64,000 nucleotides of DNA from Elusimicrobiota bacterium (lineage in GTDB: Bacteria > Elusimicrobiota > Elusimicrobia > Elusimicrobiales > UBA9959), in NCBI GenBank assembly GCA_009773155.1, contig WOVA01000017.1, positions 1 to 64,000 on the forward strand, in the 5' to 3' direction. Position numbers and translations under genes: made by a program. Positions 1 through 64,000 of this stretch are shown in pieces. A model generated the notes under the pieces. The model saw nothing but the letters and a program-made list of their open reading frames with translations. It did not search any database and was not told the origin of the DNA. Within the stretch, counting starts at the first letter, position 1; each line of letters begins with the position of its first letter.

Positions 1-97
1 AAAGGCGGAAATAAGAAAATGCTAGAGTAACAACGATTCGGAAAAGTGGCCTCGGTTAAGTGGGACTGAGGCGGCCTCCATTAAGTGGGACGTGACA
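1..97. mobile_element. Probable insertion-sequence end (partial)
   Basis: This edge contains two direct copies of TTAAGTGGGAC (near 56-66 and 80-90), separated by a GC-rich stretch, and no gene. Short direct repeats near a terminus are typical of the ends of some insertion sequences. The sequence replaces the distal part of a CRISPR repeat exactly where that repeat loses its match, so I infer an IS inserted in or recombined with the array. The rest of the element, including any transposase, would lie left of the window. Family unknown. Confidence 0.35.
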
Positions 98-292
98 CGT
101 GGGGAACGTCAAATGCGGCGATAGCCCTCTGCTCAATGGCCCGGTTCATCCCCACGTGCGTGGGGAACGTTTATCCCGGAGGCAAAATAATATGCGCTGG
201 AACGGTTCATCCCCACGTGCGTGGGGAACGTATTTTGCAATCCCCCGCCCCCTCCTCCTCATCCGGTTCATCCCCACGTGCGTGGGGAACGT
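98..292 (-). CRISPR. Type I-E CRISPR array, 3 full repeats and 1 truncated repeat
   Basis: Full 29-base repeats lie at 142-170, 203-231 and 264-292. On the plus strand they begin CGGTTCATCCCC and end GTGGGGAACGT, with an inner inverted repeat. Spacers at 171-202 and 232-263 are 32 bases each. A third 32-base interval (110-141) leads to a partial repeat in which only the last 12 bases (98-109) match. Read on the minus strand the repeat resembles the E. coli I-E repeat (GTTCCCC...GGGGAT.AACCG), so the array runs right to left and the newest spacer should be 232-263. The array is extremely short for a locus with all cas genes; the truncated repeat suggests its older part was cut off. Confidence 0.95.
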
Positions 293-385
293 ACTTCTAT
301 TTGCGCTTAAAATGCCCTATAAACGCTTTTTAGGCCCAAAATCGTCCGGTAGCCGATTTTAAGGCCTACCAAATTGTCAAAGATC
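293..385 (-). promoter_or_regulatory. CRISPR leader
   Basis: This A/T-rich stretch of about 93 bases lies between the end of cas2 and the first full repeat and holds no gene. In I-E systems the leader carries the array promoter and the integration-host-factor site that directs new spacers to the first repeat. Position, base composition and repeat orientation fit a leader reading on the minus strand. I see no unambiguous promoter hexamers. Confidence 0.6.
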
Positions 386-1575
<1,190 letters not shown>

Positions 1576-1583
<8 letters not shown>

Positions 1584-2427
1584 GCTGTTCCCGCTTCAGC
1601 CTTTTGCGGCTTTCAGGCTCCGTCAGGTAATTTTCCGAAGAAACAACGCGCTTGCCCGTTTTCTTTTCCAGGTCCTTTCGTGCCTTCCCAGCTACGCCCC
1701 CACCTTTGACGGCCGCATGCCGGTTGGCCGGAAAACCCCTGGCATCATCCGCCCTGGCGATAGCTGTTGTGGACGCTTCGCCCAGCATGGTGAAGATAAG
1801 TTCCAGGTCTGTCATGTGGTCGCGCAGATTTTCGCGCTCCAGCCCCTTCATTTTTTTGTGGTCGGACGGATTAAGGCCGAACGCCGCCTTAGCGATTTCA
1901 GCGGTGAGAATCTCGTATTCCCTGGGGGCCTCGACGTCCCGTTTTTTCCATTCGCCGGTCAGTTCTTCACGCACAGCGATGCCGCGCATCCGCTTTTCAA
2001 TCCATTCATCAGAATAGCCTTTGGCCTTGAAAAGAGCCCGAGTCCTTTTTGTGCCAAGTTCGGGATCCTCAATCTCCTGCACCCGCTCATAACCGACTTT
2101 GGCCAGCCAGCGCTTGAAAGGCTCGGCCTTTGGCGAAGGGATTGATTGAATAAGGCGAAATATGCCCTCGGTATTCCAACAATACATTTTCTGCCCGCCG
2201 CCGGCGGTTTCCACTTCAAGCGTAAGGGGTGGTACAAATTGTACCCCCCCTTTAGCTGTAACTTTCGCAAGTTCTTCATCTCTCCGTTTTAATCTTTTGA
2301 AGTATTGCGCCGGATCGCTGGAATCCGTCAATGACTCGATAACATCATTAATCACAAACCACCACTCATTTTTATATCGCGTCCGCCGTATTCCCTTGCC
2401 CTTAAAGACCGCTATCTTCTTGTCCAT
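1576..2427 (-). CDS. Bro-N antirepressor-like protein with DinD-like C-terminal region, inside the cas operon
   Basis: This 283-residue protein is not a known Cas protein. Residues about 10-115 (NEWWFVINDVIESLTDSSDP... YCWNTEGIFRLIQSIPSPKA) resemble the Bro-N domain of phage antirepressors. The C-terminal half (ENLRDHMTDLELIFTMLGEA ... KDLEKKTGKRVVSSENYL) resembles the tail shared by DinD (DNA-damage-inducible D) and many phage antirepressors. The gene lies 22 bases after cas6e with its own Shine-Dalgarno GGAGG and overlaps the cas1 start, so it is on the same strand and almost surely in the same transcript. DinD of E. coli acts on RecA filaments; a role in regulating or assisting spacer acquisition is only my inference. 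It may also be a passenger or phage-derived insert. Confidence 0.8.
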
Positions 2428-2449
2428 AAAAGAACCTCCGCAGGGGTCT

Positions 2450-3127
2450 TCAGAAAACCGGAACTATAGAAAGTAACCCGAGACCCATGGTTTTGCCGTG
2501 TCCTATCCCTTTTTGAAAAGCCGCACGGAACGCTTCCGGCTCGGTAACGTTCAACACGCCATCATATAACGCCGAAAAAAGGCGGATCTCTATCCCATTC
2601 CTTCTGCGCCCATGCAGCATTCTCTCCTGTGAGATGCGCACCGCCACGCGCTTTGCCTGACCGTCTGGCTCCTCGGCCCCGGCCAGATATGGCAGAGCAA
2701 AACCATGCTGCTCACGTCCTTTGCGGTCAAGCCACAGCTCCTGCTCCGGCGCACGGAGAAGCCCCAGGCGTTTTCCATTGCGGGTGACCGACGGATTGGC
2801 CCGCAAGCGAAACCGGAATTTTGCGCCCGGCTTTAACGCGTTAAGCCGCAGGCGCTCCAGGATATTGACAGGGGCGGCCGGCGACCCAGAAAACCAGTCC
2901 GCCGCTATCCTTGACCAGTCCGGAAGAGAACGGCTTTGTATTATAACCCGGGGATTGCCCCCGCCATCGGTTTCCGGCTCCAGCCGCCAGAGGAATTCTC
3001 CTTCGGGACACTTAATATCCGGCGCTGAGAACGCGCGGCAGAGCGTGGAATGCATTTCGTACGGATCGGCAAGATCTCGGCGAGCCTCCCGGCTTCTGGG
3101 ATCGAGGTGTATTCTATGCAGGTACAT
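2450..3127 (-). CDS. cas6e: crRNA-processing endoribonuclease Cas6e (CasE)
   Basis: Cas6e cuts the repeat hairpin of the CRISPR transcript and stays bound to the 3' handle of the mature crRNA in Cascade. The 225-residue protein starts MYLHRIHLDPRSREARRDLA, typical of the family. A histidine at residue 26 (DPYEMHSTL) is in the position of the catalytic histidine of E. coli CasE. The C-terminal glycine-rich loop GIGHGKTMGLGLLSI is present. The start overlaps the end of cas5e by 14 bases. The next gene downstream is the Bro-N gene instead of cas1, which is the normal neighbour in I-E operons. Confidence 0.95.
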   Translation of the reverse strand: MYLHRIHLDPRSREARRDLADPYEMHSTLCRAFSAPDIKCPEGEFLWRLEPETDGGGNPRVIIQSRSLPDWSRIAADWFSGSPAAPVNILERLRLNALKPGAKFRFRLRANPSVTRNGKRLGLLRAPEQELWLDRKGREQHGFALPYLAGAEEPDGQAKRVAVRISQERMLHGRRRNGIEIRLFSALYDGVLNVTEPEAFRAAFQKGIGHGKTMGLGLLSIVPVF

Positions 3128-3809
3128 TAAGCGCCTCCTGCGGGAACTCTATCCATTCCGAATACACGTACCTGGCGCCAAAGCGCCTCTCGGCGTAAGA
3201 GGATAATGGCTGGTCCATTTTCAGCGTTCCGGAACCATCGTTAGATTCCAAAGATAGCAGCAATTTACCGGGCTGTTCCTCCCACTTCCGTTCGGTGGAA
3301 AGCCACGGCCACCGGAGAAGAGCCTCCCTGAGCGGCAAGTCCAGCAGGGCATTTTCCATAAACATAGGCTCTGAGGGCACATATGACCTGCGCCCCAGAG
3401 AGAGCGGCCACTTCGGGTTGCGCAAGGCGGAGTCCACGGCGATCAACAGATCCCTACTCTTGCTCTCCAGGCCCACCAGGAAGACGGCGTCGGCGAGATA
3501 AAAACGCTGCGAGACCACGCCACCGGCCGTAGAGGGCTCACCGTTCGCCTTAATAATGGAATCACCGGCGCACCCGGCAGTCTGGTAGTCATATTTAGGC
3601 ACACCGGGGCGGTCGTGCCGGACGCCCATTGCAAGGCGAGTTAAAGGCTTAAGTTCGTCCCAGTTCTCCCGGTCGATCCCCTGGGCCGCCGCCAGCAGCC
3701 CTATAACGCCGGATTTACTGGGCTCTTTGCCGGTATCCCGCTGGTCAAAGCGGCTGGTAGTGCCCCAGGACTGCATGGGGCCGGCCAGCTTAATCAATAG
3801 CGTCGGCAT
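3114..3809 (-). CDS. cas5e: Cascade subunit Cas5e (CasD)
   Basis: Cas5e caps the 5' handle of the crRNA in the Cascade complex. The 231-residue sequence opens MPTLLIKLAGPMQSWGTTSR, the hallmark start of Cas5e, followed by the conserved R-x-T-x-x-x-P-S-K-S-G segment (residues about 25-34) and LSLGRRSYVPS near residue 137-147. Length is typical. Three bases separate it from cas7e, and it overlaps cas6e, as expected in a tightly coupled I-E operon. No defects are visible. Confidence 0.95.
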   Translation of the reverse strand: MPTLLIKLAGPMQSWGTTSRFDQRDTGKEPSKSGVIGLLAAAQGIDRENWDELKPLTRLAMGVRHDRPGVPKYDYQTAGCAGDSIIKANGEPSTAGGVVSQRFYLADAVFLVGLESKSRDLLIAVDSALRNPKWPLSLGRRSYVPSEPMFMENALLDLPLREALLRWPWLSTERKWEEQPGKLLLSLESNDGSGTLKMDQPLSSYAERRFGARYVYSEWIEFPQEALNVPA

Positions 3810-3812
3810 AAG

Positions 3813-4985
3813 TTACTCCCGGGCCGCGGCGCAGGCCTTATCGAGCAGTTCCGGCAGGTCCGCCACCGCCGTTCCGAACCCCTCGATTCCGGCATCGGTC
3901 AGGTTGAGCACGAACGTTTTCTCCTCTCCGCCATAAACGCTCCGCAGGGCCTTGGCTTTTTTAGCCAGCTCCTCCGCCGAGTTTTTGGTTATCGATTCAT
4001 TCCTGCGCGTATACACCGCCCTCTCAAAGGCGTTTGCCAGGCTGCGCGGCGCGGTGTTACGGCGCACCGATACCGCGACGAATTCGGGCGGGTTATGCGC
4101 GGCAAAACTGTTCTGTTTGCCAGAAGGCTCCGAGACGATACAGCCCTCAAGGAAGGCGCGCAGACCTTTCGCCGACAGTTCCTTGTCGTTCTGCAGGTTC
4201 TCCAGCAGTTTTGCCCAGTCCACCACGGCGTAACGGTAGAAGCACGCCGAGTTGAATTCCACGGTCCCCATCATATCCGCGGCGGCGGTGTCTTCCGGCT
4301 TAAGGTCGTCGACCGCTGTGTAGAAGTCGAACTCCCTTTCCACGGCATGTGTGGAGATGGCGTGTGCCACCTGGCATGCGGCGTCCTGGTTCTTTTCAGG
4401 CATATCCGCAAGCATACGGCCGAAAAGGGCGATATCGACCGCTTTACCGCCTGCTTTTTTGTCGTTTAACATCCCCTCAAGTTGCTCTTTCACTTCCTTG
4501 GGAGCCCCGGCTGCGGCGTCTTTCTTCTTATTACCTTTTTTCTTTCCCGTTTCCTCCGCTTCCTCCTTGGACGGCAAGATCTGCCCCCAATGTTTATCTA
4601 TTACACCGGCAAGCCCCGTTATTTCCCGCTGGCCTAGAAAAAGGAGATATTGCGATTTCCCCGCCTCGGACGCTGTTAATTTAATATAGGACAAGGCTAT
4701 TTCCGCCTTGGCGGCGGCCTCCGCACCGTCCCGTTTTCCTTTGAGGCTATCCGCGATAGCCTGGTATACACGTTTTGTCCTGACAGCCAGTTCATCGGAG
4801 GAAAAGAACCCGTCTGATTTTTTATGGGCAAAATGCTCCCGGACCGCGCGCTTGAGGCATTGGCTGGAGATGCGGGCGCGGCGGGTACCGCCGAACCAGG
4901 CGTCTTTCGGCGCTCCGGAGTCGTCCCTGTTGAGATTTGAGGGGGCAAAGTTCTGCAAGGCGTGTATTTCAATTAAGGTTTTCAT
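3813..4985 (-). CDS. cas7e: Cascade backbone subunit Cas7e (CasC/Cse4)
   Basis: Six copies of Cas7e form the crRNA-binding spine of Cascade. I start it at 4985 (MKTLIEIHALQNFAPSNLNR) and not at the upstream in-frame codon at 5003, because AGGAGA lies just before 4985 and this is the standard family start; the product is 390 residues. Conserved I-E features include NRDDSGAPKDAWFGGTRRAR and SSQCLKRAVREHF. A lysine-rich insertion (GKKKGNKKKDAAAG) occurs near residues 145-160 and may be a species-specific loop. It overlaps the end of cse2 by 17 bases. Confidence 0.94.
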   Translation of the reverse strand: MKTLIEIHALQNFAPSNLNRDDSGAPKDAWFGGTRRARISSQCLKRAVREHFAHKKSDGFFSSDELAVRTKRVYQAIADSLKGKRDGAEAAAKAEIALSYIKLTASEAGKSQYLLFLGQREITGLAGVIDKHWGQILPSKEEAEETGKKKGNKKKDAAAGAPKEVKEQLEGMLNDKKAGGKAVDIALFGRMLADMPEKNQDAACQVAHAISTHAVEREFDFYTAVDDLKPEDTAAADMMGTVEFNSACFYRYAVVDWAKLLENLQNDKELSAKGLRAFLEGCIVSEPSGKQNSFAAHNPPEFVAVSVRRNTAPRSLANAFERAVYTRRNESITKNSAEELAKKAKALRSVYGGEEKTFVLNLTDAGIEGFGTAVADLPELLDKACAAARE

Positions 4986-5484
4986 TAGTTTTCTCCTGTT
5001 CATTAGTTTTCCGCGCTAATTCCCTATAAAAGTCCCTAGCCCATGAATTTTGCGTGAATTTCCGGACATCGTTCCAGCGCAGCAAGCCGGCAAGCAGACC
5101 CTCGAAGTCTACCGGCTGTTCTTTCAGCAGGGCCAGAAGCTGGCGCAGGCGGTAGGGCAGTTGGTCCGGGTCGGAGTCGAGCATGGTTATAAACCGCCGT
5201 TCCGTGCTTGCGGAATCTGTCGGCCCCTGGTGAGCGGCACAGGCTTTCCCAAGTGTCATGCCTGTCGCCGCGCGTCCTTCCCTGTAATGGGCAGCCCATA
5301 GCCCTGCGGCGAGATAGTACATCTCCCTGCGCCACGGGTTTTCCTCTCCGGTCAGGAACGGCTCCACGTACGGGTAGGCGGGGACATAGGCGCCCGGCGC
5401 GAACGCCAGGCTACGGCGCAGGACGGCCTTTGCTTTACGGCCGTCAGTGTTGATCTTTTCCAGCCATGCGATAAATCCGCTCAT
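4969..5484 (-). CDS. cse2: Cascade small subunit Cse2 (CasB)
   Basis: Cse2 is the all-helical small subunit; two copies line the belly of I-E Cascade and stabilise the displaced strand. The protein has 171 residues, normal for the family, and includes FITMLDSDPDQLPYRLRQLL, a typical CasB segment, followed by a basic helical C-terminal part (residues 120-165). It overlaps cse1 by 4 bases (ATGA) and cas7e by 17 bases. The last residues (NEQEKTNENLN) run through the Shine-Dalgarno region of cas7e. Confidence 0.92.
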   Translation of the reverse strand: MSGFIAWLEKINTDGRKAKAVLRRSLAFAPGAYVPAYPYVEPFLTGEENPWRREMYYLAAGLWAAHYREGRAATGMTLGKACAAHQGPTDSASTERRFITMLDSDPDQLPYRLRQLLALLKEQPVDFEGLLAGLLRWNDVRKFTQNSWARDFYRELARKTNEQEKTNENLN

Positions 5485-7016
5485 TCATGTACCTCCTGCT
5501 TCGTGTATTTTGCGATCTCTGAGTTTAGTTCTTGAATCTTGCTCCACACAGGGATTTCAGCCTTTACAAGCGCTCGTATTGCCCATGCGTTTCCCGCCGA
5601 GACCGAGGCGGCGTGTTGTCCCCACGCCGTTTTCAAAGCGTCCCTCACATGGTTCAACCACCGGCAACGGATTTCATCGGGGTCGCAATTGGATGCATAG
5701 CCCCCTAGTATTTCATGAAAGTGCACCTCCAGCGTAGACCAATACCAAGGAATTGCCGGCATTTGTTTTACGAATTCACTTACATCCTTTTTATCCGGCT
5801 CTCTTTGTTTACCAGTCCCTTTTTTTTCCATATTTTTACTCAAAATAAATTTCGCGTAACTGGAGCATGCTTTCGAAAGGGATTCATCGGCACTGGCCGC
5901 ATCTTCTAGGATCTGCTGTATTTCAGTCCTAGCAAAACGGGTTTCCACCATTGCCGGCGGCAAGACGAAGCGTTCCATCCGCCAAAAATCCACATTTGCG
6001 TTCGGAGGTTCGTATCGCAGGCCCAGAACCAGAACAGATTGAGTCAACTGATTCGTTTTCCCGCCTGCCAACTTCAGAGCATTCTGAACGGTTAGTGGAG
6101 CTGAATCGTCGCCAGAAGGAAGCAGGGAATCGAAGTCTCTCCAGGTGCCACGGTCTTGCCTGAATTTCACCGGCAGCTTTCCTACCTTTTCGTTAATCTG
6201 ATAAGGTTGCATTGGGTCAGAAATATTCGAGGTATTGTCAAAACCTTGTCCAGCCACAAATCTCATGAACATGCCTGAGAGTTGTTCCTCAAGGAAGACC
6301 ATCCGCGATGGCCATGTGTAAAGGTCTGCGTATCCTGAGGCCTTCCGCTTCGGGTTCTTCAGGGGAAGTTCTTCCAGCTCACGTTCCCACAGTGCAGAAT
6401 CGCCCAGCATGACGGCCCGATTCGGATACGGAACAAGGTTATAACAGAGTGTTTCTTGAAGATTTCGACCGAGCGGTATGCACATCATGGCATTCGGCGA
6501 CGGGGAAGGGTAATAGCCCCTGCCACCGGAAATCGAAAAGTTCATGGTTGATAGCAGCCAGCGGGCACACTCTTTAGATTCCCGCATCCCAGGTCTCTTC
6601 GTGTCGGTGTGATCAAAGAGCACCTTGTTGGTTGTCGCGTTATATTCGGCGGTCAGTTTAGTCCAGGGCTCAAGTCTGTCATCCGGGATGTGGGGGTTCT
6701 GCCCAAACGGGAATTTCTCGTCGAACAGCCAGAACCTGGGACGCCATGTTTCGAGGTAATCCTTTATCGGCTTTTCCGGCAGGCCGGAGCGGAACAGGGA
6801 TTTAGCCTGTTCGATATCCGTGGGTCCCTGCAGGGCGCGGTAAAGAACCGCCAGTAGGAAGCGGTGCAGGGCCGCGACCACCAGCGGGGAAGGGTCTTCG
6901 ATAGCGGCTATTTCTTTTGCTCGCAGCAGAGTCTCCCTGATTCCCAGCTCGGCGCGGGTCCCGTCAGGGAACCGGACGGGGATCCATTTCTCGTCAACCA
7001 AGTTAAACCCGCTCAT
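5481..7016 (-). CDS. cse1: Cascade large subunit Cse1 (CasA/Cas8e)
   Basis: Cse1 recognises the PAM and recruits Cas3. I take the start at 7016 (MSGFNLVDEKWIPVRFPDGT), the usual family opening, giving 511 residues; the longer reading from 7085 adds an unsupported tail. The FNLVDEKWIPV start and the GQGFDNTSNISDPMQPYQ region are CasA hallmarks, as is GGRGYYPSPSPNAMMCIPLG. Length is standard. The start codon overlaps the cas3 stop (ATGA), so the two are probably translationally coupled. No damage is visible. Confidence 0.95.
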   Translation of the reverse strand: MSGFNLVDEKWIPVRFPDGTRAELGIRETLLRAKEIAAIEDPSPLVVAALHRFLLAVLYRALQGPTDIEQAKSLFRSGLPEKPIKDYLETWRPRFWLFDEKFPFGQNPHIPDDRLEPWTKLTAEYNATTNKVLFDHTDTKRPGMRESKECARWLLSTMNFSISGGRGYYPSPSPNAMMCIPLGRNLQETLCYNLVPYPNRAVMLGDSALWERELEELPLKNPKRKASGYADLYTWPSRMVFLEEQLSGMFMRFVAGQGFDNTSNISDPMQPYQINEKVGKLPVKFRQDRGTWRDFDSLLPSGDDSAPLTVQNALKLAGGKTNQLTQSVLVLGLRYEPPNANVDFWRMERFVLPPAMVETRFARTEIQQILEDAASADESLSKACSSYAKFILSKNMEKKGTGKQREPDKKDVSEFVKQMPAIPWYWSTLEVHFHEILGGYASNCDPDEIRCRWLNHVRDALKTAWGQHAASVSAGNAWAIRALVKAEIPVWSKIQELNSEIAKYTKQEVHE

Positions 7017-9745
7017 GCGGTCTCCTTTGCTTCGTAAACCACGCCAAGGTCTTCGTCCAGCCGCACGGAATTGTCCAGGATCCAACGGCCGCCCTCACCA
7101 AGTTGCAGGGGAAAGCAGTTGCGCAAAAGAGGGGAACTCTTCCAACTTTCCGGCACCCCGGCGCTTTGCAGTTTGGCTACGACTCCTTTGCGAGACAGGC
7201 TTACGGCCCGCGAAAACCATTCCGATTCCATCTCTCTCGGCAGAGCGGCCAGGGTATAAGCGTCGGCAGGGAACAGCGGGATGGTAAGAATGGAATTGTT
7301 TCCCAGGCGCGTATTAGCCATCAGCGTCCTGTGCACTGCGGGGTCATCCTCGTCATGGAGCACAAACCTTGCCGGCTGGTTCCAGGAAGCGTCTTCGGGA
7401 AAGCCAATTATGGCCTGATTAGCCTGCTGCTGCTCGGCAAGGATCTTTCCGTATTGTTCGTCGGCTTTTTCCATGCGTATCCGCAGAAAATCAGGGATTT
7501 CCGCTTCGCTTTCGTAAACAGTGCGGACAAAGGAATCTATATCGTCCGGCAGACTGATAGTTTTTCGACCCTTCAGCAGCAGCCAGGTCCGCAGTAGAAT
7601 ATCTTCACGATACACGGCACCCCACCATAAGGGTTTATCGAACGAGGGCGGTTCTTTGCCGGCGAGGCCGGCCACGAACAACGCCGGCCCGGCCACCGAC
7701 CTTGCGGCGCGCCGGTGCCGCCACAACCGCCCGGCCCTCTGGAGAATAAGGTCTATCGGCGCCAGGTCGGTCACCATCAGGTCAAAATCCAAATCCAGAC
7801 TTTGTTCCGCCACCTGCGTGGCGATGAGGATCTTGCGCCCCTGCCGCCGACTGTCCTTGCCGAACAGCTCAAGCGCCTGTTCCTCCCGTTTCTGGCGCCA
7901 GGCGGATGGGAAACGGGCATGGAACAAATAAACTTCGGTCCCGTCCGGCAGACTTTTCCCCACACGGCTGGAGCCGCGCTTTATTGGAGTCCCCGCGGGA
8001 AAAAGGCGGTACATATCCTGCGCCCGTTGCACCGTATTGAATAGCGCCACCCCCAACCCGCCATTGCTCAAGTGCCCGGTCAGAGCCGCATAAGCAGCGC
8101 CGAGGGCCTCGGGAATTTCGTTAACGGCGATAGTCCGCCTCAACTCCAGAGAGGGCTTAAAGTGTGTTTGTAAGACTTTCCCTTTTGAAAACACCGAAAG
8201 GCGCGGATACTCCGCCTCCTCCTCCGGCAAATCCGCCCCGGTCACACCGGCCAGTTTGCGCCGTATGGAAGGCGGCAGCGTGGCGGATAAAAGCACAACG
8301 GAAGACCCCAGCGCGGTGAGCCATCTCAGTAAATGCACAAGAAGCGTCTCAGTATAGGCGTCATAAGCGTGGATCTCATCAAAGATCACGACGCGGTTCG
8401 CTAGTCCCCACAGGCGCATAAAATTGTGGCGCACCGGGAGGATAGGAAGCAAGGCCTGGTCCACGGTGCCGATGCCGTACTCCGAGAGGAGGGCTTTTTT
8501 CTTGGCGGTGAACCATTCTGCCGCGCGGACGCCGCCTTCGGCGCCGGGTTCGCCGTTTAAGGAAGGACGGAGGCCCTGGAAAGTTTCATTCTGCGCGGCC
8601 GAGCCGTGCAGCAGTTGCAGGTCGAGGCTGCGGCCGGGGGCCTGGCGACGCAGGAATTCCAGCGCCCGCGTGAACATGGCGTTGCCGGTGGCTTTTGTCG
8701 GCATGGCGATATACAGGCCGCGATGCCCGAAGCGGCGCTGCAGTTCCAGGTGGGCATAGAACGCCGCCTCGGTCTTCCCCTCGCCCATCGGCGCTTCGAT
8801 AAGGATAATGGCCGGTTCATTCAGCTTCTCCACCGCCTGGGCCGCGGCTTTTTGCAGCGGGCGCGGCTTGAAATTCAAGGCCTGCTCGAAAGTTTTCGAC
8901 ACGGCTGAAAGGGGCGCGCGGGGCAGCCAACCTATCTTATCAAGCGCTTGTTCAGCCGCGGCGGAGCGTTTGGCGAACCAGGCCGGAAGGTCGCCGCAGT
9001 CGTCGGCTTTTCCGAAACAGAAATGGCTCTCGTCCGAACCTATCCAGTCTGAAAAACTTGCAAGGCCGGCGAGCAGCATAAATTCCGGGCCGGACAGGGT
9101 TTGCTTGGTTAGCGGCGGCCTGGCGGTGGAAGCGCCAAAAACGTCAAGCGCCGCGGAGATAAGCGCGTTGCGGCCCCGGGTCCAATTGTCATCCCCGATT
9201 GCGCGCCTGTTCCCGCTAAGCCGCTCAATGAGGAAAGGAGTTGCCCGCTCCCCGTGATGGCAGCCAACAGCGTCGCCGACCAACTCGGCCAGACCGGACG
9301 GCCAGTTTTGCTCCCTCTGGAGCCAGTCGGAAAGAGCTATCTGGCTGACAAAACCGTGATTGATGTCTCTATCCGGCACCCGCGGCATGGGAAGGCCAGT
9401 CCCTGCTGCGCCGAACCATTTAGACTGGAATCCGGGGCAGGCTTTGCCGAGATCGTGACAGGCAACCGCCAACAGGATCCATGGCCGGGCCTCGTTCCAA
9501 TTCAGCCCAAAGGCGGCGGCAATATTTCCCCGGGTAACTGACGGCTCCCGCTTCAGCACGGCGTCGGCGACCGCCGCCACGTCCAACATATGAAGCAGGA
9601 GCGGGTGCCAAGCCCCGGATGCCCTGTCGATTTTAGCCCAGAGATTAGACAATCCCGCATCCAGCGGCTGCCAGTCGCTCTTGGGAGCGGGGGTACCGTC
9701 CGGGGCGGACTTTGTATGAGCGTAAAAAGGTTCTTCTTTGTTCAT
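7013..9745 (-). CDS. cas3: CRISPR nuclease-helicase Cas3 (HD plus SF2 helicase)
   Basis: Cas3 is recruited by Cascade to unwind and degrade target DNA. From the ATG at 9745 the protein has 910 residues. An N-terminal HD nuclease domain shows H-D in LLAVACHDLGKACPGF (about residues 97-98), H130 in DINHGFVSQ and the HH pair in GCHHGER (163-164). The helicase has Walker A APMGEGKTEAAFY, the DEIH box in VVIFDEIHAYDAY, motif III LLSATLPPS and motif VI APIDLILQRAGRLWRHRR. A TTG six codons upstream (9763) could also be used. A weak -10-like TAAACT lies 8 bases before the ATG; I see no clear -35. The operon probably starts here. Confidence 0.96.
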   Translation of the reverse strand: MNKEEPFYAHTKSAPDGTPAPKSDWQPLDAGLSNLWAKIDRASGAWHPLLLHMLDVAAVADAVLKREPSVTRGNIAAAFGLNWNEARPWILLAVACHDLGKACPGFQSKWFGAAGTGLPMPRVPDRDINHGFVSQIALSDWLQREQNWPSGLAELVGDAVGCHHGERATPFLIERLSGNRRAIGDDNWTRGRNALISAALDVFGASTARPPLTKQTLSGPEFMLLAGLASFSDWIGSDESHFCFGKADDCGDLPAWFAKRSAAAEQALDKIGWLPRAPLSAVSKTFEQALNFKPRPLQKAAAQAVEKLNEPAIILIEAPMGEGKTEAAFYAHLELQRRFGHRGLYIAMPTKATGNAMFTRALEFLRRQAPGRSLDLQLLHGSAAQNETFQGLRPSLNGEPGAEGGVRAAEWFTAKKKALLSEYGIGTVDQALLPILPVRHNFMRLWGLANRVVIFDEIHAYDAYTETLLVHLLRWLTALGSSVVLLSATLPPSIRRKLAGVTGADLPEEEAEYPRLSVFSKGKVLQTHFKPSLELRRTIAVNEIPEALGAAYAALTGHLSNGGLGVALFNTVQRAQDMYRLFPAGTPIKRGSSRVGKSLPDGTEVYLFHARFPSAWRQKREEQALELFGKDSRRQGRKILIATQVAEQSLDLDFDLMVTDLAPIDLILQRAGRLWRHRRAARSVAGPALFVAGLAGKEPPSFDKPLWWGAVYREDILLRTWLLLKGRKTISLPDDIDSFVRTVYESEAEIPDFLRIRMEKADEQYGKILAEQQQANQAIIGFPEDASWNQPARFVLHDEDDPAVHRTLMANTRLGNNSILTIPLFPADAYTLAALPREMESEWFSRAVSLSRKGVVAKLQSAGVPESWKSSPLLRNCFPLQLGEGGRWILDNSVRLDEDLGVVYEAKETA

Positions 9746-9756
9746 TTCTTCAGAGT

Positions 9757-10109
9757 TTAGCAAACCGACGCGATGGAATCCCGATGTCCGTAAATGCCCC
9801 GGGGCTGTACTTTCCTCTCGGCCGCATAGGCGGCGCGCCGTTCCTCCGCTGTGAAGCCGATGCGTTTCCGGGGCTTCACGGGCGTGACTTGGAAGTCACA
9901 AATTGTGACTTCCAATTCCGCATCTCGGCCTTTGTCAGACTGAACATAAAGTCTTGCGGGAAGCGTTTTACTTTCCGTTTCACGGCCTGGTTGAGCGCTT
10001 TTGTCTGCACGCCATAGAGCGCGGCCAGGTCGCGGTCCAGTATAACCTTGCGGCCGCGCAACAGCAGGATTTTGCTTTCTATTATTTCCGCCGGGATGAT
10101 TTCTCTCAT
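9757..10109 (-). pseudogene. ORF6N-domain gene, decayed by internal loss
   Basis: The frame starting at 10109 encodes MREIIPAEIIESKILLLRGR... DLAALYGVQTKALNQAVKRK ... FPQDFMFSLTKAEMRNWKSQFVTSK, a textbook ORF6N DNA-binding domain, but stops after 77 residues (stop 9876-9878). Members of this family are usually well over 150 residues. In the next frame, from about 9880 to the stop at 9757-9759, the sequence reads PRKRIGFTAEERRAAYAA, which resembles the usual C-terminal tail of such proteins. I infer deletion of the middle plus a frame change. The truncated domain could still be made. ORF6N proteins are phage and mobile-element regulators. The remnant ends at the cas3 promoter region. Confidence 0.65.
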
Positions 10110-10115
10110 GAGAAG

Positions 10116-10148
10116 ATCATAGCAAGGGGGTGCGACAACGTAGTGTCG
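10116..10148 (-). promoter_or_regulatory. Promoter with palindromic operator of the ORF6N gene
   Basis: On the minus strand a -10-like TATGAT (10116-10121) ends 6 bases before the ATG at 10109, and the imperfect palindrome CGACACTACGTTGTCG (10133-10148) ends exactly 11 bases upstream of it, covering the -35 position. There is no TTGACA-like hexamer at -35 and no Shine-Dalgarno. The helicase gene at 13036 has the same layout with a nearly identical palindrome at identical spacing, which argues for a real shared control element, likely producing an almost leaderless transcript. Confidence 0.5.
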
Positions 10149-10149
10149 T

Positions 10150-10296
10150 TCAGACCTTGCCGCCGGTGCGGGCGCGGCGCAGGGAAGGGTTGAGGCAGCG
10201 GTGGGATTTACCCACCTGCTGCCTGTTGAGCAGGCAGTAGTAGAAGAAGTCACCGTCGTACCTGACGACGCAGTAAGGACACTGTCCGAATTTCAT
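10150..10296 (-). CDS. Small zinc-ribbon protein, 48 residues
   Basis: A short frame from ATG 10296 to TGA 10150 encodes MKFGQCPYCVVRYDGDFFYY followed by CLLNRQQVGKSHRCLNPSLR and a basic tail. Four cysteines (C-x2-C, then single cysteines near residues 21 and 34) suit a small zinc ribbon. An extended -10 (TG-C-TAAAAT, near 10327-10335) lies about 30 bases upstream; the ribosome site is only a G-run. It is in the accessory block between the ORF6N remnant and the duplicated helicase scrap. Function unknown; it could be a chance frame, but the cysteine pattern argues otherwise. Confidence 0.45.
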   Translation of the reverse strand: MKFGQCPYCVVRYDGDFFYYCLLNRQQVGKSHRCLNPSLRRARTGGKV

Positions 10297-10380
10297 TGAA
10301 ACCCCCGGAACTTTCAGCGCAGGTCTATTTTAGCATTACCGGCCGACCGGCGGAATACCCTGAAAAGGGGATGCCGGGGT

Positions 10381-10452
10381 CAGACCTCGTGGAGCTCGAT
10401 CACCCGGTCCACGCGGAAAAGCCGTTCTTCCCGGCGCAGCGAACAGCGGGCA
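10381..10452 (-). repeat. Duplicated 3' end of the PIF1-WYL helicase gene (gene scrap)
   Basis: These 72 bases match the last 72 bases of the helicase gene (11390-11461), including the stop codon, with about nine differences. Read on the minus strand it would encode the same C-terminal peptide (SLRREERLFRVDRVIELHEV against ...RVLELHEV), so most changes are silent or conservative. This suggests that it once belonged to a second, functional helicase-WYL gene of which only the tail is left. The two copies bracket the KilA-N gene as direct repeats about 1 kb apart. Confidence 0.8.
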
Positions 10453-10493
10453 CCGCCCCCCCATAGCAGGTCCGGCCGGGGAGAGGTTTAACC

Positions 10494-11315
10494 CTACCCC
10501 GTCTTTTTCAGCGTCTTGTTCCCCGCCAGGGATCTCATCTGCGTAATCGCTATTTCATTCAGTTGCCGGAGCCTTTTGCCCTGCGGCATTCCCTGGCGGA
10601 TAAGGACCGAATTTATGCTTTCAAGATTTGAAAGGACCACCAATTGCTCGAGCGCGGCATGGTCGCGGATATTTCCGGCGCGGCCGGGGTTATCCCGGCG
10701 CCACTGCTTCGCGGTTTTCCCGAAAAGGGCCATATTCAGGATATCCGCCTCCGTGGCGTAAAGCGCGGCGACCTGCGCTCCGGTCAATTCCGGCGGGACC
10801 AGGCTGTCTTTTATGGCGTCGGTATGGATGCGGTAATTCACCTTTGCCAGTGTCCGCTGAAAACTCCATCCTGTTTTAAGCCGTTCATTTTCTTCTTTCT
10901 TCAGGCGCTGGAATTCCTTCAGCAGAAAAAGTTTGAACCCGGGGCTTACCCATGCCGCGAATTCGAAGGCGATATCGCGATGGGCGAAAGTCCCGCCCGC
11001 GTTACCCGGCCTTGAAACGATGCCGACGGCGCCGGTGGCGTCGATCCATTTTGACGGTGAAAGAATAAAAGAGTTGCTGCCGGCCTGATACATAAAGGAA
11101 TCGAATTCGACCCCTTTGAAAGCCGGATTATGGAGCTGCTCCCATAAACCCAGGAACTCGATGGTAGTCTTCGACCTCATCCAGTTCTTCACCAGATCCT
11201 TGGGCTCTTCCGGATTTTTATGGCGGGCAATATCGGTAAGAGAAATATAGTCTTCCTCTTCCCTGGAGAAAAAAGAGATCGCACTGCCTTTTACCATCAG
11301 TATTTGATTTTTCAT
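10494..11315 (-). CDS. KilA-N domain protein
   Basis: The 273-residue product contains a KilA-N domain over about residues 10-125: YISLTDIARHKNPEEPKDLV, NWMRSKTTIEFLGLWEQLHN and the characteristic WIDATGAVGIVSRPGNAGGT FAHRDIAFEFAAWVSP. KilA-N is a DNA-binding domain spread by large DNA viruses and phages, often in antirepressors. The C-terminal half (residues 140-270) is helical and carries a DIRDHAALEQLVVLSNLES-type tail common in bacterial KilA-N proteins of unknown role. A good Shine-Dalgarno (AGGAGA) precedes the ATG. It lies between the helicase and a scrap of that helicase's 3' end, consistent with insertion at the gene tail. Confidence 0.88.
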   Translation of the reverse strand: MKNQILMVKGSAISFFSREEEDYISLTDIARHKNPEEPKDLVKNWMRSKTTIEFLGLWEQLHNPAFKGVEFDSFMYQAGSNSFILSPSKWIDATGAVGIVSRPGNAGGTFAHRDIAFEFAAWVSPGFKLFLLKEFQRLKKEENERLKTGWSFQRTLAKVNYRIHTDAIKDSLVPPELTGAQVAALYATEADILNMALFGKTAKQWRRDNPGRAGNIRDHAALEQLVVLSNLESINSVLIRQGMPQGKRLRQLNEIAITQMRSLAGNKTLKKTG

Positions 11316-11389
11316 CGCATTATTCTCCTGGTAAATATTCCCCGGCGGCTTCGCCGCACGACCGGGTAAGGCCGCGGTGGTATCCCGGC

Positions 11390-13036
11390 TCAGACCTCGT
11401 GGAGCTCCAGGACCCGGTCCACGCGGAAAAGCCGCTCCTCCCGGCGCAGCGAACAGCGGGCCCGGAAACCCTCGTAGGTCCGTCCCCCGGAGGTAAAATT
11501 CCCTAAAAAGACCGGCTTCACGACGCGGCGGGTGGTCTCGGCGCCGGCGCTCAGGTAGACTATCTCCACGCTGCGGCCCTCTTTTATGGCGCGGCGCAGG
11601 CCGGCGGAGACGGCGGCGCGGGGAGCGTCGGCGGCTGGAGAAACGGGAGATGGCAGAGCGGGGGCGGCCGTGGGCGCGGCCAGGTCCGCGGCTCTCACGC
11701 TTTTCATGAAATCGGCCACGCGGGCGTCGGTGCGGGCGTGCCAGGGCTTTATCGGGTGGCGCAGGACTATGCCGTCCAGCGTGCGGCAGCGGCTTAAAGC
11801 GACGTAAAGCTGGCCGCTGGCGAAGATGCCTCCCTCCAGGTCAAGGATCATCCTGTCGAAAGTTTTCCCCTGGCTTTTATGTATGGTGACGGCCCAGGCC
11901 AGCCGCAGCGGCAGCTGCATGAAGGTGCCGGCGGTCTCGGTCCTGAGCCTGCCGGCTTTCTCGTCGTAGGCGTAGCGCAATAATTCCCAGGTATGCGGGC
12001 CCACGTTTACCACGGGGCCGGGCCGGTCGCACTGCTCCCGGCACCGATTGCGGACAATGCCGCCCTGATCCGTTTCCAGACGCACCCTGGCCGCGCCCGG
12101 CTCCAGCGCCGTGACCACGCCCATCGTCCCGTTGACCCAGCGGCCGCCGGGGTCGTTGTTGAGCATCATGACCTGCGCTCCGGCCTTCAGCTCCAGGCTC
12201 TCCTCCGTGGGCAGGGCGGCCTCGTCGAACTCGCCGTCCAGGAAGCCGTCGTAAAAGCCCGGCGGCGAGCGCAGGCCGGCCAGCCGCTCCGCGTTGAGGC
12301 CGGCGGCGCGCTGGTTGGTGGTGGTCAGCTGCACGTAAAGCTCCCCGGCCGGGGGCTCGAAGCCGGGCAGGTGCCGGGCGTTGAGGGCCTCCAGCTGCGC
12401 CGGAGTGGCGCAGGCGGCGCGCACGGCGTTGAGCAGCCCTATAAAGCCGTCGTCGCTCTGGCGGTAGACCTTTGTAAGTTCCACCACATCCAGCCGGAGT
12501 TCCTTAAATACGCGGGAATCGAAGAAATAATTCCCGGCGTAGGCCCGGGAGAAGGCCTCGCGCTCTGTGTTCTTGAGTACCGGGGGCAGCTGGTGCAGGT
12601 CGCCGATGAGGACGGCTTTCACTCCGCCGAAAGGCAGTTTATGCTGCTCCCGCACGGAACGGAGGAAGGTGTCGGCGCAGTCCAGCAGGTCGGGGCGGAC
12701 CATGGAGACCTCGTCGATTATGAGTATCTCCAGCGCCCGGTAAACGGCCCCCTTGCTCTTTTTGGCGGCTGCGCGAGCCAGGCGGCCCGCTTTCTCCGGC
12801 GTGACCCCGGGCTTGAAGCCGAAGAAGGAGTGTACGGTCTGCCCGCCGACGTTGAGGGCGGCCACGCCCGTCGGGGCCAGGACGGCCTGCGACCGGCGGG
12901 AACTTTCCTTGAAGAGCCGCAACAGCGTGGACTTGCCGGTGCCGGCGCGGCCCGTTATGAAGACGCAGCGCGACGGGCCCTCCAGCAGGTCGAGCGCCCG
13001 CCTGAACCCGGGATTTATCTCGATATGTTCGTTCAT
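11390..13036 (-). CDS. PIF1/RecD-like DNA helicase with C-terminal WYL domain
   Basis: The 548-residue protein is an SF1B helicase. It shows Walker A FITGRAGTGKSTLLR (residues about 26-40), motif Ia LAPTGVAALNVGGQTVHSFF, DEVSM in ILIIDEVSMVRPD, GDLHQLPPV, and C-terminal AWAVTIHKSQGKTFDRMILD with YVALSRC. After an Ala/Pro-rich linker (about 445-475) a WYL-type domain follows (AIKEGRSVEIVYLSAGAETT ... ARCSLRREERLFRVDRVLEL). WYL domains bind ligands, often in defence-linked regulators, so fusion to a PIF1 helicase next to CRISPR-Cas is notable. The start has no Shine-Dalgarno; a -10 box lies 7 bases upstream, suggesting a leaderless mRNA. Confidence 0.88.
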   Translation of the reverse strand: MNEHIEINPGFRRALDLLEGPSRCVFITGRAGTGKSTLLRLFKESSRRSQAVLAPTGVAALNVGGQTVHSFFGFKPGVTPEKAGRLARAAAKKSKGAVYRALEILIIDEVSMVRPDLLDCADTFLRSVREQHKLPFGGVKAVLIGDLHQLPPVLKNTEREAFSRAYAGNYFFDSRVFKELRLDVVELTKVYRQSDDGFIGLLNAVRAACATPAQLEALNARHLPGFEPPAGELYVQLTTTNQRAAGLNAERLAGLRSPPGFYDGFLDGEFDEAALPTEESLELKAGAQVMMLNNDPGGRWVNGTMGVVTALEPGAARVRLETDQGGIVRNRCREQCDRPGPVVNVGPHTWELLRYAYDEKAGRLRTETAGTFMQLPLRLAWAVTIHKSQGKTFDRMILDLEGGIFASGQLYVALSRCRTLDGIVLRHPIKPWHARTDARVADFMKSVRAADLAAPTAAPALPSPVSPAADAPRAAVSAGLRRAIKEGRSVEIVYLSAGAETTRRVVKPVFLGNFTSGGRTYEGFRARCSLRREERLFRVDRVLELHEV

Positions 13037-13043
13037 CGCTTAA

Positions 13044-13076
13044 ATTGTAAAACACAGGGCCGACAGCGTGGTGTCG
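13044..13076 (-). promoter_or_regulatory. Promoter with palindromic operator of the helicase gene
   Basis: On the minus strand the -10-like TACAAT (13044-13049) ends 7 bases before the helicase ATG, and the palindrome CGACACCACGCTGTCG (13061-13076) sits 11 bases upstream of it. The ORF6N gene shows CGACACTACGTTGTCG with the same 11-base gap to its -10. The palindrome covers the -35 position, so it may be an activator or repressor site replacing the -35 hexamer. No ribosome-binding site is present between the -10 box and the start codon. Confidence 0.5.
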
Positions 13077-13102
13077 CCCCCGCCCCGGCGGGAGGCCCCG
13101 CG

Positions 13103-13954
13103 TCAAAGGTCGGTGATGTCCTGGAAGATGACGCCGGCGCCGACTATCCCCCCGTCGGGGCCCTTCATGTTGATGGAGCTGTAGCCGATGACGCGCCCCG
13201 AGCCGCCGACCTGGCACTTGAATTCCTGGCGCCGGACGGTGCGGCCGGTCTTGAGCACGTCGCCCAGCGCGTTGACCAGGTCGGGGCAGAGGTTGAAAAG
13301 CTCGATTATCCCGCGGCCCAGGAACTCCTCGGCCGTGCCCAGGATGTCGCGCGCCTTGGGATTGAAGAAGATGACCTTCCCCGCCTGGTCCACGCCGATG
13401 AAGCCGCCGGAAAGATTGTTTATGGTGCTCTCGCCGCGGGCGTTGAGCTGCGCGACCGTGGCCTCGAGCCGGCCGACGTAGAGGCGCTGGCAGAAATGGC
13501 GCAGCGCGGCCTCGGCGAAGGCGGTATCCCCGGGGCTGAAAGTCCCCTGCATGGGGTTTATGTATTCCAGCACGCCGCCCAGCCGGCCGCCGAAGAAACA
13601 GGGCAGGGCCAGCGCGGCTTTGGTCACGAAGCCGCTGCCCTTGTCCACTTTTTTGGTGAACCGCGGGTCGTTGAGCGCGTCATTGACGACCAGGGTCTCC
13701 CCGCTTTCGGCGCAGAAGCCGACTATCCCCTGGTAACCGAAGCTCAGGCCCACCAGGTCCGCTCCGACGGGGCCGATCGCCTTCCTGAAAGTGAGCGTCT
13801 TCTTGTCGGGGTCGGCCTCGAAATAGCTGACCGAGTGGCAGGCCATGTAGGAGGCGGCCTTGCGCACGAAATTATCCCAGGCCTCGTCCTCGGAGGAGAA
13901 CGGGGCGTCTATATCCCTTAGCAGCGCGGCCAGGTGCGGCAGTCTCTCGCTCAT
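13103..13954 (-). CDS. GAF-PAS sensory protein without output domain
   Basis: The 283-residue cytoplasmic protein has an N-terminal GAF-like domain (about 15-150; SYMACHSVSYFEADPDKKTL, GIVGFCAESGETLVVNDALN, GGVLEYINP) and a C-terminal PAS domain (about 165-280; LSGGFIGVDQAGKVIFFNPK, GRGIIELFNLCPDLVNAL, VIFQDITDL). No kinase, GGDEF or helix-turn-helix follows, so it may signal through a partner or have lost its output part. Its start overlaps the stop of the amidase gene upstream by 4 bases (ATGA), so the two share an operon. The ligand is unknown. Confidence 0.75.
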   Translation of the reverse strand: MSERLPHLAALLRDIDAPFSSEDEAWDNFVRKAASYMACHSVSYFEADPDKKTLTFRKAIGPVGADLVGLSFGYQGIVGFCAESGETLVVNDALNDPRFTKKVDKGSGFVTKAALALPCFFGGRLGGVLEYINPMQGTFSPGDTAFAEAALRHFCQRLYVGRLEATVAQLNARGESTINNLSGGFIGVDQAGKVIFFNPKARDILGTAEEFLGRGIIELFNLCPDLVNALGDVLKTGRTVRRQEFKCQVGGSGRVIGYSSINMKGPDGGIVGAGVIFQDITDL

Positions 13955-15801
13955 CGTTTTTCCCTCTTCTTACCGGGCGCCGCCTTGGCGGTTGGCTGTG
14001 GGGGAGCGCCGGCGAAGTCCAGCAGGCCGGCGGCGACCGCCCCGGCCAGCTTCTCCTGGAAAGCCGGGGTGTTGAGCAGTTCTTCCTGCTCGGGCATTAT
14101 CATGTGCGCGTGCTCTATGAGTATCGACGGCATCTGCGTCATGCGCGCCACGTGGTAATCGCCGAAACGCAGCCCCTCGTCGGGGAGCTTTATGCCGCTC
14201 AGGAAAGAGCGGTGCACCGAGCGGGCCAGGGAGAAGCTGTGCGGATGGTAGTGATAGACAGAGAAGCCGCGCGGAGAGCCGAACGGGTCCTCGCCGTCGG
14301 CGATGGCGTTGTTATGCAGGCTTATGAAGACGTCGCCGCCGTTCTCCACGGCCAGGCGCGGCCTGTCGGTCAGTTCTACGTTCTCCTCTCCGCTCCGGGT
14401 CATGTACACCGCCGCGCCCAGCTGCGACAGGCGCGCGCGCAGCTTGTCGGCCAGCGCCAGGTTCACGTCCACCTCGAAGGTGGCCATGGGGCCGACCGCG
14501 CCGTCGAGCCAGCAGCCTTCCGGCATCGCGTCGTAGGTAAAATCCTTCATCGGCACCCGGGCATTGTCGCGGCACTTGTAGAAACGGGAATGGCCCGGGT
14601 CCAGCGCGACCTTCAGCCCTTCCAGGGGCTTCGGCCATTTCAGCGACATGGCCGGCGGGCCCTTGAGGTCCACCTGCAGCCCCCTGGGGCCGTAAGCCAC
14701 GTTGTAGCCCCAGAGCTCCCGGGCCAGGCGGAAATTCAGCTCGGCGTAGCCGGCGCCCTGCCGCATATCGACCTTGCCGACCAGCGTGTCGGAAGAATCG
14801 TAGACCACCCAGTTGGTGTGCAGGCGGGTATAATAAAGCTTCAGGCGTAGAGTGTCCCCCTCGTGCTCCACGGAATAGGGGACCTTTTCATAGACCGTGA
14901 CCAGGGCGGACGAACCGGCTCCCTGGGCCTTGAGCCTTATGCTGCCGGTCTTGGTCCTGGGCGCGGCCCCGCGTCCTACGGCGGAGACCTTGCTCTCCTC
15001 CACCCAGGCGTGTTCCGAGGGCGTCAGCCAGACCCGGCGCATGCCGCCGGCGCGGCCGTCGGAAGCCAGCTTCACGCCGCTGGACAGGAACAGGACATAG
15101 CCCCCGTCCTCGGCGCTGCGGAGGTTTACCGAATCGGTGGAGATCTCCACGAGCGTGAACTTATCCAGGATGTCGACCTTTACTTCGCGGCTGGACCTGC
15201 CGCTGTGACGCAGCACTCCGCCGAATCTTGCCGTCAGCTTCAGTCCGCGGCCCCGGTCGCCCTCGCGGACCCGGTAGCTGCCGTAATAGCGGCCCGAGCC
15301 GGCGGGGATCTCGACCATCTTCTCGTCCTCCACCACGCTCCCCAGCGAAAAAGAGACTTCCCTGCCGGGCTCGCCGGCGGCGTGGACGTTGAGATAGTCG
15401 CCCTGCGAGAGCTCCAGGTCGGAAGATGGAGAGACCAGCTCGAGGGCCGGGCGGGGCGTCTCCGCGCCGTTCTGAGCGGCCGGGCCTATCCGCACCTTGC
15501 GGGCCAGGAAGGTGGTGGCGTAGCCGGTGGCTCCCTCGCGCAGCTCGCAGTTGAAGGAGAACTCGCCGGGATTTACCGGCAGGTAGGCGATGAAACCGCC
15601 GTTGGTATGGGGCCTGACTCGCTCGCCGTTGATGAAGAACGGGGCAGTGGCCGGGCTGACGGTGCCGAAGATGAAGGTCCTGGACACCAGCGGCAGCGGC
15701 TGGTTTTCGCGGGGGTAGGAGACCTTTATCTCCCCGGCCTGCAGGGCGGCGGCCAGGGCCGGGACCAGCAGCAGGGAACTCAGTATCGTGGAGTATTTCA
15801 T
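13951..15801 (-). CDS. Exported N-acetylmuramoyl-L-alanine amidase (Amidase_3)
   Basis: The enzyme cleaves the amide bond between muramic acid and the stem peptide of peptidoglycan. I start it at 15801 (MKYSTILSSLLLVPALAAAL), which gives a signal peptide and 616 residues. Residues about 25-390 form beta-rich modules without a family I can name. The catalytic domain starts near 400: LKVALDPGHSRFYKC (zinc His), ATFEVDVNLALADKLR (zinc Glu), FISLHNNAI (zinc His), and SILIEHAHM near the end where a catalytic glutamate is expected. It ends in a basic tail. It is divergent from the PorV-LysM gene, which also targets the cell wall. Confidence 0.87.
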   Translation of the reverse strand: MKYSTILSSLLLVPALAAALQAGEIKVSYPRENQPLPLVSRTFIFGTVSPATAPFFINGERVRPHTNGGFIAYLPVNPGEFSFNCELREGATGYATTFLARKVRIGPAAQNGAETPRPALELVSPSSDLELSQGDYLNVHAAGEPGREVSFSLGSVVEDEKMVEIPAGSGRYYGSYRVREGDRGRGLKLTARFGGVLRHSGRSSREVKVDILDKFTLVEISTDSVNLRSAEDGGYVLFLSSGVKLASDGRAGGMRRVWLTPSEHAWVEESKVSAVGRGAAPRTKTGSIRLKAQGAGSSALVTVYEKVPYSVEHEGDTLRLKLYYTRLHTNWVVYDSSDTLVGKVDMRQGAGYAELNFRLARELWGYNVAYGPRGLQVDLKGPPAMSLKWPKPLEGLKVALDPGHSRFYKCRDNARVPMKDFTYDAMPEGCWLDGAVGPMATFEVDVNLALADKLRARLSQLGAAVYMTRSGEENVELTDRPRLAVENGGDVFISLHNNAIADGEDPFGSPRGFSVYHYHPHSFSLARSVHRSFLSGIKLPDEGLRFGDYHVARMTQMPSILIEHAHMIMPEQEELLNTPAFQEKLAGAVAAGLLDFAGAPPQPTAKAAPGKKREKR

Positions 15802-15864
15802 TTTGTTAAAGTTTAGGCAACAGAAAGTTAACAGGTTTCGCTTATTATAATATATATCGCCCGT
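15802..15864. promoter_or_regulatory. Divergent promoter region, amidase / PorV-LysM gene
   Basis: This 63-base A/T-rich gap separates two divergent envelope genes. On the plus strand TATAAT (15846-15851) lies 13 bases before the PorV-LysM ATG. I see no good -35 at 17 bases, nor a Shine-Dalgarno for the plus-strand gene. For the minus strand the same A/T tract offers only weak candidates. Confidence 0.4.
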
Positions 15865-17196
15865 ATGACAAAGACAGCCCTGCTCCTGATCGCCCTCGCC
15901 TGCCCCGCCGCCATAGCGGCGGATTTCACCGCCCTCAACCCCGGCGGCAGGGCCAACGGCATGGGCACGGCTTTCGGCTCCCTGGCAGACGACGCCTACG
16001 GCATCTTCTACAATCCCGCCGGCCTCTCGGGCATGGGCTACCTGGAGGCGGGCGGCGGCTTCGCCAGGCGGCTCTCCCCCCCGCGGCCCGTGGGAGAGGC
16101 CAACTTCGTTTACGTGCGCCCCAACCCGGACATAGAGAATAAGGCGGCCGGCTTCGGCTACCACGCGGTGCGCCAGGGCGGCCAGGGCGAGAAGGACACC
16201 TTCCTCTTCGGCCAGGGCCAGCGCTTCACGCTGAAATATTTCCAGCAGCCGGTCTGGTGGGGCTACAATTTCAGGATAACCAGCCTGCGCTACCCGGCGG
16301 GCAGCCCGGAGGGCGGCAACAGCGGCAAGAGCCACTTCGGCCTGGGCGGCGACGCCGGGGTCCTGCTCTCGTCCAACAACGGCCTGCGCACCGGTCTGGT
16401 GCTCTCAGACCTCAACTTCGGACTGGGAAAATCACTAGCCACCGTCACCCTGGCCAACTCGATACGCTGGAAGGAAGTGCTCTTCGCGCTGGACCTGCGC
16501 GTGCGCGGCGGCCACGCCGAGTTCTTCCCGGGCCTGGAGAAGCCCCTTTTCAACGACCTCCTGCGGGTGCGCGCAGGCAAGGGCGTGACGCTGGGCGGCG
16601 TAGACTACCTGGCGACGGGGCTGGGCATCAACTTCCTGCCCTGGGTGATAGACCTGACGGCCTCGCTGCCCTGGAAAGGCTTCCATGTGCAGGGCGGGGT
16701 GTACGAGGTGAGCGTGGCGCACCGCTTCGGCGCGCCCACCTTCAGCGAGCGCTTCGTCGGCGACGCCGCCGGCCGCGCGCGCGAGCTGCGCGAACAGATA
16801 GACGGGCTGCGCCAGCAGCGTCTGAACCTTGAGAATTCCGTCATGACGCTGCGCGTCAATAAGGGCGTCATGGAGTCGGAACTGACCCAGAGCCAGTCCC
16901 GCCTGCGCGACCTGGAGGACAGGCTCAAGGACACGGAGGTCTCCGTTCTGGACGCCCAGTTCAGGCTCGACAATCCCCCGCCTCCGCCGCCGCCCGCCCC
17001 CAGGGCGAAGCCGCCGGAGAAGTGGCCCAAGCGGCACACCGTGCAGCCCGGCGAGACGCTGCGCTCGATCTCGTCCAAATATTACGGCAACCCGAACCTC
17101 TGGGAGCGCATCTACCAGGCCAACGAGAAGAACATCTTCCGCGGCCTGCCGCGAGAGGGCTCGGTGCTGGAGATACCGCCGCCGTCCGCGAAATAA
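15865..17196 (+). CDS. PorV/PorQ-like outer-membrane protein fused to coiled coil and LysM
   Basis: The 443-residue product starts with a signal peptide (MTKTALLLIALACPAAIA). The mature part opens TALNPGGRANGMGTAFGSLA and DDAYGIFYNPAGLSGM, the signature of PorV/PorQ-type outer-membrane barrels, and a barrel-like beta region extends to about residue 290. A coiled coil follows (about 295-350; ARELREQIDGLRQQRLNLEN), then a proline run and a C-terminal LysM domain (about 390-440; RHTVQPGETLRSISSKYYGN). I infer a barrel anchored to peptidoglycan through LysM on the periplasmic side, in keeping with the divergent amidase gene. The barrel could serve secretion or transport; this is open. Confidence 0.78.
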   Translation: MTKTALLLIALACPAAIAADFTALNPGGRANGMGTAFGSLADDAYGIFYNPAGLSGMGYLEAGGGFARRLSPPRPVGEANFVYVRPNPDIENKAAGFGYHAVRQGGQGEKDTFLFGQGQRFTLKYFQQPVWWGYNFRITSLRYPAGSPEGGNSGKSHFGLGGDAGVLLSSNNGLRTGLVLSDLNFGLGKSLATVTLANSIRWKEVLFALDLRVRGGHAEFFPGLEKPLFNDLLRVRAGKGVTLGGVDYLATGLGINFLPWVIDLTASLPWKGFHVQGGVYEVSVAHRFGAPTFSERFVGDAAGRARELREQIDGLRQQRLNLENSVMTLRVNKGVMESELTQSQSRLRDLEDRLKDTEVSVLDAQFRLDNPPPPPPPAPRAKPPEKWPKRHTVQPGETLRSISSKYYGNPNLWERIYQANEKNIFRGLPREGSVLEIPPPSAK

Positions 17197-17200
17197 AGTT

Positions 17201-18334
17201 ATGCCCACCGTACAGATAATCTCCTCGTCCGAAAAGGACAAGAACATACTCCAGGGCGCTTTCGCGGACCTGGGCGCCGAGACCATCTTCTCGCTGGACC
17301 TCAACGACGCCCTGGCCATCTTCGAGCGCGTCCGCCCGCGCGCGGTCTTCATCGCCGACGGCGAGGACCCGCCGTCCGAGATAAAGATAAGGGAGATATT
17401 GAGAATAGCCCCCTTCATGCCCGTGGTGGTCATGCTCAGGCGGCGCGACGCCGCGCGCGCCGTGGCGCTGATGAAGCTGGGCGCCTTCGACTGCGCGCAG
17501 TCCCCCTGGACGCCGGAGGAACTGCGCCCCTTGCTCAAAAAAGCCCTCAAGCTCAGCGGCACGGCCCTGGCCGTCGCCCCCCCGCCGCCGGACACCATGC
17601 GCAAGATCGTCCTGGCCGCCGGCGCCCTCGCCGCGGGACTCTTTCTCTTCGCTCTGGGCTACGGCCTCTCGCAGCACCGCAAGGCCGAGGCGGCCCGGAT
17701 ACCGGACACGGTGGAACTGCCGTATTCCCACCCCGCCGGCATCGCTTTCGCCGACGGAGAGGTGCTGGTGGCCGACTGGTACACACAGTCGCTATACCGC
17801 CACTCCGCCGCGGACTACAAGATAAACGGCGTTACCAGTTTCCCGGACCTCACCCCGGTGGGCCTGGGCCATTCCGCCGACAATCTCTGGCTGGCGACGG
17901 CCGACGGGCGGGTAGAGAGGCGCTCGCGCGACAAGCGGCTGACCAGGACGGCCTCGGTGAAGCACGGGATGTCCGCCCTGACCGGTGTCTGTTTCGACGG
18001 CCTCTATATCTGGACGGCCGACGGCAAAAAGGGAATTTTCCAGAAACGGATGAATAACGACGATATGCTCGTTCTGGGCGAGTATCCCTATCGCGGCGAA
18101 CTGGCCGCCTTCACCTGCGACCGGGATTTCCTCTGGGCCGCCGATTCGAGATCGGGCGAGATAGTGAAATTTCCCCTCGACAATCCCGAGAGATCCGCGG
18201 CGGCGATGTCCGTCGCTGAACTGTCGGACAAGACCTTCAGGGCCACGGCGCTGGGCACCGACGGCACCAGCGTCTGGCTGACGGGAGAGAGGGGCGGCAA
18301 AGGCCTGCTGATAAAGAAAAATGCCAGATTCTAA
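17201..18334 (+). CDS. Membrane protein: degenerate receiver domain, TM helix, beta-propeller
   Basis: Residues 1-120 look like a response-regulator receiver fold (RPRAVFIADGEDPP, PFMPVVVMLRRRD, GAFDCAQSPWTPEELRPLLK), but the acidic pair after strand 1 is replaced by SSSEKD and the conserved lysine is not evident, so phosphorylation is doubtful. One membrane helix follows (about 133-155; IVLAAGALAAGLFLFALGYG). Residues 170-377 carry repeated blades (GIAFADGEVLVADWYTQSLY, DNLWLATADGRVERRS, GLYIWTADGKKG, FLWAADSRSGEIVKF) of an NHL/SMP-30-like propeller outside the cytoplasm. I recognise no family with this order. It starts 4 bases after the PorV-LysM stop and overlaps the next gene by 14 bases. 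Confidence 0.65.
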   Translation: MPTVQIISSSEKDKNILQGAFADLGAETIFSLDLNDALAIFERVRPRAVFIADGEDPPSEIKIREILRIAPFMPVVVMLRRRDAARAVALMKLGAFDCAQSPWTPEELRPLLKKALKLSGTALAVAPPPPDTMRKIVLAAGALAAGLFLFALGYGLSQHRKAEAARIPDTVELPYSHPAGIAFADGEVLVADWYTQSLYRHSAADYKINGVTSFPDLTPVGLGHSADNLWLATADGRVERRSRDKRLTRTASVKHGMSALTGVCFDGLYIWTADGKKGIFQKRMNNDDMLVLGEYPYRGELAAFTCDRDFLWAADSRSGEIVKFPLDNPERSAAAMSVAELSDKTFRATALGTDGTSVWLTGERGGKGLLIKKNARF

Positions 18335-18641
18335 GGACTATATACCGGCGGAAATCCGCCTGCCGCACGGCGTCCCCTCCGCCTGGGGGCGGCTGGCCCG
18401 CGTGGACCCGGCCGGCTGCGGGCTGGTATCGCGCTTCGAGCTGAAAGAAGGCTCCGGCGCCGCGCTGGCCTTCGAACTCGGCGACGAGACTTTCTCCGAC
18501 ATAATGTCCCGCGTCCGCTCCCGCCGCCGCGACGCCGAGGGCTACTTCACTTACGAACTATTCTTCACCAACGAACTCCAGCGCAGGAACCTCCAGTTGA
18601 CCCTCGCCCGCATGCAGGGGATGCCTGGGGACGTTGTTTAG
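18321..18641 (+). CDS. PilZ-like small protein whose end is encoded by a palindromic repeat
   Basis: The 106-residue protein resembles a PilZ domain (GRLARVDPAGCGLVSRFELK ... FELGDETFSDIMSRVRS ... YFTYELFFTNELQRRNLQLT). The classic RxxxR cyclic-di-GMP motif is not clear, so binding is uncertain. It begins inside the end of the membrane-propeller gene (14-base overlap). The last residues GDVV and the stop codon lie within the left arm of the hairpin repeat at 18627-18719, so the present C-terminus was created by the repeat. The original end may have been longer. Confidence 0.55.
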   Translation: MPDSKDYIPAEIRLPHGVPSAWGRLARVDPAGCGLVSRFELKEGSGAALAFELGDETFSDIMSRVRSRRRDAEGYFTYELFFTNELQRRNLQLTLARMQGMPGDVV

Positions 18642-18719
18642 TTCTTTAGTTTTGCCCGCCGGCACCTCCAACTGCAGTCCCCAAAAGCCGCAGAAACTAA
18701 AGAACTAAACAACGTCCCC
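18627..18719. repeat. Family B hairpin repeat, copy 1
   Basis: The left arm starts GGGGACGTTGTTTAGTTC and is perfectly complementary over 26 bases to the right arm that ends GTCCCC at 18719. The core between them is about 40 bases of unrelated GC-rich sequence. The same arms occur at 34011-34097 with a different core. The element behaves like a non-autonomous REP/MITE-type unit. It supplies the stop codon of the PilZ-like gene and ends 6 bases before the -10 box of the following gene. Confidence 0.9.
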
Positions 18720-18737
18720 AATTTATATAATTAAGCC

Positions 18738-19940
18738 GTGGAGAGGAAGAAAAAGATCCTCGCGGCCGCGCTCGCGGCGCTGGTACTGGCCGGCGGCGGC
18801 GCGTGGCTTTTACTCGCGAAAAAATACGGCGGCCTGGGCGGGGCGGTCGCCGCCGCGCTGGCCGAAACGGCCTCTCGTAAAGCCGGGCGGGAGCTCAGGA
18901 TAAAGTCGGTCTCTTTCTCCCCCCTGGGCGGACTGACGCTGCGCGGCGTCTCGGTCTCGGAAAAGCCATCGTTCATAAAAGGCGTCTTCTTCTCGGCGGA
19001 GAAGGCGCGGCTGGCGGTGGCGCTGATGCCCCTGCTGCGCGGCTCCGTCGTCTTTTCGGCGGCGGAGTTCGACGGGGTCTTCTTCAAGGTCCGGGAAAAG
19101 GACGGCGAGTGGAATTTCAGGGACCTGCTGGCCCTGCTGCCCGATACGGTCAAAGGCCTGCACCTGACCTGGAACGCGAGGCGGCTGGTCTTCCGCGGCG
19201 CGCGCGTCCAGGCCGACCTGACGACCGCGGGGCTCTCGCTGGACATGACGGAGACCGACGCCGTCGTGAAGCATTACTCCTCTTTCGGCGGCAATTTCAA
19301 TATCGAGGCCTCGGGCCGGGCCGGTACGGCCTGGGGCGGACGTCTCTTCACCGGCGCCTACGAGGCGAAGATAGACCTCAACTTCACCACGCTGGGACTG
19401 GCCTCGTCATCGGGCAGGCTGGCGATGACGGACCTGGAGCTGGGCGATATGCGGCTGGCGCGGCTGGGCGGGCGCTGGGACTTTTTCAGGATAGGCCGCG
19501 GCGCGGCGCGCAACTATTCGCTGGAAGCCGAAGCCTCCGATTTCTTCGCTCCGGGCTACCGCAGCCCCTTCAGGGACGCGGTGGACAAGGGGCTGAAGTC
19601 TATTTTCTCGGCCATGGGGGCCGCGCCGCCGAAGACAGAGGACATAAAGGCGGACTCGCTCTCGGCCAGAGCCTCGCTGAAGGGCGGGCGCCTGCGCGTG
19701 GAGGAACTGCGCCTGGAAGCGGACTTCGCCCGGCTGCGCGCGGCTTTCGCGGCCGGGGCCGGCCCGGAGACCGAACTGGAGATAGAAGCCGAGGCCGCCG
19801 GGAAAAAATTCAGGGCCAGGGCCTCGGGCACCGACGCCCGCCCCAGGGTGGAGCCGGAGCTGTCGGAGTCTTTGCGGGAGGCCCTGCTCGCGTCCCGGCG
19901 GGGGCTGAAGGAATTTTTCACGGCGAAGCTGAAGATCTGA
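18738..19940 (+). CDS. AsmA-like membrane-anchored protein
   Basis: The 400-residue protein starts with GTG and a positively charged N-terminus followed by one membrane helix (ILAAALAALVLAGGGAWLLL). The rest matches the AsmA/TamB style of long beta-rich proteins: RELRIKSVSFSPLGGLTLRG VSVSEKP near residues 50-75 is the usual opening, with FDGVFFKVREKDGEWNFRDL further on. Such proteins span the periplasm and are implicated in lipid transport to the outer membrane. It is shorter than most AsmA proteins. TATAAT (18726-18731) lies 6 bases before the start and no Shine-Dalgarno is visible, so a leaderless mRNA is likely. Confidence 0.65.
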   Translation: MERKKKILAAALAALVLAGGGAWLLLAKKYGGLGGAVAAALAETASRKAGRELRIKSVSFSPLGGLTLRGVSVSEKPSFIKGVFFSAEKARLAVALMPLLRGSVVFSAAEFDGVFFKVREKDGEWNFRDLLALLPDTVKGLHLTWNARRLVFRGARVQADLTTAGLSLDMTETDAVVKHYSSFGGNFNIEASGRAGTAWGGRLFTGAYEAKIDLNFTTLGLASSSGRLAMTDLELGDMRLARLGGRWDFFRIGRGAARNYSLEAEASDFFAPGYRSPFRDAVDKGLKSIFSAMGAAPPKTEDIKADSLSARASLKGGRLRVEELRLEADFARLRAAFAAGAGPETELEIEAEAAGKKFRARASGTDARPRVEPELSESLREALLASRRGLKEFFTAKLKI

Positions 19941-19950
19941 GGAGGAAAGC

Positions 19951-21315
19951 GTGTCGAAAAAAATCATCGTTATAGGCTCCGGCCCCGGCGGCTATCCCGC
20001 CGCGCTGCGCCTGAAAGACCTGGGGGCCGAAGTCTCCATAGCCGAATCGTGGGATTTCGGCGGCACCTGCCTCAACCGCGGCTGCATCCCGTCCAAGGCT
20101 TTCCTCGACACCGGCCACCGGGTCCACTCCTTCGACGGACTGCGCAAGCTGCTCAAGGACGGCTCCGGCGCCAGTTTCTCCCCCGATATGCTCGACTGGG
20201 AGAAGGTCAAGGCCCGCCGCGCCGAAGTCGTCTCGAAGATACGCGGCTCGCTGGAGAAGCTCTTCCAGGCCAGGAAGATCGAGGTGCTGCGCGGGAGGGC
20301 GGTCTTCAGCGGCCCGAGCGAAGTGACGGTGACCGGGCCGCAGGGCGAAGTTAAGAGAACCTTCGACGCGGCTATCCTTGCCGCCGGCACCCGGCCGTCC
20401 TTCCCCCCGCCCTTCGACGCTTTCAAGGAACAGCTGACCGACTCGGACCGGGTCTTCGACCTTCCCGTGATGCCCAAGTCCATACTCATCGTAGGCGGCG
20501 GGGTCATCGGCCTGGAGTTCGCCTGCTTCTTCAACGCCATGGGCGTGAAAGTGGAAGTCCTGGAACTGCTGCCCGACATTCTGGCCGGCGAAGACCCCCA
20601 GGTCACGCGCGCGGTGCGTTCCTCTTTCGAAAAGCGCGGGGTTAAGTTCCACTTCGGCAAGAGGACCGCGAAAGTGGAGATCAACGGCGGCATGAAAGCC
20701 GCCGTGCTGGAGGACGGGACGCGGCTGGAGGCCGGAGAAATACTCGTCGGCGCGGGCCGGGCTTCGGCTCTCGAGGGCATGGGGCTCGAAAGGACAGGCC
20801 TGGAGTGGGACCGGCGCGGCGTGAAAGTGGACGGCGGCATGCGCACTGCGGCCGCGAATATCTACGGGGTCGGCGACGTCAACGGCCTCTCGCTGCTGGC
20901 CCATTCCGCCAGCCGGCAGGGCGAGATAGCCGCGGAGAACATCATGGGCGGCTCGCAGGAGTTCGACGAGTCCATCGTCCCCAAGTGCGTCTACGCCTGG
21001 CCGGAGGTCGGCTCCGTGGGGCTGAACAAGGTCCAGGCCGAGGCGAAGGGCCTGACGGTAAAGACTTCGCGCGCCTTTCACCTGGGCATAGGCCGCGCGG
21101 TGGCCTCCGACGAGACCGAGGGTTTCGCGCAGTTGGTCTTCGACGCCGCCGACGACACGGTGCTGGGCGCGCAGCTGGTCGGCGGGCCGGCCACCGAGCT
21201 CATCCATGTGCTGGCGCTGGCGGTGAAGCTCAAGCTCAAGCGCAAAGACCTTAAAGAGATTATCTACGCCCACCCCACGATGGCAGAGGCCATACACGAG
21301 GCGCTGCATAAATGA
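19951..21315 (+). CDS. lpdA: Dihydrolipoyl dehydrogenase
   Basis: This FAD enzyme reoxidises the dihydrolipoyl arm of GcvH and of 2-oxoacid dehydrogenases using NAD+. The 454-residue protein has the FAD Rossmann motif IIVIGSGPGGYPAALRLK, the redox disulfide C40/C45 in GGTCLNRGCIPSK, a second Rossmann motif ILIVGGGVIGLEFACFF for NAD, and the C-terminal YAHPTMAEAIHEAL with the catalytic His-Glu. The GTG start follows a good GAGGAAAG site. It lies about 1 kb upstream of the glycine cleavage genes, separated only by exonuclease III, which suggests that it is the L-protein of that system. Confidence 0.95.
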   Translation: MSKKIIVIGSGPGGYPAALRLKDLGAEVSIAESWDFGGTCLNRGCIPSKAFLDTGHRVHSFDGLRKLLKDGSGASFSPDMLDWEKVKARRAEVVSKIRGSLEKLFQARKIEVLRGRAVFSGPSEVTVTGPQGEVKRTFDAAILAAGTRPSFPPPFDAFKEQLTDSDRVFDLPVMPKSILIVGGGVIGLEFACFFNAMGVKVEVLELLPDILAGEDPQVTRAVRSSFEKRGVKFHFGKRTAKVEINGGMKAAVLEDGTRLEAGEILVGAGRASALEGMGLERTGLEWDRRGVKVDGGMRTAAANIYGVGDVNGLSLLAHSASRQGEIAAENIMGGSQEFDESIVPKCVYAWPEVGSVGLNKVQAEAKGLTVKTSRAFHLGIGRAVASDETEGFAQLVFDAADDTVLGAQLVGGPATELIHVLALAVKLKLKRKDLKEIIYAHPTMAEAIHEALHK

Positions 21316-22082
21316 AGATCATCTCCTGGAACGTAAACGGCTACCGCGCCGTACTGAAAAAGGGCTTCGCCGACTTCCTCAAGGCCGAGAAGCCGGACAT
21401 TCTCTGCCTGCAGGAGACCAAGGTCTGCGAGGAGCAGCTGACCCCCGCCGACACCTTCTTCCCCGGTTATACGCCGGTCTGGCGCTGCGCCGAGCGAAAA
21501 GGCTACAGCGGCGTCGGCGTGTTCTTCCGCCAGGCCCCGCTCGCCATAAAAAACGGCTTCGGCGAAGAGCGCTTCGACAGCGAGGGCCGCACCCTCTGGC
21601 TGGAATACCCCGGCTTTCACCTGCTTAACGTCTATTTCCCCAACGGCGGACAGGGGCCCGAGCGGATAAAATACAAGCTCGAGTTCTACGAGGCGTTCCT
21701 GGCGCATATCGAGAAACTCCGCAAGACCGGCAAGGCCGTCATCTTCTGCGGCGACGTCAACACGGCGCACAAGGAGATAGACCTGGCCCGGCCGAAAGAG
21801 AACGAGAAGAACACCGGCTTCCTGCCCGTCGAGCGGGCCTGGCTGGACAAGATAACGGAGAAAGGCTGGGTGGACACTTTCCGCGAGTTCAACAAGGAGC
21901 CGGGGCAGTACACCTGGTGGGATTATAAGACGCGCGCCCGTGAGCGGAACGTCGGCTGGCGCATAGATTATTTCTTCATCGACAAGGCCCATTCCCCCCT
22001 GGTCAAGAACGCCTTCATCCGCCCCTCGGTGCAGGGTTCCGACCACTGCCCCCTGGGAATAGAAGCGGCACCTGGTTTTTAA
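21312..22082 (+). CDS. xth: Exodeoxyribonuclease III
   Basis: This AP endonuclease and 3'-5' exonuclease acts in base-excision repair. The 256-residue protein carries the family motifs in order: MKIISWNVNGYRAVLKKGF, LCLQETKV with the metal-binding glutamate, the catalytic GDVNTAHKEIDL segment, WRIDYFF and the C-terminal SDHCPLG. Length is normal. Its start overlaps the lpdA stop by 4 bases (ATGA), so it is probably cotranscribed with lpdA despite the unrelated role. Confidence 0.93.
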   Translation: MKIISWNVNGYRAVLKKGFADFLKAEKPDILCLQETKVCEEQLTPADTFFPGYTPVWRCAERKGYSGVGVFFRQAPLAIKNGFGEERFDSEGRTLWLEYPGFHLLNVYFPNGGQGPERIKYKLEFYEAFLAHIEKLRKTGKAVIFCGDVNTAHKEIDLARPKENEKNTGFLPVERAWLDKITEKGWVDTFREFNKEPGQYTWWDYKTRARERNVGWRIDYFFIDKAHSPLVKNAFIRPSVQGSDHCPLGIEAAPGF

Positions 22083-22110
22083 AACGTGGGCGGTCGGACC
22101 GGACCCCACC

Positions 22111-22140
22111 TTGTCCCGCCTTTTCCATATTTGTTATAAA
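22111..22140 (+). promoter_or_regulatory. Likely promoter of the glycine cleavage operon
   Basis: TTGTCC (22111-22116) and TATAAA (22135-22140) are 18 bases apart, a fair vegetative promoter. The leader to gcvT is only about 30-35 bases, with a strong Shine-Dalgarno AGGAGGT at 22169-22175. There is no room for a glycine riboswitch, which often precedes this operon. Confidence 0.45.
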
Positions 22141-22178
22141 ATAAAGAGGTTCCCCTTATAAATCCCGCAGGAGGTAAT

Positions 22179-23306
22179 ATGTCCGCCACGCAGACCTTAC
22201 GCCGCACCGCTCTCAACGAGACCATGAGGAAGTACGGCGGCAGGATGGTGGACTTCCACGGCTGGGAGCTCCCGATACAGTTCTCCGGCATCCTCAAGGA
22301 GCACGAGGCCGTCCGCAATTCCGCGGGCATCTTCGACGTCAGCCACATGGGGCAGGTCTTCGTGACCGGCGCCGACGCTTTCAAACTGCTCCAGCAGACC
22401 AACGCCAACGACCTGCGCAAGGCCACGCCCGGCAAGGGCGTCTACTCCCATGTCACCAACGAGAAGGCCGGCCTGATCGACGACATCATCGCTTTCTGCC
22501 TGGCCGCCGACCGGTATCTCGTGATCGTCAACGCCACCACCGCGGTGAAGGACTACGAGTGGTTCAAGTCCCATGGCGCGAAAATGCACGTTAAGGTGGA
22601 GAACAGGAGCGACGATTATTCGATGGTGGCCGTGCAGGGGCCCAATGTGCCGAGGATGTTCGAGCAGTTCGCGCCCGAGGCGCTCAAGCTCCCCCGCTTC
22701 GGCATAGCCGGGAAGGAAATTTTCGGCGAGCGCTGCTTCGTCAGCCGCACCGGCTACACCGGCGAGGACGGCTTCGAGGTGACCGCCCCCCACAAGATCA
22801 TCGTGCGGGTCTGGGAGAAGATGATGGAGCTGGGCCAGCCCTACGGCATCGTCCCCTGCGGCCTGGGCGCGCGCGACACGCTGCGCCTGGAATCCGGCTA
22901 CCTGCTCTACGGCCAGGATGTGGACGACGCTCACACGACTTACGAATCCAACTACGGCTGGGTGGTCGCCCTGGACAAGGGCGAGTTCATCGGCCGCAAT
23001 ATCCTGGCCGCCCAGAAGGCCAACGGCGTGACGCGCCGCCTGACCGGCCTGACTCTCTCCGGCGGCGTGCCGCGCCCCGGCTGCAAGGTTTTCATGGACG
23101 GGAAAGAGACCGGGACGCTGGCCAGCGCCACCTATTCCCCCACGCTCAAGAAGGGCATCGGCGTCGGCTACCTGACCCCGGCCGACCTCAAGCCCGGCGC
23201 GGCGCTGGAAGTGGAGATACACGGACGGCGCGTGCCCGCGGAAGTATCCAAGGTCCCGTTCCACAGGGGAACGGCCTTCGCCAAGACGCTTTATACCGGC
23301 GCCTGA
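22179..23306 (+). CDS. gcvT: Aminomethyltransferase, glycine cleavage T-protein
   Basis: GcvT passes the aminomethyl group from lipoyl-GcvH to tetrahydrofolate, releasing ammonia and 5,10-methylene-THF. The 375-residue protein is full length and has the expected elements: RRTALNETMRKYGGRMVDFH, GIFDVSHMGQV with the catalytic aspartate region, SRTGYTGEDGFEV, and LGARDTLRLESGYLLYGQD. The C-terminal beta-barrel part includes GYLTPADLKPGAAL and ends with VPFHRGTAF. It is the first gene of gcvT-gcvH-gcvPA-gcvPB-ligase, with its own promoter and strong ribosome site. Confidence 0.97.
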   Translation: MSATQTLRRTALNETMRKYGGRMVDFHGWELPIQFSGILKEHEAVRNSAGIFDVSHMGQVFVTGADAFKLLQQTNANDLRKATPGKGVYSHVTNEKAGLIDDIIAFCLAADRYLVIVNATTAVKDYEWFKSHGAKMHVKVENRSDDYSMVAVQGPNVPRMFEQFAPEALKLPRFGIAGKEIFGERCFVSRTGYTGEDGFEVTAPHKIIVRVWEKMMELGQPYGIVPCGLGARDTLRLESGYLLYGQDVDDAHTTYESNYGWVVALDKGEFIGRNILAAQKANGVTRRLTGLTLSGGVPRPGCKVFMDGKETGTLASATYSPTLKKGIGVGYLTPADLKPGAALEVEIHGRRVPAEVSKVPFHRGTAFAKTLYTGA

Positions 23307-23349
23307 CGGTCAGCGGTAATTTTTCAAGAGCAGTCTTAAGGAGAAAAAC

Positions 23350-23739
23350 ATGCCTAAAGCGGAAGAACTCAAGTACACCAAGACCCACGAATGGCTGCAT
23401 ATCGCCGGCGGCGAGGCCACTATCGGCCTGTCCGAGCACGCGCAGCGCGAGATGGGCGACATCGTTTTCGTAGAGCTGCCTAAGCCGGGCCGCAAGCTGG
23501 AGAAGGACAAGCCCTGCGCGGTCGTCGAGAGCGTCAAGTCCGCCTTCGACATCTACTCGCCGATGAACGGCGAGGTGACGGCGGTAAACGACGCAGTCTC
23601 GGGCGACCCGGCCCTGATCAACCAGTCCCCGCTCGAAGGCGGCTGGCTGTTCAAGGTGAAGGCCGATAACCCGGCCGAGGCCGACGGTCTCATGGACTTC
23701 GCCGCCTACGGCGACTTTCTCAAACAGAACGCCCACTAA
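23350..23739 (+). CDS. gcvH: Glycine cleavage H-protein
   Basis: GcvH carries the lipoyl arm that shuttles between the P, T and L proteins. The 129-residue sequence has the normal start YTKTHEWLHIAGGEATIGLS and the lipoylation site K63 in VVESVKSAFDIYSP. A Shine-Dalgarno (AAGGAG) lies before the ATG, 43 bases after gcvT. Two palindromic family A repeats fill the gap to the next gene. The protein appears intact. Confidence 0.97.
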   Translation: MPKAEELKYTKTHEWLHIAGGEATIGLSEHAQREMGDIVFVELPKPGRKLEKDKPCAVVESVKSAFDIYSPMNGEVTAVNDAVSGDPALINQSPLEGGWLFKVKADNPAEADGLMDFAAYGDFLKQNAH

Positions 23740-23754
23740 ACCACCGGCGGCGGC

Positions 23755-23789
23755 CCCCGGGGACACCATGCCGCATGGTGTCCCCGGGG
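23755..23789. repeat. Family A palindromic repeat, copy 1
   Basis: A near-perfect palindrome with 17-base arms: CCCC, then GGGGACACCATGC, one central C, then GCATGGTGTCCCC and GGGG. The 27-base core recurs at 23808, 36281 and 53206. It lies between gcvH and gcvPA, 15 bases after the gcvH stop. In RNA it would form a strong hairpin that could stabilise the upstream mRNA or attenuate the genes downstream. Confidence 0.9.
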
Positions 23790-23807
23790 AGCTCTTCGCC
23801 GCCGGCA

Positions 23808-23834
23808 GGGGCCACTATGCCGCATGGTGTCCCC
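23808..23834. repeat. Family A palindromic repeat, copy 2 (imperfect)
   Basis: A second 27-base copy 18 bases after the first. The right arm GCATGGTGTCCCC is exact; the left arm is GGGGCCACTATGC and so has lost two or three pairings. It ends immediately before the Shine-Dalgarno region of gcvPA. Tandem, diverged copies suggest repeated insertion at one site. Confidence 0.85.
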
Positions 23835-23855
23835 AAGGAGTTCAGGAGCCGACAA

Positions 23856-25145
23856 ATGTACATACCTCACACGGAAAAAGACAAAGAGGAGATGCTCAAG
23901 GCCATAGGAGCAGCCTCCTTCGAAGACCTGGTGAAACAGGTCCCCTCCGGATTTCTCTGGCCCAAGTTCGACCTCCCGCAGGAGAGCCTGGACGAGTCGC
24001 AGGCCGCCGCCAGGCTCGCGGAACTCTCCAAAAAGAACTGCCGCCCGCTGAACTTCGTCGGGGCCGGCGCCTACGAGCGCTACACCCCGGCCGCGGTCAA
24101 GGCCATCACCTCCCGCACCGAGTTCCTTACCGCTTATACCCCCTACCAGCCCGAGGCCAGCCAGGGCACGCTGCAGGCCATCTACGAATTCCAGAGCACG
24201 GTCTGCGCCCTCTACGGCATGGACTGCGCCAACGCCTCGATGTACGACGGGGCGAGTTCTTTCGCCGAGGCGGTGCGCGCGACGGTGCGCGTGACCGGCC
24301 GCAGGAAGATAGTCTACTCGGCCGGCGTGCACCCGCAGTACATGGACACGCTCAAGACCTATTTCGCGCACTCGCCGGACTACACCTACGTCAAGGTGCC
24401 GATGAAGGACGGCGTCATGGACAGGGAGGCCCTGCCCGCCCTGCTGGAGGGCGCGGCCTGCCTGGCCGTGCAGACCCCTAATTTCCTGGGCCTCATAGAG
24501 GACATGGACGGGGTCTCCGCCCTCGTAAAGAAGGCCGGCGCGCTGCTGGTGGCCGCGTCCGACCCGGTCAGCCTCGGCGTCCTTAAGACCCCGGGAGAAT
24601 ACGGCGCCGATTTCGCCGTCGGCGAGGGCCAGAGCCTCGGCCTGCCGCTCGCCTACGGCGGCCCCTACCTGGGCCTGTTCTCCTGCAAAAAGGAACACGT
24701 GCGCCAGATGCCCGGCCGCTTCGTGCTGACGCTGCAGGCCCGCGAGCAGCACATACGCCGCGACAAGGCCGCCTCCAATATCTGCTCCAACGAGGCGCTC
24801 TGCGCCCTGGCCGCGACCGTCTATGCGGCCCTGCTCGGCCCAGAGGGCATGCGCGAGCTGGCCGAAGCGAACATGGGCGCCGCGGCCCACGCCGCCGAGC
24901 GGCTCGCCGGGATAAAAGGCTGCTCGCTCAAGTTCAAGGGTCCGTTCTTCAACGAATTCGTGCTTTCCGTCCCCGGCAGCGCCGCGGCGATGCGCGAGAA
25001 AGCCCTCGGGCAGGGCGTGGACATAGGCCTGCCGCTGGCCCCTCTCTACCCGGAGCTCGGCGAGACGCTGCTGGTCTGCGCCACCGAGGCGCGGACCGAA
25101 GCCGACATAGCCAGGCTGGAAAAAGCCGTCAGGGAGGCCATATGA
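23856..25145 (+). CDS. gcvPA: Glycine dehydrogenase (decarboxylating) subunit 1
   Basis: This is the N-terminal half of split P-protein, which with GcvPB decarboxylates glycine on PLP. I start at 23856 (MYIPHTEKDKEEMLKAIG), preceded by AGGAG at 7 bases; the open frame upstream runs through the palindromic repeats and encodes nothing recognisable. The 429-residue protein has FVGAGAYERYTPAAVKAI, RTEFLTAYTPYQPEASQGTL, QAIYEFQSTVCALYGMD and GASSFAEAV, all typical. It overlaps gcvPB by 4 bases, as usual in two-subunit systems. Confidence 0.96.
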   Translation: MYIPHTEKDKEEMLKAIGAASFEDLVKQVPSGFLWPKFDLPQESLDESQAAARLAELSKKNCRPLNFVGAGAYERYTPAAVKAITSRTEFLTAYTPYQPEASQGTLQAIYEFQSTVCALYGMDCANASMYDGASSFAEAVRATVRVTGRRKIVYSAGVHPQYMDTLKTYFAHSPDYTYVKVPMKDGVMDREALPALLEGAACLAVQTPNFLGLIEDMDGVSALVKKAGALLVAASDPVSLGVLKTPGEYGADFAVGEGQSLGLPLAYGGPYLGLFSCKKEHVRQMPGRFVLTLQAREQHIRRDKAASNICSNEALCALAATVYAALLGPEGMRELAEANMGAAAHAAERLAGIKGCSLKFKGPFFNEFVLSVPGSAAAMREKALGQGVDIGLPLAPLYPELGETLLVCATEARTEADIARLEKAVREAI

Positions 25146-26590
25146 TCTGCCTCTCCGCCCTGGACAACCGCCTCAGCGTGGAGAAGTCCGACCCCGGCCG
25201 CCGCGGCCTGCAGATCAAGAACCCGCTGCGGGCGAAGGCCTGCCTCAGGCCCGAGCTTCGCAGGAATGCCCGGCCGAAGTTGCCCGAGATGTCGGAGTTC
25301 GACGTGATAAGGCATTATACGCGCCTCTCGCGGCTGAACTTTTCCGTAGACACGCATTTCTACCCGCTGGGGTCGTGCACGATGAAGTACAACCCCCGCT
25401 TCAACGAGGAAGCCGCCTCGCTGGAGGGCTTCGCCGCGCTGCACCCGCTCGCGCACGACGATTGCGCGCAGGGCACGCTGGAACTGCTCCACGACCTGGG
25501 CTCGCGGCTCAACGAGCTGCTGGGCCTGGACGCGCTGACGCTGCAGCCGGCCGCCGGCGCCCACAGCGAGTTCACCGGCCTGCTGGTGGCCAAGGCGTAT
25601 TTCGAGTCCCGCGGGGAGGAGCGCGACGAGATAATCGTCCCCGACTCCGCCCACGGCACCAACCCCGCCACGGCCTCGATGATGGGCTTCAACACTGTCA
25701 ACCTGGCCTCCCGTCCCGACGGGCGGCTGGACCTGGAGACGCTGAGGAAGCACCTCGGCCCGAAGACGGCCGTCCTGATGATGACGGTCCCCAACACGCT
25801 GGGCATCTTCGAGACGCAGATTTCGGAGATCTGCAAAGCCGCGCACGAGGCGGGCGCGCTGGTCTACATGGACGGCGCCAACCTCAACGCGCTCATCGGC
25901 ATGGTAAAGCCCGGCGAGCTCGGCATCGACATGATGCACCTGAACTTCCACAAGACCTTCTCCACTCCCCACGGCGGCGGCGGCCCCGGCGCGGGCGCCA
26001 TAGTCTGCCGCAAGGCGCTGGAGCCTTTCCTCCCGGTGCCGCTGGTGAAGAAAGAGGGCGGCCGCTTCGTCTCCGACTTCGGCGACGGGAAGAGCGTGGG
26101 CAAGGTCAAGGCCTTCTTCGGCAATACCGGCGTGCTTGTCAAAGCCTACGCCTACATGCTGGCCCATTCCGTGAAGGAGTTCGGCGAGATAGCGAAGTGC
26201 TCCATCATAAACGCCAACTACGCGCGCTCGCTGCTGATGGCCCTTTACCCCTCGTACTCCAAAGAATACTGCATGCACGAATGCGTACTGACCCCGGGCC
26301 CCGACCTGACGGCCAAGGGGGTCAGGACGCTCGACGTGGCCAAAGGCCTGCTCGACCGCGGCTTCCACGCCCCGACGGTCTACTTCCCCCTCATCGTCAA
26401 CGAGGCCATCATGATAGAGCCGACCGAGACGGAGTCGAAGGAGACGCTCGACGAGTTCGTCGCCGCGATGAAGGAGATACACGCTCTGGGAGTCTCCGAC
26501 CCGCAGGCGCTCAAAGACGCCCCTAAGACGATGCCGGTCAAGCGCCTCGACGAGGTGCAGGCCGCGCGGCAGCCGAACCTAAGGTGGTGA
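25142..26590 (+). CDS. gcvPB: Glycine dehydrogenase (decarboxylating) subunit 2
   Basis: This is the PLP-binding half of split P-protein. The 482-residue product has THFYPLGSCTMKYNPRFNEE near the start, PAAGAHSEFTGLLVAKAY, the DSAHGTNPATASM segment and the PLP lysine K271 in LNFHKTFSTPHGGGGPG, followed by the glycine-rich loop. Length and motifs are normal. It overlaps gcvPA (ATGA) and ends with TGATG shared with the next gene, so all three are translationally coupled. Confidence 0.97.
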   Translation: MICLSALDNRLSVEKSDPGRRGLQIKNPLRAKACLRPELRRNARPKLPEMSEFDVIRHYTRLSRLNFSVDTHFYPLGSCTMKYNPRFNEEAASLEGFAALHPLAHDDCAQGTLELLHDLGSRLNELLGLDALTLQPAAGAHSEFTGLLVAKAYFESRGEERDEIIVPDSAHGTNPATASMMGFNTVNLASRPDGRLDLETLRKHLGPKTAVLMMTVPNTLGIFETQISEICKAAHEAGALVYMDGANLNALIGMVKPGELGIDMMHLNFHKTFSTPHGGGGPGAGAIVCRKALEPFLPVPLVKKEGGRFVSDFGDGKSVGKVKAFFGNTGVLVKAYAYMLAHSVKEFGEIAKCSIINANYARSLLMALYPSYSKEYCMHECVLTPGPDLTAKGVRTLDVAKGLLDRGFHAPTVYFPLIVNEAIMIEPTETESKETLDEFVAAMKEIHALGVSDPQALKDAPKTMPVKRLDEVQAARQPNLRW

Positions 26591-27288
26591 TGAAGGGTTT
26601 ACTGATAGACTCCCCGGCGGCGGACGTCTGCTGGCAGATGGCCATGGACGAGGCGCTCTGCGAGACCATGCCGGCGCCTTTCATCCTGCGCTTCTTCCGC
26701 TGGCAAGCGCCGGGCATCACCTTCGGCTACGCGCAGCGGGCGCGGGAAGTGGAGGCCGCGGCCGCGGCCCGCGGCCTGTCCGGCACGGAGATGACGCGCA
26801 GGCCCACCGGGGGCGGGATAGTCTATCACCTGTCGGACCTGACCTTCTCGCTGATCTTCCCTTCGGAAGGCGGCGACTTCCGGCCGATGGAAACTTACGA
26901 CCGCCTGCACAGGGCCATCAACGCGGCCTACGGCAGGCTGGGCTCCGGCTTCGAACTGTCCGACGCCCGCACGGCCGGCTACGCGGTCAGCGCGCCCGCG
27001 ATGGACTGCTTCTCCAAGCCCGTCCCGCTGGATATATTGTACAATGGCAAAAAAGTATTGGGCGGCGCTCTCAGGAAATTCGGCGGCCATATGCTCTACC
27101 AGGCCTCCTTCCAGACGGAGGACGCCAGGACCGGAGCGGCCCGGCACGAAGCGGCGATAGCCGAGGGGCTGGCCGGCGGGCTGGGAGCGGACTGGGAGAA
27201 AGCCCCGCTGGCGGAAGAGGCCAGGATCAGAGCCGAGGCGCTGGCGACGGAGAAGTACCGCTCGGCGGAATGGATAAAGAGGATATAG
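26590..27288 (+). CDS. Lipoate-protein ligase / lipoyltransferase family protein
   Basis: The 232-residue protein belongs to the BPL/LplA/LipB superfamily: MAMDEALCE, RFFRWQAPGITFGYAQRARE, the RRPTGGGIVYHLSDLTFSLI motif that binds lipoyl-AMP, and NGKKVLGGALRKFGGHMLYQ with the catalytic lysine (KKVLGGALR). It most likely attaches lipoate or octanoate to GcvH. It is shorter than E. coli LplA because the C-terminal accessory domain is missing, so it may be a LipM-type transferase. The start overlaps the gcvPB stop, placing it in the glycine cleavage operon. Confidence 0.87.
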   Translation: MKGLLIDSPAADVCWQMAMDEALCETMPAPFILRFFRWQAPGITFGYAQRAREVEAAAAARGLSGTEMTRRPTGGGIVYHLSDLTFSLIFPSEGGDFRPMETYDRLHRAINAAYGRLGSGFELSDARTAGYAVSAPAMDCFSKPVPLDILYNGKKVLGGALRKFGGHMLYQASFQTEDARTGAARHEAAIAEGLAGGLGADWEKAPLAEEARIRAEALATEKYRSAEWIKRI

Positions 27289-27298
27289 GAGAACCGAC

Positions 27299-27529
27299 AT
27301 GATAGCTTTCGTGCTCTGCAAACTCATAGCCGGCCTGGAACAGAAGGCCATAGGGCAGATAAAGAACATACGCGGCGTCAAGGACGTCTACCTGACCTTC
27401 GGCGGCTGGGACGCCATCCTGGTGGCCGAATCCGACACCGTCGACAAGCTCAGCGGCCTCATCGTGCGCGAGATACGCGGCATACACGGCGTCCAGACCA
27501 CGGAAACGCTGGTCACGACGAACCTTTGA
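27299..27529 (+). CDS. Stand-alone Lrp/AsnC effector-binding (RAM) domain protein
   Basis: The 76-residue protein matches only the C-terminal ligand-binding half of Lrp/AsnC regulators (AFVLCKLIAGLEQKAIGQIK, GVKDVYLTFGGWDAILVAES, IRGIHGVQTTETLVTTNL). No helix-turn-helix precedes it. Such RAM-only proteins form oligomers that sense amino acids. It follows the glycine cleavage operon by 10 bases with a Shine-Dalgarno (AGGAGA), so I infer that it senses glycine or a related amino acid for this pathway, directly or through a partner. Confidence 0.8.
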   Translation: MIAFVLCKLIAGLEQKAIGQIKNIRGVKDVYLTFGGWDAILVAESDTVDKLSGLIVREIRGIHGVQTTETLVTTNL

Positions 27530-27592
27530 GCGGCCGCGAAGATTTAATCATACGGGGCCGGGCGGCAAGCCTAGCCCCGCGGAGTTGAAGAA

Positions 27593-28015
27593 ATGGAAAA
27601 CCAAGTTTTCGGCAATCCAGCCGACAAGAAAGTCCTCATAGTCGACGACGACGACAGCGTCAGGGACCTGCTCGAGTTCATAGTCCGCAAGGAAGGGTTC
27701 AAGGTGGAGAAGGCGGCCGACGGCGAGGAAGCGCTCAACATGGCCCGCACGGTCTCGCCCGACCTGATACTGCTCGACCTGATGCTGCCGCGCTTCGGCG
27801 GCTTCGAGATACTGCGCGAGCTGCAGACCGACGACACCTCGGACATACCGATAGTCATCATAACGGGCCGCTACACCGACCGCTCCACCTCGGACATGAT
27901 AAAGCAGGAGCCCAACGTGAAGGACTTCATCGAGAAGCCCGTCAGGCCGCCGGTGCTCGCCGCCCTCATACACAAGATACTCAAGACGCAGCCCCCCCGC
28001 AAGCCCCAGCCCTGA
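27593..28015 (+). CDS. Single-domain response regulator (receiver only)
   Basis: The 140-residue protein is a CheY-like receiver. It has the acidic cluster VLIVDDDDS, the phospho-acceptor D62 in LILLDLMLPRFGGFEI, T/S in VIITGR and K115 in DFIEKPVRPP. No output domain follows, only a short Pro/Lys-rich tail. No kinase gene is adjacent; the nearest histidine kinase is at 34278. It may work in a phosphorelay or by protein-protein contact. Confidence 0.85.
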   Translation: MENQVFGNPADKKVLIVDDDDSVRDLLEFIVRKEGFKVEKAADGEEALNMARTVSPDLILLDLMLPRFGGFEILRELQTDDTSDIPIVIITGRYTDRSTSDMIKQEPNVKDFIEKPVRPPVLAALIHKILKTQPPRKPQP

Positions 28016-28018
28016 CCG

Positions 28019-28708
28019 ATGAAGAAGACGCTCGCGGCCCTGGCGCTGCTGCCGCTGGTCGCGGGCGCGCTGTGGGCCCTGCTGGGCCCGATCGGCGCGC
28101 TATTGCGTTCCGCCGAGACGACCTGGCCTTTCCTTATCGGCGCGGCGGCGTACCTGCCGTTCGGCCTGGCCTCTCGGGGTTCCGGGCGCGCTTACATCCT
28201 GGCGCATGAACTCTCCCACGCCGCCGCGGCCGCGCTCTGCGGCATAAAGGTGGGGAGGATATCGGTGGGCAGGAACGCGGGCCACGTTAAACTGGCCGGC
28301 AGCAACGCTTTCGTGGACCTGGCCCCCTACTTCGTGCCGCTCTACGCCGCCGCCGCCGCGCTGGCCTACGGGCTGGCCCTCTATTTCGTAGACCTGCGCC
28401 CGTACAGGGCCTGGTTCACGGCCCTCACCGGGTTCCTGCTCTCCTTCCACCTGCTCAACACGGCCGCGGTCATGGCCGGGCCCGTGCAGAGCGACTTCCG
28501 CAAGGCCGGGGGCGTCTTTTTCTCCTTCTCCATGGTCCTGCTCGCCAACGCCTTCTTCCTGGCCCTGTGCCTGAAGGCGCTCTATCCCGCGGCCTTCCCG
28601 CTGAAAGGTTATTTCGCCGACGCTCTGGGCCGCGCCGCCGCGATAGCGAACGGTCTTTGGCAACTTTTGGAGGCCGCAGTCAATACTGCTAAAATATACG
28701 CCGGATGA
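28019..28708 (+). CDS. M50-like membrane metalloprotease
   Basis: The 229-residue protein has several hydrophobic membrane segments and a zinc-protease motif HELSH at residues 63-67 (YILAHELSHAAAAALCGIKV) near a membrane helix, typical of M50 site-2-type proteases. The second metal-binding motif (an N/D-PG motif) is not obvious, so the assignment is tentative. It starts 4 bases after the receiver gene and overlaps the AsmA gene start by 4 bases. Substrate unknown. Confidence 0.6.
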   Translation: MKKTLAALALLPLVAGALWALLGPIGALLRSAETTWPFLIGAAAYLPFGLASRGSGRAYILAHELSHAAAAALCGIKVGRISVGRNAGHVKLAGSNAFVDLAPYFVPLYAAAAALAYGLALYFVDLRPYRAWFTALTGFLLSFHLLNTAAVMAGPVQSDFRKAGGVFFSFSMVLLANAFFLALCLKALYPAAFPLKGYFADALGRAAAIANGLWQLLEAAVNTAKIYAG

Positions 28709-30897
28709 TAATCAAAGGCATCAAGCTTTCCCTTAAGTTCCTGCTGCGCATGATGCTGCTGCTGGCCATAGCCGGCGTCTTCCTTTTCCTGGCCGGCACC
28801 GTCGCCGTGCGCGTACTTTTCAAGCCGGCCGACCTGAGGGCGCTGGCCCTCAACCAGCTGCAGGAAGCCTTCATCCGACCCGTCAGCATCGAGAGCGCCA
28901 GCTTCTCCTACACCGGCGATATACATATAAAGGGACTGAAAGTATTCCGCTCACCAAAGCACGGCGAGGGCATTTTCATAAAGGCGGACCACATCTACGC
29001 GTCTTACTCCCCCCAGGCCCTGCTCAGGAATACCATAGAGCTGCGGCGCCTCGTCCTCGTTTCACCGGAGATAAACGCGATGAGGCTCAAGGACGGCACC
29101 TGGAGCTTCGCCGATATCTTCTACTCCTACGCGCAAAAAGAGAAGTCCGCGCGCACGCTGGCGATAAAGGACGCCGAGATCAAGGACGGGGTACTCAAGG
29201 TCTTCGGCCCCGACGGACGCCAGACCAATTCCGCCGAAAAAGTGAACATCTCCTTCCGGGACCTGTCCTCCTCCAGGCCTTTCCCGCTCTCCCTTTCCGC
29301 GGCCTTCAGGATAGACGAGGCCGGCAAGCCCGCCGACGGCGGCTTCCACGCGGACGGCATCGTAGACCTGGCCGGCTTCGATTGGGAGAAGGCCTCTTTC
29401 AGCGATATGTCGCTCAATTTCACGCTGGGGAGTCAGGCCTTCGGCTTCGCCGGGACCGTACGGAATTTTATGGCGCCCGAGGCGGAACTGCGCGGCGACA
29501 TAGGCGGGCTGCGCTCGTCCGATTTTCCCTGGCTGGCCGTCCTGCCCAACAAGATAAATCTTCCCCCCTCCGTCTGGACGCTGAAAGGCTCGCTCGCCGG
29601 CGGCGGTTTAAAATTCGAGGCCCTGATGGAATCGCTGGGACTGCGTTTCAAAGGAGACGTCGCCTTAAGGCCCGGCGGCCCGGAATATACGGTGACGGCC
29701 TCGGCCCCGCCCATCGAGATCTCCCGCCTCCACCGTCTCATTACCGGCCTGCCATTGGGTGATTTCTACGGCAGGCTGCAGTTCACCACGGCCTTCACCA
29801 ACAAAGGCGGCCGGCACAGAATATCGCGCGCCTTCGTCTCGGCCACTAAAAGCCGGTTCTCCTACAGGGGCGTCGCTTTCTCCGGCATGGACGCCTCGCT
29901 GCTGATACGAGAAGGGTGGAACGGCAGCTACCTGAAGATAGCCTCGGGCCAGGCGAGGATGGGGCCCTACATGCTGTCCCGCATGAAATTCGACTCCCGA
30001 CTGGATTCCGGTCTTTTCACGGGCGACCTCTCGGGCAGGCTGAACGACAAGCCGCTGAACCTGAAAGCCTCGATAAGGAACCCCCTCTCCCCCTCCCGCC
30101 GGGTGGAGCTCAGCGGCTATTCCGGCGAGCTGGATTCCGCTTTCGTGGGGGCTCTCTCCGGGATCTTCGCCGACCCGGACCCGGGCAAGTCAGCGGGCAA
30201 GGCGCCCGGAGAGGAGAGCGGAGGCTGGATGAGGCACCTGCGGGCCGCGGCCCCCAGCGGCATGGGCTCGTTCTCGGCACTGTACCGCTCCGCCAGGGTC
30301 AACACTCCCTACATAGGGGCGGCCGATATGCGGCTCTCGTCGGAAATGAAGAACATAACGGGCGGCATCAGGAAGCTCAACGGCCGCATAGCCCTGCAGA
30401 CCGGGGCGGGAACCTTCTACCAGGTGCAGAAATACGCCGAAGAGGAGAAAGTCTACTACATCATCTCAATGCCGATACTGATCATCTACAAGATGAACAG
30501 GGTGGGGGCGCTGCGCTTCGGCACAAAGCTGAATAACATAAACTTCAGGAGCACCGGCGGCGAATACACCTTCGAATCCGGGAAGCTTTCCATAGAGAAC
30601 TTCTACATAGACGGGGCCGAATTCTCCGCCTACGTGGCCGGCCAGATGAACCTGGTCGATGAAACAATGGACCTGAAAGTTTATACAATATCAGATAAGT
30701 ACTATTCGATGGGCGGCATGCCCGAGACCATGACTGACGCCAGCGGCAAGCCGGCCCTGGCTTTCACCGTGACGGGGAACGCCAATGACCCGAAGATACG
30801 GGCGGTCAACCCGCGGGAGAGCGGCAGGATAATCGACGCGGCCATCAGGCGGGGCGCCGGGCTGGACCCGGAGCAATTCGGCAAGCTGAAGCCCTAG
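28705..30897 (+). CDS. AsmA family protein
   Basis: The 730-residue protein has one N-terminal membrane helix (FLLRMMLLLAIAGVFLFLAG) and an AsmA-type body: LNQLQEAFIRPVSIESASFS, GDIHIKGLKVFRSPKHGEGI, then long beta-rich repeats and a C-terminal AsmA_2-like part (LRFGTKLNNINFRSTGGEYT ... MDLKVYTISDKYYSMGG) and FTVTGNANDPKIRAVNPRES. These proteins are thought to bridge the inner and outer membranes for lipid transport. The start overlaps the preceding protease stop (ATGA). The second AsmA-like gene in the window (18738) is much shorter. Confidence 0.85.
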   Translation: MIIKGIKLSLKFLLRMMLLLAIAGVFLFLAGTVAVRVLFKPADLRALALNQLQEAFIRPVSIESASFSYTGDIHIKGLKVFRSPKHGEGIFIKADHIYASYSPQALLRNTIELRRLVLVSPEINAMRLKDGTWSFADIFYSYAQKEKSARTLAIKDAEIKDGVLKVFGPDGRQTNSAEKVNISFRDLSSSRPFPLSLSAAFRIDEAGKPADGGFHADGIVDLAGFDWEKASFSDMSLNFTLGSQAFGFAGTVRNFMAPEAELRGDIGGLRSSDFPWLAVLPNKINLPPSVWTLKGSLAGGGLKFEALMESLGLRFKGDVALRPGGPEYTVTASAPPIEISRLHRLITGLPLGDFYGRLQFTTAFTNKGGRHRISRAFVSATKSRFSYRGVAFSGMDASLLIREGWNGSYLKIASGQARMGPYMLSRMKFDSRLDSGLFTGDLSGRLNDKPLNLKASIRNPLSPSRRVELSGYSGELDSAFVGALSGIFADPDPGKSAGKAPGEESGGWMRHLRAAAPSGMGSFSALYRSARVNTPYIGAADMRLSSEMKNITGGIRKLNGRIALQTGAGTFYQVQKYAEEEKVYYIISMPILIIYKMNRVGALRFGTKLNNINFRSTGGEYTFESGKLSIENFYIDGAEFSAYVAGQMNLVDETMDLKVYTISDKYYSMGGMPETMTDASGKPALAFTVTGNANDPKIRAVNPRESGRIIDAAIRRGAGLDPEQFGKLKP

Positions 30898-30918
30898 CGG
30901 GCGGATCAGGAGAGCAAA

Positions 30919-31515
30919 ATGTCAAAACTGGGAAAACTCGACGTAGTCGGACTGCTGCAGGAGCACGGGGCCATACTCAACGGCCATTTCCAGCTCCCCT
31001 CCGGCTTCCACACGCAGACTTATATACAGCCCTCGCTGGCCCTGCAGTACCCCCATCTCGCGCAGAAGATAGCAAAAGAGATGGCCTCCAAATTCCCCCA
31101 GGAGATAAACATCGTCCTCTCCCACTCCCTCGGCTCGGTGGTCGTAGGCCAGGAAGTGGCGCGGCAGAAAAAAGCCCGCTCCATTTTCACCGAACGGGTC
31201 AACGGCGTGATGATGCTCAAGCGCGACTTCAAGATAGCCGAGGGCGAGCGCGTCCTGGTGGTGGACGACGTGCTCAACACCGGCCGGCTGACCGGCGAGG
31301 CCGTCACGCTGGCCCGGGGCTACGGGGCCAAGGTGATCGGCGTGGTCGCGATAGTGGACCGCTCCACCAGCGACCTGCCGCTCAATGTCCCCGTGCGGGC
31401 GCTGATCTCCTATCCGCTGCAGCTCTTCCCGCCGGACAACTGCCCGTTATGCAGGCAGAAGCTGCCGTTGACGGTGCCCGGTTCCACGGTGCACCACGCG
31501 CACGGCCAACAGTAA
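30919..31515 (+). CDS. pyrE: Orotate phosphoribosyltransferase
   Basis: PyrE joins orotate to PRPP to form OMP in pyrimidine synthesis. The 198-residue protein has GAILNGHFQLPSGFHTQTYI at the start, KKARSIFTERVNG in the middle and the PRPP-binding motif VLVVDDVLNTGRLTGEAV near residue 115. The C-terminal CPLCRQKLPLTVPG resembles the tail seen in a subset of PyrE proteins. A clear Shine-Dalgarno (AGGAG) precedes the ATG. No other pyrimidine genes are near. Confidence 0.92.
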   Translation: MSKLGKLDVVGLLQEHGAILNGHFQLPSGFHTQTYIQPSLALQYPHLAQKIAKEMASKFPQEINIVLSHSLGSVVVGQEVARQKKARSIFTERVNGVMMLKRDFKIAEGERVLVVDDVLNTGRLTGEAVTLARGYGAKVIGVVAIVDRSTSDLPLNVPVRALISYPLQLFPPDNCPLCRQKLPLTVPGSTVHHAHGQQ

Positions 31516-31529
31516 GGACGCGGTCCTTT

Positions 31530-31562
31530 CCCCGGCACCCCTGCGGGCGCCGGGGCGGTTTT
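31530..31562 (+). terminator. Possible terminator after pyrE
   Basis: A GC-rich hairpin with an 11-base stem (one mismatch) and 4-base loop, CCCCGGCACCC / GGGCGCCGGGG, is followed by CGGTTTT. The U-tract is short, so termination may be partial. Confidence 0.4.
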
Positions 31563-31594
31563 GCGAGACCGCGGCGGACGGCCGCCTCCCCCCG

Positions 31595-32380
31595 ATGAAG
31601 ACAAAACACATAGCCCTTATCTCCGACTTCGGCATGAACGACCCTTTCGTGGGCGCGATAAAAGGAGTCATCCTTTCGTCCGCTCCGGGGACGCAGATAA
31701 TCGATATTACGCACCAGATCCCGCCGCAGGACATACAGACCGCGTCCTTCTACCTGATGTCCTCGATGGGCTATATGCCCAAGGGCACGCTGTTCCTGAT
31801 CGTCGTGGACCCCCACGTGGGCACCGGCCGCGGCATAATCTGGGCCAGGACGGCTAATTACCAGTTCATCTGCCCCGACAACGGCATCATAAGCTGGGTT
31901 TCGGAGAAGGAGCCTATAACCGACTCCAGGTTCATAAACAACTCCGCCCTGTTCCTGCCCAAAATAAGCTCCACCTTCCACGGCCGGGACATAATGGCGC
32001 CCGTAGCCGCGGCCGTGGCCAAGGGCCTGCCCGAGAAAAAGCTTGGCCCCGTCTTCAAGGGCTACCGCCGGTTCCCCCTGCCCGCGCCCGAACGCACCGG
32101 CGCCAGGGTCAACGGCCAGGTGATAGCGGTGGACAATTTCGGCAACGCGATAACGAATATCAGGCAGCAGCAGATAAACGCCAGAGCCATCTTCACCGTG
32201 TCCGGGCGCGTACTCAAGGGCCTCAAGCTCACCTACGCCTCCGTACCGGAGGGAGAGCCCCTGGCGCTTATAGGATCTTTCGGCTACCTGGAATTCTCGG
32301 TGCGCAACGGCAGCTTCGCGCGCGCTTTTAACGTCAAGATCGGGGACAAGGTGGAGGCCATAGTATCAATCGATGAATAA
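31595..32380 (+). CDS. SAM hydroxide adenosyltransferase (DUF62 family)
   Basis: This family hydrolyses S-adenosylmethionine to adenosine and methionine and is related to fluorinase and chlorinase. The 261-residue protein has LISDFGMNDPFVGAIKGVIL at the N-terminus, IDITHQIPPQDIQTASFYL, LIVVDPHVGTGRGIIWA, CPDNGIISWV, FHGRDIMAPVAAAVAKG and the C-terminal VDNFGNAITN beta-barrel part. Housekeeping members match this pattern; nothing suggests halogenation. It overlaps the methyltransferase gene by 8 bases. Confidence 0.9.
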   Translation: MKTKHIALISDFGMNDPFVGAIKGVILSSAPGTQIIDITHQIPPQDIQTASFYLMSSMGYMPKGTLFLIVVDPHVGTGRGIIWARTANYQFICPDNGIISWVSEKEPITDSRFINNSALFLPKISSTFHGRDIMAPVAAAVAKGLPEKKLGPVFKGYRRFPLPAPERTGARVNGQVIAVDNFGNAITNIRQQQINARAIFTVSGRVLKGLKLTYASVPEGEPLALIGSFGYLEFSVRNGSFARAFNVKIGDKVEAIVSIDE

Positions 32381-33569
32381 ATCTGAACCGGACATAAGAA
32401 CGGTAAAACTCAAGAAGGGGCACGACGAACGCCTGCAGGCGGGACATCCCTGGATATTCTCCAACGAACTGGAGAGCGTGGACACGGCCGCCGAGCCCGG
32501 GTGCCTGGTGAAAGTGCTGCTGCCCGACGGCAAGACGGCCGGCACCGGCTTCTTCAACCCGAAGAGCCTCATCGCGGTGCGCATGCTCAAGACCGGGCCC
32601 GCCCCGCTGGAACCCGATTTCACGGAAAAGACCATAGAGCGCGCCCTGGAACACAGGCGCGACCTGGGGCTGACCGGAAGCTTCCGCGTTTTCTTCGGAG
32701 AATCCGACGGCATCGGCGGCCTCGTGCTGGACAAGTACGGGGATACGGTGGTGGCCGAGATAATTTCGGCCGGAGCTGAACGGCTCAAGCCGGAGATAAC
32801 AGCGGCCGTGCGGAAACTCCTCTCCCCCTCCTGCCTTTATTTCAAGAACACTCACGTGATAAGGGAACTGGAAGGCCTGCCGCGCTACGCGGAAGCCGCT
32901 TTCGGAGCGCTGCCCGACGAGATGGAGATCGAGGAGAACGGGCTTAAGTTCGTCGTCTCGCTCAAGGACGGCCAGAAGACGGGCTGGTTCTTCGACCAGC
33001 GCGAGAACAGGACCTTCCTGGCCCCCTGGTTCCAGGACCGCAAGGTACTGGACCTCTACACCTACACCGGGGCCTTCGCGCTCAACGCGGCCGCGGCCGG
33101 GGCGCGGATGGCCTGGGGAGTGGATTCCTCCCAAACGGCCATAGACACCGCCGAGAAGAACGCGGCGCTCAACGGCATGTCCGAAAAGGTCTTCTTCAGG
33201 AAGGAGAACGCCGAGCGGCTGATAGCGGCGATGGGCTCCGGCGACCTGCCCGAAAAGCCCGACTTCGTCCTGCTGGACCCGCCGAACCTGGTGCGCAACC
33301 GCAAGAACCTGCCCCAGGCCCGCAAGCTCTACGTGAAGCTCAACGCCTCGTCCATAGCCGCGCTGCCGGCGGGCGGCCTGCTGGCCACCTCTACCTGCTC
33401 GCACCACATAAACAGGGAGACCTTCGTCGGCATCCTCAAAGAAGCCTGCGGCAGGAGCCGCCGCCGCGTCGTGCTGCTGGAACTGCGGGGACAGGCCAAG
33501 GACCATCCGGTGCTGCCCGTAATGCCGGAGACCGAGTACCTGCATTTCGCCCTGCTCAAAGTCTTTTGA
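32373..33569 (+). CDS. Class I SAM-dependent rRNA cytosine methyltransferase, RlmI-like
   Basis: The 398-residue protein has an N-terminal PUA-like domain (VKLKKGHDERLQAGHPWIFS, LPDGKTAGTGFFNPKSLIAV), a middle domain with GWFFDQRENRTFL and a Rossmann methyltransferase with VLDLYTYTGAFALNAAAAGA, DSSQTAIDTAEKNAALNG, the LLDPPNLVRNRKN motif IV and the STCSHHINRETF cysteine motif of m5C enzymes. This is the layout of RlmI, which makes m5C1962 in 23S rRNA. The last gene before the two-way terminator at 33586. Confidence 0.9.
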   Translation: MNKSEPDIRTVKLKKGHDERLQAGHPWIFSNELESVDTAAEPGCLVKVLLPDGKTAGTGFFNPKSLIAVRMLKTGPAPLEPDFTEKTIERALEHRRDLGLTGSFRVFFGESDGIGGLVLDKYGDTVVAEIISAGAERLKPEITAAVRKLLSPSCLYFKNTHVIRELEGLPRYAEAAFGALPDEMEIEENGLKFVVSLKDGQKTGWFFDQRENRTFLAPWFQDRKVLDLYTYTGAFALNAAAAGARMAWGVDSSQTAIDTAEKNAALNGMSEKVFFRKENAERLIAAMGSGDLPEKPDFVLLDPPNLVRNRKNLPQARKLYVKLNASSIAALPAGGLLATSTCSHHINRETFVGILKEACGRSRRRVVLLELRGQAKDHPVLPVMPETEYLHFALLKVF

Positions 33570-33585
33570 ACCGGGACGGACGCAA

Positions 33586-33627
33586 AAAAAGAAGAGGCCG
33601 CGGGAACGCCCGCGGCCTCTTCTTTTT
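33586..33627. terminator. Strong bidirectional terminator
   Basis: A perfect 19-base stem (33586-33604 with 33609-33627) and 4-base loop AACG, with an A-run on the left and a T-run on the right, lies between two convergent genes. It would stop transcription of the methyltransferase gene on the plus strand and of the receiver gene on the minus strand. Confidence 0.93.
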
Positions 33628-33639
33628 GACGCCGGAAAA

Positions 33640-34002
33640 CTAGATGACGCTCCTGACGACGTTAAGTATCTCTTCCCGGCTGGAAGGTTTGGTTATATAG
33701 GTCTTGGCGCCGTAATCGATGGCCTGCTGTATCTCGCGCACGCTGCCCTCTACGGTGAGCATCACCACCGGGATGGATTTTATCACCTTGTCCGTCTTTA
33801 TCGCGTGGCAGGCGGTAAGCCCGTCCATCCGCGGCATGTGGATATCCAGCATTATAAGGGACGGGAGCTCTTTTTTCGCCAGCTCCACGGCCTCTTCGCC
33901 GTTGGAGGCCTTTATGACCTTATAGCCTTCCGCCTCCAGCAGCGCGGCCAGGCTATCCTGCATCTCCGTATCGTCGTCGGCCAGCAATATTTTCTTAATC
34001 AT
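33640..34002 (-). CDS. Single-domain response regulator (receiver only)
   Basis: This 120-residue CheY-like protein has ILLADDDTEM, the phospho-acceptor D53 in LIMLDIHMPRMDG, VVMLTVEGS and the lysine in TYITKPSSREE. It is a bare receiver. The histidine kinase at 34278 lies on the other side of the tRNA, on the opposite strand, and is a possible partner. A family B hairpin (34011-34097) ends only 8 bases from the start codon, leaving no room for a normal Shine-Dalgarno and promoter between them, so expression may have been altered by that insertion. Confidence 0.87.
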   Translation of the reverse strand: MIKKILLADDDTEMQDSLAALLEAEGYKVIKASNGEEAVELAKKELPSLIMLDIHMPRMDGLTACHAIKTDKVIKSIPVVMLTVEGSVREIQQAIDYGAKTYITKPSSREEILNVVRSVI

Positions 34003-34010
34003 ATGTGAAG

Positions 34011-34097
34011 GGGGACGTTGTTTAGTTCTTTAGTTTTGCACGGCAAAACCAGGCACTCGGTGCGGGATAAAAAACTAAAGAACTAAACAACGTCCCC
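34011..34097. repeat. Family B hairpin repeat, copy 2
   Basis: The arms are the same as in copy 1 (18627-18719): the left begins GGGGACGTTGTTTAGTTC, and the right is its perfect complement over 27 bases, ending GTCCCC at 34097. The core of about 33 bases has no likeness to that of copy 1. The element lies between the receiver gene and tRNA-Phe. Confidence 0.9.
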
Positions 34098-34117
34098 GGA
34101 ACCCCGGAATTAAGATT

Positions 34118-34189
34118 TGCCGCGGGCTGGGATCGAACCAGCGACACCCGGTTTTTCAGACCGGTGCTCTACCACTGAGCTACCGCGGC
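34118..34189 (-). tRNA. tRNA-Phe (GAA)
   Basis: Read on the minus strand, a 7-base acceptor stem GCCGCGG pairs with CCGCGGC, the D-arm has AGCTCAGTGGTAGAGC, the anticodon loop CTGAAAA has GAA at the anticodon, and the T-arm has GGTTCGATCCC. Length is 72 bases with discriminator A. The 3' CCA is not encoded, so it must be added by the CCA enzyme. Confidence 0.95.
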
Positions 34190-34277
34190 GGACTGACGGG
34201 CATATTAAATCAATTTTGGGTGCCCGACACAAGGCGGTCCGACGGACGCGGCGGCCGATTATGGTAGAATATAGGCG

Positions 34278-35384
34278 ATGGAACAGAGGGTTTGCGGGGA
34301 CATAGAGAAGCTCATACTCCAGGCAGTCGAACAGACTTCCGAGGCGATACTCATCACGGACGCCGAGGGGAGCATCCTCTACGCGAACAAGGCCTTCGAA
34401 GAGACCAGCGGCTACGATTCAGACTACCTTATCGGCAAGAACCCCAGCGTAGTAAAGAACGACGGCGCCCATCCCCCCTCCTTCTATAAAGAACTCTGGG
34501 AAACCATAAAGGCCGGCCGCAAATGGCACGGCCGCATGTTCAACCGCCACAAGAGCGGCGCCATCTACACGCTGGACACCGACATCACACCCGTCAGGGA
34601 TAAGAACGGAGAGCTGACGCATTTCATCTCGGTGCGCAGGGATATAACCCGCGAACTGCAGCTGGAGAAGCAGTTGGTGGAGAGCCAGAAGATGGAATCC
34701 CTCGGCCTGCTGGCGGGCCAGATAGCCCACGATTTCAACAATATGCTGACCATAATCCTCGGCTCAGTCGAGCTGGTGCTGGAGGATACCAAGGAAGGCA
34801 CTATAAGCCACAAGCTGCTCTCCGAGACGCTCAAGACCGCGCGTCACACCGCCGAGCTGACCAAGCAGCTGCTGGTCTTCGCTCGACGGCAGGAGACCAG
34901 GCCCAAAAAGTCCTGCGCCAACGACCTTATAAAAGAGGCGGAGCTCATACTCAATCGGCTGATGCCCAAGAACATAGATTTCCTGATGGACCTGGAGACC
35001 GGCCTCTGGGACGCCAACCTGGAGTCCACGCAGTTCCAGCAGGTGCTGATGAACCTGGCCATAAACGCCCAGGACGCAATGCCCAAGGGCGGCGCCATGA
35101 AACTCACCACGCGCAATCTCGCCGCGGGCGAGGATTCCCCCTGGCCGATACCCGTCGGGGAATACGTACTTATACAGCTGGAAGATACCGGCACCGGCAT
35201 CCCGCAGGAGATCCTCGACAAGGTTTTCGATCCTTTCTTCACCACCAAGCCGAAAGGCAAGGGCACCGGCCTGGGCCTCTCCATCGTCTACGGCATAGTA
35301 AAACAGCACCAGGGCGAGGTCCTCGTCGACAGCGTCCCCGGCAAGGGCACCACCTTCCGGCTTTTCTTCCCCCGCGTAAAATAA
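34278..35384 (+). CDS. PAS-domain sensor histidine kinase
   Basis: The 368-residue soluble kinase has a PAS domain at about 15-130 ([33 protein letters not shown] ... [11 protein letters not shown]), a dimerisation and phosphotransfer domain with H151 in [19 protein letters not shown], and an ATPase domain with N-box [12 protein letters not shown]1 EDTGTGIP, and G2 [13 protein letters not shown]. There is no membrane segment, so it senses an internal signal. A -10-like TAGAAT ends 7 bases before the ATG and there is no Shine-Dalgarno, suggesting a leaderless mRNA. Partner receivers could be those at 33640 or 27593. Confidence 0.9.
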
Positions 35385-35409
35385 CCGCCCCCCCCCTGTA
35401 AAGCAACGC

Positions 35410-35445
35410 TTGACAAAAGCGGGACATATTGGTATACTTATACCA
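35410..35445 (+). promoter_or_regulatory. Promoter and palindromic operator of the Rrf2-hcp operon
   Basis: TTGACA (35410-35415) and TATACT (35433-35438) are separated by exactly 17 bases, a near-consensus vegetative promoter. The palindrome TGGTATACTTATACCA (35430-35445) fully covers the -10 box. Rrf2 regulators commonly repress their own operon through such sites, so this is the likely operator for the protein encoded just downstream. Confidence 0.75.
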
Positions 35446-35469
35446 GATTACCAGATTAAGAGGACGACA

Positions 35470-35874
35470 ATGCACGGATTACCAAGAATATCGGAAGCGG
35501 CGGCGATAGCCCTGCACGCCGCGGATTACATGGCCTCCCGCGAGGGCCTCAGCTCCTCGCAGGAGATAGCCCGGGGCCTCGGCGTCTCGTACAACCACCT
35601 GGCGAAAGTGCTGCAGCGCCTCACCAGGGCCGGGCTGGTCTCCCCGGCCAGGGGCCCGAAGGGCGGCTTCACCCTCTCCCCCTCCGGCAGAGCGGCCCGG
35701 GCCGGGGATTACGTGGAGGCGGTGGACGGCCCCATGAAGCTGGCCGGCTGCCTGATGAAGGCGAAGGTCTGCCGCCGCCGCGAATGCATGTTCGGCGGCT
35801 TCCTGGCCGGGACGAACAGGCGGTTCGAAGCTGTCATGAAAAAGAAGATCTCGGAGTTTTCGAAGCGGAAATAA
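35470..35874 (+). CDS. Rrf2 family regulator, probable Fe-S sensor of the hcp operon
   Basis: The 134-residue protein has the Rrf2 winged helix: RISEAAAIALHAADYMASRE, SQEIARGLGVSYNHLAKVLQ RLTRAGLVSPARGPKGGFTL. Three cysteines near the C-terminal part (GCLMKAKVCRRRECMFGGF, spacing C-x6-C-x4-C) are in the place where NsrR and IscR bind an iron-sulfur cluster. The ATG at 35470 follows AGAGGACG. It precedes hcp by 31 bases in one operon, so I infer an NO or redox sensor that represses hcp, acting at the palindrome over its own -10 box. Confidence 0.85.
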   Translation: MHGLPRISEAAAIALHAADYMASREGLSSSQEIARGLGVSYNHLAKVLQRLTRAGLVSPARGPKGGFTLSPSGRAARAGDYVEAVDGPMKLAGCLMKAKVCRRRECMFGGFLAGTNRRFEAVMKKKISEFSKRK

Positions 35875-35905
35875 GCGGAAATAAACGGATATAAGGAGAA
35901 TAATA

Positions 35906-37570
35906 ATGAGCGACGATATGTTCTGTTACCAGTGCGAACAGGCGGCGGGCGGCGGCTGCACCGTACAGGGAGTATGCGGCAAGGACCCGGAAACGGCGAA
36001 GATGCAGGACCTGCTGTTCTGGCAGGCCAAGGGCGTGGCCCAGTACGCGCACGCGGCCGCCAAGGCCGGCAAGCGCGACCGCGAGATAGACCTCTATGTG
36101 GTCGAGGCCCTCTTCACCACGGTCACCAACGTAAATTTCGACGCGAAGAACATAGCGGAGCGAGTTATCAGGGGCAACGCGGTAAAGGCGAAGGCCCGCG
36201 CGCTGGCCGGCGGAACTGAGCTCAAAGGCCCCGCGGCCTGGACCGCCCCCTCAGACTATAAGGCGCTCCTGGCAGAGGCCGGGGACACCATGCGGCATGG
36301 TGTCCCCAGTATAGGCATAGCTGCCCGCAAGAAAGCGCTCGGCGACGACGCGGCCGGCCTGCAGGAACTGCTGGCCTACGGCCTCAAGGGCACGGCGGCC
36401 TACGCCGACCACGCCCTGGTCCTCGGCCAGGAGGACGAGAAAGTCTACGCCTTCTTCCACGAGGCGATGGACTTCCTCTCCAAAGAGAACCCGACCGTGG
36501 ACGAACTGGTCGGCTACAATATGAAGTGCGGCGAAGTGAACCTGCGCGTCATGGAACTGCTCGACAAAGCCAACACCACGGCCTACGGCCACCCGGTCCC
36601 CACCCCGGTGCGCATCAACCCGCTCAAGGGCAAGGCGCTGCTGGTCAGCGGCCACGACCTCAAGGACCTGGAGAACATACTGAAGCAGACCGAAGGCAAG
36701 GGGATCAACGTCTATACCCACGGCGAGATGCTGCCCTGCCACGGCTACCCGGGACTCAAGAAGTACAAGCACCTGGCCGGCAACTACGGCGGCGCCTGGC
36801 AGGACCAGCAGAAGGAGTTCGACGCCTTCCCCGGCTCCATCGTGATGACCACCAACTGCATACAAAAGCCGCTCAACGGCTACAAGGCCCGCATCTTCAC
36901 CACCGGCCTCGTAGAATGGCCCGGCGTGACTCATCTCAAGAACGGCGGCTTCGGCCCGGCGGTAGAGGCGGCGCTGGCGGCCCCCGGCTTCGCCGAGGAC
37001 GGCGACCCGAAGACCATACTGGTCGGCTTCGGCCATAACGCCGTAATGGGCGTGGCGGGCAAGGTGATCGACGCGGTCAAGGCGGGACAGATAAAGCACT
37101 TCTTCCTCGTCGGCGGCTGCGACGGCGCCAAGCCCGGCCGCAATTACTACACCGAGTTCACCGAGAAGGCCCCGAAGGACACCGTGGTGCTGACGCTGGC
37201 CTGCGGCAAGTTCCGCTTCAACAAGAACGAGTTCGGCGATATCGGCGGCATACCGCGCCTGCTCGACATGGGCCAGTGCAACGACGCCTACTCGGCCATA
37301 CAGGTGGCCGTGGCGCTGTCCAAGGCCTTCGGCGTGGGCGTCAACGAACTCCCCCTGTCGATGATACTGTCCTGGTACGAGCAGAAGGCGGTCTGCATAC
37401 TGCTGACGCTGCTGCACCTGGGCATAAAGAACATCCGCCTCGGCCCGACGCTGCCGGCCTTCGTAACCCCGGCCGTGCTCAAGGTGCTGGTGGAGAAGTT
37501 CAACATCATGCCGATAACCACCCCGGAGAAGGACCTGGAGGCCATCCTCGGGGCGAAAGCGCGCGCCTGA
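35906..37570 (+). CDS. hcp: Hydroxylamine reductase / hybrid cluster protein with repeat-encoded insertion
   Basis: Hcp reduces hydroxylamine or NO in nitrosative stress and carries a cubane and a hybrid Fe-S-O cluster. The 554-residue protein has the N-terminal cluster motif MFCYQCEQAAGGGCTVQGVC (C-x2-C-x7-C-x5-C), GHDLKDLENILKQTEGKGIN, YTHGEMLPCHGYPG, the hybrid-cluster region TTNCIQKP and LACGKFRFN, GQCNDAYSA and WYEQKAV. A 27-base family A palindrome lies in frame at 36281-36307, encoding GDTMRHGVP in a loop before IGIAARKKALG; compared from memory with Desulfovibrio Hcp this segment is extra. All cluster ligands remain, so the protein is probably active. Confidence 0.95.
   Translation: MSDDMFCYQCEQAAGGGCTVQGVCGKDPETAKMQDLLFWQAKGVAQYAHAAAKAGKRDREIDLYVVEALFTTVTNVNFDAKNIAERVIRGNAVKAKARALAGGTELKGPAAWTAPSDYKALLAEAGDTMRHGVPSIGIAARKKALGDDAAGLQELLAYGLKGTAAYADHALVLGQEDEKVYAFFHEAMDFLSKENPTVDELVGYNMKCGEVNLRVMELLDKANTTAYGHPVPTPVRINPLKGKALLVSGHDLKDLENILKQTEGKGINVYTHGEMLPCHGYPGLKKYKHLAGNYGGAWQDQQKEFDAFPGSIVMTTNCIQKPLNGYKARIFTTGLVEWPGVTHLKNGGFGPAVEAALAAPGFAEDGDPKTILVGFGHNAVMGVAGKVIDAVKAGQIKHFFLVGGCDGAKPGRNYYTEFTEKAPKDTVVLTLACGKFRFNKNEFGDIGGIPRLLDMGQCNDAYSAIQVAVALSKAFGVGVNELPLSMILSWYEQKAVCILLTLLHLGIKNIRLGPTLPAFVTPAVLKVLVEKFNIMPITTPEKDLEAILGAKARA
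36281..36307. repeat. Family A palindromic repeat, copy 3, inside hcp
   Basis: A perfect 27-base palindrome, GGGGACACCATGC, central G, GCATGGTGTCCCC, fully inside the hcp coding region. Its length is a multiple of three and it contains no stop in the reading frame used, so the frame is kept and nine residues are added. Confidence 0.95.
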
Positions 37571-37595
37571 AAAATCGAGGGAGGTGGACGAAGGA

Positions 37596-37622
37596 AGCCG
37601 GGGCCCGCGCCCGGCTGCCTTT
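37596..37622 (+). terminator. Possible weak terminator after hcp
   Basis: A 7-base stem (AGCCGGG / CCCGGCT) with a 7-base loop is followed by GCCTTT, 25 bases after the hcp stop. The U-tract is poor, so this is tentative. Confidence 0.3.
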
Positions 37623-37649
37623 ATCCTCTCCCCGGGTTATAATATAGAC

Positions 37650-38417
37650 ATGCCCCCCGCCAGGAAATATTTCGAGGCCCTCTACAGCCTGCGCAACCGG
37701 CCGGAATTCATACACCCCGACCCGCTGGAATTCGTATGGCGGTACAAGAAGCCGGGAGACATGGAAATAGCCGGCATAATAGCCGCCTCGCTGGCGTACG
37801 GCAATGTTAAACAGATATTGAAAAGCGTGGAGAAGGTACTCGGCCCCATGGGCCGTTCCCCCCGCGCCTTCCTTATCGCGGCCTCGCGCAAGGACCTGGA
37901 GCGGCTCTACGGGGGTTTCAAGCACCGCTTTACCACCGGGCGGGAGATGATCGTTTTCCTGCTGGCCCTGAAAGCCGCGCTGAAAAAATACGGCTCGCTC
38001 AATAAAGCTTTCGTCGCCGTCATGTCCCGGGGCACGCCCAATTACGAGGAGACCATATACCGCTTCGTCGGGCTTGTCTTCCCGGGGCTCTGCACGCCGA
38101 CGCTCATCCCCTGCCCGGCCCATAAAAGCTCGTTCAAGCGCCTCAACCTTTTCCTGCGCTGGATGGTGCGGCGGGACTCCGTGGACCCAGGGCCCTGGAA
38201 GGGAGTTCCGGCGTCGGGACTTATAATACCGCTGGACACCCACATGCACAGGGTCTCCCGCGAAATGGGCGTCACCCGCCGCAAGGACACTTCGATGCGC
38301 ACGGCGGCGGAGATCACGGCTTTCTTCTCAAAGTTGGAACCGTCCGACCCTGTAAAATACGATTTCTGCCTCACCCGGGCCGGCATCCGGAAGGAAAAGG
38401 CGCCGCCGACTATTTAG
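37650..38417 (+). CDS. TIGR02757 family protein of unknown function
   Basis: The 255-residue protein resembles the TIGR02757 (DUF2400) family: HPDPLEFVWRYKKPGDMEIA GIIAASLAYGNVKQILKSVE, RFTTGREMIVFLLALKAAL, RLNLFLRWMVRRDSVDPG PW and IIPLDTHMHRVSREMG. The family is widespread but has no proven function; the fold may be related to helix-hairpin-helix glycosylases, which I cannot confirm. I start at 37650; TATAAT (37638-37643) lies 6 bases before this ATG, which points to a leaderless transcript. The frame is open for 22 codons upstream. Confidence 0.8.
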   Translation: MPPARKYFEALYSLRNRPEFIHPDPLEFVWRYKKPGDMEIAGIIAASLAYGNVKQILKSVEKVLGPMGRSPRAFLIAASRKDLERLYGGFKHRFTTGREMIVFLLALKAALKKYGSLNKAFVAVMSRGTPNYEETIYRFVGLVFPGLCTPTLIPCPAHKSSFKRLNLFLRWMVRRDSVDPGPWKGVPASGLIIPLDTHMHRVSREMGVTRRKDTSMRTAAEITAFFSKLEPSDPVKYDFCLTRAGIRKEKAPPTI

Positions 38418-38438
38418 TAGAATATGCGTTCTAAATAG
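38410..38438 (+). promoter_or_regulatory. Promoter with inverted repeat, rubrerythrin operon
   Basis: A -10-like TAGAAT (38418-38423) lies inside a perfect inverted repeat, CTATTTAG (38410-38417) and CTAAATAG (38431-38438), with 13 bases between. No -35 hexamer is recognisable. The arrangement suits an operator for a redox-responsive repressor. The leader is about 30 bases with a good GGAGGG ribosome site before the rubrerythrin ATG. Confidence 0.5.
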
Positions 38439-38457
38439 CAGCATTGGAGGGTACAAG

Positions 38458-39030
38458 ATGGGAATCAAAGGCACCAAGACGGAGATCAACCTGCTCACCG
38501 CTTTCGCGGGCGAGTCCCAGGCCAGGATGCGCTACACTTACTTCGCTTCCGCGGCCAAGAAAGAGGGCTATGTACAGGTCTCGCAGGTTTTCGAGGAGAC
38601 GGCCGATCAGGAGAAGGAGCACGCCAAGCGCTTCTTCAAGTTCCTCGAGGGCGGCGAAGTCGAGATAAAGGCCGCTTTCCCCGCCGGCATCATCGGCGAC
38701 ACTAAGACGAACCTCAAGGGCGCCGCCGACGGCGAAGGCCATGAATGGGGCCACCTCTATCCCGAATTCGCCAAGGTCGCGCGCGCCGAGGGGTTCGAGG
38801 CCGTGGCCAAGGTTTTCGAGGCGATATCGCTGGCCGAAAAGCAGCACGAGTCCCGCTACCGCGGCCTCCTGAAGAACATAGAGAACGGCACGGCTTTCAA
38901 AAAGGATAAGCCGGTCTCCTGGCGCTGCATCAACTGCGGCTACAGGCACGACGGCCCGGAGGCTCCCGAGAGCTGCGCGGCCTGCGCCCACCCCAAGGCC
39001 TATTTCGAACTGCTGGCCGAGAACTGGTAA
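38458..39030 (+). CDS. rbr: Rubrerythrin
   Basis: Rubrerythrin reduces hydrogen peroxide with electrons from rubredoxin. The 190-residue protein has an N-terminal ferritin-like four-helix domain with diiron ligands in FAGESQARMRYTYFASAAKK and ETADQEKEHAKRFFKFLEGG, a second pair in FEAISLAEKQHESRY, and a C-terminal rubredoxin-like domain with C-x2-C pairs (RCINCGYRHDG and SCAACAHPKAYFE). It is the first gene of a peroxide/superoxide detoxification operon with tpx, superoxide reductase and rubredoxin. Confidence 0.96.
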   Translation: MGIKGTKTEINLLTAFAGESQARMRYTYFASAAKKEGYVQVSQVFEETADQEKEHAKRFFKFLEGGEVEIKAAFPAGIIGDTKTNLKGAADGEGHEWGHLYPEFAKVARAEGFEAVAKVFEAISLAEKQHESRYRGLLKNIENGTAFKKDKPVSWRCINCGYRHDGPEAPESCAACAHPKAYFELLAENW

Positions 39031-39051
39031 CCGGCCGCCAAGGAGGACCGC

Positions 39052-39603
<552 letters not shown>

Positions 39604-39631
39604 GGAACTCCGGGAATACAAGGAGGAAAAG

Positions 39632-40006
39632 ATGGCTGAAATGAACGGTATCTACAAGTGCGGGATATGCGGAAATATCGTGGCGGCGGTGCACGCCGGC
39701 GAAGGCGAGCTGGTCTGCTGCGGCAAACCGATGGACCTGATGACCGAGAACACGGTGGACGCGGCCAGGGAAAAGCACGTGCCCGTCATAGAGAAGACCG
39801 CCGACGGCTACAAGGTCAAGGTCGGCTCGGTGACCCACCCGATGGAAGATAAGCACTATATCGAATGGATCGAGCTGGTCGCCGACGGAAAGTCCTACAG
39901 GGCCTTCCTGAAGCCCGGCATGGCTCCCGAGGCCGGTTTCTGCGTCAAGGCCGACAAGGTCACGGCGCGCGAGTACTGCAATCTGCACGGCCTCTGGAAG
40001 TCCTGA
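39632..40006 (+). CDS. dfx: Desulfoferrodoxin / superoxide reductase (2Fe type)
   Basis: The enzyme reduces superoxide to peroxide without making oxygen. The 124-residue protein has an N-terminal desulforedoxin domain with C-x2-C and a CC pair ([27 protein letters not shown]) and the superoxide reductase centre with histidines in [25 protein letters not shown] and the C-terminal CNLHGLW. It is therefore the class I, two-iron form. Electrons probably come from the rubredoxin encoded next. Confidence 0.96.
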
Positions 40007-40027
40007 AAACGGGCCAAGGAGAATAAA

Positions 40028-40189
40028 ATGAAAAAATACGTATGCAAGGTATGCGGCTATATCTACGACCCCGAGGCGGGCGACCCGGATAACGGCGTCC
40101 CCCCCGGTACGCCCTGGGAAAAAGTCCCGGAGGGCTGGGTCTGCCCCGTCTGCGCGGTAGGCAAGGACGAGTTCCAGCCCGAAAGCTGA
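40028..40189 (+). CDS. Rubredoxin
   Basis: This 53-residue electron carrier has two C-x2-C pairs binding one iron ([17 protein letters not shown] and [14 protein letters not shown]), with the invariant [16 protein letters not shown] segment. The ATG follows AAGGAG. It closes the rbr-tpx-dfx operon and is the natural electron donor for both superoxide reductase and rubrerythrin. Confidence 0.96.
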
Positions 40190-40202
40190 AGCTGCGGAGA
40201 TC

Positions 40203-41900
40203 TCAGCCGGGGAGTCTCCAGCAGGCCGCTTCGCGGGGATAGCCCGACCTGTGAAGCAGGTCGGCGGCCTTCTCCAGCGCCGCGGCGTCCCCGGCCAGGT
40301 CGTAGAGAAAGATGGAGCCGCCCGCGGAAAAATACGGCGCGCGCCCCCAGAGCCAGGCGAACCTGTCCCGGTCCGGGTAATAAGTCGCCTGAAGATTGGT
40401 GGCCGACACGGCCAGCAGGCGCCGGTCGGAGGCGCAGAGGTCCCCGGCGTGGGAGACCCGGGCTATCTCCGGGACATTGGTGATAAAGCCGAGCGGCAGG
40501 TGTTTGATCCCGTAATATTCCGGGCGGGCCACGCCGAAATAGGAAAGCACCACCGGCGGCGAACCCTCCGCCCTGAGTTTAGTCCCCAGCGCCAGCAGGT
40601 CCTGCCCCCAGTCCAGATTCGAGTCCGTCAGATATTTCCACCCGTTCTTTTTTCCCCCGGCGGCTTCGCTGAAATAAGCCAGGTATGAAGGATGCGCGGC
40701 GACTACGAAGAAAACGGAAAGGGCGGCGGCCGGCAGGGCCAGAAGAGCCCCGCGCCGACGGGACAGCAGGCCGACCAGGCCCAGGCCGGCCATGGCCGCC
40801 GCCAGAGGCATGGCGGGCAGCAGGTGACGCACCCCTATCTGCACCCTGGAAGTGAGGGCCGAGCCGAAATAGAAAATAAACGGCAGCGCGAGCCAGAGCA
40901 GCGCGGGGCCGCGGTTGCGGAAAACAGCCGTCAGGCCTGCGGCCAGGAACATCAGGAAGGCGGCAGGATTCTTGAGCAGGAAGGCGGCCGGAAAATACCA
41001 CCAGACGCCTTCGCTTGAATAATTACCCATAGCGAAGGAAGACCGTCCCTCGCCGAGCCTCCGGATCGTGGCGTTGAGCCCCTCGAAGTAGAGGCCCAGG
41101 TCCCCCCTGTAGACCACCGCGAGGACCGCCAGGGAGAGGCCGCAATAGAGCAGGGCGTGAAGAAAGACCCGTCCGCCCTCCCGGCGCGGGCTGAAGAAAA
41201 GCATATGAAGGACCCAGAGGCCGGCTACCAGCGGCGGCACGATGAACATGCTGAACTTGGAAGCCATGGCCAGCCCCGCGCAGGCCGCGGCCAGCAGCAT
41301 CTCCCGGCGCGGAAAGACGGGAGAGGACCCATATGCTTTGAGCGCGAAAAGGAAGCCTCCCAGCAGCGAGGCGGCGTAAAAAAGAGCCGCGGCCGAGTCG
41401 GTGGCGACGAGGGCGTTGTTGGAGATGAAGACCGGCAGGAAATAATAGACGGCAAGGGCGGCCAGGCCTGCCGCCGGGGAATGGAGCTTCAGGCAGAACA
41501 GGAATATGACCGCTGAGAAACCAGCGGTCCAGGCCAGGAAGCCGAAGGCGCGCGCTGTGTTTAACAGCTCATCGGGCGGCACCGTGTTGTTGTAGAGGAA
41601 ATAATCGGAATAATGGTACGGCATCCTGCGGTCGAAATAGGGATGCGTAAGGAAAGACTCCGGGGACCTGAAAAGCAGCGGCAGGGCCGAGAACATCTCG
41701 GAGAACGGCGGGTGGTCCATGATGTTCATCGCGTAGCGGCCCGTCTTGAGGTAGGAATAGCCGCTGGCCAGGTGCACCGGTTCGTCGTAGGTGGGAGCCG
41801 AGGCTCTTATGAAAGAGAAACCGCCCCAGAGATGGAAGGCGAGACCGGCCGCGGCGGCCAGCGCCAGGTAAAGGGTGCGGCCTTTAAGCTCCGCCCTCAT
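40203..41900 (-). CDS. GT-C family membrane glycosyltransferase (PMT/ArnT-like)
   Basis: The 565-residue protein has many membrane helices (about 10-12) and the GT-C signature early after helix 1: SAPTYDEPVHLASGYSYLKTG with the acidic pair of lipid-phosphate-sugar transferases, then MNIMDHPPFSEM. A soluble C-terminal part (about 420-565) follows. It probably transfers a sugar from a polyprenyl carrier to a protein or lipid in the periplasm. The start overlaps the stop of the ABC permease (ATGA), so it is the last gene of the TolC/MacAB-like operon; the substrate is unknown. Confidence 0.75.
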   Translation of the reverse strand: MRAELKGRTLYLALAAAAGLAFHLWGGFSFIRASAPTYDEPVHLASGYSYLKTGRYAMNIMDHPPFSEMFSALPLLFRSPESFLTHPYFDRRMPYHYSDYFLYNNTVPPDELLNTARAFGFLAWTAGFSAVIFLFCLKLHSPAAGLAALAVYYFLPVFISNNALVATDSAAALFYAASLLGGFLFALKAYGSSPVFPRREMLLAAACAGLAMASKFSMFIVPPLVAGLWVLHMLFFSPRREGGRVFLHALLYCGLSLAVLAVVYRGDLGLYFEGLNATIRRLGEGRSSFAMGNYSSEGVWWYFPAAFLLKNPAAFLMFLAAGLTAVFRNRGPALLWLALPFIFYFGSALTSRVQIGVRHLLPAMPLAAAMAGLGLVGLLSRRRGALLALPAAALSVFFVVAAHPSYLAYFSEAAGGKKNGWKYLTDSNLDWGQDLLALGTKLRAEGSPPVVLSYFGVARPEYYGIKHLPLGFITNVPEIARVSHAGDLCASDRRLLAVSATNLQATYYPDRDRFAWLWGRAPYFSAGGSIFLYDLAGDAAALEKAADLLHRSGYPREAACWRLPG

Positions 41901-43195
41901 TCGGCCCTCAGCGCCTCGGCCGGCTTGAGGCCGGCGGCGACCCAGGCCGGGTAGATGGCGAAAACGAAGGCGGTAAGCGCCGCGATCAGGACCGAGACCA
42001 CCGGCATCCAGATCTTTATCGGGCTGGGAGGCATCCCGAGCATGACCTTGGCCGGCACTCCCCAGAACCAGCCCAGAGCCGTACCGAGGAGGCCGCCGAT
42101 AAGGCCGAGCATGACGGCCTCCACCACGAACTGGAGCATGATGTCGCCGCGGCCGGCGCCGATGGCCCTGCGCACGCCTATCTCCTTGGTGCGGGCGAAA
42201 ACGGTCGCCAGCGTCACGTTCATTATGCCTATCCCGCCCGCTATGAAGGCCAGCATCCCGAGCGAGATGGTGACGAGGGATGAGCTTATGTTCCTGGCCA
42301 TATTCTCCTTTATCGCGTCCATCTGATTCTCGACCACGAACAGGTCCTCGTCGCCGTAGCGCACCTTCAGGAAATTCCTGACCAGGCGCAGCGCCTCGTC
42401 GAAGCCCTTTTCGTCGCCGGCGTCTATACTGACGTCCAGGGAATTATGGGAGCGCAGTATGCCGTAATGCATCAGCGTCGTGACGGGCGCCAGGGTCTTG
42501 TAATCCCCGCCCGACCACCAGATGCGGGGCGGCTTGCGGGAAGGCGGCAGTTCGTCGAGGACTCCTATGACGGTGAAATTTACTCCGTCGATCTTGATCA
42601 CGCGGCCCAGCAGGTCGTTATGGGTGACCAGCAGGTCGTAGCCGCCCATAAAGTTGTACTTCTGCCGCATGGTCTTGAACAGGGCGTTGGCGGGCTCCGG
42701 GGGAGCCGGCCGCACCAAAACGCAGACGCGCAGTTTCTCGTCCACGTCGTGCCAGTCGATGAACCTGCCCTTCAGGTCGTAGACGAAGTCGCGCTTGCGC
42801 CATTCCGGCGTTATGCCGGCCACGCGCGTCACCACCCGCTGCCCGTCATGCTCCAGCATGTTCCGCCAGCTGGACCCTTCCGGAGAGACCATGTGAAGTC
42901 CCGGGACCCTTTCCCTAAGGCGCAGCACATCGTCGTAAGTGATGACGGGCGGGGACTGGTAATCGTCCACGTCGGCGATGGCGCGGCCGTGGTTCTGGGA
43001 GATCTTCATCCTGGCTATGCCGGAGACGGCCTTCTGGCTTTCCAGGCGGGCGTAGGTGGCGACTATGGCGGAAAAGGCGTCGATGAACACGACGGAACCG
43101 GCCGCGATGGCCAGGAAACTCAGCGTCGAGCGCGTCTTATGGGCCAGGATCTCGGAGAGGCCGGTCCGGGCGGCGTTATACAGGGCGCGGGTCAT
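41897..43195 (-). CDS. ABC transporter permease, MacB/FtsX type
   Basis: The 432-residue permease starts at 43195 (MTRALYNAARTGLSEILAHK TRSTLSFLAIAAGSVVFIDA). It has one N-terminal helix, a periplasmic MacB core domain (about 45-280; DDVLRLRERVPGLHMVSPEG, FTVIGVLDELPPS) and three C-terminal helices with the typical LGMLAFIAGGIGIMNVTLAT VFARTKEIGVRRAIGAGRGD. With the ATPase, the membrane-fusion protein and the TolC-like protein it makes a tripartite efflux or export machine. It overlaps the ATPase gene by 4 bases. Confidence 0.9.
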   Translation of the reverse strand: MTRALYNAARTGLSEILAHKTRSTLSFLAIAAGSVVFIDAFSAIVATYARLESQKAVSGIARMKISQNHGRAIADVDDYQSPPVITYDDVLRLRERVPGLHMVSPEGSSWRNMLEHDGQRVVTRVAGITPEWRKRDFVYDLKGRFIDWHDVDEKLRVCVLVRPAPPEPANALFKTMRQKYNFMGGYDLLVTHNDLLGRVIKIDGVNFTVIGVLDELPPSRKPPRIWWSGGDYKTLAPVTTLMHYGILRSHNSLDVSIDAGDEKGFDEALRLVRNFLKVRYGDEDLFVVENQMDAIKENMARNISSSLVTISLGMLAFIAGGIGIMNVTLATVFARTKEIGVRRAIGAGRGDIMLQFVVEAVMLGLIGGLLGTALGWFWGVPAKVMLGMPPSPIKIWMPVVSVLIAALTAFVFAIYPAWVAAGLKPAEALRAE

Positions 43196-43857
43196 ATGGA
43201 TTCTATCTTCCCGTCGCGCATTTTGATGTTCCGGCCGGCCCTGACGGCCAGTTCCCTGTCGTGGGTGACTATTATGACGGTCATTCCTTCCCCGACAAGG
43301 CCGAAGAGTATATCCATTATTTCGCGGCTGGAGGCGGAGTCCAGGTTGCCGGTGGGTTCGTCGGCCAGGAGCAGCTTCGGCGAATTGGCCAGGGCCCTGG
43401 CGATGGCCACGCGCTGGCGTTCGCCGCCCGAGAGTTCCAGCGGGGTCTTGCGCTCCTTGCCCTTGAGACCCACCCGCGCCAGCAGTTCGTGCGCCCGGCG
43501 GCGCATGCCTTCGGAGGTCTCGCCCGCGTACATCATGGGCAGGCAGACGTTCTCCACCGCCGGCAGGCGGTTGAGCAGGTGGAAGGCCTGGAAGACGAAG
43601 CCTATCCGGTGAAGGCGCGCCGCGGAACGCTCGCCGTCGGACATCCGGGCGGCGTCGAGACCGTCGAACTCGTAGCCGCCGCCGCTGGGCTCGTCGAGCA
43701 GGCCGATTATATTGAGCAGCGTGGACTTGCCGCAGCCGGAGGGCCCCGTCACCGCGACGGACTCGCCCGGGGTTATCGAAAAAGACACCCCGCACAGGGC
43801 CGGCCAGCCCGCCTTCCCCCCCTCGTAGATCTTTTCAAGATCGCGGCAGCGTATCAT
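43192..43857 (-). CDS. ABC transporter ATPase, MacB/LolD type
   Basis: The 221-residue ATPase has Walker A VTGPSGCGKSTLLNIIGLLD, the Q-loop at FVFQAFHLLNRLPAVENV, the signature LSGGERQRVAIARALANSP, Walker B LLLADEPTGNLDSAS and the H-loop IIVTHDRELA. It is of the LolD/MacB class that drives FtsX-type permeases. It overlaps both neighbours by 4 bases. Confidence 0.95.
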   Translation of the reverse strand: MIRCRDLEKIYEGGKAGWPALCGVSFSITPGESVAVTGPSGCGKSTLLNIIGLLDEPSGGGYEFDGLDAARMSDGERSAARLHRIGFVFQAFHLLNRLPAVENVCLPMMYAGETSEGMRRRAHELLARVGLKGKERKTPLELSGGERQRVAIARALANSPKLLLADEPTGNLDSASSREIMDILFGLVGEGMTVIIVTHDRELAVRAGRNIKMRDGKIESI

Positions 43858-44777
43858 TTAAGAGTTTCGGGCAGCGCGGTGAAGAGCACGTCCCCCGGCT
43901 TCACTTCGCCCGCCAGCTCGACCTCGGCCTCGGACCTGAGGCCGGGAAAGACCTGGACCTTCTCATACTCGTAACCCTGCCTGCGGCGGTAGACGTAATA
44001 GTTAAGCCCCTCCTGGAAAAGCGCCTCTATGGGGGCTTTCAGCGCGTCCTTTTTGGCCTTGAGATTGGCCGTGACCACGGCGCTCATCCCGACGCGCATC
44101 TTCTGGCTGGGCCGGTCTATGCTGATGACGACGCGGAAGACTTTTGTCGTACTGCCCCAGCTGCCGGAGCGGGCCTCGGCCATCGGCGCTATGACGTCCA
44201 CCCGGCCGGCGAATTTCTCGCCGGGGATGGAGGTGAAGGTTATCGAGACCGGCATCCCCGGCCGGACCTTGTAGATGTCTATCTCGCTGATCTGCAGGTT
44301 GACGGCCAGCGCGGTCATGTCCACCAGGCGCGAGACGCAGGTGGAGGGGCTGTCCAGCCTTTTCCCTTCCCTGATCTCGGCGTCGCTGCCGCCGCGCATG
44401 CTTATGCAGCGGGTGAGCAGGCCCGCGCGTGGCGCGGTTATCGGGACGGGGACATACTGGTCGGAATCTATGCGCTCGCCCCCTTTGAACATCATTATCT
44501 TCTCGCTCTTCTCGACGTATTCGCCCTCTTTCCTGAAGATTCCGACGATGAAACCGCGGCTGGGCGGGAAGATATCCACCGTGTCGCGGGAGACCAGCTC
44601 GCCGGATTCCTGCAGATCCAGCTTCAGGTCGCCCCGTTCTACGGTCCGGAGGAAATCCTGTATATCGTGGCGCACCGTCATCCGTTTGTACCTGGCGTAG
44701 CCGTAGATGGCGGCCGCGGCGGCCAGCAGCAGCAGGGCCGCCCAGAAAACCAGCCTGATTATCTTTTTCATTCCCAT
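43854..44777 (-). CDS. Periplasmic membrane-fusion protein, MacA/HlyD-like
   Basis: The 307-residue protein has one N-terminal membrane helix (IIRLVFWAALLLLAAAAAIY) and a membrane-fusion body: GELVSRDTVDIFPPSRGFIV with lipoyl-like halves, ISEIDIYKVRPGMPVSITFT and a C-terminal barrel (VRVGMSAVVTANL-type, VQVFPGLRSEAEVELAGEVK PGDVLF). The coiled-coil hairpin is short. It joins the ABC permease to the TolC-like channel. It overlaps the ATPase and TolC genes. Confidence 0.87.
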   Translation of the reverse strand: MGMKKIIRLVFWAALLLLAAAAAIYGYARYKRMTVRHDIQDFLRTVERGDLKLDLQESGELVSRDTVDIFPPSRGFIVGIFRKEGEYVEKSEKIMMFKGGERIDSDQYVPVPITAPRAGLLTRCISMRGGSDAEIREGKRLDSPSTCVSRLVDMTALAVNLQISEIDIYKVRPGMPVSITFTSIPGEKFAGRVDVIAPMAEARSGSWGSTTKVFRVVISIDRPSQKMRVGMSAVVTANLKAKKDALKAPIEALFQEGLNYYVYRRRQGYEYEKVQVFPGLRSEAEVELAGEVKPGDVLFTALPETLK

Positions 44778-46069
44778 ATTTTCTCCCCGAGAAGCGCCCT
44801 GTAGTCGGCCAGCGCGAGATCCAGGGCGTTGACGGCCGCTATGCGGCCGTTGGTGGAATCGAGCAGCTTGGTCTGGGCGGTGTCAAGCTGGAGCATATTG
44901 GCGCCGCCCAGCGAATATTCGGAAAGGAGATTGCCGGTGGACTCCTGCTGGGTCTTCACCTGGAATTCGAGCAGGTTCCGCGATTTAACCTGCAGCTCTA
45001 TTTCTTTCTGGGCCGTCAGCACTTCGGTGCGCAGCGCGCGCTCCGCGTCGCGAAGGTCGGCTTCGGCCGAACTGAGCGAATCGCGGGTACGGCGCAGCTC
45101 CAGCGCGTTCTGCGCCCAGAAAAATCCGAAAGGAAAGGAGACCGAAGCGCGGAGGCCGTAGTCCGGGTTGCCGGCTCCGCCGTAAGCGGGCTCGCCGCCG
45201 ATACCCAGGCCGGACTTCGCCCACGAGGCGTCCAGCCGCAGGCGCGGCAATTCCGCCGCCACGGAGTTGCGGGTGGTTACGCGCGTCCTGTCGAGCGCGA
45301 GGCGGCGGCGGCGCAGGCTGAAATTGTTATCCATCGCCCTGGCGACGTCCCCGGCCGGCAGCGGCAGGGATATGTCCGGGACAGAAGTGCTGACCTCAAT
45401 CGAGGCCGTCGCGACGGGGTCCGCGTTTATCAGTTCATTGAGGGCCATCAGGGCCTTTATCCCGGCCGTGTCCGCCTGGGCCAGCGAGAGCTCGCTCTGC
45501 AGCTTGTCGCCCTCGCTCTGCATGACCTCGATCTTGCTGCGGGTGCCGGACTGGTACTGGTCGTTGGTGTCCTTGTACTGGCGCTCGCGGGAGGCCAGGT
45601 TGGCTTTGGCCGCCGCCACCCTTCCGCGCGCGGCATAGAGCGCGTAGAAGCGGCCGAGCGCCTTGAGCGCCTCGTCCTGTTTGGCGATGAAAAAGGTCAG
45701 TTCGGCCTGCTCGTAATCGAGCCGGGCCGTTCTTATCCGGCTGGCCGGGCCGGAGGCGGAATCGTAGAGGTTCCAGGAGGCCGAAAGCGAGGAGGTGAAA
45801 TCCCCCCGCTCCAGGCGGAGGCGCGTGTCGGCGTCGTCGTAGAGGCTGCCCGACAGCGACAGGGTAAAAGACGGCAGGGCCGCGTCCAGCACGGCCGCCC
45901 GGTACTCGTTCTTCGCCCGGGAAAGGGCCAGTTCCGCCCTGGCTATGGCCGGGGAGGCCTTCAGAACTGCGGCGATGTAAGCCCGCGGGGTAAAAGCGGC
46001 ATCTCCGGCAAGGGCCGCTGCCGCGGAGCAGCAGAGCGTCAGGACGAAGGCGGCGGCTGGTATCCTCAT
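44768..46069 (-). CDS. TolC-family outer-membrane efflux protein
   Basis: The 433-residue protein starts with a signal peptide (MRIPAAAFVLTLCCSAAAAL). Two repeats of long helices typical of TolC follow, for example SPAIARAELALSRAKNEYRA, YKDTNDQYQSGTRSKIEVMQ SEGDKLQSELSLAQAD and, in the second half, ESTGNLLSEYSLGGANMLQL DTAQTKLLDSTNGRIAAVNA LDLALADYRALLG. It forms the outer-membrane exit for the MacAB-like pump encoded downstream, overlapping it by 10 bases. Confidence 0.9.
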   Translation of the reverse strand: MRIPAAAFVLTLCCSAAAALAGDAAFTPRAYIAAVLKASPAIARAELALSRAKNEYRAAVLDAALPSFTLSLSGSLYDDADTRLRLERGDFTSSLSASWNLYDSASGPASRIRTARLDYEQAELTFFIAKQDEALKALGRFYALYAARGRVAAAKANLASRERQYKDTNDQYQSGTRSKIEVMQSEGDKLQSELSLAQADTAGIKALMALNELINADPVATASIEVSTSVPDISLPLPAGDVARAMDNNFSLRRRRLALDRTRVTTRNSVAAELPRLRLDASWAKSGLGIGGEPAYGGAGNPDYGLRASVSFPFGFFWAQNALELRRTRDSLSSAEADLRDAERALRTEVLTAQKEIELQVKSRNLLEFQVKTQQESTGNLLSEYSLGGANMLQLDTAQTKLLDSTNGRIAAVNALDLALADYRALLGEKIWE

Positions 46070-46074
46070 GTGGG

Positions 46075-48390
46075 TCAGGAGGCCTTGTTCTTTATCGCCC
46101 TGAGCACCTTGTCGGGGGTGAAAGGCCCGTTATAGAGCCTCGCGCCGGTGGCGTCGGCTATGGCGTTGGCGATGGCCGGCAGCGGGCCGTTGATGCCGAT
46201 CTCGGAGACCGATTTCGCCCCGAACGGGCCGTTGGGCTCGAAGGTCGGGATGAGGATGGTCTTCATCGGCGGCAGGTCCGCGGCGCTCGGGATCTTGTAG
46301 CGCCGGAAGCTGGCGTTGAGCGGCGTGCCGGCCGACGAGAACTCCATCTCCTCGCTCAGAGTGTGGCCGATGCCGTTGAGCGTGGCCCCGTCGTTCTGGC
46401 CCTCGGCCAGCGTCGGGTTTATGGCGGTGCCGCAGTCCACGCAGGAGATGTAGTCCAGTATCTTCACCTTGCCCGTCTCGGTGTCCACCTCGACCTCGGC
46501 GAAATGCGCCGCGAAGGGCGGAGGAGAGGTATGGCCGAAATGCGAGGCGGAGGCCGTTATCTGGTGCTGGTTGTAATAGTACAGCGAGGTATTGGCCACC
46601 TCGGACAGGGAGCAGGAGGCGCCGTCCCTGGCGACGACCTTTCCCCCTTCCAGCCGCAGGTCCTCTTTCTTCTTTTCCAGGATCTTGGCGCCGACCTCTA
46701 TTATCATATCCCTCACCCGCTCCGCGGCTTTCTTGACCGCGCCGCCGGAGATGAAGGTGGTCGAAGAGGCGTAGGCGCCCACGTCGAACGGGGTGAGGTC
46801 GGTGTCCGAAGAATGGGCTATTATATCGGTTACCTTAACGCCCAGGACCTCGGCGGCTATCTGCGAGAGTATCGTGTCCGACCCGGTGCCCAGGTCGGCC
46901 GCGCCCATCAGCAGGTTGAACGAGCCGTCCTCGTTCATCTTGATGGTGGCGCAGCCCATGTCCACTTCCGGGATGCCCGAGCCCTGCATCAGGCCGCACA
47001 TACCGAGACCGCGGCGCAGTGGGCCCTTCTGGTGGCGGTACTTCTCCCGCTTCTCCTTCCACTTGATGGCTTTCATGCCCTCTTCGATGCATTCGTAGAG
47101 GCCGGTGGAGGTGATGACCTGCTCCACTCCCTCGCGGCCCTCGCCCATGGCTTTGAATACCGGTGAACCCTCGCCCAGCTTTATGTAGTTGCGCTTCCGG
47201 AACTCGACGCGGTCCATACCGATGGCGTCGGCCATGATGTCCATCTGGCTCTCCCAGGCGAAGAAGCCCTGGGTGGCGCCGTAGCCGCGGTACGCCCCTG
47301 AGACCGGCAGGTTCGTGTAAACGCTCTTGCCGATGAACTTGATGTTATTGGCCACCTTGTACAGCGGTATCGTGTGGGAGCCCGAGCACATCATGACGGT
47401 CAGCGCGTGCGAGCCGTAGGCGCCGGTATTGAGCGTGATGTCCATCTCGGCGTCGGTGATGGCGCCGTCCTTCTTCACGCCGGTCTTGAGCCGCACGACG
47501 GCGGGGTGCCGCGTGCGCGAGGAAATGAAGGTCTCCTTGCGGCTATACTCTATTCTGACCGGCCTGCCGGTCTTGAGCGTCAGCGCCGAACAGATATCCT
47601 CGAGCAGGACCTCCTGCTTGGAGCCGAAGCCGCCGCCTATGCGGGGCTTTATGACGCGTATCTTCTTTACCGGTATCTGCAGGGCCTGGGCGACGATGCG
47701 GCGCACGTGGAACGGCACCTGCGTGGAGGTGCGGATGACCAGCCGGTTGTGCTGGTCGAGGCTGGTGATGACGGTATGGTTCTCGATGGCGCAGTGCTGG
47801 AGGTAGGGCATAGAGTAGGTTTTTTCAAAAACAAAATCTGCGGCGCCGAACCACTCGCCGTTCTTCACCTCGAACTCGAATTTGGCGGCGATGTTCTTTT
47901 TGGCGTCGGGGATGTTCCTGGCGTCGGGCTCGTCGTGGATGACCGGCGCGCCGGGCTTGTCGGCCAGCAGCGGGTCGAAGAGAGCCGGCAGGACCTCGTA
48001 ATCCACTTTTATCAGCCCCAGGGCCTCCTGGGCGGCCTCGGGCGTCTCGGCGGCGACGGCGGCTACGCGGTCGCCGACGAAGCGCACTTTATTGTCGAGC
48101 GTGCAGGTGTCGTAGGGCGACGGCTCGGGGTAGCCCTGGCCGGCCGTGGTGCGCAGCACGCGCGGCACGTCCTTGTAAGTCAGGACCGCCTTTACGCCGG
48201 GCACTTTCAGCGCGGCGGCGACGTCTATCTTCTTTATGCGGGCGTGGGCGTGCGGGCTCCAGAGCAGGCGGCCGTAGAGCATGCCGGTAAAATCCATATC
48301 GTCGGCGAAGACCGGGTGACCGCAGGCCAGGCCGAGGGCGTCCTGCTTGTCCACGCGCTGATTGACTACCTTGAAATCTTTCTTTTCCAT
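46075..48390 (-). CDS. Molybdo-hydroxylase large subunit, xanthine dehydrogenase family (set 1)
   Basis: This 771-residue subunit binds the molybdopterin-cytosine dinucleotide and substrate. It has the family start (GHPVFADDMDFTGMLYGRLLWSPHAHARI), KPRIGGGFGSKQEVLLEDIC, GAYRGYGATQGFFAWESQMD, LGTGSDTILSQIAAEVLGV and near the C-terminus PFGAKSVSEIGINGPLPAIA where the catalytic glutamate sits. The exact substrate (purine, aldehyde, nicotinate or other) cannot be read from this. It works with the 2Fe-2S and FAD subunits encoded upstream. It lies 5 bases beyond the TolC gene, so readthrough is possible. Confidence 0.92.
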   Translation of the reverse strand: MEKKDFKVVNQRVDKQDALGLACGHPVFADDMDFTGMLYGRLLWSPHAHARIKKIDVAAALKVPGVKAVLTYKDVPRVLRTTAGQGYPEPSPYDTCTLDNKVRFVGDRVAAVAAETPEAAQEALGLIKVDYEVLPALFDPLLADKPGAPVIHDEPDARNIPDAKKNIAAKFEFEVKNGEWFGAADFVFEKTYSMPYLQHCAIENHTVITSLDQHNRLVIRTSTQVPFHVRRIVAQALQIPVKKIRVIKPRIGGGFGSKQEVLLEDICSALTLKTGRPVRIEYSRKETFISSRTRHPAVVRLKTGVKKDGAITDAEMDITLNTGAYGSHALTVMMCSGSHTIPLYKVANNIKFIGKSVYTNLPVSGAYRGYGATQGFFAWESQMDIMADAIGMDRVEFRKRNYIKLGEGSPVFKAMGEGREGVEQVITSTGLYECIEEGMKAIKWKEKREKYRHQKGPLRRGLGMCGLMQGSGIPEVDMGCATIKMNEDGSFNLLMGAADLGTGSDTILSQIAAEVLGVKVTDIIAHSSDTDLTPFDVGAYASSTTFISGGAVKKAAERVRDMIIEVGAKILEKKKEDLRLEGGKVVARDGASCSLSEVANTSLYYYNQHQITASASHFGHTSPPPFAAHFAEVEVDTETGKVKILDYISCVDCGTAINPTLAEGQNDGATLNGIGHTLSEEMEFSSAGTPLNASFRRYKIPSAADLPPMKTILIPTFEPNGPFGAKSVSEIGINGPLPAIANAIADATGARLYNGPFTPDKVLRAIKNKAS

Positions 48391-48411
48391 GTTCGTCTCC
48401 GTATCGCCGTC

Positions 48412-48933
48412 TTATTTAGAGGCCCGCCGGGTCCTGAGCTTTTTGGAGGCGATCTTGACCGCCTCGATCTGCTTGACGTAACCGGTGCAGCGGCAGAGAT
48501 TGCCGTCGAGCGCCTTCTTTATCTCGGCTTCCGAAGGGTCCGGAACGTTCTCGAGCAGGTGCTTCGCGGAGATGACCATGCCCGGTATGCAGAAGCCGCA
48601 CTGGACGCCGCCGGCCTCGACGAAAGCCTCCTGTATCGGGTGCGGCCGGTCCACCGTGCCGACCCCTTCGATGGTCCCGACTACGGATCCGTGGGCGGTG
48701 ACGGCCGGTATCATGCAGGCCAGCTCCGGCTTGCCGTTGAACATGACGGCGCAGGAGCCGCAGTCGCCGGTGTCGCAGCCTTTCTTGGTGCCTTTCCAGC
48801 CGTGGGCGCGCAGGGCGTCGAGCAGGAATTCATTGGGCTTGACCCGGAATTCGGCCGGGCGGCCGTTGAGGGTCAAAGCAATGGTAAAGAGGCCCTTCTC
48901 CGCGGTCAGGGATTCGGTCTTGTTCTTTTTCAT
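48412..48933 (-). CDS. Molybdo-hydroxylase 2Fe-2S subunit (set 1)
   Basis: The 173-residue protein (from 48933, MKKNKTESLTAEKGLFTIAL; an in-frame start at 48951 is less likely because GGGAGA lies before 48933) carries two [2Fe-2S] clusters: a plant-ferredoxin-type one (CDTGDCGSCAVMFNGKPELAC) and the second (QCGFCIPGMVISAKH ... GNLCRCTGYVKQIEAV). It passes electrons from molybdenum to FAD. It is close to the large-subunit gene (21 bases). Confidence 0.95.
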   Translation of the reverse strand: MKKNKTESLTAEKGLFTIALTLNGRPAEFRVKPNEFLLDALRAHGWKGTKKGCDTGDCGSCAVMFNGKPELACMIPAVTAHGSVVGTIEGVGTVDRPHPIQEAFVEAGGVQCGFCIPGMVISAKHLLENVPDPSEAEIKKALDGNLCRCTGYVKQIEAVKIASKKLRTRRASK

Positions 48934-48950
48934 CTTTATTCTCCCGGTCA

Positions 48951-49787
48951 TTAAGCGAGCGAGACGACGAAGCGCCTGAGCAGCGCGGCGGCGACTTCTT
49001 TTTTGAATTCCACGGACTTGGGCGAGATGCGCATGCCGGCCAGGTCCCCCGCCAGGGCGGCGGCCTTCCCGGCGGCTTCGCCGGGCGTCTCGCCGGTCAG
49101 AGCGGCGGCGGCTTTGGGCGCCAGGACCGGCACCGCGGAAAGAGCGCCTATGCCTATCCTGGCGGACTTAATGACGCCTTTCTTGACCTCCGCGCACATC
49201 GCCAGCGTTATGTAGGATTCCCAGCTGGACTCCGTCCTGGCGAACTTCTCGAAAGCGCATTTAAGGCCTTTCGAGGCGGCGGGCAGTATTATCCCGGTTA
49301 TCAGGCAGTCCCTGCCCGGGATCTTCTTCAGCGTGCCATCATAAAGACCGGCCAGCGGAAAGGTTTTGGCCACGCCCTTCCAGGCGACCGTCACTTTAGC
49401 GTCGAGCGCCAGCAGGAGCGGCGGAAAAACGTTGAAGGCGTTGGGGCGGGCGATATTGCCGCCTATGGTGGCCATATTGCGCACCAGCTGGCTGGAACAT
49501 TTAGCCGCGGCGGCGCAGAGCACCCCGCCCGCCCAGCCTTTGACGACCCTGGAATTCTCGATCTCATCGAAGGTGGCCAGCGCTCCTATCGACAGCCCGG
49601 CGGCGGTGGTCTTTATCGCGGCCAGCGGCAGGCGTTTGAGGTCCACCAGCGTGACCGTCTCGGGCCCGATGTTCTTGCCGGACAGGGTGCCGCCGGCCAG
49701 GGCGAAAGGCAGGGACTTGCGGTCGCCCAGCGCGGTCAGCGCGGCGTTGAGGTTATCGGGGAAGACGCATTTTCTCAGGTTGTTCAC
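48951..49787 (-). CDS. Molybdo-hydroxylase FAD-binding subunit (set 1)
   Basis: The 278-residue subunit is of the CoxM/XdhB type: FALAGGTLSGKNIGPETVTLV near residue 29, then RNMATIGGNIARPNAFNVFPPLLALD, the FAD-binding loop, and the CO_deh_flav_C part (IRSARIGIGALSAVPVLAPK-type, residues about 195-275). It begins with GTG overlapping the stop of the TldE-like gene (GTGA) and ends against the 2Fe-2S subunit gene. The start differs slightly from relatives, as the usual TDLMV-type loop is weakly conserved here. Confidence 0.92.
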   Translation of the reverse strand: MNNLRKCVFPDNLNAALTALGDRKSLPFALAGGTLSGKNIGPETVTLVDLKRLPLAAIKTTAAGLSIGALATFDEIENSRVVKGWAGGVLCAAAAKCSSQLVRNMATIGGNIARPNAFNVFPPLLLALDAKVTVAWKGVAKTFPLAGLYDGTLKKIPGRDCLITGIILPAASKGLKCAFEKFARTESSWESYITLAMCAEVKKGVIKSARIGIGALSAVPVLAPKAAAALTGETPGEAAGKAAALAGDLAGMRISPKSVEFKKEVAAALLRRFVVSLA

Positions 49788-51493
49788 TTTTTTCCTCCAT
49801 TTTCGGCGAAGAACGGGTGCTCCAGATACGGCGCGCGGTCCGGCTTGCGGTCGGTGCGCTTTAGTTCCATTTCCTGTACCAGCACAGCCGACGGCGCGAT
49901 TATCGAAGCCGCCACCGAGCCCCGGGCCATGGCGTAAGGTCCGGGCTGGTAGTAATTGTAGATATAAGGCTCGTCGGAGGTCAAAACGATGTCCCGCAGC
50001 GCCCGGTAGGTAACGCCGGTGAACTCGACCCCGTTCATGAGTTCCTCCCGCCCGTCCCTGTACACTTTCCAGGCGAAGACCGGCGCGGCCAGGATGTTCT
50101 CGATGTCGAGAGAACCCTCGGAAGCGAGGCGCCGCACGATCACGGCGTAATCGAGTTCCTGCTCGGACGCCAGTTCCAGCAGGCGCTTTTTAATTTCGAC
50201 CGGGGGGGCCGTCTTACGCGAACTGACGAAAACATTGCCCGGCCTGCCCGACGGGAACTCGTTGAGGGCGGCCCGCCCGTGGCCGTTGGAGGAAGAGAAG
50301 TCCCTGACCGGCCCTCGGGACATGTACACCCCGGCCAGCCTCCCGTTCTTCACCAGTTCCAGCCGGCCCGGCGCCACTCCCTCGCTGTCCACGCGGTAAT
50401 GTCCGGCCAGCGGCCTGCCGGCCTCCTCAGTACGGGAGGGGTCGTCGTGCACGCTGATGAAGCCGGGCAGCACGCGCATGCCGACGCGCTCCACAAGCCC
50501 GCCCTTGTCGATATAGTACTTGAGGTAATCATCGTTATCGGCCCAGGCCCGGCGCGGGAAGGAGATGCCCCTTACGAAAAGCTGGCCGATCAATTCCGCC
50601 GCCGCGTCGTTCTCGAACAGCACGGGCCCGAGATAAACCTCTCCCGCCGCGGAGCGCGAGAGCGCGTCCAGGCGGCCGGCGAAGCCGTCCACGGCCGCGA
50701 GGAGCTCCTCCTGGGCGGGGATATCGGCGCAGGCTGGCCAGTGCAGTTCCTTGCGGTCGGAGACCTTCAGTCCTCCGCCGGTCTGGGTCTCGGCGTAGAC
50801 GTAGAAGTGGGCCTTGTCGGCGTTGACGCGGTAGCGGGTCCCCTCGCTGTTGACGAAGCGGTTCACGCGGCGCGTACACTCCACACGCACCTCGGAGGAC
50901 TGCACTCCCGGATATTTCCTGAATACGGCGGAGAGCTCCCTGGCCCTGCGCTCCCAGTCTTCCTTCGGGAACGCCGGGGCTGGATGGACGTCCTCCAGCC
51001 GGGAGGCCTTCTTCTCCGCGGACAGGTCGCCGTAAAGTTCCTTTATGCCCTTCTTCTCGCTATAAGCCTTCTTCTGGGCGTACTTTTCCAGAGCGGTCTT
51101 GTAGGCGCCGTCGCTGAGCGACCAGAGCCCGGCGCGCACGGCGTCGTAGTCGTCCTCTATGACCGTCCCGCCCGTGACGGGCCTGAAGGAGCGGAAGTCG
51201 GAGCCGGCGTAGCCGGAGCTGTCGAAAGAGCGGTCCCCTATCCTTATCTCCACGGCGGCGTTGCGCGAGACGTCCCCGCGCGAATCCACCAGTTCTCCAA
51301 AGGAAGCCGAAACTGCGTAGTCAGTAGAATCGGACAGGAGGTAGGAGGCGAAATAGGGCTTCTGCATGCCCGGCATAGCCAGACTCGACATGGTCCGGCC
51401 CAGCTCGTCGCGCATCGCGTCCAGCGTCCGGTCGGCGGCGCGCGCCGGGACCGCCAGGAGGAGAGGCAGCAGGAGGGAGATGGTCCTTGTCAT
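49784..51493 (-). CDS. Exported TldE/PmbA-like protein lacking the zinc motif
   Basis: The 569-residue protein starts with a signal peptide (MTRTISLLLPLLLAVPARAA) and then follows the TldD/PmbA fold: RFVNSEGTRYRVNADKAHF near 215-235, VYLGPVLFENDAAAELIGQLF in the place of the TldD zinc helix, and the C-terminal GHYRVDSEGVAPGRLELVKNG, SSSNGHGRAALNEFPSGRPG, VFAWKVYRDGREELMNGVEF. The HExxxH motif is absent, as in TldE. It overlaps the TldD-like gene by 4 bases, so the pair probably forms a heterodimer. Usual TldDE is cytoplasmic, hence an envelope version is unusual. Confidence 0.8.
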   Translation of the reverse strand: MTRTISLLLPLLLAVPARAADRTLDAMRDELGRTMSSLAMPGMQKPYFASYLLSDSTDYAVSASFGELVDSRGDVSRNAAVEIRIGDRSFDSSGYAGSDFRSFRPVTGGTVIEDDYDAVRAGLWSLSDGAYKTALEKYAQKKAYSEKKGIKELYGDLSAEKKASRLEDVHPAPAFPKEDWERRARELSAVFRKYPGVQSSEVRVECTRRVNRFVNSEGTRYRVNADKAHFYVYAETQTGGGLKVSDRKELHWPACADIPAQEELLAAVDGFAGRLDALSRSAAGEVYLGPVLFENDAAAELIGQLFVRGISFPRRAWADNDDYLKYYIDKGGLVERVGMRVLPGFISVHDDPSRTEEAGRPLAGHYRVDSEGVAPGRLELVKNGRLAGVYMSRGPVRDFSSSNGHGRAALNEFPSGRPGNVFVSSRKTAPPVEIKKRLLELASEQELDYAVIVRRLASEGSLDIENILAAPVFAWKVYRDGREELMNGVEFTGVTYRALRDIVLTSDEPYIYNYYQPGPYAMARGSVAASIIAPSAVLVQEMELKRTDRKPDRAPYLEHPFFAENGGKK

Positions 51494-53187
51494 ATCTTCC
51501 CCCCTTTTCCCTCGGCATAGGGCGGCGGCAGGATGGGCGGCTTATTGTTGGACTTGGAGACCTTCTCCGTCTCCATCTCGCTGAAGAGCAGGCTGGGCGA
51601 GACGGCCGAAACCGGCACCCAGCCGGACTCGGCGCCGCAGGTGCCGTTGAACACGCCGGCGTCGTCGGCCGCGGCCTTTATGCGGGAGAAAGCCTGTATG
51701 GGCGTGCCGATAAGGTTAAGGCCGCGCACGGCCTCGTCGGGGCGGCCGTCCGCGTAGACCTTGTAGGCCAGCAGGACGTGCACCGTGAAGCTCTGGGGAA
51801 GCACGCGCTGGGTTATGGTGAAGCCGCCGGAGATGTCGCGTATGAGCAGGCCGTGGGGCTTGCCCGACTTTTTTATCTCCTCCAGAAGCATCTTCCTCAG
51901 TTCCGGGTAGGCCACCGCGGAAGATGCCTCGACTATCAGATTGCCCTGGCGGGCGACGACTCCGCGGCCCGGGGAGCGGCGGCCGTGGCCGTTGGAGACG
52001 GGAAAACCGTCGATCGGGGTGCGGCCCATGAGAAAGCCTTTCAGCACGCCGTTCTCCACCAGCGGCGCGCGGGCGGCCCTGACCGCCTCGTCGTCGTGGG
52101 TATAATGCCCGCGCAGGAACTGGCCCTTGATATCACGGACCGACGGATCGTCGTAGACCGTCAGGATCTCCGGCATTATTCTCTGGCCCAGCATCTTGGC
52201 GAAGGTCTGGCCCTCGCTCTCGCTCTTCTGGCGATGGCCCTCTATGCGGTGGCCGAAGATCTCATGGAAGAATACGCCGGCCGCGGGCCCCTCCAGTATG
52301 GCGGGGCCGCTGTAAGGCTCGCTGGGCTCGGACTCCAGCAGCGCGGCAAGCTCGGCGACGGAATTAGCCATGTCGGCGGCTATCTCCGGCTCGCCGGGCA
52401 GCCCGCCCGGCGCGTCGGAGTGATAGGACTTGCTGCGCGAGAGGTCCATGCCGTCTTCGGTCCTGGCGGTGAGATAATAGGTCAGGGAGAGATAGTTGTT
52501 GCCGGTCACCACCGAAGAACCCTCGGAATTGAGCATGTAGCGGTTCATGGCGCTGGCGTTAAGGGAAACGCCCGAGCGGATGATGAAGCCGTGCTTTTTG
52601 AACTTCTCCGACAGGCGCCGGGTCAGCTCCCGGTAGCCGGCCTTGTCCAGTTCCGGCAGCGCGACCGGGGAGTAGAAAGTCTCGGCGGGGGCCGGCGAGA
52701 AATCGCCGGACTTATCCTTCTCCTCCGCCGTGACGCCGATATTGGTCTTGACCTTGGCGTAGCGGTCCAGCGCGGCCTTATAGGCGGCGTCGGTCAGTTC
52801 CCAGACCCTGGCGCGGATGGCCGCCGCGTCGGCCCCGACCGGCAGTTCCGCGGAAGCCTGGTCCTTAGAATTGAGCCGGGACTGCGCGCCCTTAAGCTCA
52901 TGCGTATTATCCAGCTCCGGCGAACCGAAGCGCGCGTCTACGTCCAGCCGGCGGTCACGGCCCGAGTTTTCCCCGGACAGGGCGCCCAGTGTGGCGCCGA
53001 CCGAATAGGACTCAGTGTCCGTAGCGCCGTAATGGAGGAAGTAGAGCGGGACCTTTTCCGCCGACTTCAGGCTGGAGAAGGACCTGTCCAGCTCCGTCTT
53101 AAGGGCTTTGAGGAGAGGGTCTTCGGCCGGAGAGAGGGCGGCGGCGGGGAGGGTGAAGAAAAAAAACAGGGCGGCGGTTCGCAGCAT
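51490..53187 (-). CDS. Exported TldD-like metalloprotease
   Basis: The 565-residue protein has a signal peptide (MLRTAALFFFFTLPAAALSP) and the TldD fold with the zinc motif HEIFGH at residues 308-313 (AAGVFFHEIFGHRIEGHRQK). Other family parts are YMLNSEGSSVVTGNNYLSLT, VENGVLKGFLMGRTPIDGFP VSNGHGRR and GGFTITQRVLPQSFTVHVLL AYKVY. It is the active partner of the TldE-like protein encoded downstream. TldDE processes peptides such as microcin B17 and CcdA; substrates of an exported pair are unknown. It sits between two molybdo-hydroxylase sets. A family A repeat lies 18 bases upstream. Confidence 0.85.
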   Translation of the reverse strand: MLRTAALFFFFTLPAAALSPAEDPLLKALKTELDRSFSSLKSAEKVPLYFLHYGATDTESYSVGATLGALSGENSGRDRRLDVDARFGSPELDNTHELKGAQSRLNSKDQASAELPVGADAAAIRARVWELTDAAYKAALDRYAKVKTNIGVTAEEKDKSGDFSPAPAETFYSPVALPELDKAGYRELTRRLSEKFKKHGFIIRSGVSLNASAMNRYMLNSEGSSVVTGNNYLSLTYYLTARTEDGMDLSRSKSYHSDAPGGLPGEPEIAADMANSVAELAALLESEPSEPYSGPAILEGPAAGVFFHEIFGHRIEGHRQKSESEGQTFAKMLGQRIMPEILTVYDDPSVRDIKGQFLRGHYTHDDEAVRAARAPLVENGVLKGFLMGRTPIDGFPVSNGHGRRSPGRGVVARQGNLIVEASSAVAYPELRKMLLEEIKKSGKPHGLLIRDISGGFTITQRVLPQSFTVHVLLAYKVYADGRPDEAVRGLNLIGTPIQAFSRIKAAADDAGVFNGTCGAESGWVPVSAVSPSLLFSEMETEKVSKSNNKPPILPPPYAEGKGGKI

Positions 53188-53205
53188 GTTGTCCTCAGTT
53201 TTTTA

Positions 53206-53232
53206 GGGGACACCATGCGGAATGGTGTCCCC
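53206..53232. repeat. Family A palindromic repeat, copy 4 (one mismatch)
   Basis: GGGGACACCATGC, central G, then GAATGGTGTCCCC, one change from a perfect palindrome. It lies in the 57-base gap between the FAD subunit of set 2 and the exported TldD-like gene. Confidence 0.9.
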
Positions 53233-53244
53233 GGCGACAGATAT

Positions 53245-54090
53245 TCAGGCGGCGGCTATCTTAGCCAGGGCGCGGGCCGCCAGCACGCGCACCATGGCCT
53301 TGCGGTAACCGGCCTCGGAACGGGTGTCGGTTATGGGAGAAGCTTCGCTCTCGGCCAGGGCGGCGGCTTCGCTTATCGTACCCTCGTCCAGGCGGCGGCC
53401 GTAGAGGAATTCCGCGGCTTTGCGGGCCATAAGCGGCACCGGGGCGACGGAGGCGCAGGAGATGACGGTCTCCTTCACCACCCCGCCGGAGATCTCCGCC
53501 GAAACGCAGACCGAGACCTTGGAGATGCCGAAATAAGAGCGCGGGCCCAGCTTCTCGTACGCGGACACATGGCGCCACTTCGGCACCTCGAAGCCCAGTA
53601 TCAGCTCGTCCTTCCGGAGGGCGGTCCGCTTGGGACCAAGGAAAAAAGCGGGGAGGGGCAGCTTGCGCTTGACGCCCTTGAGCAGGAGCACGATAGAGGC
53701 TTTTTCAGAGCAGAGGGCGCAGACGCCGTCGGCGCAGGGACTGCCGTTGGCGGCGTTGCCGCCGATGGTGGCCATATTGCGCAGGCTGGGGCTGGCGTAA
53801 TGCGGGGCGGCCAGCGCCAGCGCCGGCAGCCACTTCTTTACCGCCGGCATTTCGGCCAGGGCGGAGATGGTCAGGCCTGAACCGATAAAAAGCGACGAGG
53901 GAGTTTCGCGGAAGGAGCGCAGTTCTTTGAGGCCGCTGATGTCCACCCAGCAGTCGCCGGCGTGACCGTGGGAGGCGGCTATCATAAGGTCGGTGCCGCC
54001 GGCGAGATACCGCCTGTCGCGCGGCAGCGAAGGAAGGGTCTTCCAGAGGTGCGCCAGCGAGGACGGTCTTACGAGCAGCTCCGGCCTCAT
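53245..54090 (-). CDS. Molybdo-hydroxylase FAD-binding subunit (set 2)
   Basis: The 281-residue CoxM/XdhB-type subunit starts RPELLVRPSSLAHLWKTLPS and has RYLAGGTDLMIAASHGHAGD CWVDISGLKEL for FAD binding, SLRNMATIGGNAANGSPCAD and the C-terminal MVRVLAARALAKIAAA. The FAD motifs are better kept than in set 1. It overlaps the 2Fe-2S subunit by 4 bases and is the last gene of set 2. Confidence 0.94.
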   Translation of the reverse strand: MRPELLVRPSSLAHLWKTLPSLPRDRRYLAGGTDLMIAASHGHAGDCWVDISGLKELRSFRETPSSLFIGSGLTISALAEMPAVKKWLPALALAAPHYASPSLRNMATIGGNAANGSPCADGVCALCSEKASIVLLLKGVKRKLPLPAFFLGPKRTALRKDELILGFEVPKWRHVSAYEKLGPRSYFGISKVSVCVSAEISGGVVKETVISCASVAPVPLMARKAAEFLYGRRLDEGTISEAAALAESEASPITDTRSEAGYRKAMVRVLAARALAKIAAA

Positions 54091-54575
54091 CGCTTCCCCT
54101 TCTTCTTAAGCTCGTCGCGGGAGAGTTCCACGGCGCCGAGTATCTTCTCATAGCCGGTGCAGCGGCAGAGATTGCCGGTCAGTTCCAGCTTGATGTCTTC
54201 AAGCGTCGCGGCCGGCTTGCGGCGCAGCAGCGCCTCGGCGGCCACTATGATGCCGGGGATGCAGAAGCCGCACTGCACGGCGCCCTCTTCCATGAAAGTC
54301 TTCTGTATGGGGTGCAGGCCGCCGTCGCGGCCCTTTATGCCTTCGATGGTGACTATCTCCCGGCCGTGGGCCTGGGCGGCCAGCATCAGGCAGGAGTTGA
54401 CGGCGCGGCCGTCGAGCAGTATCAGGCAGGCGCCGCATTCCCCCTCGCCGCAGCCTTCCTTGGTTCCCTTAAGCCCCAGGTCCTCGCGCAGGAACTCGAG
54501 CATCGTGCGCGAGGCCGCTATCCCGCGGCTCACCCTTCCGCCGTTGACGACGCAGTCGAGAAGGGAACGGTCCAT
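54087..54575 (-). CDS. Molybdo-hydroxylase 2Fe-2S subunit (set 2)
   Basis: The 162-residue protein carries both cluster motifs: CGEGECGACLILLDGRAVNSC and QCGFCIPGIIVAAEALL with GNLCRCTGYEKILGAVELS. It relays electrons between the molybdenum site and FAD. Its ATG shares bases with the stop of the FlgO-like gene (TGATG), an unusual neighbour inside this gene set. Confidence 0.95.
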   Translation of the reverse strand: MDRSLLDCVVNGGRVSRGIAASRTMLEFLREDLGLKGTKEGCGEGECGACLILLDGRAVNSCLMLAAQAHGREIVTIEGIKGRDGGLHPIQKTFMEEGAVQCGFCIPGIIVAAEALLRRKPAATLEDIKLELTGNLCRCTGYEKILGAVELSRDELKKKGKR

Positions 54576-55867
54576 CAGAAAGTGAAGCCCATGCCGATAA
54601 GGAACTTGGCGCCGCTTATTATTATGCGGTCGCTTTCACCGGCCACGCCACGATCGAAGCCGATGCTGTTGAGCTCATAGCGCAGTTCGGTCACGATCTG
54701 AGTATTGTTCCCGGCCCGGATGCGCAGGCCTATGGGGACCCGGAGCATGACGCCCACGCCCATATCGTTGACGGGGCGGCCGAACGTGGAGGTATCGGTG
54801 AACCCTTTCACATACGGCAGACTTATCGTATTCAGAGAGAGGCCGAAACCCATGCCGATATAGGGATTCACTCTGGGGCCGGGATGCCTTATGAGCAGGT
54901 CGCCGCTTATGCCGAAGCTTTTGACGGTGGCGTAATCATCGGAATTAAAAGTGACGTTGCCGGACGTTAAGCCGTTAAGGCTCCAGGCCGCGGTCTGCTG
55001 CTTGATGTTCCGGCTCTCAAAAGAGAACTCAATATCCCCGCCGAAGACGCCCTTGCCGAAACCGCCCACGCGCATGGCCAGGGGGCCGAACCCCTCGGTG
55101 GCCAGCTTGTCGAACCTGACTGAGCGGAAATCTACGCCGCTGCCGAACGAATCCACTTTTATGCCGATATCGTTGTTCGTCGTGTAACTGTTGCTGATGG
55201 TTATGTTCCCGTTCGAATTGGCGAACTCCAGGCTCATATTCGGAGCGCCGAAACCCAGGAAAACGTCAAAAAAACCGTATTCATTGGGATGGCGCGCGCG
55301 GGGGGCCGCCGGCGCGGCAGCCTGCTGCGGCTGGTAGACCTGCTGCGGCCGGGCCTGCTGCTGCGCGGGCATCTGCGTCGGGGCGTCGCCTATCCAGTCC
55401 TTTTCGACGGTGACCTGCGCGGCGCCTATGGCCTGCGCCGTCTCGGTCTTGATAAGCCGGGCGTTGACCTCTATCCTGCCGCTGGCGGTCTCGACCAGCG
55501 TGCCGGTGATTATGGCCTCGACGCCGAGCACCTTGCCCAGTTCCTTGGCGCTGGTGGCGTCTATGGCGCCGGTATTCTGCAGTTTGAGCTCGTCCATGAC
55601 CTTGGTGAGGACGCTGCGCTCGATGATCTCGAACTTGCGCATATTGATCATCTTTATGGTAAGGCGCTCGGAGATCACGGAACCGTCCTTGGAGACGGAA
55701 CGCCCGTCGGCGTGGGCGAAAGGTATGATGGCTATCTTCTTATTCTCTATCGAAGAACCGGCCTCGGTCAGTTCTTTCGCCAATCTGTCGTAGTTGTCCT
55801 GCGCGGCGGCCCCCCCGGCCAGTACGGCCACTACCAGCAGCGCTGCGAATATTCTTACGGCTTTCAT
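54575..55867 (-). CDS. FlgO/CsgG-like domain plus C-terminal outer-membrane beta-barrel
   Basis: I start at 55867 (MKAVRIFAALLVVAVLAGGA), giving a signal peptide and 430 residues. Residues about 35-155 resemble the FlgO/CsgG-type domain (IENKKIAIIPFAHADGRSVS, SERLTIKMINMRKFEIIERS VLTKVMDELKLQNTGAIDAT, GVEAIITGTLVE). A Gln/Pro/Ala-rich linker follows (about 170-195), and residues 200-430 form a probable beta-barrel ending in aromatic GMGFTF as outer-membrane proteins do. It lies between the large and small molybdo-hydroxylase genes of set 2 and overlaps both, which ties its expression to them. Function unknown. Confidence 0.7.
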   Translation of the reverse strand: MKAVRIFAALLVVAVLAGGAAAQDNYDRLAKELTEAGSSIENKKIAIIPFAHADGRSVSKDGSVISERLTIKMINMRKFEIIERSVLTKVMDELKLQNTGAIDATSAKELGKVLGVEAIITGTLVETASGRIEVNARLIKTETAQAIGAAQVTVEKDWIGDAPTQMPAQQQARPQQVYQPQQAAAPAAPRARHPNEYGFFDVFLGFGAPNMSLEFANSNGNITISNSYTTNNDIGIKVDSFGSGVDFRSVRFDKLATEGFGPLAMRVGGFGKGVFGGDIEFSFESRNIKQQTAAWSLNGLTSGNVTFNSDDYATVKSFGISGDLLIRHPGPRVNPYIGMGFGLSLNTISLPYVKGFTDTSTFGRPVNDMGVGVMLRVPIGLRIRAGNNTQIVTELRYELNSIGFDRGVAGESDRIIISGAKFLIGMGFTF

Positions 55868-58170
55868 TTTTTCCCTCCGGAGATCTTTCTCTCTTCCATA
55901 CCCTGCCATATCTTTTCGGGCAGCAGCGGAACCGAGTTCACGCGCACGCCCGAGGCGGCTTTCACGGCGTTGGCCACGGCGGCCGCCACTCCTATGAGCG
56001 GCACTTCCCCCATGCCCTTGGCTTTATAGGGCCCGTCCTCGTAATCTTTCTCTATGAAAGTTATATCATATTCGGGTTTATCGGCGGTAGTGGCGATGAC
56101 ATAGCCGGTGAAGTTGGGATTGGCCATGATGCCGTTCTTATAGACCAGGTTCTCGTAGACCGCCCAGCTCATCCCCTGCAGCATCCCCCCCTGCGCCTGG
56201 CCGTCCGCCAGCCGCGGGTTGATTATTTTACCCACATCGAAGGCGCCCCAGAGCTTCATGACCTTCAGGACGCCGGTCTCCAGGTCCACCTCGACCTCGG
56301 CGACGTCGGCCGACCAGGAATAGGTGACATAGGCGTCGCCCTGGCCGTCCTTCATGTCGTAAGTAGTACGGGGCGCCGCGTACCAGCCCTCTTCGCACAT
56401 CTTTAGCCGGCGGCTCCAGCATTCTTTCACCACTTCGCCGAAGGTCACCCTGTGGTCGGCTATGGAAAAGACGCCATCGGCGGCCTGCATCATGCCGGCG
56501 ATGTCGGCCCCTTTCTCCTTAAGCAGGTCCAGCGCGGTCCTGAAGAGATTGTCCCGTATCGGCTTGGCCGCCTCTATGATGGCGTTGCCGCTCATCAGCG
56601 TGGTGCGGCTGGCCACCGTCGGCCCGGAGTCGGGGACCTTGGTGGAATCGACTTCCTCCACGCGCACGCTCTCATAGGGAGCGTTGAGCGTCTCGGCGGC
56701 TATCTGGGCCAGCACGGTCAGCGCGCCCTGCCCCATCTCGGTGTTGCCGACGTTTACCGTCACGCTGGCGTCCTTGTAGATATTGACCAGCGCGCCGGCG
56801 CGGTCGAGGCAGCGGCCCCTGGCGCCCAGACCGACGCCGTAATAGGCGGCGGACACGCCCAGGCCGCGGGCCTTGTTCCCCTCCACCCTGCGGAAGCCGG
56901 TCTCCGCCCACTTATCCCAGCCCGACTTCCCTCGCACGGCCTCTACCAGCTCGCGCAGGCCGCAGGACGAGGTCAGGACCTGGCCGGTGGCCGTGGCGTC
57001 GCCGGGGCCGAGGAGGTTGTGGAGACGGAAATCCACCGGGTCCTTGCCGGCCTTCGCCGCCAGCTCATCGATGAGCGATTCCTGGGCGAAAGAGATCTGC
57101 GGCTGGCCGAAACCGCGGAAGGCGCCGGCCGGCACCTTGTTGGTCGCCGCGGCGTAAGTCTCGATGAGGACGTTCTCTATCCTGTACGGCCCGGCGGCGT
57201 GCACGGTGCCGCGCCAGAGCACTATCGGCGAGAGCGTCGAATAGGCGCCGGCGTCGAGCACGTATTTCACCACGCAGGAGGTGATGCGGCCGTTCTTATC
57301 GGCGCCGTAGGTTACGCGCGACCAGGACGGGTGGCGCTTGGACATCGAGCGGAAGTCCTCTGTGCGGTCGTAGATGAGCCGCACTGGGCGGCCCGTCTTC
57401 AGCGCGCAGAGAGCGGCGTGCGAGGCGACCAGCGCCGGCACGTCCTCCTTGCCGCCGAAACCGCCGCCGGTGACGGTCTGGATTATCTTAACCTTGTTGT
57501 AAGGCAGGCCGCAGGCGGCCGCGACCGCGTCGAGCACGTAGAAAGGGCACTGGGTGGTGGTATAGACCACCAGGCCGCCGTCGGGCTGCGGCACGGCTAT
57601 GGCGCCCTGGGTCTCGAGGTAGGCGTGCACCTGGTAGTTGGTGGTGAATTCGCCTTCGACGGTGTAGGCGGCCCCGGCCAGCGCTTTTTTGGCGTCGCCT
57701 TTCCTGATGAAGAACTTTGCAAAGACATTATCCTGACCGTAGAGCTTGACAGCCCCCTTCTCCAGCGACTTAAGCGGGTCGGTCTCGAAGGGCAGCTCCT
57801 TGTATTTTATGGCTGCGGCCTGCGCGGCGGCGCGGGCGGCGCGGTGGCTGTCGGCCACGACGAGCGCGACGGTCTCGCCCTCGAAGCGGGCCTCGCCCTC
57901 GGGCAGGAAAGGATAATCGGTGTCCACCAGCGGCCACTTGTTGGGGCCGCGCAGGTCCTTATAAGTCACCAGCGCGCGGTAGCCGCTTATTTTTTTAGCC
58001 GCGGCGTCGGATATGCCGCTTATCTTTATCCTCGGGCGCGGATTGCGCACCGCGGCGGCGTGCAGCATGCCGGGAAAGTCCAGGTCGGCGGAATAGAGGG
58101 CCTTGCCCGTCGCCTTTATCTCGGCGTCCTTGCGCGGCAGGGATTTCCCTACGAAAGAGAGCTTTTCCAT
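55864..58170 (-). CDS. Molybdo-hydroxylase large subunit, xanthine dehydrogenase family (set 2)
   Basis: The 768-residue subunit has VGKSLPRKDAEIKATGKALY SADLDFPGMLHAAAVRNPRP, TVTGGGFGGKEDVPALVASH, PAGAFRGFGQPQISFAQESL, VNVGNTEMGQGALTVLAQIA and the C-terminal KAKGMGEVPLIGVAAAVANA with the catalytic glutamate. It is diverged from the set 1 subunit (GMGE here against SVSE there), so the two enzymes probably act on different compounds. The substrate cannot be told from sequence alone. A partial family B repeat lies just upstream of its ribosome site. Confidence 0.93.
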   Translation of the reverse strand: MEKLSFVGKSLPRKDAEIKATGKALYSADLDFPGMLHAAAVRNPRPRIKISGISDAAAKKISGYRALVTYKDLRGPNKWPLVDTDYPFLPEGEARFEGETVALVVADSHRAARAAAQAAAIKYKELPFETDPLKSLEKGAVKLYGQDNVFAKFFIRKGDAKKALAGAAYTVEGEFTTNYQVHAYLETQGAIAVPQPDGGLVVYTTTQCPFYVLDAVAAACGLPYNKVKIIQTVTGGGFGGKEDVPALVASHAALCALKTGRPVRLIYDRTEDFRSMSKRHPSWSRVTYGADKNGRITSCVVKYVLDAGAYSTLSPIVLWRGTVHAAGPYRIENVLIETYAAATNKVPAGAFRGFGQPQISFAQESLIDELAAKAGKDPVDFRLHNLLGPGDATATGQVLTSSCGLRELVEAVRGKSGWDKWAETGFRRVEGNKARGLGVSAAYYGVGLGARGRCLDRAGALVNIYKDASVTVNVGNTEMGQGALTVLAQIAAETLNAPYESVRVEEVDSTKVPDSGPTVASRTTLMSGNAIIEAAKPIRDNLFRTALDLLKEKGADIAGMMQAADGVFSIADHRVTFGEVVKECWSRRLKMCEEGWYAAPRTTYDMKDGQGDAYVTYSWSADVAEVEVDLETGVLKVMKLWGAFDVGKIINPRLADGQAQGGMLQGMSWAVYENLVYKNGIMANPNFTGYVIATTADKPEYDITFIEKDYEDGPYKAKGMGEVPLIGVAAAVANAVKAASGVRVNSVPLLPEKIWQGMEERKISGGKK

Positions 58171-58180
58171 GATACCTCTT

Positions 58181-58208
58181 GGGGGACGTTGATGAATTGA
58201 TGACTAAT
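58181..58208. repeat. Partial family B-type repeat
   Basis: GGGGGACGTTG matches the start of the family B arms, then the sequence departs (ATGAATTGATGACTAAT). No right arm is present, so it is a half-element or another variant. It lies between XdhC and the large subunit of set 2, 11 bases from the start codon of the latter. Confidence 0.5.
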
Positions 58209-58215
58209 AGCGGAC

Positions 58216-59037
58216 TTATGCGGCCTTCTTGCCGACCGCGACGTCGCGCATATGGGCGCCGTCGCGCTTATAGTGCACCTTTATTATCTCGGCCAGGACC
58301 GAGACGGCTATCTCGCCCGGGGCCTTGCCGCCCAGGTTGAGGCCTATCGGCGAATGGACGCGCGCGTCCTTGAGCGGAAAAAGCTTCTTTTTCTCCAGCT
58401 GCCGGAAGATCTCCATGACCTTGGCGGCGCTGCCTATCATGCCGATATAGGCGGCGTTGGTGCGTATGAGCGCCTCGAGGCACTCCCTGTCCAGCGCGTG
58501 GCCGCGCGTCACTATGACGGCGTAGGTGTCCTTATCCACGCCGGCCGCGGCCACGGCTTCATGCGGCTGTTCGTTTATTATCGCGAGCGCCTCGGGGAAA
58601 CGCTCGCCGTTGGCGAATTCCTTGCGGTCGTCGGCCACCAGGTAGGGATAGCCGGCCATGCGGCAGGCCTCGGCTATCTTCATGCCGACATGGCCGCCGC
58701 CCAGGATGAGAACCTTGAAAGGGTTTTTGTAGACGTCTATGAAGACTTCCATGTCGCCCATGCAGATCATGCCGGTATTGCCGCCGGGCTTGAGGCCGAA
58801 GGAGAATTTTCCCCCGTCGCCTTTGGCTATGCATTCGACGGCTTTCTTTATGACAAGCGCTTCGACCGCGCCGCCGCCGACCGTGCCTTCGATGGAACCG
58901 TCGGAGTAGACCAGCATCCTGGCGCCGGCCTCGCGCGGGGTGGAGCCGGCCACGCTGATAACGGTGACGAAGGCCGCCCCGCGGCCGGAATCTATGGCCT
59001 CGGAAAGCATCTTGATTAGGTTCTTTGATTCTTTCAT
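58216..59037 (-). CDS. XdhC/CoxI family maturation protein
   Basis: XdhC-type proteins bind and sulfurate the molybdenum cofactor before it is put into molybdo-hydroxylases. The 273-residue protein has the N-terminal XdhC motif (VISVAGSTPREAGARMLVYS DGSIEGTVGGGAVE), a middle linker and a C-terminal Rossmann part (VLILGGGHVGMKIAEACRMA GYPYLVADDR ... YAVIVTRGHALDRECLEALI, YIGMIGSAAKV, HSPIGLNLGGKAPGEIAVSV). It serves one or both molybdo-hydroxylase sets. The start overlaps the stop of a 25-residue ORF (ATGA). Confidence 0.93.
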   Translation of the reverse strand: MKESKNLIKMLSEAIDSGRGAAFVTVISVAGSTPREAGARMLVYSDGSIEGTVGGGAVEALVIKKAVECIAKGDGGKFSFGLKPGGNTGMICMGDMEVFIDVYKNPFKVLILGGGHVGMKIAEACRMAGYPYLVADDRKEFANGERFPEALAIINEQPHEAVAAAGVDKDTYAVIVTRGHALDRECLEALIRTNAAYIGMIGSAAKVMEIFRQLEKKKLFPLKDARVHSPIGLNLGGKAPGEIAVSVLAEIIKVHYKRDGAHMRDVAVGKKAA

Positions 59038-59111
59038 GCCAGCAATTCTACATAAAATCCCATGACCGCGGACGATATGGCCATCGGGATGGTAAGCAGG
59101 TTGAAGAACAT
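59034..59111 (-). CDS. Small hydrophobic membrane protein, 25 residues
   Basis: A frame from ATG 59111 to TGA 59034 encodes MFFNLLTIPMAISSAVMG then FYVELLA, almost entirely hydrophobic and long enough for one membrane helix. An excellent Shine-Dalgarno (AAGGAG) lies 7 bases upstream, the frame starts 16 bases after the MobA-like stop and its stop overlaps the XdhC start in ATGA. This tight placement strongly suggests real translation. Whether the peptide has a role or serves only to couple translation of XdhC cannot be told. Confidence 0.6.
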   Translation of the reverse strand: MFFNLLTIPMAISSAVMGFYVELLA

Positions 59112-59127
59112 AGAAGTGCTCCTTGGC

Positions 59128-59727
59128 TCAACCGCCGGACAGGCCGGCGTAATCCTCCGGCGTGTCGAAATCCCTGATTATCTCCGCGTCGTCCAGGTCC
59201 AGATCGGCTATCCTCACCGACGGGTGATGCGTCACCCAGTGCAGCCCTTTGTCCAACGGCCCCTCGAAACACAGCTGCCTGTGCGCCGCCGGTATGATTA
59301 CCGGATGACCGCGCTTCATCCGCGAATCCGCGGCCCGGAAAGTCCGCGGGATGACTATCGAATCCTTATTAGCCAGCCAGCAGTCAATAACTTTCCGGTA
59401 TGTCGCGGGGGCTATGGTCGGCTGGTCGACGAGGCAGACCATGAAAGCTTCGGCGGCCTTGTCGGCGGCCCCCAGCCCCGCGCGCAGAGAAGAGAGCTGG
59501 CCGTCCTCGGGCCGCGGGTTAACCGCGACTTTCTCCCCCGCCGGCGTCCATACCGCCAGTATCTCCGCTTCGGCCCGGCCCAGTACCGCCACGCGGTCCT
59601 CGACGCCCGCTCCGCGCAGCGCCACGCAGACATGCTCGATAAAGGGAAGCCCCCTCCACTCCAGCAGGGCCTTCGGCTTTCCCATCCGGGAAGACTCACC
59701 GGCGGCCAGTATTATCGCCGAGATCAT
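59128..59727 (-). CDS. MobA/MocA-like molybdopterin nucleotidyltransferase
   Basis: The 199-residue protein has the nucleotidyltransferase signature ISAIILAAGESSRMGKPKAL LEWRGLPFIEHV at its start, VCLVDQPTIAPATYRKVIDC with metal-binding aspartate, and RGHPVIIPAAHRQ. It probably adds CMP (MocA) to molybdopterin to form the dinucleotide used by xanthine-dehydrogenase-family enzymes; a GMP-adding MobA role is less likely beside these genes. It overlaps the DinG-like gene by 4 bases (ATGA). Confidence 0.88.
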   Translation of the reverse strand: MISAIILAAGESSRMGKPKALLEWRGLPFIEHVCVALRGAGVEDRVAVLGRAEAEILAVWTPAGEKVAVNPRPEDGQLSSLRAGLGAADKAAEAFMVCLVDQPTIAPATYRKVIDCWLANKDSIVIPRTFRAADSRMKRGHPVIIPAAHRQLCFEGPLDKGLHWVTHHPSVRIADLDLDDAEIIRDFDTPEDYAGLSGG

Positions 59728-61805
59728 CGCTCAGGCATACAGGGGACGGTTCTTATCATCTTGATATCCCCGGATCCGCGGCGCCCGCTGAAAAAAGCTT
59801 TCAGCTCTTTAAAGCCGGCCAGGCGGGCGCAGCCGGGTATAGAGCGCAGGAACGTGCCGCCGTAACGCCGGGTCCGCACCCGCGGGTCCAGTATCACTAC
59901 CGCGCCGAAATCCTTCCTGGCGCGTATCAGGCGCCCGAAGCCCTGCCGGAACTTCACCACGGCCCTGGGCAGCGTGTAATCGGCGAAGAAATCCAGGCCC
60001 CGCGCCTTCATCCACTCCTCGCGGGTCTCCTCCAGCGGGGTGTCGGGCGAAGTAAAAGGCAGCCGGGTTATTACCACGCAGGCCAGCGCCTGCCCGGGCA
60101 CGTCCACGCCCTGCCAGAAGGTGTCCGTGGCCAGCAGTACCCCGTTGCCGGCGCGCCTGAAGGCCGCTATCAGTCTGTCCGGCAGCTCTTCCCCCTGCTG
60201 AAAAAGCGGCCTGCCTCCAACGCGGCCTTTTAAAGCGGCCGCGGCCCTGGTAAGGGCGCCCCAGCTGGTGAACAGCAGGAATACGCCGCCCTCCACGGCC
60301 GAACAGACCCTGACGCAGGCTTCTATCACCGCTTTCTCGTAGGCCGCGGCGTCTTTGGGGTCGGGAATATTCTCCGGCACCAGCAAAGCCGCCTGCCTGG
60401 CATAGTCGAACGGCGAGTCCAGCAGCAGCTCCAGCCCGCCGTCCAGGCCAAGGCGGTCCCTGGCCGGTTTGAACGAATTGTCCACCGCCAGCGTGGCCGA
60501 GGTAAGCAGCACCGGGTAATCGCCGCCGAAAAGGGTTTTGCGCAGCGCGTCCGAGACGTCCACCGGCGCCATGTTAAGCGAGATCTCGTGTTTCTTCTTG
60601 AAGTTCTTCACTTCCACCCAGTAAGCGCAGGCCGCCTCTTTGCAGCTGAGGAATCCGGTGATATCGCCGGCCAGCGCCAGGCAGCGTTTCAGACAGGCCT
60701 TGATCTCCGCCTCTTCCAGGTCGGACTGGCTGTGGGGTATGGCCTGCGAAAGCAGCACGCTGAGTTCCAGCAGCGGGGCGTGAAGGTTGTTCTTGACAAT
60801 ACCGGCCTCGCGCACGCGCCGGGTCCTGGTCCGTTCCTCCGCGGCCGGGCCGCTGAGCGCCAGTTTCCCGGTTATTTCCCCGAAGAAATCCTTGGAGGCG
60901 TGATTTACTTTCCAGACGGCTTCCTTGACGTCCTCCACCCAGTTGGCCGGCGGCCGCGCAAGCCGGTGCGCCAGCCCCCGGTTGGATTTAGGGTTAAAGA
61001 CATCGTCCAGGAAGCGCTTCACCCTGCGGTCGGTAAGCTCCAGGCCCATAAAGCCGGCCGCTACCGCCTCCAGGTTATGCGCCTCGTCGAATATCACGGC
61101 GTCGAACACGGGCAGCGGCATGCCGGCGAAGTACAAGTGCTGGTTCACCACCACAATATCGGCCCGGGCGGCCCGGGCGATGTCTTTACGGTAGAAACAC
61201 AGCCCCTTAAAAGCGCATTTCCCGCCGAGGCAGAGGTCCCCGTCCCGGCAGACCTCTTCCCAGGCGCGCTGCGGCACAGAAAAGGGGAGCTCCGGGCGGC
61301 AGCCGCTTTCGGCGCCGGGCGCCCATTCCCGCAGCCTGGTCAGCGCCTCGCGCGAGCCGTCCTCGTCGAACAGCTCCGCGGCCTGGCTTACCGCCCGGCC
61401 CAGCCGCGAGAGGCATAGGTAATTGCCCGAGCCCATCAGCAGGAAATAAGTGAGCGGCAGGCCTTGCTCCGCCAGCAGGGCCCTGACCATCGGCAGGTCT
61501 TTCTTTACCAGCTGGGACTGCAGGGCCTTGGTGTGGGTGGCTACCACGATCTTTTTGCCGTTGCGCGCGGCCCACAGGGCGGCGGGTACAAGGTAGCCCA
61601 GGGATTTGCCTACGCCGGTGCCGGCCTCCGCCATAAGGTGCCTGCGCCCGGCTATGGCGTGGGCCACGGCGGCGGCCAGGCAGGCCTGCTCGCCGCGCGG
61701 CTCGAAGCCCTTTATGGCCCTGGAGACGGCCCCGCCGGCGCCGAAGATAGCGCTGAGCTCCGGGCTGGGAGGGATTTCGTTCCGCGGGTCGCGCTTCTCG
61801 GTCAT
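59724..61805 (-). CDS. DinG/XPD-like ATP-dependent DNA helicase
   Basis: The 693-residue helicase (start 61805, MTEKRDPRNEIPPSPELSAI) has Walker A MAEAGTGVGKSLGYLVPAAL, a four-cysteine Fe-S domain (YLCLSR, VCRDGDLCLGGKCAFKGLCF), the DEAH box VIFDEAHNLEAVAAG, and C-terminal motifs DTFWQGVDVPG and FRQGFGRLIRARKDFGAVVI. It acts in repair, on R-loops or other structures. The last residues (DIKMIRTVPCMPER) are encoded across a GGGGAC/TCCCC repeat at 59742-59771, so the tail is recent. A 6-base-stem hairpin lies right before the ATG. Confidence 0.92.
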   Translation of the reverse strand: MTEKRDPRNEIPPSPELSAIFGAGGAVSRAIKGFEPRGEQACLAAAVAHAIAGRRHLMAEAGTGVGKSLGYLVPAALWAARNGKKIVVATHTKALQSQLVKKDLPMVRALLAEQGLPLTYFLLMGSGNYLCLSRLGRAVSQAAELFDEDGSREALTRLREWAPGAESGCRPELPFSVPQRAWEEVCRDGDLCLGGKCAFKGLCFYRKDIARAARADIVVVNQHLYFAGMPLPVFDAVIFDEAHNLEAVAAGFMGLELTDRRVKRFLDDVFNPKSNRGLAHRLARPPANWVEDVKEAVWKVNHASKDFFGEITGKLALSGPAAEERTRTRRVREAGIVKNNLHAPLLELSVLLSQAIPHSQSDLEEAEIKACLKRCLALAGDITGFLSCKEAACAYWVEVKNFKKKHEISLNMAPVDVSDALRKTLFGGDYPVLLTSATLAVDNSFKPARDRLGLDGGLELLLDSPFDYARQAALLVPENIPDPKDAAAYEKAVIEACVRVCSAVEGGVFLLFTSWGALTRAAAALKGRVGGRPLFQQGEELPDRLIAAFRRAGNGVLLATDTFWQGVDVPGQALACVVITRLPFTSPDTPLEETREEWMKARGLDFFADYTLPRAVVKFRQGFGRLIRARKDFGAVVILDPRVRTRRYGGTFLRSIPGCARLAGFKELKAFFSGRRGSGDIKMIRTVPCMPER
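59742..59771. repeat. REP-like hairpin (family C) in the DinG tail
   Basis: The sequence runs GGGGACGGTTCT, then TATCA-TCT-TGATA, then TCCCC. It forms a stem with GGGGA/TCCCC ends and an inner 5-base stem. The outer bases are like those of families A and B. It lies in the last codons of the DinG-like gene, and its length (30) keeps the frame. Confidence 0.55.
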
Positions 61806-61831
61806 GATCGCGGCGTAAACGCCGCCTGGAT

Positions 61832-61861
61832 AGAATACATACCCGTCCCCGGAGAAGTCAA
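61832..61861 (-). promoter_or_regulatory. Likely promoter of the DinG-like gene
   Basis: On the minus strand TTGACT (61856-61861) and TATTCT (61832-61837) are 18 bases apart. The leader of about 20 bases holds a hairpin, GCGGCG-TAAA-CGCCGC as seen on the plus strand (61810-61825), that ends 4 bases before the start codon and leaves no obvious ribosome-binding site. Confidence 0.5.
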
Positions 61862-62009
61862 GGACCCGCGAGGGATGCCAGGAAAATCGAAAGTAGATTT
61901 TGGGCGTGCTCCGCGTCGGGACATAAATCCCCGTCGCGACCGGACCAAAATCGTGCACGCCGGCCAAATTCCTGCTTTCGACACTCCGCGGGTGGGGTAC
62001 CCGCCGGAT
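61862..62009. other. Non-coding stretch between the DinG promoter and the IS-like unit
   Basis: I see no gene, RNA or clear repeat here. The left end of the IS-like unit (62010-63964) should lie in this part, but I cannot match terminal inverted repeats by eye. Confidence 0.4.
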
Positions 62010-63566
62010 TCAAAGATCGTTGAGGATATCCCCGATGTTTTTCCCTTCCCCTAAAGCCTTGTAAATCGATGTTTTCAGTTCCGCCTTGATTTTAGCTTCA
62101 GCCTCCGCCTTGGCTTGCGCCTTGCCTTCCGCTACGCCCTGCGCCCGGCCCATTTCCTTGGCAGCGGTGCCTAAAAGTTTGGCGTATTCATTCGCCTGGA
62201 ATGCACCTACTTTTCCATCCGGGGTATAGAGCATAACGCATGGCTTGCCCAACCGGTCGCCGGCCGCCGGACGTCTTAACCGATGCATTTCCTCGTCATA
62301 TAATCCCGGATGTTTCCAGACGCAGCAGTTTTCGGCGTTGTAAAGCTGCAGCACAAAATTGAGCCGGGCCCGAATCGCATTATAATTTCGCCCGGCCAGC
62401 ATGTCTAAATTCCACCGTTTGGTCAGAACCCAGAAACCCTGATTTTCCACCGACCATCTGTCTCGGTAGTACCGCCGCACCGCCGCTACCGAATCCGACT
62501 TCTCCGGAACGATCGGCAGACTCGTCACATAATAAAAACGGGGCCGGTCTGGAATACGGCGGCCCTGCCGGTCATATTCATCCGCGATCACGGCTTGGCA
62601 ATCCCCCCATTGTTTTCCGTCCGCGTCAATCAAAGGCACGTTTTCAAAGCCGGCCATTCGCGCGCGAATTTCTCCCAAACGGCTATGGGTTTCATCCACC
62701 TCATGCCAGGCTGTTGTTTCCAAACGGGACAGCCCCTCTACATCCTTGACGAAATCCAGATTGTCGTTGCCTGAGCGCGTGACATAGTCAACTCCTTCGG
62801 ATTCCTTAAGCTCCGTCAAAAATCGCGCCCCCCAATAACCGCGATCAAAAATCAATACATCAATCCAATCCCGGGCCGGACCCAACACACCTTTGAGTTT
62901 CTCCAGAATTTTCTTTAAAAGCGCTCTCTCGCTGCATTCCAACGGCCCAAGCGCTCAACCGATGACCCGCTCCTGCCCGGGTTCGATATTGAGCAAGACC
63001 ACCAATTTGTAGCCGCACGCATCGCCGACCTTTCCGGCTCCCTCGTAATTTTCCGAGTGCCCGTAGGGAATCGTGATGCAATTGCCATCCACGGCGTATA
63101 CCCTCCCGCGATTCCATCGCTTCGACAACAGCAGCTTTACGTGTTCGCCCCAACTTTCCTCCACGCTCGCTTCGCTGATGCGCGCGAGATGATTTGACAA
63201 CGTTTCGGGATCGACGCGCAGCCGGCCATCTTCCTTCGCCTCCTGGATTTCCTCGGCTTGAAATCCAACCATGCGCAGCAACGAGCCATCGCCCAACACC
63301 TTCCCGCTTTGCGCAATGCACCCGACTCCAGCCAATTCGCATAAGGCCCACAAGCCGTTGAGGATTCGGGGCGCGTAACCGTTATCTTTCTTGAGCAGGT
63401 CGGCCCGGGTATCCACCAAAACATTCCAGAATCCCTCCACCATCAGAAATCCAATAATAAGGTCGTTCTCCCCGAAAGCGCTGTTATACCCCTCCAAATC
63501 CTCCCCGCGCTCCAGCCGCGCGCTTATTTCTGCTTTGTCCTCCCGCCATAATTGCCAGGTCTTCAT
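62010..63566 (-). pseudogene. DDE (IS4-like) transposase interrupted by an in-frame TGA
   Basis: Two frames, 62955-63566 (203 codons) and 62010-62942, are the same reading frame split only by TGA at 62955-62957. Together they give a 518-residue transposase with catalytic candidates D in GRVYAVDGNCITIPYGH, D in VLIFDRGYWGARF and E in YYRDRWSVENQGFWVL. The break reads ERVIG-stop-ALGPLECSER, where relatives would plausibly have W (TGG). All other genes here use TGA as stop, so this is most simply a nonsense mutation. The C-terminal tail is a long Ala/Lys/Glu helix. It overlaps the upstream DUF6788-type gene (ATGA). Confidence 0.75.
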
Positions 63567-63928
63567 TTTCCCCTCCCCCGCTTAATGGTTATTTTTTCGC
63601 AGCGCTCCCGTCCCAATGAACGCAATTCCTTTTCTATCGCCTTATTCACCAGCACCCATTGCGCCATTGCATGAACAAATTCCCTCCACGCCTCCGCCCT
63701 TACGCGGAAATACTCCAGTTCGTCCTTGCGTATATAACGATGCCACGAATTGCGTTTGGTGGGAATGGACAGATAATACGCGGCGGCGCCGTCAGGCCTG
63801 AATCGCCGTTCCACAAGACTGCCGGCCACCATGTTATGGCGGGCCTGTGCGAGTTGCTCCAATTCCTCGCGTCTTAGTCTAAGCTGATAGATTTTCTGGC
63901 GGCGCAGGGATAGTTTTTGTGTATTCAT
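63563..63928 (-). CDS. DUF6788-like protein of the IS unit
   Basis: The 121-residue protein (start 63928, MNTQKLSLRRQKIYQLRLRR) is basic and helical at the N-terminus, with MVAGSLVERRFRPDGAAAYY LSIPTKRNSWHRYIRKDELE in the middle and WREFVHAMAQWVLVNKAIEK ELRSLGRERCEK near the end. It resembles DUF6788-type proteins that lie next to transposases in many genomes; I place it there with moderate confidence. It probably acts in control of, or along with, the transposase that it overlaps. The ATG is preceded by a strong promoter with TATACT only 7 bases away and no Shine-Dalgarno. Confidence 0.7.
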   Translation of the reverse strand: MNTQKLSLRRQKIYQLRLRREELEQLAQARHNMVAGSLVERRFRPDGAAAYYLSIPTKRNSWHRYIRKDELEYFRVRAEAWREFVHAMAQWVLVNKAIEKELRSLGRERCEKITIKRGRGK

Positions 63929-63964
63929 ACTACATAGTATATATATAATGTAGTAATTTGTCAA
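63929..63964 (-). promoter_or_regulatory. Consensus promoter of the IS-like unit, leaderless
   Basis: On the minus strand TTGACA (63959-63964) and TATACT (63936-63941) are exactly 17 bases apart, and the start codon follows 7 bases after TATACT, so transcription should begin at or next to the ATG. Inverted 7-base arms ACTACAT and ATGTAGT (at about 63929-63954) flank the -10 box, which would suit an autorepressor site. Confidence 0.8.
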
Positions 63965-64000
63965 GCAAAAAAACGGCTCGGTTGAAAAAACCGGACCGCT

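Follow-up and report, generated by a model that had tools for sequence, protein, structure and literature searches.

The sequence analysed here (the window) is a 64-kb stretch at the start of contig C35, within a 2.76-Mb genome of 93 contigs. It contains a type I-E CRISPR-Cas operon in which cas3, cse1, cse2, cas7e, cas5e, cas6e, cas1e and cas2e follow one another in order and are accompanied by repeats. Between cas6e and cas1e lies a gene whose product carries a Bro-N domain. The features are as follows, with the basis of each assignment in parentheses; L, G and C numbers are our handles for loci, genomes and contigs.

143..292, plus strand: CRISPR array remnant, three identical 28-bp repeats at 143, 204 and 265 (repeat scan)
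386..679, minus strand: cas2e (TIGR01873, E=5.8e-32)
660..1583, minus strand: cas1e (TIGR03638, E=1.5e-112)
1576..1583, minus strand: 8-bp overlap of the Bro-N stop and the cas1 start, ATGACTGA (sequence)
1576..2427, minus strand: Bro-N gene, 283 aa, between cas6e and cas1e (ORF; Pfam Bro-N, E=1.3e-13; PADLOC PDC-S13, E=1.3e-103)
1618..2136, minus strand: C-terminal helical domain, about residues 98-270, with a predicted DdrC-like fold (AlphaFold2; PDB fold search)
2098..2391, minus strand: Bro-N domain, residues 13-110, the fast-evolving half (Pfam; dN per half)
2450..3127, minus strand: cas6e (Pfam, NCBIfam)
3114..3809, minus strand: cas5e (Pfam)
3813..5003, minus strand: cas7e (operon position and a homologous gene at the equivalent place in relatives)
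4969..5484, minus strand: cse2 (Pfam)
5481..7085, minus strand: cse1, longest ORF, true start probably internal (Pfam)
7013..9763, minus strand: cas3 (Pfam)
9876..10253, minus strand: truncated ORF6N gene, intact copies having about 181 aa (PF10543, E=2.4e-23, profile positions 1-63 of 86; intact copy in L099)
10494..11315, minus strand: KilA-N gene upstream of cas3 (PF04383, E=1.9e-18; PDC-S22, E=2.8e-127)

The initial annotation described an intact 283-codon Bro-N gene between cas6e and cas1e, separated from the former by 22 bp and overlapping the start of the latter by 8 bp; the open reading frames and the Pfam and NCBIfam models agree with this description. The gap occupies positions 2428-2449. 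The match to Bro-N (PF02498) covers residues 13-110 and scores 51.8 bits against a gathering cut-off of 25.6, and the identities of Cas1e, Cas2e and Cas6e are given by NCBIfam models. No more than three full repeats are left in the array, which stops close to the start of the contig, so it has been truncated, either by the assembly or by another element. The truncated ORF6N gene and the intact KilA-N gene lie directly upstream of cas3 (9876-11315), and ORF6N genes are likewise found upstream of cas3 in the relatives L099, L102 and L103.

We scanned for homologues using one genome per species. Among the stretches examined there were 543 relatives, of which 80 loci, picked by similarity to the window protein, were kept; nearly all of the data are metagenome-assembled genomes, with ORFs called by simple rules. 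When neighbouring genes were clustered without prior labels, the top clusters were Cas3 (18 loci), Cas4 (15), Cas8c (13) and Cas7 (13), identities that are backed by Pfam on cluster representatives. The homologues occur in type I-E and type I-C operons across several phyla. In I-E operons the gene is placed before cas1; in I-C operons it precedes cas4, separates cas4 from cas1, or stands ahead of cas3, and some I-C loci have it at the operon head, adjoining cas3 and not cas1. The initial annotation had made the case for a functional role depend in part on finding Bro-N with cas1 in further genomes; we looked for this association, and it recurs.

The frequency of the arrangement depends on the group considered. 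Within the family, the slot holds Bro-N in every one of the five genomes whose cas1e is at least 85% identical, and two of these five carry divergent effectors (Cas5e, Cas6e and Cas7e at 25-42% identity) next to the same BroN-cas1-cas2 unit. In the window's phylum (341 genomes), a Cas1e of at least 70% identity is encoded at seven loci. Bro-N is directly upstream in five of them (the window, G121, G112, G111 and G114), with RhuM upstream in G176 and nothing in G280; G111 and G114 have the BroN-cas1-cas2 unit as in the window, with divergent effectors. A survey of 395 genomes from the phylum of L039 gave 27 further Cas1e loci at 63% identity or more; four of them have Bro-N, in one case cut off by the end of the locus, and another has a Bro-N remnant. 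The best 30 I-C Cas1 loci include one Bro-N gene and one remnant. Most surveyed I-E and I-C operons stand without Bro-N, and since many homologues are solo genes distant from cas, the family does not need CRISPR. In L101 and L102, cas1-cas2 is kept with Bro-N (Cas1/Cas2 at 85-91% identity) and the effector genes are replaced by divergent ones.

The Bro-N gene is under purifying selection: dN/dS is about 0.06-0.2 between family relatives in those comparisons that allow an estimate of dS, and an alignment spanning phyla has about 60 invariant columns. Its Bro-N half evolves much faster than the C-terminal half: between the window gene and a second copy on contig C38 of the same genome, dN is 0.376 for the N-terminal half and 0.035 for the C-terminal half. 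The overlap with cas1 is also seen in L039, L041, L083, L016, L053 and L055 and in family relatives, and overlaps of 4-8 bp recur independently in several loci. Given recurrence in the same slot of other genomes and conservation at low dN/dS, the association is more than chance. The further suggestion of the initial annotation, that the gene is a co-expressed operon component and not a random insertion, is favoured at the level of sequence by the same arrangement elsewhere, the recurring overlaps and the purifying selection.

We also asked how the cas-linked copies are distributed on a tree of 105 homologues. A clade of 35 (SH-aLRT 89, quick tree) holds 26 of the 28 cas-linked copies, or 24 without the weakly labelled L040 (one Cas4-like ORF) and L052 (a cas1 remnant). 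Cas linkage is thus found for 26/35 copies inside the clade versus 2/70 outside (Fisher p 7e-15, a value that ignores relatedness). The cas label changes 10 times on the tree versus 24.9 times in shuffles, and 0 of 500 shuffles were as low. One Bro-N clade is specialised to cas loci. On the same tree, I-E and I-C copies are intermixed (8 changes versus 9.3-9.4 shuffled). Members labelled non-cas include L003, with about 45 bp of the cas1e start, and L141 and L145, with cas3 starts; cas remnants also lie beside L046. The two cas-linked copies outside the main clade, L099 and L102, fall into another one, which means that this slot has been filled or refilled independently. In genomes with cas-linked copies, paralogues are mostly elsewhere, yet L199 and L208 are again beside cas genes. 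Across 11 I-E loci, Bro-N distances track those of Cas1 (r 0.36, p 0.016) and not those of Cas7 (r 0.00), in a Mantel correlation that is weak, shares taxonomy and ignores relatedness.

The gene also appears to have moved. The second copy in the window genome, on contig C38, is 81% identical and lies between uvrB and nadC. Its homology to the window copy runs from the start codon to inside the cas1 start, which implies that the C38 copy left a BroN-cas1 junction. In this locus (L003), the copy and its cas1 fragment occupy 9117-9995, and the uvrB tail is unlike that of relatives without the insert. When the congeneric genomes G118 and G120 are aligned over the uvrB site, they have no Bro-N insert. 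We found no transposition signature at the uvrB copy, i.e., no transposase and no clear target duplication, and the only conserved features at its ends are the start codon and the cas1 fragment. Dispersed copies are present in about 27% of the phylum's genomes (91/341).

AlphaFold2 modelled the whole protein with a pLDDT of 84, and the C-terminal domain alone with a pLDDT of 88 and a pTM of 0.78. In a PDB fold search with the whole model, all six matches at E up to 0.001 were Deinococcus DdrC, and the two-domain comparison with DdrC gave a Foldseek probability of 1.00 and an E of 2.9e-6, with a large rmsd arising from domain arrangement. For the C-terminal domain alone, DdrC was the only PDB match (E 6.5e-4, TM 0.58/0.50). 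The likeness to DdrC of Deinococcus radiodurans (PDB 8u0g, 7udi, 7qvb), a radiation-response protein, extends over both domains and 244 columns, although sequence identity is only 12-18%. The match in fold is of moderate strength, with a TM of 0.5-0.6 for the C-terminal domain, and does not demonstrate an activity. A PDB sequence search with the Bro-N family gave chance matches only. To our knowledge, DdrC has no CRISPR linkage. DdrC binds single- and double-stranded DNA with a preference for the former, shields DNA from nucleases, and circularises and anneals DNA (PMC5436757). Judging from the predicted structure, DNA ends or single-stranded DNA are the most likely ligands of the Bro-N protein.

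The C-terminal half had initially been likened to DinD of E. coli. DinD inhibits RecA and has a Bro-N-like N-terminus; in E. coli it is a solo SOS gene, unlike the cas-linked clade. A weak collinear alignment of the C-terminal regions around a DHM motif does exist. However, the scores are very weak (single-pair BLAST E 0.24; profile-profile E 0.0047, probability 7.5%), and DdrC is the stronger structural relative. The DinD profile also picks DdrC weakly (E 1.2), which is consistent with a DinD-DdrC-BroN superfamily but does not prove one.

The family itself is not new, because it is already listed in PADLOC as a single-gene defence candidate (PDC-S13, matched over the full length), under a model name that is silent on cas operons. 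The openly accessible literature that was searched contained no description of a link between Bro-N and cas1 or of DinD with CRISPR; as far as that literature goes, both the slot and a clade specialised to cas operons seem to be new.

Since close relatives recur in two kinds of CRISPR operon across several phyla, the Bro-N gene is probably an accessory of CRISPR immunity that has so far been overlooked. Our single best guess, which we hold tentatively, is that it is a type I CRISPR-Cas accessory with a DNA-handling job coupled to spacer acquisition. This guess is based on the coupling to cas1, the specialisation to cas loci and a fold like that of DNA-end-binding proteins; the acquisition role is one that we infer from linkage. 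According to this proposal, a clade specialised to cas loci would have moved repeatedly between I-E and I-C operons, most often inserting where the effector genes meet the cas4/cas1/cas2 module and sometimes ahead of cas3. In I-E operons, the protein would probably be made together with Cas1 by translational coupling. Its Bro-N domain and DdrC-like helical domain, as predicted, would engage DNA ends or single strands, and it might retain DNA fragments, shield or channel them, or prevent RecA-type repair from reaching them, during spacer capture by Cas1-Cas2 or target degradation by Cas3. That unrelated genes occur in the same slot counts against a specific acquisition role, which does not explain them. 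It is doubtful that the gene defines a new Cas family, in the sense of a DdrC/DinD-like DNA-end-binding factor that serves spacer acquisition in I-E and I-C systems and moves with the adaptation genes. Host factors that feed DNA fragments to Cas1-Cas2 are still only partly known; if the proposal is true, a protein resembling DNA-break binders, whose gene is in tandem with cas1 and specialised to the cas operons of two subtypes, would open a direct way to study fragment supply.

Other explanations need to be weighed against this proposal. Bro-N domains are widespread in phages, the N-terminal domain is shared with phage antirepressors of the Bro-N and KilA-N kind, and the protein matches PHROG_15286 over its full length, so a recent phage insertion or anti-CRISPR cargo might be suspected, and the initial annotation had raised an anti-defence passenger. 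This origin is highly improbable. Close homologues are rare in phage records (4/50,697, at most 43% identity), homologues on viral contigs number 11 with at most 57% identity over the full length, and the gene is conserved over the long term inside operons. The C-terminal domain differs from that of the antirepressors, and the cas-linked clade is mainly chromosomal. A plasmid-borne gene was likewise rejected (9/72,556 plasmid records with a homologue). The antirepressor annotation could instead indicate a transcriptional regulator whose Bro-N domain binds operon DNA, and a variable N-terminal domain would be expected if its targets change. We consider this very unlikely, as the gene is inside the operon and not at its head in most I-E cases, is kept across operons with unrelated promoters, and in its C-terminal domain matches DdrC and not a regulator. 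A mobile single gene that survives at harmless module boundaries, neutral or selfish and contributing nothing to immunity, would account for the dispersed copies, the translocated copy after uvrB with its cas1 fragment, the replacement of the allele in the same slot by one from another clade (L099/L102), and the many unrelated genes found there. However, the clustering of one clade with cas is far above the shuffled expectation, the strong purifying selection, the invariant columns and the recurring cas1 overlap speak against such a gene, and it has neither a transposase nor an obvious target duplication.

The other occupants of the slot also suggest a guard or addiction element, i.e., a toxin-like or abortive-infection gene within the operon that exacts a penalty when CRISPR is lost or inhibited. 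Among the 27 I-E loci from the phylum of L039, RhuM-Fic, Fic, a 23S intervening-sequence protein, YhcG (DUF1016) and an addiction antidote occur once each, and the best 30 I-C Cas1 loci include two RhuM genes, four intervening-sequence proteins and one DUF4160-DUF2442 pair. These proteins share the slot with Bro-N and are unrelated to it. PADLOC has models for such families (PDC-S13, S05 and S22), several of them accompany restriction systems, RhuM being tied to restriction operons (PMC3710099), and in the II-C system of B. fragilis RhuM lies between cas1 and cas9 (PMC5704556). There is also the precedent of CrePA, in which an antirepressor-type domain is tied to CRISPR, as here, and a KilA-N toxin is repressed by Cascade (PMC12737573). 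However, CrePA requires a crRNA-like repressor acting on the toxin promoter, and none was found in the window: apart from the array, positions 1-14000 contain no degenerate repeat with up to 10 mismatches, near Bro-N or elsewhere, and the array spacers have no match elsewhere in the window. With neither a degenerate repeat nor a promoter match, CrePA-like control was rejected. No antitoxin gene adjoins Bro-N, whose neighbours in the window are cas6e and cas1e; its mid-operon position, with 22 bp upstream, leaves no room for a separate CRISPR-controlled promoter; and the predicted fold appears to be DNA-binding, with no recognised toxin domain. Because of the other families in the slot, we keep a guard as a possible, if somewhat unlikely, explanation, and a passenger as an unlikely one.

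Whatever Bro-N does, defence-type genes have repeatedly landed in the slot where effector genes border on adaptation genes. Four I-C operons (L267, L268, L271 and L264) have a gene for a 23S rRNA intervening-sequence-like protein immediately upstream of cas4, and the solo Bro-N paralogues L210 and L209 adjoin RhuM together with YhcG or HsdM, in the manner of restriction islands. Further genes were noted around individual adaptation modules. A gene with an RNase H-like exonuclease domain follows cas2e in L041 (10056-10601), and in L230 a second small gene (812-1375) separates Bro-N from cas1e; it has no Pfam match and may encode a nucleotidyltransferase. In the congener L103, the I-E operon is reduced to the cas3 and cas1 ends around an IS3-like insertion (11681-14177).
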